This document shows positions 1 to 40,839 of a stretch of DNA of 40,839 nucleotides, one piece after another. Origin of the DNA: Lentisphaerota bacterium (GTDB taxonomy: Bacteria > Verrucomicrobiota > Lentisphaeria > Victivallales > Victivallaceae); NCBI GenBank assembly GCA_015061775.1, contig SUVY01000020.1, forward strand, positions 1 to 40,839, read 5' to 3'. Within the stretch, counting starts at the first letter, position 1. Every line of letters begins with the position of its first letter. Position numbers and translations under genes: made by a program. Below the pieces are notes generated by a model that saw nothing but the letters and a program-made list of their open reading frames with translations, had not been told where the DNA came from and searched no databases.

Positions 1-2
1 AG

Positions 3-62
3 CCCGCCAAGCACGTTCAGAACCTGCGTGAGAAAGACCACTCGCCTTTAGAACGGAGTTGA
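3..62 (+). other. Possible 3' end of an upstream gene
   Basis: The frame beginning at base 3 is open from the window edge to a TGA at 60-62 and reads with a plausible charged composition (ends ...REKDHSPLERS). Only about 19 codons are visible and the stop lies inside the first GAACGGA repeat. It may be the tail of a real gene or chance. No family can be named. Confidence 0.25.
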
Positions 63-270
63 ACGGAATTGAACGGAGGGAACGGATAGCCGGGGCGGAG
101 AAGTATGTCGCACGCAGTTGTTTGCGGCGATGTTTGGCGTTTGGGGATGTCGCACGCAGTTGTTTGCAGAGTAATGCACGGCTAAGTTGTGGCGCAGACA
201 ATGGCGGGCGGAATACTTTTCCACATACAATATCTCCGTTCACTCCGTTCAACTCCGTTCTTATCCGTTC
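51..270. repeat. Inverted GAACGGA arrays flanking short direct repeats
   Basis: Bases 51-88 are four period-10 units of the type GAACGGAGTT. Bases 231-270 hold four units of the same motif in inverted orientation (CTCCGTTCAA type). Between them a 21-bp sequence, ATGTCGCACGCAGTTGTTTG plus C, occurs perfectly at 105-125 and 147-167 (42-bp period), with a degenerate third unit near 185-210. No convincing gene lies here: small ORFs on both strands merely translate the repeats. Function unknown; the layout (inverted ends, repetitive core) resembles a small non-autonomous element. Confidence 0.6.
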
Positions 271-305
271 GGGAGCCTTCCGTTTTCTCAAGCGTTTTGC
301 GTATG

Positions 306-334
306 TTGACAAAATATAACCAATGTGCTATATT
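306..334 (+). promoter_or_regulatory. Orphan sigma70-type promoter
   Basis: TTGACA at 306-311, a 17-bp spacer and TATATT at 329-334 give a near-ideal sigma70 promoter. No gene starts nearby: the next start codon with a ribosome binding site is at 677, beyond the dispersed repeat at 400-553. It could make a long leader for that gene or a transcript of the repeat. Confidence 0.5.
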
Positions 335-399
335 TAAATGTATAACAAAATAGCGTTTATCATCGATCCAAAAACGCTTTCACAAAAATTGGGATAATA

Positions 400-553
400 C
401 AAATAAAAAAGTTTTTTCGCTTTTCTTGAAAGGGTGAGATCCGCCGTCGCCAAGGCTATGGCGGGACAGGGGGAAAAGAATAACGAAGCCGACGTTCGGC
501 TTCTTTTCTCGTGAAAAGAAGTTTCGCCCTTCCCCCGCATCATCTCCCCATAT
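400..553 (-). repeat. Dispersed ~150-bp repeat, copy A
   Basis: This segment matches, in reverse complement, 8823-8957 and 40684-40837 almost base for base. It contains hairpins (CTTCTTTTC/GAAAAGAAG and GCCGA/TCGGC in the B/C orientation) and an A/T-rich end (AAATAAAAAAG). Short ORFs through it are shadows, since the same frames recur in each copy without a ribosome binding site. It lies between genes and looks like a MITE-like or structured intergenic repeat. Confidence 0.85.
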
Positions 554-598
554 CTGGAACAATGCTAAAAAAAATAGCGATTTTTTTCAAAATACCCC

Positions 599-626
599 TT
601 GCGAAAACCGTTTTTTTGAGTAATAT
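599..626 (+). promoter_or_regulatory. Promoter of pseudopilin gene 1
   Basis: CCCCTTGCGA precedes a 16-bp spacer and TAATAT (621-626). The CCCCTTGC -35 block is shared with the promoters of the other three pseudopilin genes. An 11-bp palindrome, TGACACTGTCA, lies between this promoter and the start codon (about 655-665). Confidence 0.55.
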
Positions 627-676
627 TACATACATAGCTTTTTATTAACATTTTTGACACTGTCAGGGAAACAACA

Positions 677-1612
677 ATGAAAAACAAAAATCTCACCATC
701 AGCAAACGGCTGACCAATTGCAAAGAAGAAGGCATTTCACCTGTCTGGAGACAGGTGAAGCTGTACAGCTTCACGCTCATCGAACTCCTGGTGGTGATCG
801 CGATCATCGCTATACTCGCGGCTATCCTTATGCCCGCTCTTTCAAGTGCGCGTGAACGCGGAAAAAGCGCGACCTGCATCAACAACCTCAAGCAAGTCGG
901 ACTTGCCAATATGAACTATATGCAAGATTACAACGGCTGGTACTTCCCCAACGAAATCAATGATATTGAAATGAAGCCCGGATACGATGCCTATGTAGGC
1001 AACTTCTGCCCGAGAGCAAAACGCAACGACGGCGCTGCATGGATATTCTATATAGGTATAACCACCGGAAGACCTAAAACCTGGAAATACCTCGGCACCA
1101 ATGTATCAAATCCGAGAAACAACGTTCTGATTTGCCCCTCCGACAACAACCCTGCCGGAAATGACCAAAAGGAAATGAAATCCCCCAATATACGCTACTT
1201 CTCTTACGGCGCAAACAACTTTGTTCACGGCAATCCCAAGGGAACCAACGTAAAAAACTGGAATGGTATCTGGATGAATGCCGCCAACTGGGGACATCAC
1301 AAACTCAAGAAAAAGCCCTCTCAGGTCGCTATGGTCACCGACCGCGATGACACCCGCGATGATGAAGGAGACCGCCTGCCGACTATCTCGTACAAGGGAA
1401 GCACCACCCTCGACACCGCGACTGCAGAACATTGGCTTGATCCTGAAGCCGGTCCCGGATGCCTTGCAGCGAGACACAACGGCAACGTTTCATCCCTGTT
1501 TGCCGACGGTCACTGCAAGCTGATCATGACTCCGATCCCCAACAGCCACACTCAAAACAGCTACTGCAACTGGCTCAATCCGACGACGCTCGACCGTACC
1601 GATCTCAACTGA
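677..1612 (+). CDS. Pseudopilin-like protein 1 (prepilin N-terminus, H-X9-DG)
   Basis: A 311-residue protein with a type IV prepilin-like N-terminus: [19 protein letters not shown] at residues 31-49, where a prepilin peptidase would cut before Phe32. The residue before the cut is Ser, not the usual Gly. A globular domain follows, with the H-X9-DG motif of prepilin-like proteins (His267, Asp277-Gly278). The start has an AGGG ribosome binding site. The 31-residue leader is unusually long because it holds an in-frame palindromic insert (692-785) also found in the next gene. Planctomycete and lentisphaere genomes carry many such proteins, presumably anchored as pseudopilins; their job is not established. 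The gene has its own promoter and terminator. Confidence 0.85.
692..785 (+). repeat. In-frame palindromic leader insert, copy 1
   Basis: Two 16-bp segments 78 bp apart (692-707 degenerate, 770-785 TTCACGCTCATCGAAC) bracket a sequence with two overlapping palindromes. These are a 24-bp hairpin with GG loop at 736-759 and the perfect palindrome GTGAAGCTGTACAGCTTCAC at 755-774. They share the GTGAA segment, so they compete. The 3' arm of the second encodes the Ser-Phe-Thr of the prepilin motif. Confidence 0.8.
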
Positions 1613-1704
1613 GCGATAAAAGCTTGTCACTCCGCAGCTTGTTGCAATGTCGTCGAACCTGCTGCGGTTTGATTTCTTCACAACAATCATAATAACATCT
1701 TATT

Positions 1705-1738
1705 TCAGAAAAAACAGCTGTTTTTTCTGATTTTTTTT
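1705..1738 (+). terminator. Intrinsic terminator of pseudopilin gene 1
   Basis: A perfect 13-bp inverted repeat (TCAGAAAAAACAG / CTGTTTTTTCTGA) is followed by eight T residues, about 90 bp after the stop codon. Confidence 0.85.
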
Positions 1739-1748
1739 GCTTTCCCCC

Positions 1749-1777
1749 TTGCGGAATCAGATTTTTTATCGTAACAT
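1749..1777 (+). promoter_or_regulatory. Promoter of pseudopilin 2 / beta-helix operon
   Basis: CCCCCTTGCGG (-35 TTGCGG, 1749-1754), a 17-bp spacer and TAACAT (1772-1777) lie just behind the terminator of gene 1. This is the same CCCCTTGC block seen before the other pseudopilin genes. Confidence 0.55.
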
Positions 1778-1829
1778 TACTGAGAAAGGGAATTACCAAC
1801 TATATTTGGCAACGTCAGAAAGGTATATT

Positions 1830-2762
1830 ATGAAAAAGAAAACTCTCTTCACACTCATCGAACGGCTAACCAATTGCAAAGAAGAAGGCATTTCACCTGT
1901 CTCCAGACAGGTGAAGCTGTACAGCTTCACGCTCATCGAACTTCTGGTGGTGATCGCGATCATCGCTATACTCGCGGCTATCCTTATGCCCGCTCTATCA
2001 AGCGCGCGTGAACGCGGAAAAAGCTCCACCTGCATCAACAACCTCAAGCAGGTCGGACTTGCCAATATGGGATATCAGGAGGATAACAACGGTTGGTATA
2101 TTCCCAACTACAACTTCTACGATGTTCCCGCCGGAACCACGTTCTTTCCTGATAAAGTCATCGGAAATATCTGCCCCCGCACCTCCAAACACAGAGCCTA
2201 TATCTGGCCCTTTTATATTGGAACATCTGGATATACCAGACATTGGAAATATCTCGGTACTGACGTAAGAAAACCCAATAACGCTCTCGTCTGCCCCTCC
2301 GATCCAGATCCATCTTTCAACAACAAAGGTATGACGGGAGCAAGCGTCGGTTATTTCTCATACGCCTTCAACAACTTTATCTCTGGTAATCCTAAGAGCA
2401 AAGCAAACTGGAACGGTCTCTGGATGAATCTCTCAAACTGGGGTCACCACAAACTTAAAAAAACCGCTTCACAAATGCCGATGGCGGTTGACCGCGACGG
2501 AAACCGTGACGGTGAGGGTATCAGAGAGCCGGAATTCAGCTACAAAACCAACTGCACGATGGACCCCGGAATGTTGGATGCGTGGATAGACACCGAAAAC
2601 AGCGCGGGATACATAAGCGCAAGACACGCAGGCAGCGTTTCAACGCTCTTTGCGGACGGTCACAGCAAACTTATTCCGACTCCGATCGCCAACAGCCACA
2701 CCAACGACAACGCCGTCAATTGGGCAAACCCGCAGACTCTCGACAGAAACAACTTGAACTGA
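1830..2762 (+). CDS. Pseudopilin-like protein 2 (duplicated FTLIE leader)
   Basis: A 310-residue paralogue of the preceding pseudopilin: prepilin helix from Phe33 and an H-X9-DG motif (His266 to Asp276-Gly277). The start at 1830 follows AGAAAGG with good spacing. The leader reads [11 protein letters not shown], then 21 residues, then a second FTLIE leading into the helix. An ordinary 6-residue leader therefore seems to have been interrupted by 26 extra residues. DNA identity with gene 1 is very high for about 215 bp from the insert through the helix and then drops. The stop is 3 bp before the first beta-helix gene, so they are probably co-transcribed, which suggests the pseudopilin works with those secreted proteins (inference). 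Confidence 0.85.
1848..1941 (+). repeat. In-frame palindromic leader insert, copy 2
   Basis: Direct repeats TTCACACTCATCGAAC (1848-1863) and TTCACGCTCATCGAAC (1926-1941), one mismatch, are exactly 78 bp apart. They flank the hairpin at 1892-1915 (CC loop) and the perfect palindrome GTGAAGCTGTACAGCTTCAC at 1911-1930. The first hairpin is the exact reverse complement of that in copy 1, where the loop is GG. The insert keeps the reading frame. Confidence 0.85.
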
Positions 2763-2765
2763 ATT

Positions 2766-4502
2766 ATGAAAAAACTCCTTCTTTTAGCTGTCAGCGGAAT
2801 ACTCTCATTCGTTCAGGCTCAAATCATTCACGTTTCCGCCGACGCTGCTGACGGCGGAGACGGTTCTAAAGAAAAACCTTTTGCAAAAATACAGCAGGCT
2901 CTTGACAAAGCAGCTCCGGGAGACACAGTTGAACTCGCTCCCGGAGTATATTATGAGAGGGTAAAATTTCCCCGCTCAGGAGAGTACAAAAAGCCCATCC
3001 GTCTCAACGGTCCGCGATCCGCCATCATTGACGGGTCGATACGCTTCAAGCAGGAGTGGAAAAAAATTCCGGAATACGGACCCAACGCATGGCACACAAA
3101 AGTTCCCGCTGACCTCTTCCCTTCGCAAGTGGAGCATAAGGGCAGCGGACTTGTTGTTTCTCCTCAGGGATCGATCATCCAGCTCTATGAAAAGCGGGTC
3201 GGAAATCTCAAAATAGCAACAAAAGATCCGCACAACACGTGGTATGCTCCGGAGCTTATGACCAAAGGCATCGGCAAAACCAAAATGTCCTTCATTCAGG
3301 CTCTTGCCATGTACCGCCATAAGCAGCAGGATGTTATCGTTTCATACGGAGACGGCAGGGATGTATCAAAAGAAAACATCGTCTTTTCCCCTCCCCTGCC
3401 CTCGATCGTCATCGACGGCGTTGACCGCTGTGTCGTTTCCGGAATCACCATACGCCACTCCTATCTCGGCGTGCGCGTAAAAAACTCGCTCGGCACGGTC
3501 ATCGAAGACTGCCGCATTATGCGCAGCGACCGCGGAATAGAACTCAGTCAAAACAGCGACCGCTGCACAGTTCGCTTCTGTGATATATCCATGGACCCCA
3601 TCTTCGGCTGCGATCCGTGGAAAAAAGGAAGCTGGGACGCCTGGAAAGGACACAAAATCGGCGGTTTCTGGGACAGGATCGCCATAAATATAGTAAACTC
3701 CAAAGGCGGACACCGCATCCACGACAACTATCTGCACAACCATTGGGGCGGTGTTCAGGACGCAGGAGACAACCCCGATCTTGACGTCCACCACAACTTC
3801 ATCGCCGACATCGAAGACGATGCTCTCGAACCCAACGGAACAAACCGCAACTGCCGCTGGCATCACAACTATATCATAAACAGCCGCTGCGCCTTCAGGA
3901 TAAAATGCATTCAAAAGGGTCCCATGTACGCTTATGCAAATGCGTTTTTCAACTGCAAGGAGGATTTCCGCAATTACAAGCAGCACCAATATCCAGATGC
4001 AATCGCATATATCTATCACAACACCAGCAATGCCACGGTGGGCATAAAAAATAATGCGGTAAAAATGCCTCCCGGAATGAAGAATTTTCACTATTTGAAC
4101 AACATCTTCGTCTGTGACGCCATCTACGGCGGCTCAAACGCACACAACTGGCTCGATGCAGGAAACGTCTATTTTTGCCGCACGCAAAGTGCCCTCTGGC
4201 AAAAAAGCATAGATTTGGCAAAAAAACACGGTTTCAAGTCAACCAGCAAGTTTTTCTCTCACGCAAATCACGGAGTGAATGATTTCAACAAAGGTGATTT
4301 TTCACTCAAAGAGAACTCTCCAGCCCGCAATGCCGGAATTGATTTGAGCAAGTTCGCTCTCCCCGGCATCGAAGAGTTTTCCTCACGCGATTCAGGCGCA
4401 GTTCCCTACGGAAAAGCGATGTTTAAAACTTACAGAAACAAATCAACTTTAACATACCCCCCTGCCGGTTCATGGCCGCAGGAAAAAGAAGGTGAAAAAT
4501 GA
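2766..4502 (+). CDS. Secreted right-handed beta-helix protein 1
   Basis: A 578-residue protein with a signal peptide (cleavage likely after VQA, about residue 18). An N-terminal segment, DGGDGS..PFAKIQ..LDKA.PGDTVELAPGVY.ERV, caps many parallel beta-helix enzymes. Short coils rich in Asn, His, Gly and Cys follow (HDNYLHNHWGGVQD, HHNFIADIEDDALEPNG, SRCAFRIK) in the central region. Such folds are used by polysaccharide lyases and hydrolases. No catalytic set can be assigned by eye, so the substrate is unknown; carbohydrate binding or cleavage outside the cytoplasm is inferred. It is 3 bp after pseudopilin 2 and overlaps the next paralogue by 4 bp (ATGA). Confidence 0.85.
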   Translation: MKKLLLLAVSGILSFVQAQIIHVSADAADGGDGSKEKPFAKIQQALDKAAPGDTVELAPGVYYERVKFPRSGEYKKPIRLNGPRSAIIDGSIRFKQEWKKIPEYGPNAWHTKVPADLFPSQVEHKGSGLVVSPQGSIIQLYEKRVGNLKIATKDPHNTWYAPELMTKGIGKTKMSFIQALAMYRHKQQDVIVSYGDGRDVSKENIVFSPPLPSIVIDGVDRCVVSGITIRHSYLGVRVKNSLGTVIEDCRIMRSDRGIELSQNSDRCTVRFCDISMDPIFGCDPWKKGSWDAWKGHKIGGFWDRIAINIVNSKGGHRIHDNYLHNHWGGVQDAGDNPDLDVHHNFIADIEDDALEPNGTNRNCRWHHNYIINSRCAFRIKCIQKGPMYAYANAFFNCKEDFRNYKQHQYPDAIAYIYHNTSNATVGIKNNAVKMPPGMKNFHYLNNIFVCDAIYGGSNAHNWLDAGNVYFCRTQSALWQKSIDLAKKHGFKSTSKFFSHANHGVNDFNKGDFSLKENSPARNAGIDLSKFALPGIEEFSSRDSGAVPYGKAMFKTYRNKSTLTYPPAGSWPQEKEGEK

Positions 4503-6208
4503 AAAAGAATTTACTCTTTGTATCAACTCTTATGTCTCTTGCGCTATCTGCGCAGACCATTTATGTCGCTTCCGACGCCAAAGATGGCGGAGACGGCTCA
4601 AAGGCAAACCCCTTTGCCAAAATCCAGCAGGGACTCGACAAAGCTATGCCGGGAGATACAGTTGAACTCGCTCCCGGAGTCTATTATGAAAGAGTGAAGT
4701 TCCCGCGCTCTGGAGAATACAAAAAGCCGATCCGCCTCAACGGTCCGCGCACTGCCATCATTGACGGAGCGGTAAAATTCGAACAGAAGTGGAAAAAAAT
4801 TCCCGCTTACGGTCCCAATGCGTGGCATACAAAAGTTCCGGCAATTTTCTTCCCTTCGACCGTCAGAAATCCCGGCTGCGGTCTGGTCATCGCAAAAGAT
4901 GGTCTCATCATTCAGCTCTTTGAGAAACGCGTCAAAGACACAAAAAGCAAGAAAAATGACAAACGCACCACATGGTACGCTCCCGCGCTCATGACCAAAG
5001 GTATCGGCAAATCCGGGATGAAATTCATCAAGGCACTTGCCATGTACCGCAAAAAACAGAGCGATGTCGTCGTCGCATTTGGAGACGGCCGAGATGTCTC
5101 AAAAGAAAATATGGAGTTTGCGCCTCCTATTCCATCAATAACCATCAACGGAGTTGACCGCTGTGTTGTCTCCGGAATCACCATCCGCCACTCCTACAGA
5201 GCTGTCGATATCCAAAACTCCGTCGGCTCTGTCGTCGAAGGATGCCGCGTGTTGAGAAGTGACCGCGGAGTTGAACTCGGCTCAGGCAGCGACCGGTGCA
5301 CGGTTCGCTTCTGCGAGATATCCATGGACTCGATTTTCCGCTGCACTCCCGGCATTCCGGGATCCTGGGACGCCTGGACCGGTCACAAACGCGGCGGCTA
5401 CTGGGACAGGATCGCCATAAATATCAGCAACTCCAAGGGCGGTCATCAGGTGCACGATAACTATCTGCACAACCATTGGGGCGGAGTTCAGGACACAGGA
5501 GATAATCCCAACCTCAATGTCCACCACAACCGCATAGACGAAATCGAAGATGACGGTCTCGAACCCAACGGAAGCGAAAAAAACTGCCAATGGCACCACA
5601 ATTACGTCACCCGCAGCCGTTGCGGTTTCCGCATCAAAGGTATCCAGGCGGGGCCGATGTACGCTTACGGTAACGTCTTTTTCAACAGCAAAGAGGACTT
5701 CCGCAACTTCAGAGAAACCAAAGCCGTTGCTTTCATCTATCACAACACCAGCAATGCAGCCAATGCGGTCAATAACAACAAAGTCAAAACAGCTCCGGGC
5801 GTTCCCAACTACCACTATCTCAACAACATCTTCGTTTGCGACAAGCTCTACGGAGGAACCAATGCCCTCAACTGGACTGATTCAGGAAACACCTACTTCT
5901 GCCGCACCAAGTCCGACCTCTGGCAGCAGACCATCGACAAAGCAAAATCTTTCGGTTTCAAGAGCACAAGCAAATTCTTCGACCATGCAAACCACGGTGT
6001 AAAGGATTTCGCCAAAGGAGATTTTTCTATTGCGGAAAATTCGCCAGCCCGCAACGCGGGAGCCGATTTGAGCAAATACAACCTTCCGGGAATAGAAGAG
6101 TTCTCCTCACGCGACGCCGGAGCAGTTCCCTATGGAAAGCCGATGTTTGAAACCTTCAGAAGCAAATCTGCTGTGAAATGTCCTCCAGCAGGCTCTTTCC
6201 CCAAATAA
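4499..6208 (+). CDS. Secreted right-handed beta-helix protein 2
   Basis: A 569-residue paralogue of the previous gene, colinear along its length. Signal peptide to about residue 18 (LSA|QTI), the same N-terminal cap, and the same conserved blocks (VDRCVVSGITIRHSY, HNHWGGVQDTGDNPNL, IEDDGLEPNG, SRCGFRIKGIQAGPMYAYGNVFF, and a C-terminal LPGIEEFSSRDAGAVPYGKPMF). The ATG overlaps the preceding stop, so translation is probably coupled. All three copies keep the Cys in VDRC and SRC and the acidic EDD cluster, which suggests a common structural or catalytic site. Function beyond a secreted beta-helix is not known. Confidence 0.85.
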   Translation: MKKNLLFVSTLMSLALSAQTIYVASDAKDGGDGSKANPFAKIQQGLDKAMPGDTVELAPGVYYERVKFPRSGEYKKPIRLNGPRTAIIDGAVKFEQKWKKIPAYGPNAWHTKVPAIFFPSTVRNPGCGLVIAKDGLIIQLFEKRVKDTKSKKNDKRTTWYAPALMTKGIGKSGMKFIKALAMYRKKQSDVVVAFGDGRDVSKENMEFAPPIPSITINGVDRCVVSGITIRHSYRAVDIQNSVGSVVEGCRVLRSDRGVELGSGSDRCTVRFCEISMDSIFRCTPGIPGSWDAWTGHKRGGYWDRIAINISNSKGGHQVHDNYLHNHWGGVQDTGDNPNLNVHHNRIDEIEDDGLEPNGSEKNCQWHHNYVTRSRCGFRIKGIQAGPMYAYGNVFFNSKEDFRNFRETKAVAFIYHNTSNAANAVNNNKVKTAPGVPNYHYLNNIFVCDKLYGGTNALNWTDSGNTYFCRTKSDLWQQTIDKAKSFGFKSTSKFFDHANHGVKDFAKGDFSIAENSPARNAGADLSKYNLPGIEEFSSRDAGAVPYGKPMFETFRSKSAVKCPPAGSFPK

Positions 6209-6222
6209 AACAAGAGTAGCAA

Positions 6223-8022
6223 ATGAAAAAAAATCTGGTCTTTGTATCTGCTCTCCTCGCTTTTGCGTTATCAGCGCAGACCATTTATGTCGCTTCAGAC
6301 GCCAAAGATGGCGGAGACGGTTCAAAGGCAAAACCATTCGCCAAAATCCAGCAGGGACTCGACAAAGCTATGCCGGGAGATACCGTTGAACTTGCTCCCG
6401 GAGTATATTTTGAAAGAGTAAAGTTTCCGCGCTCAGGCGAATACAAAAAACCTATCCGCCTCAACGGTCCGCGCAGTGCGGTAATCGACGCAAGCGAACA
6501 ATTTGCTCCCAAGTGGGAAAAATACCCGGAGTACGGTAAATTCGCATGGAGAACCTCAGTACCGGCAACTTTATTTCCCAAAACAGAGAATAATCAGGGC
6601 TGCGGACTTGTCATCGCCAAAGACGGTCTCATCATCCAGCTCTTTGAGCGCCGCGTAACTGCCGACAAAAACGGAAAAGTCAAAATAGAACGAGATACCG
6701 TCTGGGAAAAAAAGCACCTTATGCAATACGGTATCGGCAAAACCAAGTGGAAGCTCATAAAAGCTCTCGCCATGTACCGGGCAAAAGAACGCGATCTTAT
6801 CGTCTCTTTCGGCGATGGAAGGGATATTTCAAAGGAACAGATCATCCTGTCTCCGCCGATACCCGCAATCATGATCGACGGAGTTGACCGCTGTACTGTT
6901 TCAGGAATAACTATACGTCACGCTCAAAAAGGAGTGCTGATAAGAAACTCCTGCGGAAGTGTTGTTGAAAACTGCCGTATATTGCGCTCCGATTTCGGCG
7001 TTGAAATGCGCGGCAAAGCTGAACGATGCACTGTACGTTTCTGCGATATATCGCTCGACCCGATATTCAGATGTGATCCGCGACTCTTGGGATCATGGGA
7101 TGCGTGGAGAGGTCACAAATTTGGAGGATACTGGGACCGCATCGGCATAAATATGCTCTACACAACCGGCGGCCACCATATCCACGACAACTATATCCAC
7201 AACCACTGGGGCGGAATACAGGATATCGGCAATCCCGGACAAAATCTCGCCCTGAACGTCCACAATAACCGCATAGATGAAATAGAAGACGATGGTCTTG
7301 AACCTGACGGCGGAGAAGAGTATTCCACCTGGCACCATAACTTCGTCACCCGCAGCCGCTGCGGATTCCGCATAAAATGCATTCGCAAGGGGCCGCTCTT
7401 TGCCTATGCAAATGTTTTCCGGGACAACATTGAAGACTTCCGTAACTTCGGCACCATCAAAATCGCCCAGGCTGACGTTTTTGTCTATCACAATACCAGT
7501 ATAACCAAAGCTGCGATCAACAACAACGCTATTCCGAAAGACATCGGAACCCCGAACTTTCATTACTATAACAATATTTTCGTCTGCGACTGTATTTTTG
7601 CCGGAACGTATGCCGATCCCGACTGGCACGATGCCGGAAACGTCTATATCAGGCGCAATAACACAAAAAGTTGGCAGGAAGTCATGGATAAGGTTTTCAA
7701 ATCCGGTTTCAAATCAACGAGCAAATTCCTCGCAACAGGTAAAAGCGGTTTTACCGACTTGAAAAATGGAGATTTTTCCATTTCTCAGACCTCAGACGCA
7801 ATCAAAGCGGGAATCGATATGAGAAGCTTCAATCTTCCCGGAATGGAAGAATTTTCCTCACCTTCCCCCGATGCCGGAGCTGTCCCGTCAGGCAAACCGA
7901 TGTTCAAGGTGTTCAGAAATCCCTCAGAAGTGAAACATCTTCCGGCAGGACATTGGCCGCTCCCGGGAACAAAACTCTCTCTTCCGGAACACTTCGCAAA
8001 GCACCTGCTCAAAAACCGCTGA
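6223..8022 (+). CDS. Secreted right-handed beta-helix protein 3
   Basis: A 599-residue third paralogue. Its signal peptide and first ~60 residues are nearly identical to protein 2, so the duplication is recent at this end, and the middle is more diverged (DIGNPGQNLALNVHNNRIDEIEDDGLEPDGGEEYSTW is in the equivalent place, cited here only by position ~330-360). It has an extra ~18 residues at the C-terminus. The start follows AAGAGTAGCAA, a weak ribosome binding site, 14 bp after the previous stop. No hairpin terminator is evident downstream before the rubrerythrin promoter. A role in recognising or cleaving polysaccharide is inferred. Confidence 0.85.
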   Translation: MKKNLVFVSALLAFALSAQTIYVASDAKDGGDGSKAKPFAKIQQGLDKAMPGDTVELAPGVYFERVKFPRSGEYKKPIRLNGPRSAVIDASEQFAPKWEKYPEYGKFAWRTSVPATLFPKTENNQGCGLVIAKDGLIIQLFERRVTADKNGKVKIERDTVWEKKHLMQYGIGKTKWKLIKALAMYRAKERDLIVSFGDGRDISKEQIILSPPIPAIMIDGVDRCTVSGITIRHAQKGVLIRNSCGSVVENCRILRSDFGVEMRGKAERCTVRFCDISLDPIFRCDPRLLGSWDAWRGHKFGGYWDRIGINMLYTTGGHHIHDNYIHNHWGGIQDIGNPGQNLALNVHNNRIDEIEDDGLEPDGGEEYSTWHHNFVTRSRCGFRIKCIRKGPLFAYANVFRDNIEDFRNFGTIKIAQADVFVYHNTSITKAAINNNAIPKDIGTPNFHYYNNIFVCDCIFAGTYADPDWHDAGNVYIRRNNTKSWQEVMDKVFKSGFKSTSKFLATGKSGFTDLKNGDFSISQTSDAIKAGIDMRSFNLPGMEEFSSPSPDAGAVPSGKPMFKVFRNPSEVKHLPAGHWPLPGTKLSLPEHFAKHLLKNR

Positions 8023-8065
8023 AAATCTTGCTCAGAGTATAAAATAAAAATTTAACAAAAAAAAA

Positions 8066-8080
8066 TAGTAATAATTATCG
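8066..8080. promoter_or_regulatory. PerR-box-like site upstream of rubrerythrin
   Basis: TAGTAATAATTATCG matches 10 of the 14 fixed positions of the PerR consensus TTATAATNATTATAA, including the central TAAT.ATTAT. It lies 11 bp upstream of the -35 box. The region is very A/T-rich, so chance is possible. Confidence 0.3.
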
Positions 8081-8090
8081 ATTTTCCCAC

Positions 8091-8119
8091 TTGAAATATA
8101 TTTATCTATGTGATATAGT
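8091..8119 (+). promoter_or_regulatory. Promoter of rubrerythrin gene
   Basis: TTGAAA (8091-8096), a 17-bp spacer and TATAGT (8114-8119) form a good sigma70-type promoter 73 bp before the start codon. Confidence 0.65.
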
Positions 8120-8191
8120 ATGATAGAAGCAAGAAATAACAGCTTCACAAAAGAGAAAAACACAGTGATATTTATAAAAGGAGAAAAAACT

Positions 8192-8734
8192 ATGAAGTAT
8201 GTATGCAGCGTTTGCGGATATGTCCATGAAGGAACCGAAGCTCCGGAGAGATGCCCCCAGTGCAAAGCTCCGAAAGAGAAATTCAACGTCGTCACCGGTG
8301 AAAACACCTACGCCTGCGAGCACGTCGTCGCCTCAACTGAGGGAATCGATCCGTGGGTCGTTGAAGGTCTGAGAGCAAACTTCACCGGAGAGTGCTGCGA
8401 AGTCGGAATGTATCTTGCCATGAGCCGTCAGGCGGAGCGCGAAGGATATCCGGAAATCGCCGAAGCCTACAAACGTTATGCCTTTGAAGAGGCAGAGCAC
8501 GCCGCAAAATTCGCAGAGCTGCTCGGAGAGGTTTTGACCTCCAGCACCAAGAAGAACCTCGAGATGCGCGCCGAAGCCGAGTGCGGAGCCTGCGGAGGCA
8601 AATTCGAGCTCGCCAAACGCGCCAAAGAGCTTGGTTATGACGCTATCCACGACACCGTCCACGAGATGGCAAAAGACGAAGCCCGCCACGGAAAAGGCTT
8701 CGAAGGCCTGCTCAAACGCTACTTCGGCAAATAA
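8192..8734 (+). CDS. Reverse-type rubrerythrin (N-terminal rubredoxin domain)
   Basis: A 180-residue cytoplasmic non-haem iron protein. A rubredoxin domain comes first (CSVC at Cys5/Cys8 and CPQC at Cys21/Cys24). A ferritin-like four-helix di-iron domain follows, with carboxylate and His ligands (E67..E70, FEEAEH around 98-103, EMAKDEARH around 158-166). Canonical rubrerythrin has the rubredoxin domain at the C-terminus; this order is that of reverse rubrerythrin, which reduces hydrogen peroxide (and oxygen) in anaerobes. The start at 8192 was chosen over an upstream in-frame ATG because of the strong AAAAGGAG site. It is monocistronic, with its own promoter and terminator, and a PerR-like site is upstream. 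It suggests an anaerobic host with peroxide defence. Confidence 0.9.
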
Positions 8735-8757
8735 TAGAGCCCCCAAAAAAATGGTCA

Positions 8758-8790
8758 ACAAAAAGCGGAGTTTATCTCCGCTTTTTGTTT
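8758..8790 (+). terminator. Intrinsic terminator of rubrerythrin gene
   Basis: A perfect 12-bp stem (CAAAAAGCGGAG / CTCCGCTTTTTG) with a 5-base loop ends in a T-rich run, 24 bp after the stop. Confidence 0.9.
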
Positions 8791-8822
8791 GCTCATTTTC
8801 TGATAAGGAGAGATCGTTCTTG

Positions 8823-8957
8823 GAGAAGGGGAAAACTTCTTTTCACGAGAAAAGAAGCCGAACGTCGGCTTCGTTATTCTTTTCCCCCTGTCCCGCCATA
8901 GCCTTGGCGACGGCGGATCTCACCCTTTCAAGAAAAGCGGGGAAACTTTTTTATTTA
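8823..8957 (+). repeat. Dispersed ~150-bp repeat, copy B
   Basis: Nearly identical to 40684-40837 (same orientation) and to 400-553 (inverted), slightly shorter at its left end where the GAGATGATGCGGGG part is missing. It sits between the converging rubrerythrin and pseudopilin 3 genes, immediately after the rubrerythrin terminator. Confidence 0.85.
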
Positions 8958-8994
8958 CCTTTACCTACCCATGTCGGGAACAGAGCCTACAGAT

Positions 8995-9048
8995 AAAAAA
9001 AACTCCGGTGCAATGCCTAGAAAGAGATTGCGCCGGAATTTTTTATAA
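8995..9048 (-). terminator. Terminator of pseudopilin gene 3 (bidirectional)
   Basis: An 11-bp stem (TCCGGTGCAAT / ATTGCGCCGGA, one G.U pair) flanked by A-run and T-run on both sides lies 14 bp beyond the stop codon of the minus-strand gene. Confidence 0.75.
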
Positions 9049-9061
9049 TTTCAAGGCAGAA

Positions 9062-9901
9062 TTAAAGAGTGTTGATTAGGACAGGTGTTTTGTCATCCTT
9101 ATCAAGGAAAATACGGTAATTGAGGGAATTGAGGCTAACGGCTGTTCTGACTTGGTAATCAGTCGCCTGATTGAGATCGACGTGACCATCAGCCCAAAGA
9201 GCTGCACTGCGGCCATTGTGATTGGGAACTATTCCAAGTGATGAGCTGATATAGAATTTCCAACCTGGAGCATAAACATCAGTCTGGTATGGTAATTTGG
9301 TTTCCACAAGGCAAAGCAAATCAGATGGCTGCTTCATACGACCGATCGGAATACCGGTTCCCATCATGTCAGCAGTATCGCCGGTGATGGCGAAGAGCAT
9401 TCCGCTGCCTTTGGGGTAAGCGCGATTCATCGGATGATTGCGGGGATGGTTAAACGTTGCGTAGGTACGGTTCTTCGCAGTGCCATATTTGCGCCCGGTC
9501 TCATAATCCGGAACTATGCTTGACGGGCAGTAAAACATATTGTAATTGGTAATGTAGTTTCCGCAAACCTTGGGAGCAAGTTTATCCATAGCGCTATTGC
9601 CGTGCTTAATGACAAAATCACGGCAAATCAAGCCGAGCAGATTGATTCCCTCGCTAAAAGTTTCAGTCTTTGGATGCCACAACATAATAACGTCACCGTG
9701 GTCCTGAGCGTACTGAAGCATTCCGAGACCGATCTGCTTCATGTTATTGTTGCAGCTGCTGGTCTTGGCACGCTCACGGGCACTTGAAAGAGCAGGCATG
9801 AGGATGGCTGCCAATATGGCGATGATGGCAATTACAACGAGGAGTTCAATTAGAGTGAAGGATACCTTCACTCTCTCATCATGATGAGAACGTTTTTTCA
9901 T
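9062..9901 (-). CDS. Pseudopilin-like protein 3
   Basis: A 279-residue protein with [29 protein letters not shown] as its prepilin-type helix from Phe15 (positions given; cut after Ser14 expected), an [21 protein letters not shown] segment and the H-X9-DG motif ([12 protein letters not shown]). The start at 9901 follows AAGGAAAAC; an upstream in-frame ATG lacks a binding site. The first 14 residues are encoded by two adjacent palindromes (9852-9888). It is closely related to pseudopilin 4 along its length and shares with it the upstream promoter and terminator remnant, so it arose by segmental duplication. Role unknown; probably a membrane-anchored pseudopilin. Confidence 0.85.
9852..9888 (-). 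repeat. Adjacent palindromes in pseudopilin 3 leader
   Basis: A 10-bp inverted repeat with a 3-base loop (AGAGTGAAGG / CCTTCACTCT, 9852-9874) is followed without a gap by the perfect 14-bp palindrome CTCATCATGATGAG (9875-9888). On the coding strand the distal arm of the first encodes Ser-Phe-Thr-Leu of the prepilin motif. Confidence 0.8.
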
Positions 9902-9948
9902 TTTAGTTTTCCTTTCTTGCAAAAAGTGAAATTCCACTACCACTGTAT

Positions 9949-9977
9949 ATTATACAACAAAATCAGAAAATCCGCAA
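9949..9977 (-). promoter_or_regulatory. Promoter of pseudopilin gene 3
   Basis: On the minus strand CCCCTTGCGG (-35 TTGCGG, 9972-9977), a 17-bp spacer and a perfect TATAAT (9949-9954). Confidence 0.7.
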
Positions 9978-10000
9978 GGGGAAAACAATAAAAAACAAAT

Positions 10001-10068
10001 AAAAAAACTCCCGCAAGCGTGATAACTTGCAGGAGCTTTTGAAAAGTTTCCGGTATCGGAATTACTTT
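10001..10068 (-). pseudogene. Remnant copy of rpsS 3' end and its terminator
   Basis: Bases 10025-10068 are identical over 44 bp to 13168-13211, which is the terminator arm, spacer and last codons (Lys-stop) of rpsS. The matching left arm of the terminator (10008-10017) carries one change that mispairs. Beyond 10068 the sequence turns into an unrelated GC-rich stretch (10070-10140) in which I see no gene. This is a scar of a segmental duplication. Confidence 0.75.
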
Positions 10069-10171
10069 ACCGCCGCGGCGCAGCTGCAAGGCGCGAGATT
10101 GACCACGGGGCGCCGCCGCCGGTCAGATCATCTCACAACATTTGAGACATTAACTTTTTATACAAAACTCA

Positions 10172-10206
10172 GAAAAAAGCACCCTCCGCAAGGGGGGTGC
10201 TTTTTT
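10172..10206 (-). terminator. Intrinsic terminator of the AIDA-repeat gene
   Basis: AAAAAAGCACCC pairs with GGGTGCTTTTTT around a short GC-rich loop, 13 bp beyond the stop codon; T-run on the minus strand. Confidence 0.85.
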
Positions 10207-10218
10207 ACACTCTGAAAA

Positions 10219-12099
10219 TCAGGCGATGATATCGAAGGAGCTTTTCAGGTCGGTTTCGATGCGGGCTTTGAGATCTACCCAGTTGCCCGCGTAGCCGTTG
10301 CCCCAGTAACCCATTCCGCCCCAGCCTGTATTGTACTCGCGGAGCAGGAGGTCGGCGCAGCCGTCACCGTTGTAGTCTCCGGCGGCTTCGATTTCAAAGC
10401 CTTCTCCGAGAGTTCCTCTCCAGCGTTTGGTCTGGCTGTTTCCGTCATCCCATATCCAGACGTTGTTGGTGTTGCGGTCGAGCACCATGATATCGTCTAT
10501 TCCGTCTCCTTCAAAGTCTCCTACGGCGGCGACTTCCCAGCCGCTTTCGAGCTTGCCGACACTCTGGGTCTTCCAGTTCCAGGTGGCAAAGGTGGTGTCC
10601 TGATTTGTCCAGAGGTAAACTTGGTGGTTATAGTTGTTGACCATCACAAGTTTATCCATTCCGTCATCGAATGAGCCCGCGCCCTCGATAGTCCATGTGG
10701 CGAAGTCTCCCTCGTTGACGTGGAAGATATCCTTGTAGGTGGTTCCTCCGAGGACGACTCCGATGCTTCCGTTGGTATCGTAGATGAGGATGTCGTCGTA
10801 TTCGTCTCCATCGAGGTTGGCGAGGCATTGGGTGTTGAATGAGCCGTCAACTTTACAGAGGTTGACGTAACCATAACTGCCTTTGCGCAGGTCTGTCCAT
10901 GCGGCGAAACGGTTTCCGACTCCGTTATAGAGCAATACTCCGTCGTAATCGACTTCAGAACCTTTGAAGTGTCCGACTCCGGCAACACGCCAGAGGTCAG
11001 CTTCTGCGCCGCTCCACTCCCAGACGCCCTTCCAAGCCGGACGGACGCTTCCGTCGGTCGCCATATAGCCCACTTTGCCCTGCTCGCTGTCCCAAGCCAA
11101 TATCTGTGACACTCCGTTGGTAAGCAGGTTGGTAACGGGAGCTTCGGCAGCGTTCTTATTCTGAACGCTCAAATGCAAGTTTCCGTTGGAATTGGTCAAT
11201 TTGTATTTTCTATCATTGTACTCAAACACATCTCCATCGACGGTAATCGTGCCGATATTTTCGTCTCCGGCATAAAGGGTCAGTATTGATGAGATGTTCT
11301 GCGCTTTCTGGGCGAGCTTGTAGATTCCGTACTCCTGGTCGGCTTCAACCGTGATGGTGTAGGTCGGAGCTCCGTTTATCAGAGAAAGGTCATTAACTAT
11401 ATAACCGTCTGCCACCGTTCTATCAGTAACTGTAAAGTCGATAATCGCGCCCCCGTAAGCTGAGACGATCGCGCCGGAATATATATTCAAACCGCCTTTG
11501 GCTGTTCCTCCGCTTGAAATGCGCATGAGACCACCAGAGTTTACTGTGGTACTGTTTGCCTCTCCGCGGCTGGTGACATACAGATTTCCACCACTATTTA
11601 CCGTGGTACTGTTTGCCTCTCCGCGGCTGGTGACATACAGATTTCCGCCACCTTTTACCGTGGCGCTGTTCGCGACTCCGCCATTGGATATGTACAACTT
11701 TCCATATTTTTCTACAACGGTGTTTGTTGCCTCTCCACCACTTAATATATATATACACCCACTATTTTTTACGGTGGTGCTGTTCGCGATTCCGCCGGAG
11801 GAGATGTACATATCGCCCCTGGAATTTACGGTGGTACTGCTTGCGATTCCGCCGGAGGAGATGTTCATCCTGCCACTGGAATTTACGGTGGTGCTGTTCG
11901 CGATTCCGCCGGAGTAGATGTTCATCCCGCCACTGGAATTTACAGTGGTGCTGTTCGCGATTCCGCCGGAAGAGATGAACATATAGCCACTGGAATTTAC
12001 GGTGGTGCTGTTCGCGACGCCGCCGGAGTAGATGGTCATATAATCGTTAAAAAGAGTGATACCGTTGCTGATTACTCCGCTTGAAATAAGATATGCCAT
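10219..12099 (-). CDS. AIDA-repeat / FG-GAP-type surface protein
   Basis: A 626-residue protein in two parts. Residues ~21-200 are nine complete 19-residue repeats of the form ISSGGIANSTTVNSSG (AIDA-type beta-helix repeats). Residues ~330-620 hold several FG-GAP/VCBS-like units with calcium-binding-type DxDGDxxDD loops (NLDGDEYDDILI, DFEGDGIDDIMV, DYNGDGCADLLL), suggesting a beta-propeller. The start at 12099 was chosen for TGGAGG with good spacing; an upstream in-frame ATG has none. No classical signal peptide is visible (MAYLISSGVISNG), which is odd for a protein built of surface modules. It lies between two pseudopilin genes and has its own promoter and terminator. Adhesion or matrix binding is inferred. 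Confidence 0.8.
   Translation of the reverse strand: MAYLISSGVISNGITLFNDYMTIYSGGVANSTTVNSSGYMFISSGGIANSTTVNSSGGMNIYSGGIANSTTVNSSGRMNISSGGIASSTTVNSRGDMYISSGGIANSTTVKNSGCIYILSGGEATNTVVEKYGKLYISNGGVANSATVKGGGNLYVTSRGEANSTTVNSGGNLYVTSRGEANSTTVNSGGLMRISSGGTAKGGLNIYSGAIVSAYGGAIIDFTVTDRTVADGYIVNDLSLINGAPTYTITVEADQEYGIYKLAQKAQNISSILTLYAGDENIGTITVDGDVFEYNDRKYKLTNSNGNLHLSVQNKNAAEAPVTNLLTNGVSQILAWDSEQGKVGYMATDGSVRPAWKGVWEWSGAEADLWRVAGVGHFKGSEVDYDGVLLYNGVGNRFAAWTDLRKGSYGYVNLCKVDGSFNTQCLANLDGDEYDDILIYDTNGSIGVVLGGTTYKDIFHVNEGDFATWTIEGAGSFDDGMDKLVMVNNYNHQVYLWTNQDTTFATWNWKTQSVGKLESGWEVAAVGDFEGDGIDDIMVLDRNTNNVWIWDDGNSQTKRWRGTLGEGFEIEAAGDYNGDGCADLLLREYNTGWGGMGYWGNGYAGNWVDLKARIETDLKSSFDIIA
11527..12039 (-). repeat. 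Nine 57-bp coding repeats (AIDA type)
   Basis: Nine in-frame 57-bp units encode the 19-residue AIDA-like repeats, and a tenth is degenerate below 11526. The two last units (11527-11583 and 11584-11640) share a 44-bp identical core and encode identical peptides, which indicates recent duplication or slippage. Confidence 0.85.
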
Positions 12100-12135
12100 A
12101 AAAATACCTCCAGATGTTAAAATTACCTGCATTAC

Positions 12136-12165
12136 ATAATATTGCATACTTTTCCTATTTTGCAA
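12136..12165 (-). promoter_or_regulatory. Promoter of the AIDA-repeat gene
   Basis: On the minus strand GCTTGCAA (-35 TTGCAA, 12160-12165), an 18-bp spacer and TATTAT (12136-12141), 37 bp before the start codon. Confidence 0.5.
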
Positions 12166-12193
12166 GCGGGTATTGCTCACTTATTGCTATAGA

Positions 12194-13015
12194 TTAAAGT
12201 GTTCTAATATTGACGGGAACGGTATCATCCTTATTGAGGTAAATATAGTAATTGAGGTAATTTAGACTCATAGCTGTTCTGCGTTGGTAGTCTGCTGCCT
12301 GATTTAGATCGACGTGCCCATCAGCCCAGAGAGCAGTGCTGCGTCCGTTGTGGTTGGGAACAATTCCGATTGTATTATTGCGATAGTATTTCCATAAAGG
12401 AACAAAAGTCCCTTTATTATCGTATGGATTTGAAGTTTCCACAAGACATAGCAAATCGGATGGCTGTTTGAGACGTCCAATGGGCAAACCGGTTCCCATC
12501 ATGTCTCCGGTGTTACCGGTTATGGCAAAGAGTGCACCGCTGCTCTTAGGATAAGCTCGGTTCATCGGATGTGCATGTGCTTCATTGAACGTGGCGTAGG
12601 TGCGGTTCTTCGCAGTTCCATACCTGCGTCCGGTTTCATAATCGGGAATTATGCTCGCTGGACAGTAAAACATATTGTAGTTAGTAATATAATTTCCACA
12701 AACCTTTGGAGCAAGATTTGCCATTGCCGTGTTGCCATGTTTGATGACAAAACTGCGGGAAATCAACCCGAGCAGGTTGATACCTTCTGTGAAAGTCTCA
12801 GTCTTCGGATGCCATAACATAATAACATCACCGTGATCTTGAGCGTATTGGAGCATTCCGAGACCGATCTGCTTCATGTTATTGCTGCAACCACTACTCT
12901 TGGCACGTTCCCTTGCAGACAAAAGCGCAGGCATAAGGATAGCAGCCAATATAGCAATAATGGCAATTACAACGAGGAGTTCAATTAGAGTGAAGGAGCA
13001 TTCCTTCACTCTCAT
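12194..13015 (-). CDS. Pseudopilin-like protein 4 (leader out of frame)
   Basis: A 273-residue paralogue of pseudopilin 3, with prepilin helix from Phe8 ([19 protein letters not shown]), [20 protein letters not shown] and [12 protein letters not shown]. The only in-frame ATG upstream of the motif is at 13015 and lacks a ribosome binding site. A well-placed AAGGAAACGATT-ATG at 13049 instead opens a different frame that ends after 22 codons, at a TGA formed where AATTGA encodes Ile-Glu of the motif in the correct frame. Either the leader suffered a frameshift, or the 22-codon ORF is translated first and couples to the internal start. The rest of the protein is intact. It follows rpsS and its terminator. 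Confidence 0.75.
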
Positions 13016-13020
13016 ATGAG
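12987..13020 (-). repeat. Overlapping palindromes in pseudopilin 4 leader
   Basis: An 11-bp perfect inverted repeat with 4-base loop (AGAGTGAAGGA / TCCTTCACTCT, 12987-13012) overlaps the palindrome CTCATATGAG (13011-13020) by two bases. The only in-frame start codon (13013-13015) lies in the centre of the second palindrome. A further CAGGTG-TTCT-CACCTG hairpin lies at 13075-13090 in the untranslated leader. Confidence 0.8.
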
Positions 13021-13095
13021 ACGGGGCTCATACAAGAGTTTTTTCTCATAATCGTTTCCTTATTTTTTATAACTCAGGTGTTCTCACCTGTTTAT

Positions 13096-13123
13096 AATAT
13101 ACACAAAATTTAAAACTCTGCAA
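13096..13123 (-). promoter_or_regulatory. Promoter of pseudopilin gene 4
   Basis: On the minus strand CCCCTTGCAG (-35 TTGCAG, 13118-13123), a 16-bp spacer and TATATT (13096-13101). It is the counterpart of the gene 3 promoter. Confidence 0.6.
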
Positions 13124-13145
13124 GGGGTATAATCAAAAAAAGCAA

Positions 13146-13182
13146 TAAAAAAACTCCTGCAAGTTTGACTTGCAGGAGCTTT
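13146..13182 (-). terminator. Terminator at the end of the ribosomal protein run
   Basis: Perfect 10-bp stem CTCCTGCAAG / CTTGCAGGAG with a 5-base loop followed by seven T residues on the minus strand, 22 bp after the rpsS stop. Confidence 0.9.
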
Positions 13183-13204
13183 TGAAAAGTTTCCGGTATC
13201 GGAA

Positions 13205-13471
13205 TTACTTTCCGGAGACCACACCGTGATCCTTGAAGGTACGGGTCGGAGCGAACTCGCCCAGCTTGTGGCCAACCATGTTTTCGGTCACGAACACAGG
13301 CACGAACGCTTTGCCGTTGTGGACGTTGAACGTGTGTCCAACGAAATCCGGAATGATCATGGAACGACGGCTCCAGGTTTTGATGGCAACCTTGTTCGCA
13401 GGATTCATTTTTTCGACTTTGTCGAGAAGATGCTGATCGACAAAAGGTCCTTTTTTGATGGATCTCGGCAT
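13205..13471 (-). CDS. rpsS: Ribosomal protein S19
   Basis: The 88-residue protein has the standard S19 sequence ([47 protein letters not shown]). It forms part of the head of the 30S subunit beside S13. Its ATG overlaps the rplB stop by one base (TAATG). In most bacteria rplV, rpsC, rplP and the spc genes follow; here a terminator follows and then pseudopilin genes, so the S10 cluster is cut at this point. Confidence 0.97.
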
Positions 13472-14298
13472 TATTTCTTCCTCCGCTCAACGATGAAGTT
13501 CTTAGAAGTTTTCTTCGGATTGCGGGTACGTTTGCCTTTAGCAAGCTGTCCCCACGGTGACACGGGATGACCGCCTCCGGAGCTACGGCCTTCGCCTCCT
13601 CCCATCGGGTGGTCAACCGGGTTCATAACAACGCCGCGGACGTGCGGACGTTTGCCGAGGTAACGCTTCTTACCGGCTTTACCGAGCTTGGCATTCATCT
13701 TATCGATGTTGCCGATCTGACCGATCATAGCACGGCAATTGACGTGGATCATACGAACCTCGCCTGACGGAAGTTTGATCTGAGCATAGCTCTCTTCCTT
13801 ACCGCGGAGAGTCGCAACCTGTCCGGCTGAACGGGCGATCTTGGCTCCGCATCCGGGAGTAAGCTCGATGCAGCAGATATCAACGCCGACCGGAATGTCT
13901 TTGATGCAAAGGCAGTTGCCCGGTTTCAGCTCGGCCTTGGAGCCGTTCATGACTTTATCGCCGACTTTGAGTCCGTTCGGAGCAACGATGTAGGACTTCT
14001 CTCCGTCCGCGTAAACGATCAGAGCGATGTTCGCGGTACGGTTGGGATCGTACTCGATGGTCTTGACGGTCGCGGGAACTCCATCCTTTTTACGGAAGAA
14101 GTCAACAGCACGGTAACGGCGTTTGTTACCGGCTCCGCGGAAACGGGTGGTGATACGACCGGCGTTGTTGCGTCCGCCGGTTGATTTCTTGCCGCGGGTC
14201 AAGCTCTTCTCAGGAGCAACATTGCTCAGAGCAGAACGATCCACGATGGACATGTGACGCAACGAAGGGGTCGTCGGATTAAAACTTTTGATAGCCAT
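13471..14298 (-). CDS. rplB: Ribosomal protein L2
   Basis: 275 residues, normal length. It carries the N-terminal [11 protein letters not shown] start, the central RNA-binding fold and the C-terminal [23 protein letters not shown] block with the conserved His next to the peptidyl transferase centre. It binds 23S rRNA and helps subunit joining. It lies 15 bp after rplW, in S10 order. Confidence 0.97.
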
Positions 14299-14313
14299 TT
14301 CTTATTTCCCCTC

Positions 14314-14595
14314 TCAGATGATCTCGATGCTGCCTTCGGCGAGCGTGACAATAGCACGTTTCCAATCCGCACGGCGTCCCATTTTCATGGAGCGGCCGGC
14401 ACGTTTGGCTTTGCCGAGATAGTTCATCACATTGACGGATTTGACCTTAACCTTGAAGAGCTCTTCAACAGCACGGCCGATCTCAACGCGTCCAGCGGCA
14501 GGATGCACACGGAAAGTGTACTTCTTGTCCTGGATCAGAGCGTTGGTCTTCTCAGTCACAACGGGAGCGATGATAACTTCAAATGCATTCTTCAT
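14314..14595 (-). CDS. rplW: Ribosomal protein L23
   Basis: A 93-residue protein with IIAPVVTEKTNALIQDKKYTFRV and the loop VKSVNVMNYLGKAKRAGR typical of L23, at the polypeptide exit where trigger factor and SRP dock. It sits 12 bp after rplD and 15 bp before rplB, as in the S10 operon. Confidence 0.96.
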   Translation of the reverse strand: MKNAFEVIIAPVVTEKTNALIQDKKYTFRVHPAAGRVEIGRAVEELFKVKVKSVNVMNYLGKAKRAGRSMKMGRRADWKRAIVTLAEGSIEII

Positions 14596-14607
14596 TATTC
14601 AATCTCC

Positions 14608-15255
14608 TTACGCCAGACGTCCGACAAACGCATCCAGAGCGTCTTTGGTGAAGACCAGCTTCTTGAAGCGCAGCAGCTCATAGACATTGACAGTCGCTGA
14701 ACGGCGCAGCACCAGGTTCGGCAGGTTGCCGGTGGCGCAGACGGCGGCCTCTTCGTACTCAGGAACTGAGAGAAGAACGGTCTCATCAGCAACGTTGATG
14801 TTCTTCAGAACTGCAACTGCACTGCGGGTCTTGTGATCCGGAAGAGCAAACTTATCCAGAACCAGCACGTCTCCCTCGACGATGCGCTCAAAGAGTGCAC
14901 GCTTCAGAGCCAGTGCCAGAACTTTCTTGTTCATCTTCTTGGCAAAACTGCGGGGCTGGGGTCCAAAAATGGTACCGCCACCGACCCAAACGGGGGAACG
15001 GCTTGAACCGGCACGGGCACCGCCACGGCCTTTCTGACGCCAGGGCTTGGCACCGCCTCCGCGAACCAGTCCGCGAGTCTTGGTGCAGGCGGTTCCGGCA
15101 CGGGTTCCCGCGAGATACGCGACAACCGCATCGTGGACAGCCTGAACGCCCTTGTTCTTGTTTTCTTCTTTTTCCAGCTCGATCACGCCTGCGGGAATGG
15201 TGTACTCACCGACCCGGGCTCCGGTGCAATCGAGGATATCAAGAGTATTCTGCAT
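14608..15255 (-). CDS. rplD: Ribosomal protein L4
   Basis: 215 residues. It has the extended loop TKTRGLVRGGGAKPWRQKGRGGARAG (residues ~58-83) that lines the exit tunnel, and the C-terminal globular domain. In enterobacteria L4 represses its own S10 operon. A structured spacer upstream of rplC could serve such a purpose here, but nothing in the sequence proves it. Confidence 0.96.
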   Translation of the reverse strand: MQNTLDILDCTGARVGEYTIPAGVIELEKEENKNKGVQAVHDAVVAYLAGTRAGTACTKTRGLVRGGGAKPWRQKGRGGARAGSSRSPVWVGGGTIFGPQPRSFAKKMNKKVLALALKRALFERIVEGDVLVLDKFALPDHKTRSAVAVLKNINVADETVLLSVPEYEEAAVCATGNLPNLVLRRSATVNVYELLRFKKLVFTKDALDAFVGRLA

Positions 15256-15270
15256 TTCTTATTCCTCCAA

Positions 15271-15909
15271 TTACTTCGCCGCGGGCTTCTTCAGCGCGCT
15301 CTTGATGACCAGAATTCCGCCGTTGGCTCCGGGAACTGCTCCCTTGACGAGAATGACATTCTCCTCAGCCATGACACGGACGATTTCGAGGTTCTGCACA
15401 GTGCAGCGGGTGTTGCCCATGTGTCCGGGCATCTTTTTGCCCTTGTTGACGCGTCCCGGCCACTCGCAGCATCCGATTGAACCGGTACGACGGGTCCAGG
15501 CTCCGCCGTGACTTGCACGACCTCCGCCGAAGTTGTAACGTTTGACAACGCCCTGGAATCCACGGCCCTTGGTGGTACCGACGATATCGAGGTACTCTCC
15601 GGCTGCAAAGATATCAGCCTTGACAACGCTGCCGGGTTCCGCTTCTTCACCGCGGATTTCACGAACCACCGCAGGAAGAGTCTCACCCGTAATTCCGGCC
15701 TTGGCGAAATGGCCTTTACGTGCTTTGGTGACATTCTTCGCCTTGCGGCTGCCATATCCGAGCTGAACAGCAGTGTAGCCGTCACGCTCAGCGGTCTTGA
15801 CGCCGGTAACAACGCACGGACCAGCTTCGATCACCGTAACCGGGATCAGCACGCCCTGCTCGCTGTAAACCTGGGTCATTCCGACCTTTTTACCGATTAA
15901 ACCTTTCAT
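15271..15909 (-). CDS. rplC: Ribosomal protein L3
   Basis: 212 residues with KGLIGKKVGMTQVYSEQG at the N-terminus, TKGRGFQGVVKRYNFGGGRASHGG in the central extension and KGKKMPGHMG at the tip near the peptidyl transferase centre. It has a strong AAAGGAG binding site. It is separated from rpsJ by 174 bp, unusually far for this operon, and that spacer holds hairpins. Confidence 0.96.
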   Translation of the reverse strand: MKGLIGKKVGMTQVYSEQGVLIPVTVIEAGPCVVTGVKTAERDGYTAVQLGYGSRKAKNVTKARKGHFAKAGITGETLPAVVREIRGEEAEPGSVVKADIFAAGEYLDIVGTTKGRGFQGVVKRYNFGGGRASHGGAWTRRTGSIGCCEWPGRVNKGKKMPGHMGNTRCTVQNLEIVRVMAEENVILVKGAVPGANGGILVIKSALKKPAAK

Positions 15910-16083
15910 AACTTTCTCCTTTCTGTGAGAAACATTCGATACATACTCCCAATCGGTCAGGAGTAGTGGTATCTAGAGATTCCATTACGGAAACCGCTCC
16001 ATCTCGAGATTATACCGAAAATCCGACGGAGCTCATTTGTATAAACTCCGCCGGCTTTTTCAGTGTTTCTCTTCTGCGGCTTC
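15910..16083 (-). promoter_or_regulatory. Structured spacer between rpsJ and rplC
   Basis: On the minus strand this 174-base spacer folds a 9-bp stem (CCGGCGGAG / CTCCGTCGG, 16023-16054, one G.U), a short ATCTCGAGAT palindrome, and TACTCC / GGAGTA around a 10-base loop near the rplC start. A TATAAT-like box follows the first stem without a good -35. It may be an attenuator, a protein-binding leader or an RNA processing site. Confidence 0.4.
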
Positions 16084-16407
16084 TCAGAATCCCGCTTTGA
16101 TAGAAACATCCACACCAGCAGGAAGGCTGAGCTTCTTCAGCTCATCAACCGTTTTGGCGTTAGGATTGACGATATCCAGCATCCGTTTGTGGGTGCGGAT
16201 CTCGAACTGCTCCATCGACTTCTTGTCGACGTGGGGTGAACGGTTGACCGTCCAACGCTCGATTCTGGTCGGAAGCGGAATCGGTCCGGCGACCATTGAA
16301 CCGGTGTTTTTCGCCGCCTCGATGATCTCAGCGACAGACTGATCCAAAATCCGGTGCTCGTAAGCCTGAAGGCGGATGCGGATCCGTTGAGTTTTTGCCG
16401 TAGCCAT
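16084..16407 (-). CDS. rpsJ: Ribosomal protein S10 (NusE)
   Basis: 107 residues with [43 protein letters not shown] and [11 protein letters not shown]. It is a 30S head protein and, as NusE, an antitermination partner of NusB/NusG. Its ATG overlaps the fusA stop by one base (TAATG). The tuf gene that usually lies between fusA and rpsJ is absent here; the window's only tuf is at the tufB position. Confidence 0.97.
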
Positions 16408-18512
16408 TATTTTTTCTCCACGATTTTATCTTGGACTTGTTTCGGTACGCGCTCAAAGTGAGCGGGCTCCATCGAGTAGGACGCGCGTCCTCTGGACAGA
16501 GAGCGGATCGCGGTCGCATAGCCGAACAGCTCGGCGAGCGGCACGTTCGCATTAACACGGGTGAAGCTGTTGTTGCCGGCGTTGATCTCGGCAATCGCTC
16601 CACGGCGGCTGGTGATGTCGCCGATGAGGTCTCCCATGTTCTCGTCGGGAGTGGTCAGCTCAACCTTCATGATCGGCTCAAGAAGCTCGATTCCGGCTTT
16701 CTTGGCTGCATCCTTGAACGCCATTGATCCGGCGATCTTGAACGCCATTTCTGAAGAGTCAACCGGGTGGTAAGATCCGTCGATGATCTCGACCTTGAAG
16801 TCAACCACAGGATATCCGGCAAGCACTCCGCTCGCGGCAGCCTCGCGGATACCGTTCTCGATCGGTTTGATGTACTCTTTCGGAATGTTTCCGCCGACGA
16901 CTTTGTTCTCAATAACAATACCTGCTCCACGCTCCTGCGGGATGAGGTTGATGATACAGTGTCCATACTGTCCGCGACCGCCGCTCTGACGGACGAACTT
17001 CATATCGGACTCAGCACTCTTGCAGATCGCCTCACGATAAGCAACCTGCGGAGCTCCGGTGTTCGCCTCAACTTTGAACTCGCGGATCAGACGGTCAAGA
17101 ATGATCTCGAGGTGAAGCTCACCCATTCCGGAAATAATGGTCTGTCCGGTCTCTTCGTTGCTCTGAACCTGGAAGGTCGGATCTTCCTCAGCGAGGGCGA
17201 TCAGTCCCTTGGAGAGTTTGTCGCGCTCAGCAGAGGTCTTCGGCTCGACCGCGATAGAGATAACCGGCTCAGGGAATGCCATTGACTCAAGCACGATGGG
17301 ATCGGTATCAACACAGATGGTATCACCGGTCGTAACGTTCTTGAGACCGACAGCGGCAGCGATATCTCCGGAGAAGATCTCCTCGCGCTCCTCACGGCTG
17401 TTGGCGTGCATCTGGAGCAGACGTCCGAGACGCTCGCGTTTGCCGGTACGGGGGTTGAGAACCTGCATACCCTGCTGGGCAACTCCGGAATATATACGGA
17501 AGTAGTAGAGTTTTCCCACATACGGATCGCTCATGATCTTGAAGACCAGAGCGGAGAAGGGCTGGAGGTCGCCGACGTGACGGACAACTTCAGCACCGGT
17601 ATCGGGATCAGTTCCCTTGATGTCCCAGATATCGACCGGGCTCGGGAGGTAATCAACAACGGCATCCAGCAGCGGCTGGACTCCTTTACACTTGAAGGCG
17701 GTACCGCAGGCAACCGGAACCAGCTTGGCTCCGACGGTCGCACGACGAAGGGCGACACGGATCTGATCGACTTCAGGAACCTTATCCTCAAGAACCATCT
17801 CCATGATCTCATCATCGACATCAGCGAGGTTATCGATCAGATCCTGGAACGCCTCATCACGGCCATCCTGCAGGTCGGCGGGGATCGCCTCTCTGGTGAT
17901 ATCGACTCCGTTATTGCCTTCGCTGAAGTAGAGAGCCTGATTGTTCAGAACGTCGATGACGCCCTTGAAGTCAGCCTCTTTACCGATCGGCATAAAAATA
18001 CGGACGGGTTTAGCACCGAGTTTGGTGCGAATATCTTCAACAACGCCGTCGTAATCAGCACCGGTACGGTCCATTTTGTTGACCATAGCGACGATCGGCA
18101 CATTGTATTTCTGCGCCTGACGCCACACGGTTTCGCTCTGCGGCTGAACTTTACCGACTGAGCAGAACACGGCGACAGCTCCGTCGAGAACGCGGAGTGA
18201 ACGCTCAACCTCAGCGGTGAAGTCCACGTGTCCGGGAGTGTCGATAATGTTGATACGGTGTTTATTCCAGAAGCAGGTGGTAGCTGCGGAGGTAATGGTG
18301 ATTCCGCGCTCACGCTCCTGAGCCATCCAGTCCATGGTGGCAGTTCCTTCGTGGGTATCACCGATCTTGTAGTTGACACCGCTGTAGAAGAGAATACGCT
18401 CGGTAAGAGTGGTCTTACCGGCATCAATGTGAGCCATAATACCGATGTTACGGACGTCACGCAGGCTTACCTGACGTTTCGGTGACTCATGAAATTGTTT
18501 TTCGTTGCTCAT
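16407..18512 (-). CDS. fusA: Translation elongation factor G
   Basis: 701 residues, full length. G1 AHIDAGKTT (27-35), G3 DTPGHVDF, G4 [10 protein letters not shown], then domains II-V with [10 protein letters not shown] and SGGRGQYGH. It catalyses GTP-driven translocation and, with RRF, ribosome recycling. Located 21 bp after rpsG as in the str operon. Confidence 0.97.
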
Positions 18513-18533
18513 ATTCTGATACTCTCTTTAATA

Positions 18534-19004
18534 TTACCAGCGATAGTGAGCAAAAGCTTTGTTAGCCTGAGCCATCTTGAAAGTATCTTCCTTCTTCTTG
18601 ACGGCTGCTCCGGTGTTATCAGCGGCATCGAGCAGCTCGCTTGCGAGAGACTCGGTCATTGATTTGCCTTTACGGCCACGGGAGTAAGTGGTGATCCAGC
18701 GCATTGCCAGTGCAACCTGACGCTCAGGATCGACTTCGATCGGAACCTGATAGTTGGCACCGCCAACGCGACGGGTCTTGACTTCGAGCTGGGGTTTGAC
18801 ATTCTCGAGCGCCTGCATGAACACGTCGATGGCTGCCATCTCGGGTTTGCGCTCCTGAATGATTTCAAATGCATCGTAAACGATACGCTGGGCAGTAGCT
18901 TTCTTGCCGCGCTCCATAATAGTATTGATGAGGCGCGCGACCAGCTTGCTGTCGTACTTCACATCGGGAGTAAGCTCCCTCTTGACTACACTGCGTCTTC
19001 TCAT
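18534..19004 (-). CDS. rpsG: Ribosomal protein S7
   Basis: 156 residues with [26 protein letters not shown] and [22 protein letters not shown]. It nucleates assembly of the 30S head and contacts the E-site tRNA. It begins 19 bp after rpsL. In enterobacteria S7 represses translation of the str operon. Confidence 0.97.
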
Positions 19005-19023
19005 AGCTTGTTACTCCCTGAAA

Positions 19024-19428
19024 TTACTTCTTCTTGCCCTTGGCGGCTTCCTCACCGGCCTTCGGGGTCTTGGCACCGTACTTGGAACGGCCCTGACGGC
19101 GTTTGTCAACACCGAGGCTGTCCAGAGCACCGCGGACGATGTGATAACGCACACCGGGAAGGTCACGGACACGTCCGCCCTTCACCAGAACCACAGAGTG
19201 CTCCTGGAGGTTGTGTCCCTCTCCACCGATGTAAGCAGTAACTTCCTGACCGTTGGTCAGGCGAACACGGGCGATCTTACGCAACGCCGAGTTCGGCTTT
19301 TTCGGGGTACGGGTGGTCACCTGAAGACAGACACCGCGACGCTGCGGGCAGGCACTCAGGGCCTTTGACTTGCTTTTCTTTTCTTTTTCTTCGCGTCCGA
19401 AACGCACCAACTGATTGATTGTCGGCAT
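19024..19428 (-). CDS. rpsL: Ribosomal protein S12, Arg at position 88
   Basis: 134 residues, colinear with E. coli S12 through this region, so residue numbers agree. The decoding loops are TPKKPNS (Lys43 present) and [13 protein letters not shown], where Arg88 replaces the usual Lys88. K88R is a classical streptomycin-resistance change in E. coli and Mycobacterium. The codon is CGT (19165-19167), two changes away from either Lys codon, so it is a fixed state rather than a fresh mutation. The N-terminal region 11-22 is unusually Lys/Glu-rich. It follows rpoC with a 149-bp gap that contains a strong hairpin. Confidence 0.96.
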
Positions 19429-19510
19429 AACCTTTTCCTTGATATTTTTCCTGTTTTATATCTTAAAAAGCTTTATACAACTACACATTACGGATATATA
19501 AAATATCACA

Positions 19511-19546
19511 GAAACGCGGAAATTTCAAGTATTTTTTCCGCGTTTC
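19511..19546 (-). terminator. Hairpin between rpoC and rpsL (terminator or attenuator)
   Basis: A perfect 12-bp inverted repeat, GAAACGCGGAAA / TTTCCGCGTTTC, with a 12-base loop, 32 bp past the rpoC stop. The following minus-strand sequence (TGTGATATTTTATATAT) is U-rich but broken, so partial termination is more likely than a full stop. No convincing promoter was found before rpsL. Confidence 0.55.
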
Positions 19547-19577
19547 CAGATATTTTTCGTATTTTTATAGTGTTATA

Positions 19578-23909
<4,332 letters not shown>

Positions 23910-23924
23910 TGCTGCTGCCCTGTA

Positions 23925-26900
23925 TTAGTTGTTATCAGATTTCTTGATGGTGCGGATGTCAAGGCCGAGGCTCTGCATCTCTTTAAGCAACACATTGAAG
24001 GACTCCGGACGATCGGACTCGAGCAGGCTCTTGCCGGTGACGATCGACTCATAGATGCGGTTGCGTCCCTTGGTGTCGTCGGACTTGACGGTGAGCATTT
24101 CCTGCAGAGTGTAGGCGGCACCGTAAGCTTCGAGTGCCCAAACTTCCATCTCTCCGAAACGCTGACCTCCGTGCTGAGCTTTACCTCCCAGCGGCTGCTG
24201 AGTGACCAGTGAATACGGTCCGACCGCGCGGGCGTGGATCTTGTTGGCGACCAGGTGGTCAAGTTTCAGCATGTAGATCTCACCGACCATCACGCGCTGA
24301 TCGAAACGGTCACCGGTGCGTCCGTCAAAGACATCAGCCTTACCGTCATAGACGTAGCTGCCGTCCTTCTGCTGGCGGAATCCCCAGTGATAGTTCTTGC
24401 CGTTCTCCTGGGCATAACGCTCGTTCGCCTCTTCCATCAGTTTGACGATATCCTCTTCCTGAGCTCCGTCGAAGACCGGAGTGGCAACCTTGATGCCGAG
24501 CATTTTGGCAGCCCAGCCGAGGTGGGTCTCAAGAACCTGTCCGATATTCATACGGCTCGGCACGCCGAGCGGGTTGAGAACGATATCGACCGGAGTTCCG
24601 TCTGCGAGGAAAGGCATATCCTCAACAGGAACGATACGGGACACGATACCCTTGTTTCCGTGACGTCCTGCCATTTTGTCTCCAACCTGGAGTTTGCGTT
24701 TGCAGGCGATGTAAACTTTGACACGTTTGATGATTCCCTGCTCGGAGTCGAAAGAATCGACGCTGTCGAGATAACGGCGGCGATGCTCCTCGTTCTCCTC
24801 GAACTGGGGCTTGAAGCTGTCGATGATCTCGGCGATCTTGGTCTTGGCTTCGCAATCCTCCATCGACCAGCTGTCATAGTGCATGGCAAGCTTCTGGATG
24901 GCATTCTTGTTGACCTTGCGGTTCGCGTTGATCAGAACGACTGAGCTCTGGCTGTCAGCAGCTGAATCCATCACAGGATAAGGCAGCTTGACTCCGAAAA
25001 TCGCATCAGAGAGACGGCTGGTAAGATCCTCAAGCAGAGCGTTGTAGGTCTCGCGGTAGTTGTTGCGGATCTGCTTCTCCTGATTCTTCTTCTCAGTCTT
25101 GGTCATGCTCTGTTTGATGCCCTGCTCCTTGGAGTACTCAGTGCGGATATCCATGACGATTCCGCCCTTGCCGCTGGAGACCATCAAGCTGGAGTCTTTG
25201 ACGTCGGCGGCTTTCTCTCCGAAGATTGCGCGGAGCAGACGCTCCTCAGGAGCAAGCTCGGTCTCGTTTTTCGGAGTGATCTTTCCGACCAGGATATCTC
25301 CGGGTTTGACCTCAGCTCCCTCGTAAACGATTCCGCGGCTGTCGAGGTTGCGCAGAGCGTCCTCGCTCACGTTCGGAATATCGCGGGTGATCTCTTCAGG
25401 ACCGAGTTTAGTGTCGCGGCTGGCGACCTCAAACTCATCGACGTGGATGCTGGTGTAGGTATCCTCCTTGACCAGCTTCTGGCTGACGATGATAGCGTCC
25501 TCAAAGTTGTATCCGCACCAGGGCATGAATGCCACAAGCACGTTGTGTCCGAGAGCAAGCTCTCCACCCTGGGTAGCAGCTCCGTCGGCAAGCAGATCGC
25601 CCTTCTTGACTTTGTCTCCGCGTTTGACGACCGGCTTCTGGTTGATACAGGTTCCGGCGTTGCTGCGCAGGTATTTATAGAGACGGTAAACCTGACGTCC
25701 GGCAGTTTCCGGATTGCCGTCAGATGAGACAACGATATGCGCGCTGTTGACTTCGGCAACGATACCGGCTTCTCTGGCGACAATGACGGCGCGTGAGTCG
25801 CGGGCAATGCGCTCCTCAAGACCGGTTCCGACGTAGGGAGACTCAGGAGTCATAAGTGAGACTGCCTGGCGCTGCATGTTTGATCCCATCAACGCACGGT
25901 TCGCGTCGTCGTGCTCAAGGAACGGAATGATTCCGGCAGCCGCGCTGACCAGCTGTTTCGGAGAGACGTCCATGTACTGGACGGTCTCGCGCGGATGCTC
26001 TTCAGACTCTCCGCGGTAACGGCACATGATCATCGGACGGACAAAACGGTTCTCTTCGTCCAGCAGTGCGTTCGCCTGCGCGATAACGAATTTCTCCTCC
26101 TTGTCGGCGGTCAGGTAATCGATCTGATCGGTCACTTTGCCATCGACAACTTTACGGTACGGAGTCTCGATAAATCCGTATTCATCTATAATAGCATAGA
26201 GTGAAAGAGAACTGATAAGACCGATGTTCGGACCTTCAGGAGTCTCGATCGGACAGATACGTCCATAGTGACTTGAGTGAACGTCACGGACTTCAAATCC
26301 GGCACGGTCACGGCTCAGACCTCCCGGTCCGAGAGCGGAGAGACGGCGTTTGTTGGTGACTTCGCTCAACGGGTTGATCTGATCCATGAACTGGGAAAGC
26401 TGGCTGCGGGCAAAGAAGTCGCGGATGACTGCTGCAAACGCTTTTGGATTGATCAGCTTGGACGGAGTCACATTGGGATCATCAAATGTCATGTGCTCGC
26501 GGATCAGACGCTCAGTGCGGAGCAGTCCTACGCGGCACTGGTTCTGGAGCAGCTCTCCGACAGTACGGATGCGGCGGGCTCCCAGGTGGTCGATATCATC
26601 AGCAGGAGCGTTGTTGTGACGCATCTGAATAAGCATCTTGGTCGCAGCCATGAGATCCTTGGGATCGAGGACGCGCAGATCGGCGGGAAGTCCGACTCCG
26701 AGACGCTCGTTGAGCTTGTAGCGGCCCACTGCTCCGAGGTCGTAACGGCGGCTGTCGAAGAAGAGACGTTTGACCAGCAGACGGGCGTTGTTGATGTTCG
26801 GCGGATCGCCGGGACGCATACGGCGGTAGATCTCTTTGAGAGCATCTTCCTCGTTGCGGGCGGGATCTTTGTGAAGACTGGCGAAGAGATAGTTGTCTCC

Positions 26901-27743
26901 GTCAGCAACGTAAGCAAGCTCGACCTCATCAATGGCGTTCTCGCTGAGGATAGCAAGATGCTGCTCGTTGATCTGAACCAGCTCGTCGATAAGCACGATA
27001 TCGTTCTCGTCGGTAACGTCATCAACGGTGTAGTATTTGGAAAGATCTGCGGGATCGATCTTGAGCAGATCTGAAAGCTTCAGAGTCTTGACCTCATAGA
27101 TCTCTTTGAGGATATCATGGTTGGTCGGATATCCGATGGCACGCAGGAAGGTGGTGATGTAGAACTTCCGGCGGCGGCGGCGACGGTCAAGATAGATCAG
27201 AATGTTGTCGTTGATATCGAACTGAACGTCCATCCAGCTTCCGCGATCAGGAATGACACGGTAGCTGTAAAGCATACGTCCGGAGGTGTGACGGGTCTTC
27301 TCGAAGCAGATTCCGGGGCTGCGGTGCAGCTGACTGATGATAACGCGCTCTGCTCCGTTGATGATGAAAGTTCCCTGCTCGGTCATGATGGGAATGTCGC
27401 CCATATAGACGCGCTCGGGGATCTCGTTGCCGTTTACCTTGAGCAGGAAATCGACATAGAGCGGTGCATCGTAAACTTTTCCGTCCTTGATGCAGTCGAT
27501 GACGTTGCTCTTCTGCTCGCTGGGAGTTCCGATCTCATAGGAGACGAATTCAAGACTCATCTGCTTGTCGAAGCTCTCGATCGGGAAGATCTCGGTGAAG
27601 ACCTCCTGCAAGCCGTGGTTCTTGCGTTTTTCCGGCGGCGTGAAACGCTGCAGAAAGTTCGCATAGGAGTCGAGCTGGATACCGATCAGATCCGGAATTT
27701 CCAGAACGTCACGGAGTTTTCCGAAGTTCTTTCTTTTTTGCAT
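23925..27743 (-). CDS. rpoB: RNA polymerase subunit beta
   Basis: 1272 residues, full length. The rifampicin-binding cluster reads QLSQFMDQINPLSEVTNKRR, with Asn464 at the place of E. coli His526 and Ile at the place of Asn518. Asp454 (516) and the Ser for 531 are kept. Downstream are GLSRDRAGFEVRDVH, CPIETPEGPNIGL, GYNFEDAI and GDKMAGRHGNKG, all normal. H526N lowers rifampicin sensitivity in E. coli and tubercle bacilli, so reduced sensitivity may be intrinsic (inference). A 480-bp structured spacer and a separate promoter lie upstream, so expression is not simply tied to rplL. Confidence 0.98.
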   Translation of the reverse strand: MQKRKNFGKLRDVLEIPDLIGIQLDSYANFLQRFTPPEKRKNHGLQEVFTEIFPIESFDKQMSLEFVSYEIGTPSEQKSNVIDCIKDGKVYDAPLYVDFLLKVNGNEIPERVYMGDIPIMTEQGTFIINGAERVIISQLHRSPGICFEKTRHTSGRMLYSYRVIPDRGSWMDVQFDINDNILIYLDRRRRRRKFYITTFLRAIGYPTNHDILKEIYEVKTLKLSDLLKIDPADLSKYYTVDDVTDENDIVLIDELVQINEQHLAILSENAIDEVELAYVADGDNYLFASLHKDPARNEEDALKEIYRRMRPGDPPNINNARLLVKRLFFDSRRYDLGAVGRYKLNERLGVGLPADLRVLDPKDLMAATKMLIQMRHNNAPADDIDHLGARRIRTVGELLQNQCRVGLLRTERLIREHMTFDDPNVTPSKLINPKAFAAVIRDFFARSQLSQFMDQINPLSEVTNKRRLSALGPGGLSRDRAGFEVRDVHSSHYGRICPIETPEGPNIGLISSLSLYAIIDEYGFIETPYRKVVDGKVTDQIDYLTADKEEKFVIAQANALLDEENRFVRPMIMCRYRGESEEHPRETVQYMDVSPKQLVSAAAGIIPFLEHDDANRALMGSNMQRQAVSLMTPESPYVGTGLEERIARDSRAVIVAREAGIVAEVNSAHIVVSSDGNPETAGRQVYRLYKYLRSNAGTCINQKPVVKRGDKVKKGDLLADGAATQGGELALGHNVLVAFMPWCGYNFEDAIIVSQKLVKEDTYTSIHVDEFEVASRDTKLGPEEITRDIPNVSEDALRNLDSRGIVYEGAEVKPGDILVGKITPKNETELAPEERLLRAIFGEKAADVKDSSLMVSSGKGGIVMDIRTEYSKEQGIKQSMTKTEKKNQEKQIRNNYRETYNALLEDLTSRLSDAIFGVKLPYPVMDSAADSQSSVVLINANRKVNKNAIQKLAMHYDSWSMEDCEAKTKIAEIIDSFKPQFEENEEHRRRYLDSVDSFDSEQGIIKRVKVYIACKRKLQVGDKMAGRHGNKGIVSRIVPVEDMPFLADGTPVDIVLNPLGVPSRMNIGQVLETHLGWAAKMLGIKVATPVFDGAQEEDIVKLMEEANERYAQENGKNYHWGFRQQKDGSYVYDGKADVFDGRTGDRFDQRVMVGEIYMLKLDHLVANKIHARAVGPYSLVTQQPLGGKAQHGGQRFGEMEVWALEAYGAAYTLQEMLTVKSDDTKGRNRIYESIVTGKSLLESDRPESFNVLLKEMQSLGLDIRTIKKSDNN

Positions 27744-27797
27744 TGTCTGCTCCTGTTTGCGGTTTACCCCATCCGTAGGATGGTTTTGACCATTTTT

Positions 27798-27825
27798 GTT
27801 ATAAAAATTTTTAATTTTTTTTCAA
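27798..27825 (-). promoter_or_regulatory. Candidate rpoB promoter
   Basis: On the minus strand TTGAAA (27820-27825), a 16-bp A/T-rich spacer and TATAAC (27798-27803), about 55 bp before the rpoB start. Confidence 0.5.
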
Positions 27826-28172
27826 TTTTTGCAGAAATGGAGCAAAAAACTCCACCCCTTTACACGAAACAACCGATCCCCCGTTCTTCCTCAAAAAAAG
27901 AACCGGGCATCGGAGTTGCCAATATCATTTAACGCTGATGACAAAAAACCACATCACCAACGGTAAAAACAATTTTCACTTACCATGCTTCCGGGCAAAA
28001 GACCACACCGCGGAACCACGTTTGGAGACCGAGATCTCCCTTTTTTCACAATATTCCGAAGCAGTAAACTCAGGATCATCTCATTTCGTCTGCCCTTTCC
28101 CGATCGGTACCGTGACCGGAAAAAAGCTCATATCCATACTGCTGAAACTACAGCTTTTCTAAAACGAAACAG

Positions 28173-28202
28173 CGACCGGAGGGAAAAATCCCCCTCCAGT
28201 CG
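28173..28202 (-). terminator. Attenuator-like hairpin after rplL
   Basis: An 11-bp stem (CGACTGGAGGG / CCCTCCGGTCG, one U.G pair) with an 8-base loop, about 20 bp after the rplL stop, followed only by a weak U tract (CTGTTTCGTTTTAG). Partial termination fits. Confidence 0.6.
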
Positions 28203-28223
28203 TTGTGATTGCAAGTAAATTTA

Positions 28224-28610
28224 TTACTTGACTTCGACCTTGGCTCCAGCCTTCTCGAGCTGTTCCTTGATCTTCTCGGCCTCTTCCTTGGAAGCGCCTT
28301 CTTTGATCGCCTTGGGAGCACCCTCGACCAGATCTTTGGCCTCTTTGAGACCGAGACCGGTGATCGCACGGACTTCCTTGATGACGTTGATCTTGTTGTC
28401 GCCGAAGCTGGCGAGGATCACGTCAAACTCAGTTTTTTCCTCTGCGGGAGCAGCGGCAGCAGCGGGAGCAGCGGCAGCAGCCACGGCGACCGGGGCAGCA
28501 GCGCTCACACCGAGACGCTCTTCCAGAGTCTTGACCAGCTGGGAGAGTTCCAGAACGGTCATGTTCTCAATATAGGAAACGAATTCTTCCATTTTGTTTT
28601 CTTCCGACAT
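28224..28610 (-). CDS. rplL: Ribosomal protein L7/L12
   Basis: 128 residues. N-terminal dimerisation domain, an Ala-rich hinge ([13 protein letters not shown] around residues 40-60), and the C-terminal factor-binding domain with [24 protein letters not shown]. It forms the mobile ribosomal stalk that recruits EF-G and EF-Tu. It lies 19 bp after rplJ. Confidence 0.97.
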
Positions 28611-28629
28611 CTTAATGCCTTCCTTATAT

Positions 28630-29154
28630 TCAGTTGCTGTTTTGGACTTTGTCTTTGTATGCGTTGATCACGTTGACGATACTCGCAGCTTTCGCGTTGA
28701 GTACGGTCACCAGATTGCGCGCCGGCGCCTGGAGAACACCGAGCAGCATCGCCTGGAGTACCGGTTTGGCGGGCAGATCCGCCAGAGCAGTCACATCCTG
28801 AGCGTTGAGGACGTTGCCGTCCATATAGCCGCCCTTAGCCTGCAGAAGCTCACACTTCTTGGCAAATTCCTTGACCAGTTTTGCCACTGCGCTGCAGTCA
28901 CCCTGACCGTAGATAATCGCAGTGCTGCCGGTCAAATCGACGGCGTCGAGACCGGAGATTTCAAGAGCCTCCGCCGCCTTCTTGATGAGGGCGTTCTTCT
29001 GCACGCTGCAGCGGGCATTGACTGCCGCAAGCTGCACACGCAGATCAGAAATGCTCTGAACGGTCATGCCGGCGTAGGTGACGAAATAGCAGTAATCAGC
29101 ATCGTTGATCATGCTGCTGATCGACTGAACCAGAAACTTCTTCTCGCTTCTCAT
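28630..29154 (-). CDS. rplJ: Ribosomal protein L10
   Basis: 174 residues with the L10 fold and a C-terminal helix that binds L7/L12 dimers ([25 protein letters not shown]). Its ATG overlaps the rplA stop by one base. There is therefore no intergenic L10 autoregulatory leader of the E. coli type; if one exists it must lie inside rplA. Confidence 0.95.
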
Positions 29155-29855
29155 TATTTCGCCCTCGCCAATTCTTTAACGTTGACCTTGATACCGGGAG
29201 TCATAGTACCGGAGATGGTGCAGGAGATAAGATAAACTCCTTTAGCCGAACTCGGCTTGGCTTTGTTCACCGCATCCGCGATCGCATCAAAGTTGGCGAC
29301 CAGTGCGGCAGTCTCGAATGAGAGCTTGCCGAACGGAACGTGAACGCAGGCACCACGGTCTGCACGAAACTCAACTCGACCGGCCTTGGCGACCTTGACA
29401 GCCTCTCCGACAGCATCGGTAACAGTACCGGTTTTCGGATTCGGCATAAGACCGCGGGGACCCAGCTGACGACCGAGCGGACGAACCATTTTCATGGCGT
29501 CGGGAGTGGCAATCAGAATGTCAAAATCAGCATAGCCGTCTTTGATCTTCTGAACCAGATCCTCGTAACCCACAACGTCAGCACCTGCCTCAGTAGCCTC
29601 GGCAGCAGCAGGACCGTCGGCAACAACCGCGACTCTGACCGCTTTACCGGTTCCGCTGGGCAGCGCAACAGCGCCGCGGACCGTCTGATCGGACTTGCGG
29701 GGATCAATTCCGAGTTTGATCGCAACTTCTGCGGTCTGGTCGAATTTGACACCCGGCAGTTTTTTGAGCAGCTCAATAGCCTCTTCAAGAGTGTGGCGGA
29801 CATTGATATCGCCAACAACTTCGAGCTGCTGCTTGTACAGTTTACTTCTACGCAT
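29154..29855 (-). CDS. rplA: Ribosomal protein L1
   Basis: 233 residues from [14 protein letters not shown], the usual length. A longer in-frame extension on the same strand to 30026 overlaps rplK and was rejected. The start is preceded by GAGGTGG inside the end of rplK and overlaps that gene by 8 bp. Motifs: [13 protein letters not shown] and the RNA-binding N-terminal domain. It forms the L1 stalk that moves deacylated tRNA, and in many bacteria represses the rplK-rplA mRNA. Confidence 0.96.
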
Positions 29856-30276
29856 CGACCACCTCGATTCCCATACTGCGTGCGGTTCCTTCGATGATGC
29901 GCATCGCCGCTTCTTCGCTACGGGCGTTGATGTCTTCCTTCTTGATCTGCACGATCTCGCGGATCTGATCACGAGTGATCTTTCCCGCTTTCTCGCTGCC
30001 CGGCTTTTTGGCTCCGGACGCGACACCTGCTGCCTTCTTGATCAGAACTGCAGCTGGCGGAGATTTGCAGATAAAGGTGAAGCTACGATCCTGATAGACC
30101 GTAATCACCACAGGAATAACAGTACCGCTCTGAGCTTGAGTGGCGGCATTGAACTGCTTACAGAACTCCATAATGTTGCAACCGGCAGCACCAAGTGCGG
30201 GACCGATCGGCGGAGCCGGGTTAGCGGCACCGGCCGGAATTTGCAACCGGATCAAGCCTGTAACCTTCTTTGCCAT
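29848..30276 (-). CDS. rplK: Ribosomal protein L11
   Basis: 142 residues with [19 protein letters not shown] and the C-terminal rRNA-binding domain ([40 protein letters not shown] spans ~100-138). It binds the GTPase-associated centre of 23S rRNA with the stalk proteins and is needed for the RelA response. It overlaps the start of rplA. Confidence 0.97.
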
Positions 30277-30305
30277 AGTTAAACTTCCTTACTTTTGAGT
30301 TTCAC

Positions 30306-30334
30306 GTGGTCTGAACCGGCAGGTATTCTGCCAC
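30306..30334 (-). promoter_or_regulatory. Small hairpin in the nusG-rplK spacer
   Basis: GTGGCAG / CTGCC...CCAC on the minus strand forms an inner 5-bp stem (GGCAG/CTGCC) and an outer GTGG/CCAC pair about 30 bp before rplK. L1-type repressor sites lie in this place in other bacteria; identity not shown. Confidence 0.3.
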
Positions 30335-30388
30335 ATAAAACACACCAAATTTTTAAGTAAAGTCTTGACTGTCTTTACTGACTGAACG

Positions 30389-31003
30389 TCAGCTCAGACG
30401 GTCAACCTGCCAGAACCCCAATTCAACCGGAGTGGAACGACCGAACACTGAGACGCTGATAACAAGTCTTCCGCGCTCACGATCGACCTCCTGAACGGTT
30501 CCTTCAAAGCCTTCGAACGCATCCTCTTTGATCTGGACACGATCACCGACTTCATAAATACACTTCTCAAGGCTGTGCTGCGCATCCTCTTCAGGACTGC
30601 GGCGCAGCTCTTCGATCTCACGATCAGTAAGCGGAATCGGACGGTTTCCGCCGCCGGGGAATCCCATGACTCCCTGCACTCCGCGAACAAAGTACCAAGC
30701 AGCCTCATTGATGCTGCCGTCTTCCTCGTAAAGATCCATACGAACAAAAACGTATCCGGGGAAAATCTTGCGCTTTGTATCGATCGGTTTTTTGCCGTTG
30801 CGATACTCTTTGACTGTCTCCATCGGGATAAACGCCTCATAGACTTTCAGCTGATCGCCCATGTTGATTTGACGCTGGATCGTATCGCGCACCTTATTCT
30901 CGTTTCCGGAAAGGGTCTGCACTACGAACCACTGTCCGCGATTATCCTGCTCCTCAACGGTCTCCTCGACCGGGAGGGCTGTGTTTTCGTTCATCTCATC
31001 CAT
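30389..31003 (-). CDS. nusG: Transcription termination/antitermination factor NusG
   Basis: 204 residues from the ATG at 31003; a TTG at 31015 and an ATG at 30994 are alternative starts, and the binding site does not decide clearly. The NGN domain (WFVVQTLSGNENKV, FPGYVFVRMDL, VMGFPGGGNRPIPL) is followed by a KOW domain (GDRVQIKEDAFEGFEGTVQEV). The N-terminus is longer and more acidic than in E. coli. It binds the RNA polymerase clamp and links it to Rho or S10. It follows secE by 21 bp. Confidence 0.95.
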   Translation of the reverse strand: MDEMNENTALPVEETVEEQDNRGQWFVVQTLSGNENKVRDTIQRQINMGDQLKVYEAFIPMETVKEYRNGKKPIDTKRKIFPGYVFVRMDLYEEDGSINEAAWYFVRGVQGVMGFPGGGNRPIPLTDREIEELRRSPEEDAQHSLEKCIYEVGDRVQIKEDAFEGFEGTVQEVDRERGRLVISVSVFGRSTPVELGFWQVDRLS

Positions 31004-31024
31004 ATACAATACCAAGCCTTACGC

Positions 31025-31252
31025 TTAATTGATATTTCCAACTGTAACCAGACGGATCACCAAACGGGCGACCTCATCCACTCCGGCAACGAAGCACGCC
31101 AGAACCAGCATGGCCACCACGACCAACACGGTTGACTCCGCCAACTGGCGACGGTCTGGCCAGGTACAACGACGCATCTCGGCAGCTGTTTCCGCAATAA
31201 AGCGGCGGGTCTTGCCGATAATCGAAAGGCTGTTCTGTTTCTCTTTATTCAT
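31025..31252 (-). CDS. secE: Preprotein translocase subunit SecE
   Basis: 75 residues from MNKEKQNS. Short form with one membrane segment (VLVVVAMLVLACFVAGVDE) after the conserved amphipathic segment ETAAEMRRCTWPDRRQL. It clamps SecY in the translocation channel. The longer reading frame upstream was rejected because it runs into the tRNA-Trp gene and lacks a binding site. Confidence 0.93.
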   Translation of the reverse strand: MNKEKQNSLSIIGKTRRFIAETAAEMRRCTWPDRRQLAESTVLVVVAMLVLACFVAGVDEVARLVIRLVTVGNIN

Positions 31253-31296
31253 CTTAACTATATCGCTTCTTTTGTCCGGTATAACATAAAAACAAT

Positions 31297-31373
31297 TGGC
31301 AGGAGAGGTGAGGCTCGAACTCACGACCTGCGGTTTTGGAGACCGCTGCTCTAGCCAACTGAGCTACTCTCCT
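31297..31373 (-). tRNA. trpT: tRNA-Trp (CCA)
   Basis: A full cloverleaf on the minus strand: acceptor AGGAGAG/CTCTCCT, D arm with AGCTCAGTTGG, anticodon stem GCGGT/ACCGC around CTCCAAA (anticodon CCA), T arm with GTTCGAGCC, discriminator G and an encoded CCA end. It lies just upstream of secE, a common arrangement. Confidence 0.95.
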
Positions 31374-31452
31374 GCAAAAGCAGCCACTTGAAGGTGACTT
31401 CGCCGACTTAACGCGCCGGCAACGCGCTTTTGCAAAACCTTACCGACTTGCG

Positions 31453-31605
31453 TCAGCGGGTTTCTTTGTGCAAGGTGTGCTTCTGCTCAAACTTGCAATA
31501 CTTCTTTTTCTCAAGGCGCTCAGGAGTGTTGCGCTTCTCTTTCATCGTCGTATAGTTGCGACGCTTGCACTCAGTGCACTCCAAAATAACCAGTTCACGG
31601 GCCAT
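31453..31605 (-). CDS. rpmG: Ribosomal protein L33
   Basis: A 50-residue gene: [20 protein letters not shown] at the start, then [20 protein letters not shown], then [10 protein letters not shown]. It is the L33 of the large subunit, placed between tuf and tRNA-Trp/secE as in many bacteria. Three of the four zinc-binding cysteines are present (Cys10, Cys13, Cys37); the fourth position, expected at residue 40, is Glu. The zinc site is therefore incomplete or uses another ligand. Confidence 0.93.
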
Positions 31606-31625
31606 AACAGCACCACTTATTTGTA

Positions 31626-31647
31626 TTTTGCAGATCGATCTGCAAAA
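31626..31647 (-). promoter_or_regulatory. Perfect 22-bp palindrome before rpmG
   Basis: The arms TTTTGCAGATC and GATCTGCAAAA are contiguous and perfectly complementary, 20 bp upstream of the rpmG start. It could form a hairpin near the ribosome binding site or be a protein operator. Confidence 0.4.
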
Positions 31648-31671
31648 AGCATTTACTCTTTACGATAATTA

Positions 31672-31702
31672 TCCCGAACCGCTATTTTTCGGCGGTTCGG
31701 GA
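31672..31702 (-). terminator. Hairpin after tuf (attenuator or processing site)
   Basis: A perfect 11-bp stem, TCCCGAACCGC / GCGGTTCGGGA, with a 9-base loop, 20 bp after the tuf stop. There is no U-run (TAATTATC follows), so partial termination or RNA processing is likelier than full termination. Confidence 0.5.
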
Positions 31703-31722
31703 TTTGTCACAAACTCAAGTTA

Positions 31723-32919
31723 TTACTTGACGATCTCAGTGACTCGGCCGGAGGCGACGGTACGTCCACCTTCGCGGATAGCGAAGCGGAGTCCCTTCTC
31801 CATGGCGATCGGAGCGATCAGCTCAACGGAGATGCTGGTGTTATCGCCAGGCATGACCATCTCGACACCCTCGGAGAGAGTGATGGTTCCGGTGACGTCA
31901 GTGGTACGGAAGTAGAACTGAGGACGATAGTTGTTGAAGAACGGGGTGTGACGTCCACCTTCCTCTTTGCTCAGGACGTAGATCTCGCCCTTGAACTGGG
32001 TGTGCGGGGTCACGCTGCCCGGCTTGGCAAGAACCTGACCACGGCAGACATCTTCTTTCTTGGTGCCGCGGAGCAGGCAGCCGACGTTATCGCCAGCCTC
32101 GCCCTGATCGAGCAGCTTACGGAACATTTCGATACCGGTGACGGTGGTCTTGACGGTATCGCGGATACCGACGATCTCAACCTCATCGCTGAGTTTGATG
32201 ATTCCGCGCTCGATACGTCCGGTAACAACGGTACCACGACCTTCGATTGAGAACACGTCTTCGATCGGCATCAGGAAGGGCTGATCAACGTCACGAGCCG
32301 GCTCGGGAACGAAGTCATCGACAGCATCCATCAGCTCGATGATGCATTTGCAGGCATCATCATCGGGGTTACCCTCGGCCTCAACAGCCTTGAGAGCGGA
32401 TCCCTTGATGATCGGAGTGTCATCGCCGGGGAAGTCGTATTTGCTCAGGAGCTCACGGATCTCCATCTCGACGAGGTCGAGCAGCTCGGGATCATCAACC
32501 TGATCAACTTTGTTCATGAAGACGACGATGGCGGGAACGCCGACCTGACGGGCGAGCAGAACGTGCTCGTAGGTCTGAGCCATGGGGCCGTCGGTAGAAG
32601 CGATCACGAGGATGGCTCCGTCCATCTGGGCGGCACCGGTGATCATGTTCTTAACATAGTCAGCGTGTCCGGGGCAGTCAACGTGAGCATAGTGACGTTT
32701 CTCGGTCTGATACTCAACGTGAGAGGTGTTGATGGTAATTCCGCGCTCGCGCTCTTCGGGAGCGTTATCGATGTCAGCGTAGTTCTTCAGCTCGCCACCG
32801 TGTTTACGCGCCATGGTCATGGTGATCGCGGCGGTAAGAGTGGTCTTACCATGGTCAACGTGACCAATGGTACCGATGTTGACGTGCGGCTTAGTTCTTT
32901 CGAATTTTTCCTTAGCCAT
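31723..32919 (-). CDS. tuf: Translation elongation factor Tu
   Basis: 398 residues, full length. GHVDHGKTT (19-27), [32 protein letters not shown], and domains II and III with [11 protein letters not shown]. It delivers aminoacyl-tRNA to the ribosome. Strong CGGAGG-type binding site upstream. It stands between tRNA-Thr and rpmG, the tufB position, and no second tuf is next to fusA. Confidence 0.98.
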
Positions 32920-32979
32920 TTTCTGGTCCTCCGTTATGGGGTTTGTTTTTTTGAATTCAATGAAATCACTACTAAAAAA

Positions 32980-33055
32980 TGGAGCCTACATCCGGACTTG
33001 AACCGGAGACCTCATCCTTACCAAGGATGTGCTCTACCGACTGAGCTATGTAGGC
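32980..33055 (-). tRNA. thrT: tRNA-Thr (GGT)
   Basis: Cloverleaf on the minus strand: acceptor GCCTACA/TGTAGGC, anticodon stem CATCC/GGATG around TTGGTAA (anticodon GGT), T loop GTTCAAGTC, discriminator T and encoded CCA. It is directly upstream of tuf. Confidence 0.95.
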
Positions 33056-33072
33056 ATTCTTACCAAAAAAAA

Positions 33073-33157
33073 TGGTACTCGAGGGGGGACTTGAACCCCC
33101 AAGGTTTGCACCATATGGACCTCAACCATACGCGTCTGCCAATTCCGCCACCCGAGC
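33073..33157 (-). tRNA. leuU: tRNA-Leu (GAG)
   Basis: An 85-base class II tRNA on the minus strand. Acceptor GCTCGGG pairs with CTCGAGT (two G.U pairs), anticodon stem TATGG/CCATA around TTGAGGT (anticodon GAG), a variable arm, GGGGGTTCAAGTCCCCC T arm and encoded CCA. First gene of the long core run. Confidence 0.93.
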
Positions 33158-33204
33158 ATCTTAAATTTTCACGTTTCAATCTGTTTCGATTGAGAACAGT
33201 TCTT

Positions 33205-33232
33205 AATATAATGGTGATTTTGTTTTTTGCAA
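33205..33232 (-). promoter_or_regulatory. Promoter of the tRNA-tuf-rpoBC-str-S10 run
   Basis: On the minus strand TTGCAA (33227-33232), a 16-bp spacer and TATATT (33205-33210), about 48 bp before tRNA-Leu. No other good promoter is seen between the U32 gene and this tRNA. Confidence 0.6.
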
Positions 33233-33290
33233 ATCAGTTTTGCACTTTTTTTGCACTTTTTTCGCATTTTTTTTAGATTTTCAGCGTATT

Positions 33291-35516
33291 TCAGTGCAAT
33301 TCCCCCTCATAATTGAAGGTTTCCGCCTCAGTCACTCTCCAAGTGGCATTGGTCAGATCGTAGTAGTCAAAACATCTTTCCATACGCGGGATCGAAAAAA
33401 CCGGACGTGCATACAGCCGGGTCAGACGGCTTTTTTTATCAAAACGCACTTCAAATTCGTTTTTACGGTTGTCGCGCAGCTCCCCTTCCACAGGAAGATT
33501 CGCCCTGGTCGTAAGAAGCGCAGGCCGTCCGTAGCGGTAAAGCTCCACGGGAAGCGGAGATTTCTCCACCATAGCTTCGACCGCAGCCTTTTCAAGCTCT
33601 ATATGCGCCATCACCTTGCCAGCTCCAAGACGCTCAAGCTCCAGCGCAGCGCAGCTGTTGCACACAGGAAGCGGTGTCGAAGCACTTATTACTATATCAC
33701 TGTATTTATCCAGCAGCGCAAATCCATAAAGCGATGTCACCCTGAAACGGCGTATTCCAAGACGGTATGCGTTTTCCACAGCTTTGGCTACGGAATTCAC
33801 CCTGTCCTCGCTGACAAACTCCGGCAATATCGCCTCGCTGCACTCTTTACTTACATCAAATACATTCATTGCCCGGATAGCATTGCGGTTGCCGGGCTCG
33901 GCTCCGCGTACCTTGACAGCTACGGTTTCGATCATCTTTGCCGGAAGCTCATATTGCGGTGCCAATGCATTGTACTCGCGCCGGAATTTCTCGAGCGCGA
34001 CTCCGCTTGAGTCGATGACTCCGCCGTTTGCCAGGTGTTTTTTTGCGAATTTCCAAAACTCGCGCCGCAGCTCTTTGAGCACCGATGCAGGAAGGAAATA
34101 TTTTCCATCTATATATATAGTACATGCTCCCAGCTCGAAACGGTCGGAGTCCGCCGCTGCAAATTCGTTTTTCAACTGGGCTTCGTCCGCAGGACGGCGT
34201 TCTGCAGTCTGAAGATCAAGTTCAAAGCTCCAATCAGGCAGAATGGTATTGCCGGACTTTACGGTTATCCCTTTCTGAGTGAGCGTGATATCAAGGTCAA
34301 CGCGCATACGTTTTTCAGGAAGAGCGGCAACGCGGGCAGAGTAGTCTCCGAAGCTCTCGCCGATCTTGAAGATTATTCCACGGTCGGGAACGGGTTTGTC
34401 GCAGCAGACAAAAACCCGGTCTCCCGCCTTTGCACGTTTCGCGGGATCGTTGTTTACAAATATCTTGGTGAGACTGACAGCAGGACCATCGTCTCCGCCG
34501 AGCGGCTGGATACGCAAACGGTCTCCGAGACCGACACGGCGGGTCGCGGTAAATCCGAACCCGTCTTCGGCAACGGCTTCAACGCTTCCGCAACGGATAC
34601 CGGTGGCTCCGATGGAGTCGTGTTTTATCAGCTCTCCGAAACTCTTTTCGCGGTAAAATCCGCTCGACCACTTGCGTCCGCAGGTGCGGCTCAGCATCTC
34701 CCTTGCCTCTCCGATACGGTCGTTGAACTCGTCGCGCGGGCAGTCGAGCATCATGCGGTAGGCGGAAACAGCTGCCGTTACATAATCAGGCTGGCGCAGA
34801 CGCCCCTCGATCTTCAAACTCTCAACTCCGATATCGCTCAACTCAGGAATCAACTCAAGCGCAGCAAGATCCTGCGGAGAGAAGAAAAAGCCGTTTCCAT
34901 CCTTGGAGTAGTAGCGGCGGCGGCAGGGCTGTTTGCATTTTCCGCGGTTTCCGCTGAATCCCCCCATGTGGGAGGAGAAGAGACAGCAGCCGGAAAGACT
35001 GCAGCAGAGTGCGCCGTGGATGAACACCTCTATCTCAAGAGATGTCTTGCTGCGGATAGTACGCAACTCCTCCATCGTCACCTGACGTTCGAGCACTACG
35101 CGTTTGAGTCCGAGCTTTTCAGCCACTTCCAGCCCTGCGGAGTTATGAAATCCCATCTGGGTCGAACCGTGGAGCTCCAGCCCCGGGAAATACTCTCTTG
35201 CTATCCTGAGAACTCCGAGATCCTGCACCAGAAGAGCGTCAGGATTCATCTCATTCAAACATGAAAGCATCTCCACAAGCTCGGGAAGTTCCATCTCTTT
35301 TATCAATGTATTCAGTGTCACATAGACTTTTTTGCGGTTGCGGTGGGCGTAATCGATCACTCGCGCCATTGTGTCGGCATCGAAGTTTTCTCCGCGTTCG
35401 CGGGCATTGAATTTGCTCAGACCGGCATACACGGCGTCGGCTCCGGCATCGAATGCCGCAAGCGCGGATGCAGGAGTTCCGGCGGGAGCGAGAAGTTCAG
35501 GAAGTTTGGCTTTCAT
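33291..35516 (-). CDS. U32 peptidase-family protein, RlhA-like
   Basis: 741 residues. The N-terminal TIM-barrel part starts LPELLAPAGTPASALAAFDAGADAVYAGL and holds the U32 signature EVFIHGALCCSLSGCCLFSS (about residues 167-186), followed by NRGKCKQPCRRRY; these cysteines hold an iron-sulfur cluster in characterised relatives. The long C-terminal part fits the DUF3656 region of E. coli RlhA (YdcP), which hydroxylates C2501 of 23S rRNA. The family name peptidase is historical; a role in RNA modification is likelier here, supported by the rRNA-type methyltransferase and GGQ protein in the same operon. Last gene of the operon, 6 bp after the permease; no clear terminator follows. Confidence 0.8.
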   Translation of the reverse strand: MKAKLPELLAPAGTPASALAAFDAGADAVYAGLSKFNARERGENFDADTMARVIDYAHRNRKKVYVTLNTLIKEMELPELVEMLSCLNEMNPDALLVQDLGVLRIAREYFPGLELHGSTQMGFHNSAGLEVAEKLGLKRVVLERQVTMEELRTIRSKTSLEIEVFIHGALCCSLSGCCLFSSHMGGFSGNRGKCKQPCRRRYYSKDGNGFFFSPQDLAALELIPELSDIGVESLKIEGRLRQPDYVTAAVSAYRMMLDCPRDEFNDRIGEAREMLSRTCGRKWSSGFYREKSFGELIKHDSIGATGIRCGSVEAVAEDGFGFTATRRVGLGDRLRIQPLGGDDGPAVSLTKIFVNNDPAKRAKAGDRVFVCCDKPVPDRGIIFKIGESFGDYSARVAALPEKRMRVDLDITLTQKGITVKSGNTILPDWSFELDLQTAERRPADEAQLKNEFAAADSDRFELGACTIYIDGKYFLPASVLKELRREFWKFAKKHLANGGVIDSSGVALEKFRREYNALAPQYELPAKMIETVAVKVRGAEPGNRNAIRAMNVFDVSKECSEAILPEFVSEDRVNSVAKAVENAYRLGIRRFRVTSLYGFALLDKYSDIVISASTPLPVCNSCAALELERLGAGKVMAHIELEKAAVEAMVEKSPLPVELYRYGRPALLTTRANLPVEGELRDNRKNEFEVRFDKKSRLTRLYARPVFSIPRMERCFDYYDLTNATWRVTEAETFNYEGELH

Positions 35517-35522
35517 TATTGT

Positions 35523-36701
35523 TTACTCCAATCTTATGCGCGGGTCTGCCCATGCGTATGCAAGGTCTGCCAGCAGATTTATTGTCACAAAAAGCAGCGC
35601 ACTCAGAACGACGATCGCCTTGAGCAGCTGGATATCCGAATTGTAGAGGGCGTCAACTCCGGCAAATCCGAGCCCAGGAATTCCGAAAAACGACTCGAGC
35701 AGCAGACTGCCGGTGAAAAGAAAGGGTAGTCCAGCGCTCGCCCGGGTGATTATCTGTATCCCCGCATTGCGCAGCAGGTGTTTTGCATATACCTTGAAAG
35801 GAGATACTCCTTTGGAAACCGCTGTGCGAAGATACTCGCGCTTCAACTCATCGACAAATACTGTACGGAAAAACCGCACATTCGCTCCGATGCCGCACAA
35901 TACTCCGACGATGACCGGAAGAAACAAGTGGCGGAGCGTTCCGTACCCCCAGAGCGGAAAGAGGTCGAGCGTATATCCGAGAAACCATTGACTCAGAATT
36001 ATCACCACCAGATAACTCACACTCATTCCTGCGACAGACAGCAGAACCAGCATTTTATCTATTGCTGTATTGCGGAACGCCGCTGCAGCAAGCGCAAACA
36101 GAACTCCGAAAAAGATCTCTCCGGCAAATATCGGCAGCATCAGAAACAGCGATGGAAGGATACAGCGTTTGAGGATATCTTTTATCGGCTCTCCGGTCGA
36201 AAGGGTCTCTCCGAAATCAAAGAAACTCACGTAGGGAAAACTTTTTTTGAACGACACTATCTCGCTGAACGTGCGGATAAACTGTGAATTAAAGGGGTTT
36301 TTCTGTCTTCTGAAAACCTCAGCCAGTACGACTTTTTCTGCATCGTCAAGTTTCACCGTCAGCTCCGGAGAAGCGTCATTGACCTCTATCTCACGCTTCC
36401 TGCAGTTGCTTTTCACCCGCAAAACCACGCCTTCGTCTGGAAAATTGCGCGTAAACACCACCTCCTGCGGCAAAATCCTGCTGCTGTACGCCTCGCTGCG
36501 GCAGAGATATCCGAAAAACAGCGGAAGGTCGCTTCCAAGTTTTCTCCGCAGAGAATCAATTTCCTGCGGACGGGCATCCTTGCCCAATGCCGCCGCGGCG
36601 GGGTCCCCTGCCCCCATCCGGAACAGGACAAAGGTCATCATCACTACTCCAATGATGATGAACACCGAATATCCCATGCGGCGCAAGATGTATTTCAGCA
36701 T
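35523..36701 (-). CDS. ABC transporter permease, DppB/OppB type, large periplasmic insert
   Basis: 392 residues. First membrane helix at ~10-30, then about 130 mainly polar residues (35-165) before the remaining five helices. The conserved EAA loop REYLRTAVSKGVSPFKVYAKHLLRNAG and the SLLLESFFGIPGLG motif are typical of peptide/nickel permeases. OppB proteins usually have a shorter first loop. No partner permease, ATPase or binding protein is adjacent: neighbours are a GGQ protein and the U32 protein. It must use partners encoded elsewhere, or lies here through operon rearrangement. Substrate unknown; oligopeptide is only a guess. Confidence 0.8.
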   Translation of the reverse strand: MLKYILRRMGYSVFIIIGVVMMTFVLFRMGAGDPAAAALGKDARPQEIDSLRRKLGSDLPLFFGYLCRSEAYSSRILPQEVVFTRNFPDEGVVLRVKSNCRKREIEVNDASPELTVKLDDAEKVVLAEVFRRQKNPFNSQFIRTFSEIVSFKKSFPYVSFFDFGETLSTGEPIKDILKRCILPSLFLMLPIFAGEIFFGVLFALAAAAFRNTAIDKMLVLLSVAGMSVSYLVVIILSQWFLGYTLDLFPLWGYGTLRHLFLPVIVGVLCGIGANVRFFRTVFVDELKREYLRTAVSKGVSPFKVYAKHLLRNAGIQIITRASAGLPFLFTGSLLLESFFGIPGLGFAGVDALYNSDIQLLKAIVVLSALLFVTINLLADLAYAWADPRIRLE

Positions 36702-36707
36702 ATTTCC

Positions 36708-37184
36708 TCAGGGGTGTACCGCAGGCAGTCCTGAACTGCGGCGCATATTATTATAGTAAGTAAAAAGTTCTTTGTCGCGGCTGATGGTCTTGAGCAGACT
36801 GCTGGAAGACACTCCGCAGCGTTCAGCGGCTGAACGGTAATCGAGAGCTGTTTCCGTCAGGAGATCCAGCAGTTTTGCAACAAAAAGCGGGTAATCTGCG
36901 TGGTCGAGAGCACAGACAGGACGATCAAACGGAGTGTACTCCTCACGAACGCTGTACGCAAGGCGCATACGAAGTTTGGCGAGCGCTATACTGCGGTTGC
37001 GGTGCTGGCTGCGCTCGGTGCAGTCTTCAGCAGATAAACCGTACTCCTCAAGCTTCACACGCACCGCGCTGGAGGTCTTATTTCGTTTCTGACCTCCATT
37101 GCCGGTCGCTTTGAAGAACTCTATCTTGCAGAGTGCAGAGAGCTCCTCATCGCTCATTGTCAAAATCCTGTCGCGTTCTGACAT
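36708..37184 (-). CDS. Release-factor-like GGQ protein
   Basis: 158 residues. The catalytic loop TGNGGQKRNKTSSAVR (GGQ at 30-32) is that of class I release factors and hydrolyses peptidyl-tRNA on the ribosome. There is no codon-recognition domain. The C-terminal part (~95-158) is helical with a DYRSAAERCGVSSSSLLKTI segment rather than the basic tail of ArfB, so it belongs to the short release-factor-like group that includes mitochondrial C12orf65/MTRFR types. A ribosome-rescue role is inferred. It lies 5 bp from the methyltransferase gene and 6 bp from the permease gene. Confidence 0.82.
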   Translation of the reverse strand: MSERDRILTMSDEELSALCKIEFFKATGNGGQKRNKTSSAVRVKLEEYGLSAEDCTERSQHRNRSIALAKLRMRLAYSVREEYTPFDRPVCALDHADYPLFVAKLLDLLTETALDYRSAAERCGVSSSSLLKTISRDKELFTYYNNMRRSSGLPAVHP

Positions 37185-37189
37185 TGAAC

Positions 37190-38035
37190 TTAATCCGCAA
37201 GGTATCTCACACAGACTCCGGCGGGAAGAACTCTGCCGGTGCTTTCCGGAATAGTCATCTCAAATGACTCGAAACTGCCTTTTCCGGGAAACGCCTCGCG
37301 TATCATACGCTCGAGCACAAGAAGCGAAAATCCCGGTGAGTGGCAACTCAGAACCAGGGTAAAACGCTTGTCTCTGTTTCTGAGAGCAGCACAGTCGGCG
37401 AGCAATTTGGGCAGATCAGTCTCTATTTTCCATACCTCTCCCTTGTTGCCGCGTCCGAATGACGGAGGATCGAGCGCAATAAGATCATAACGGTTTTCAC
37501 GGCGCAGTTCGCGCTGGACAAATTTTTTGACATCATCTACTATCCAGCGGATGGTCGAAGGAACCTGCGGGTTGTGGGTCAAGTTCTCTTTTCCCCAATC
37601 GACCATGCCCTGCGCGGCGTCAAGGTGACACGCGGAGGCTCCGGTCTGCGCCATAGCCATACTGCCGATCCCGGAGTATCCGAACAAATTGAGAGCTTTG
37701 TCTCCGGCTCCTATGCGCTCGGCAAAAAACTCCCAGTTGGAGTACTGCTCAGCGAAAAATCCGAGGTGTCCGAACCCCGTGGGCTTCATAATAAGATCAA
37801 ATCCACCCCACTCAGCCAGCCAGGACTGGGGAATCCGGCTGCGGAATTTCCAGTTTCCCGAGCCGTCACTGTTGCGGCTGAAAACCGCATCCGCAGCCAG
37901 CCACTCCTCATCAGGAAGAGAGGGTGACCAGAAGGCATTGAGCGCAGGACGAACCAGGCGGTAGGGACCGACCTGTTCGAGTTTTTTCAGATTTCCGCTG
38001 TCAAGCAGGCGGTAAGGTTCAGCTTTGCGTGCCAT
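37190..38035 (-). CDS. SAM-dependent methyltransferase, RlmI-like
   Basis: 281 residues. Class I methyltransferase fold: SAM-binding NLFGYSGIGSMAMAQ (116-130), acidic DAAQGMVDWGKENL, DDVKKFVQRE and the DPPSFGRG catalytic-type motif at 189-196. This matches COG1092-type enzymes such as RlmI/RlmL that methylate 23S rRNA. It lacks an obvious PUA domain at its N-terminus, which RlmI has, and is shorter. Target nucleotide unknown. In operon with nagA (6 bp) and the GGQ gene (5 bp). Confidence 0.8.
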   Translation of the reverse strand: MARKAEPYRLLDSGNLKKLEQVGPYRLVRPALNAFWSPSLPDEEWLAADAVFSRNSDGSGNWKFRSRIPQSWLAEWGGFDLIMKPTGFGHLGFFAEQYSNWEFFAERIGAGDKALNLFGYSGIGSMAMAQTGASACHLDAAQGMVDWGKENLTHNPQVPSTIRWIVDDVKKFVQRELRRENRYDLIALDPPSFGRGNKGEVWKIETDLPKLLADCAALRNRDKRFTLVLSCHSPGFSLLVLERMIREAFPGKGSFESFEMTIPESTGRVLPAGVCVRYLAD

Positions 38036-38041
38036 GATATA

Positions 38042-39232
38042 TTATTGCTCCTCACTTTTATATGCTATTTCACCGCGCACAACGGTCATCAGAAGACGGT
38101 TCGTTCCGCGCTCAAAGATGGCAAGGTCCGCCCGCTGTCCGGGACGCAGGTATCCTCGGTCGTTGAGCTTGAGCTCAGACGCCGGGTTGGATGTCACCGC
38201 CCGCGCCGCCCGGGTCTCGGCAAGGTGTCCGCTGCTCATAAGACTGTGCCAGCCGGAGTTGAGCATCGTAGTCGTTCCGGCGAGAGCTCCGGTGGAGGTC
38301 TGCGAAAATCCATTGACAACTTTGATCGGAGTGTTGCCGATATGATATTCTCCATCCGGCATCATCGCAGCCATGGTACCGTCGCTTATTCCGATAATGC
38401 GGTCGGGGCGTTTGCAGCGGCAGGCGAGATCGACCATCCGGGGATGGACGTGGCGGCCGTCGATGATGAGCTCCGCCGTCACCCGGTGGTCGGTCAGCAC
38501 GATGGAGGCAAGTCCGAGGTCACGCTGGTGCAGCGGCTGCATTCCGTTGAAAAGGTGGGTGCAGCGGGTCGCACCTGCGTCGATAGCCCGCAATGTCTCA
38601 GCTTCATCCGCAACGCTGTGGCCCATCGACGGGATCACATTATACTCAAGCATAAGCTCGATAAGGCGGTCGGAGTTTTTCAACTCAGGCGCAAATGTCA
38701 TGGTCTTGACCATTCCATCGCCGGTCTTAAAGATGTCCTCGGCAAATTTCAGGTCGATCCCGCTCAGCAGTTCGACCGGCTGGGAACCGGATTTGCAGGG
38801 GTTGAGAAACGGTCCCTCCACATGGACTCCGAGCGGTTCAGCTCCGCTTTTCATGCGGCGCATCTCGGAAACCAGATGTCCGAGGTTGGAGATCATGGCG
38901 TCCGGAGTATTGGCTACCACTGTGGGAACAAATCCCGTCACTCCGCAGCGGCAGAGGGTCTGGCACATATCCTCAAGTGTACGCGGAGACTTTTCCAGCG
39001 CGGAGCAGTCGCATCCTCCTGCTCCGTGGATATGGGTGTCGATAAAACCCGGAGTCATATAAGCGTTTTCAAAACGTATCAAATCAAGCTGACTGCCGAG
39101 AGAAAAACCGCTTAATCCTCCGATAGCGATGATTTTTTCGCCGTCGCAGAGAACTCCTGCGTTCTCGATTTTTTCGTCGGGCGTCACCAGATAATCTACC
39201 ACATACAGACGCCGCACTTTTTCGTTTGACAT
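38042..39232 (-). CDS. nagA: N-acetylglucosamine-6-phosphate deacetylase
   Basis: 396 residues from the ATG at 39232, which follows GAGGTATAT; an in-frame upstream ATG at 39286 has no binding site. Amidohydrolase motifs: PGFIDTHIHG (His67, His69), GVHVEGPF, SMGHSVADE, THLFNGMQPLHQRD, IIDGRHVHP and GISDGT with the catalytic Asp. It removes the acetyl group from GlcNAc-6-P, giving GlcN-6-P and acetate, in cytoplasmic amino-sugar use or wall recycling. No nagB or sugar transporter is adjacent, so it may serve turnover of host or wall sugars. First gene of the five-gene operon. Confidence 0.93.
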   Translation of the reverse strand: MSNEKVRRLYVVDYLVTPDEKIENAGVLCDGEKIIAIGGLSGFSLGSQLDLIRFENAYMTPGFIDTHIHGAGGCDCSALEKSPRTLEDMCQTLCRCGVTGFVPTVVANTPDAMISNLGHLVSEMRRMKSGAEPLGVHVEGPFLNPCKSGSQPVELLSGIDLKFAEDIFKTGDGMVKTMTFAPELKNSDRLIELMLEYNVIPSMGHSVADEAETLRAIDAGATRCTHLFNGMQPLHQRDLGLASIVLTDHRVTAELIIDGRHVHPRMVDLACRCKRPDRIIGISDGTMAAMMPDGEYHIGNTPIKVVNGFSQTSTGALAGTTTMLNSGWHSLMSSGHLAETRAARAVTSNPASELKLNDRGYLRPGQRADLAIFERGTNRLLMTVVRGEIAYKSEEQ

Positions 39233-39255
39233 ATATACCTCATCCGTGTATTTAC

Positions 39256-39286
39256 AATATACCACGGATAATATAGCGCATGTCAA
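39256..39286 (-). promoter_or_regulatory. Candidate nagA operon promoter
   Basis: On the minus strand TTGACA (39281-39286) and TATATT (39256-39261) with a long 19-bp spacer. Good boxes, suboptimal spacing. Confidence 0.4.
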
Positions 39287-39400
39287 AAGATTTTTCCACA
39301 GTTTAATACTGCAAGCGGAGACTTTTTTGGTAAAAAAACTTCGCGGTGGTCAACGAATAACGGAGCTACGCAAAAAACAGTCAGAGTGGAATACAGAATT

Positions 39401-39511
39401 TTACAGCTTGATAAAGTCTTTACTCTCATTATCAAGAGCTTTATACTTCTCTCCCGACTTATTTACCCAAGTATCTCCGTAATAGTACTTTACTTTGTCA
39501 CCGTTGGACAA
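39401..39511 (-). pseudogene. Orphan short reading frame, probable gene remnant
   Basis: The minus strand reads SNGDKVKYYYGDTWVNKSGE, then KYKALDNESKDFIKL, to a TAA at 39401-39403. The composition is protein-like. It has no ATG and no ribosome binding site; upstream is an in-frame TAA, and only a TTG could start it (36 residues). It looks like the C-terminal end of a lost gene. No family recognised. The rest of 39287-39570 shows no other gene. Confidence 0.4.
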
Positions 39512-39570
39512 CTTTTTTTAAGATAGCACGCAAAGCGTTTATTTCAAGCCGCTTTTGATTTGTTACAAAC

Positions 39571-39604
39571 AAAAAAGAGCAGCCACGCTCTAACATGACT
39601 GCCC
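39571..39604 (-). terminator. Intrinsic terminator of obg
   Basis: An 11-bp stem on the minus strand (GGGCAGTCATG / CGTGGCTGCTC, with three G.U pairs) and a 6-base loop is followed by TTTTTTG, 23 bp after the obg stop. Confidence 0.8.
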
Positions 39605-39627
39605 TTATACAGAACTTGCAGCAAATT

Positions 39628-40650
39628 TTACTTGGCGATATAAAATCCCGCTTTTTTCGCGGCGGTCACCTGCTCGCGCAAGCCGTTCACCGCCTCTCCG
39701 AGCTCGCCGATGGCGGCGGTTGCGGGATAGATATACACTACTTCGCTCGCAAGTTTTTCACGCAGACGCTCAAGATTTTCCTCAGCTCCCTCAAGATCCA
39801 TCTTGTTGGCTATGATCATGGTGGCGCGTTTGGAGAGCCCGGGCATATAGAGCTCAAGCTCGTTTTTGAGCGCATCGAGATCCTCGAGCGGGTCTCTTCC
39901 GTCAACTCCGCCCATATCAAGAACGTAACACAACACCGATGTACGCTCGATGTGACGCAGAAATGCGTGTCCGAGACCTACGTTTTCGTGTGCGCCCTCG
40001 ATGAGACCGGGAATATCCGCAACAAGAATACGCTCGTAATCCGGATACTCTACGACTCCCACCACCGGATTGAGAGTGGTGAAGGGATAGCTTGCAACTT
40101 TGGGCTTGGCGGCTGAAATCGCTCCGAGAAGCGTTGATTTTCCGGCATTGGGAAATCCGACCAGACCCACGTCTGCGATAGTTTTGAGTTCAAGCTGGCA
40201 GCTTTTTTCCTCGCCCGGTTTTCCCTCTTCGCAATAGCGGGGAACCCGGTTGACGCTGCTGACGAAACGGGCATTTCCGCGCCCTCCCCTGCCGCCTTTG
40301 GCAACCAGTACGCGCATACCGGGAGTGTCGAGGTCGGCGATGAACTCTCCGGTCTCACCATCAGTCACCACTGTACCCACCGGAACTTTGACGATGACCG
40401 GCTCGGCATTTCTTCCGTGGCAGCCTGCGCCTTTGCCTCCGGGACCGTTGGCTCCGCGGAAATGGCTCTGATATACCAATGCGACCAGACTCTGCTCGCT
40501 GGATGTACTCTCAAGGTAGATGCTTCCGCCCGCACCGCCGTCTCCGCCGTCGGGACCGCCTTTGGGAACAAACTTCTCGCGGCGGAAACTGCAGCATCCG
40601 TTGCCGCCGTCGCCACCCTTGACGGTGATCTTTACTCTGTCAACAAACAT
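39628..40650 (-). CDS. obg: Obg-family GTPase
   Basis: 340 residues. The glycine-rich N-terminal Obg fold ([30 protein letters not shown] at ~10-39) is followed by the G domain with [26 protein letters not shown] and NKMD. It ends right after the G domain, so the C-terminal OCT domain found in some relatives is absent; this short form occurs in many bacteria. It acts in 50S assembly and stress control. AGAGG precedes the ATG. The upstream region is the dispersed repeat, and no promoter is visible within the window. Confidence 0.95.
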
Positions 40651-40683
40651 TCTGTTACCTCTTACTCAAATGCGCTGTTCATG

Positions 40684-40837
40684 ATATGGGGAGATGATGC
40701 GGGGAAAGCGGGAAAACTTCTTTTCACGAGAAAAGAAGCCGAACGTCGGCTTCGTTATTCTTGTCCCCTTGTCCCGCCATAGCCTTGGCGACGGCGGATC
40801 TCTCCCTTTCAAGAAAAGCGGAAAACTTTTTTATTTG
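40684..40837 (+). repeat. Dispersed ~150-bp repeat, copy C
   Basis: Nearly identical to 8823-8957 and, inverted, to 400-553. It starts with ATATGGGGAGATGATGCGGG and runs to within two bases of the window end. It begins 34 bp upstream of the obg start codon. Confidence 0.85.
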
Positions 40838-40839
40838 GT

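What the first reader, a model, noticed from the sequence alone, without database searches (positions are those of the whole stretch)
400..553. Three near-identical copies of a ~150-bp structured intergenic repeat
Copies at 400-553 (-), 8823-8957 (+) and 40684-40837 (+) are almost identical in a 40-kb window, implying many in the genome. Two internal hairpins (CTTCTTTTC-ACGA-GAAAAGAAG and GCCGA-ACG-TCGGC) and conserved ends suggest a MITE-like element or a repeated RNA. Copies A and C are both placed upstream of a gene in the same relative orientation.
Basis: seen in the sequence. Interest (0 to 1): 0.6.

Follow-up and report, generated by a model that had tools for sequence, protein, structure and literature searches.

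The report
Lentisphaeria MITE family, IS110 landing site
The repeat is a small transposable element of about 160-200 bases that cannot move by itself; it is scattered dozens of times through this gut bacterium's genome, serves as the fixed landing site for a second mobile element, and in one of the three window copies (probably two) lies between a repeated promoter and a gene.

Summary
The three copies are real and belong to a large family. The window is one contig of a 2.70-Mb Lentisphaeria draft genome. There I read 40 distinct complete elements, in two lengths (157-172 and 196-199 bp; two odd longer ones). They have imperfect terminal inverted repeats (GGCTYTGTTCCCGAYA...). Thirty of 40 have perfect 8-bp target duplications (null 0.5%), AT-rich (13% GC). 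One orthologous empty site exists in a congener. It is not a repeated RNA gene: Rfam finds nothing credible, and orientation to genes is not fixed. Window copies belong to the long class, in which one arm of an ancestral ~24-bp hairpin is replaced by another module. Copies A and C look only ~150 bp long because their right ends are lost: A runs into a second MITE ("R2") with a consensus sigma-70 promoter aimed through the repeat at the next gene; C reaches the contig end there. An IS110-type element is inserted at one fixed point of the repeat (TTTCAAG/AAAAGCG; 13/13 left and 9/9 right junctions read). Congeners share the terminal repeats around unrelated interiors. No autonomous transposase was found; ISL3, IS6 and REP/RAYT were tested and not supported.

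The parts
401..566 (-). Copy A, long class, left end near 566; right terminal repeat missing, R2 abuts at ~401
   Evidence: 94% identical to copy C
554..566 (-). Left terminal inverted repeat of copy A (AGCATTGTTCCAG in element orientation)
   Evidence: consensus RGCTTTGTTCCCG from 40 elements
500..521 (.). Hairpin 1 (CTTCTTTTC-TCGT-GAAAAGAAG on +)
   Evidence: stem pairs covary across the family
485..503 (.). Hairpin 2, GAAGCCGA-CGT-TCGGCTTC, part of the module that replaces the right arm of the ancestral hairpin in the long class
   Evidence: and comparison of long and short copies
418..431 (-). Fixed IS110 insertion point TTTCAAG/AAAAGCG (unoccupied here)
   Evidence: junction sequences
288..400 (+). 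Part of second mobile repeat R2 abutting copy A; its promoter reads through copy A to gene 677-1612
306..334 (+). TTGACA-17 bp-TATATT promoter of R2 (11/12 consensus)
677..1612 (+). Prepilin-like DUF1559 / N_methyl gene downstream of R2 and copy A
   Evidence: Pfam PF07596, PF07963
8791..8987 (+). Copy B: decayed left end (~8791-8814), intact right end; no target duplication left
8926..8939 (+). IS110 insertion point in copy B (unoccupied)
8970..8987 (+). Right terminal inverted repeat of copy B (CATGTCGGGAACAGAGCC)
40673..40839 (+). Copy C: decayed left terminal repeat, long class; cut by the contig end at the position where R2 is joined in its 100% identical sibling at C65 (L002)
40807..40820 (+). 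IS110 insertion point in copy C (unoccupied)
39628..40650 (-). obgE (GTP1/OBG), starts 23 bp from copy C

Best explanation
The repeat is a non-autonomous DNA transposon (MITE), here called R1. It is 157-199 bp, with imperfect ~22-bp terminal inverted repeats (GGCTYTGTTCCCGAYA[T/A]GGG..) and AT-rich 8-bp target duplications. Shown: ends, duplications, two size classes, one empty site, insertion into other repeats, spread in the genus. Inferred: it was copied or moved in trans by a DDE-type transposase that recognises these ends; no such gene is in this draft. The ancestral interior is a long hairpin whose stem is kept by paired changes, followed by TTTCAAGAAAAGCG. In the long class (all three window copies) the right arm of that hairpin is replaced by a separate repeat module. 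Two further mobile elements exploit R1. An IS110-family element inserts at one fixed dinucleotide of TTTCAAG/AAAAGCG. A second MITE, R2 (~277 bp, own terminal repeats, consensus promoter facing outward), is found inserted in R1's T-rich tail. Where R1 and R2 lie upstream of genes, as in window copy A and probably C, the likely effect is R2-driven transcription through R1 as a structured 5' leader. That effect is inferred, not shown.
For: Own-genome matches. Complete elements with flanks: 40 distinct, 30 perfect and 35 at <=1 mismatch 8-bp duplications; shuffled pairs 0.5% perfect; duplications 13% GC. Orthologous empty site in a congener (JAFVZB010000046.1), 75% identity running across the insertion point. 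R1 inserted into another R1 end with duplication AAAGTAAA. Same terminal repeats with unrelated interiors in congeners. The terminal-repeat pattern hits only Lentisphaeria among ~85,000 genomes. IS110-type junctions at the same point, 13 left and 9 right; the partial ORF resembles DEDD_Tnp_IS110. R2: ends, promoter and 8-bp duplication TATTTTGG. Hairpin stem, 53 distinct sequences: nearly all of 24 positions paired, with both-sided changes at several.
Against: No autonomous partner was found, so trans-mobilisation is not demonstrated. The three window copies are not the best examples: A and C lack right ends and B lacks a target duplication. Some dozens of hairpin copies lack recognisable terminal repeats, so part of the family may have spread otherwise or be decayed. 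Only one orthologous empty site was found.
Confidence: 0.92

Rival explanations
1. A REP/BIME-like extragenic palindrome spread by a RAYT (Y1/HUH) transposase.
For: Strong palindrome, many copies, mosaic structure, use as an IS110 target as with REPs (PMC1525189); TIR-less hairpin copies exist.
Against: The elements have terminal inverted repeats and 8-bp duplications, which RAYT mobilisation does not produce (own knowledge). The only Y1_Tnp gene found has no copy of the repeat in the 2.2 kb around it.
Confidence: 0.04
2. A repeated structured RNA: riboswitch-like leader, small RNA or terminator family kept for function.
For: Compensatory changes in the stem; copies A and C sit in gene leaders; terminator-like stems with T-tracts.
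Against: Complete copies sit in all gene orientations (crude gene calling), carry target duplications, give no credible Rfam hit, and congeners have unrelated interiors between the same ends. Paired stem changes can also arise by template switching or conversion between arms.
Confidence: 0.04
3. Ends of a larger composite transposon or known insertion sequence, assembled in pieces.
For: Some copies run into R2 or the IS110 element, and many contigs break there.
Against: 40 complete short units with both ends; no IS-sized pair of these ends with a coding interior (the one 926-bp unit is R1 with a nested non-coding repeat).
Confidence: 0.05

Closest known systems
Correia elements (CREE/NEMIS) of Neisseria, a bacterial MITE
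   Same: 100-200 bp, non-coding, terminal inverted repeats, >100 copies, intergenic, stable stem-loops, association with promoters next to genes (PMC10969869, PMC2229807)
   Different: Unrelated terminal repeats; 8-bp AT-rich duplications instead of TA; the promoter comes from a second MITE nested in the repeat; occupied by an IS110-type element
REP sequences as IS110 targets (IS621, ISPpu9, ISPpu10, ISPa11)
   Same: IS110-type element always at the same point of a repeated palindrome (PMC1525189)
   Different: Here the target is a MITE with target duplications, not a RAYT-associated REP; the guide RNA was not identified
ISL3- and IS6-family derived MITEs
   Same: 8-bp duplications and terminal repeats beginning GGCTCT / GGCTCTGTT (own knowledge of these families)
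   Different: No ISL3 or IS6 transposase in the genome; ISL3 loci of congeners lack these ends

Membership tests
Bacterial MITE | Short (<500 bp), no transposase gene | tested here: met
   157-199 bp in 38 of 40
Bacterial MITE | Terminal inverted repeats | tested here: met
   Left RGCTTTGTTCCCGATATGGGGA, right (reverse complement) GGCTCTGTTCCCGACAAAGGTA
Bacterial MITE | Target-site duplication | tested here: met
   30/40 perfect, null 0.5%
Bacterial MITE | Many dispersed, mostly intergenic copies | tested here: met
   (9 of 35 appear inside an ORF by crude ORF calling only)
Bacterial MITE | Mobilised in trans by a related autonomous element | tested here: inconclusive
   No element with these ends and a transposase found; multi-copy IS are easily lost from a draft MAG
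ISL3-family derivative | ISL3 transposase present or sharing the ends | tested here: not met
   PF01610 absent in G000; congener ISL3 loci lack the ends
IS6-family derivative | IS6/IS240 transposase present | tested here: not met
   PF13610 absent
REP/RAYT system | RAYT gene flanked by the repeats | tested here: not met
   single Y1_Tnp gene without the repeat nearby
Correia element | Correia terminal repeats with TA duplication | tested here: not met
   different ends, 8-bp duplications
IS110 family (the element inserted in the repeat) | DEDD transposase | tested here: inconclusive
   55-aa N-terminus matches PF01548 at E 0.013, below cut-off; rest of gene missing from the MAG
IS110 family (the element inserted in the repeat) | Bridge RNA matching target and donor | tested here: inconclusive
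   no convincing guide match in the left or right non-coding end

The most novel reading that the evidence does not exclude
The terminal repeats belong to a transposase family not represented among the candidates tested, apparently confined to Lentisphaeria. It would mobilise many short elements that share only their ends, while interiors (hairpins, promoters, exchangeable modules) are swapped freely, so that promoter-bearing and IS110-receptive cassettes are shuffled through these genomes.
Probability: 0.15. Interest if true: 0.55.

Novelty: new member of a known kind. Interest (0 to 1): 0.36.

Why it matters
It explains a large share of the repeats in a poorly studied gut phylum, and some of the contig breaks in its draft genomes. 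It gives a clean natural set of IS110-type insertions at one short target for testing guide-RNA rules, and shows two MITEs nesting so that a repeated promoter is placed before unrelated genes.

Tried and rejected
ISL3 and IS6 transposases as partner: none, or without these ends. RAYT: one gene, no flanking repeats. IS-sized pairs of the ends in all fetched loci: only a 926-bp R1 holding a nested non-coding repeat. Rfam at permissive E-value: only sub-threshold microRNA-type matches to the long hairpin and one ordinary tRNA nearby. Bridge-RNA guide match: not convincing. Copies on plasmids or in viral contigs: none.

Full report
What was checked. The search scored only 40 of 225 first-look candidates, so this is a lower bound.

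Anatomy. It begins RGCTTTGTTCCCGATATGGGGAGATGATG and ends CCTACCTTTGTCGGGAACAGAGCC, i.e. imperfect terminal inverted repeats. A search for the right end alone gave 70 sites against 2 for the reversed control pattern. From fetched loci I catalogued 40 distinct complete elements, in length classes 157-172 and 196-199 bp plus one each at 330 and 926 bp (one further entry at 191 bp pairs two overlapping left ends). Thirty have a perfect 8-bp direct duplication and 35 have at most one mismatch. Pairing flanks of different elements gives 0.5% perfect. The duplications are 13% G+C.

Mobility. One insertion (L075, 161 bp) has its pre-insertion site in a congener, on a record of sheep-colon MAG RGIG5525, with alignment running across the junction. 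R1 is also inserted into the end of another R1 with duplication AAAGTAAA. Complete copies show no fixed orientation to genes, with the caveat that gene calling was crude.

Interior. The short class holds a hairpin of about 24 bp with loop NCGN, then CCC...TTTCAAGAAAAGCG. In 53 distinct hairpins nearly all positions pair, with changes on both sides at several positions, e.g. GC/CG/AT at position 15 and GC/TA at position 25. This can reflect selection on structure, but also copying between arms, so I do not take it as proof of an RNA function. The long class, which includes the three window copies, has the right arm of the hairpin replaced by ~62 nt containing GTCCCGCCATAGCCTTGGCGACGGCGGATCT. 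That module also occurs on its own in other genera of the family. Dozens of hairpins carry no recognisable terminal repeats; some, such as L168 and L171, show decayed ones.

Relatives. In a search of 78 genomes of the family, RGIG5525 (G052) has full-length copies at 90-94% and other congeners have weaker matches. In congener G032 the same terminal repeat brackets an unrelated ~400-bp interior in high copy, and other congeners show further interiors. An exact scan for the degenerate terminal repeat over ~85,000 species genomes hit 43 stretches, all Lentisphaeria.

Partner. No IS-sized element with these ends was seen. ISL3 and IS6, suggested by the 8-bp duplication and GGCTCT ends, were tested and not supported; other families with 8-bp duplications were not tested. 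The draft also lacks the body of the IS110-type element, although 13 left and 9 right junctions of it were read, so absence of a multi-copy transposase from this draft is weak evidence.

IS110-type occupant. The sequence ATATTATGAGAGACACAAGAGGTCTCTCAT... is joined to TTCAAG in all 13 left junctions read, and ...GTCTCTCATAGGAG to AAAAGCG in all 9 right junctions read. The uninterrupted repeat reads TTTCAAGAAAAGCG. This holds in short, long and TIR-less backgrounds. The start of its gene (MNNVSHNQEKIYFGLDVSQKTIEIFALKG...) resembles DEDD_Tnp_IS110, E 0.013, below the curated cut-off. Fixed insertion of IS110 elements in repeated palindromes is known (PMC1525189), and IS110 elements are directed by bridge RNAs (PMC11208160). 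I could not identify guides here.

R2 and the window copies. In copy A the element stops at ~401 because a second repeat begins there. R2 is ~277 bp in complete copies and its ends, GGTATTGTCCCAATTTTTGTGA and GTTAATGTCTCAAATGTTGTGA, match at 17 of 22 positions. It shows an 8-bp duplication in L066 (TATTTTGG) and is inserted in R1's T-rich tail in L076 and L087. It carries TTGACA-17-TATATT (window 306-334, 11/12 consensus), aimed out of the element. The promoter occurs before unrelated genes: prepilin-like (window), PIG-L-like, chromate-transporter-like and others (the last two named by eye). In copy A, L002, L029 and L072 R1 lies between that promoter and the gene. Copy C is 100% identical to L002 over 154 bp, is cut by the contig end at the same joint, and sits 23 bp from obgE, so the same arrangement is likely but not seen.

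Verdict. By the published description of prokaryotic MITEs (<500 bp, terminal repeats, direct repeats, often with sigma-70 promoters; PMC10969869) this is a new member of a known kind. What is notable is the nesting of two MITEs and the fixed IS110-type target.

Noticed in passing
L058 (C66:304-336) and L059 (C46:9123-9155): Stand-alone palindrome AAGATATTATGAGAGACACAAGAGGTCTCTCATAATATCTT that shares its left half with the end of the IS110-type element.
   Followed up: no
window 1-290; L079 1590-2385: Related repeat (GAACGGAGTTGAACGGAGTGAACGGAG...) which in L079 lies inside a ~800-bp non-coding element with ends GGGCTGTTGCAAAACC nested in an R1 copy: a third mobile repeat.
   Followed up: partly
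L205-L224 (congener G032): About 110 terminal-repeat sites with a ~400-bp interior unrelated in sequence to that of the window repeat; many contig ends fall in it.
   Followed up: partly
L240 100-150 (congener G037): Two terminal repeats almost back to back, about 30-50 bp in all, possibly a minimal element.
   Followed up: no
window 693-952 and 1849-2108: Two prepilin-like genes share a 90% identical 260-nt stretch around the N-terminal FTLIELL region.
   Followed up: no
window 2766-8022: Three tandem paralogues of a right-handed beta-helix protein.
   Followed up: no
window 10219-12180: AIDA-stalk / FG-GAP protein with 57-nt tandem repeats.
   Followed up: no
window 10025-10068 and 13168-13211: Perfect 44-bp direct repeat, the second copy upstream (by coordinate) of the rplB-like gene region.
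   Followed up: no
L288 (C36:11697-12026): The genome's only Y1_Tnp-like gene found, next to a replication- or partition-like ORF.
   Followed up: partly
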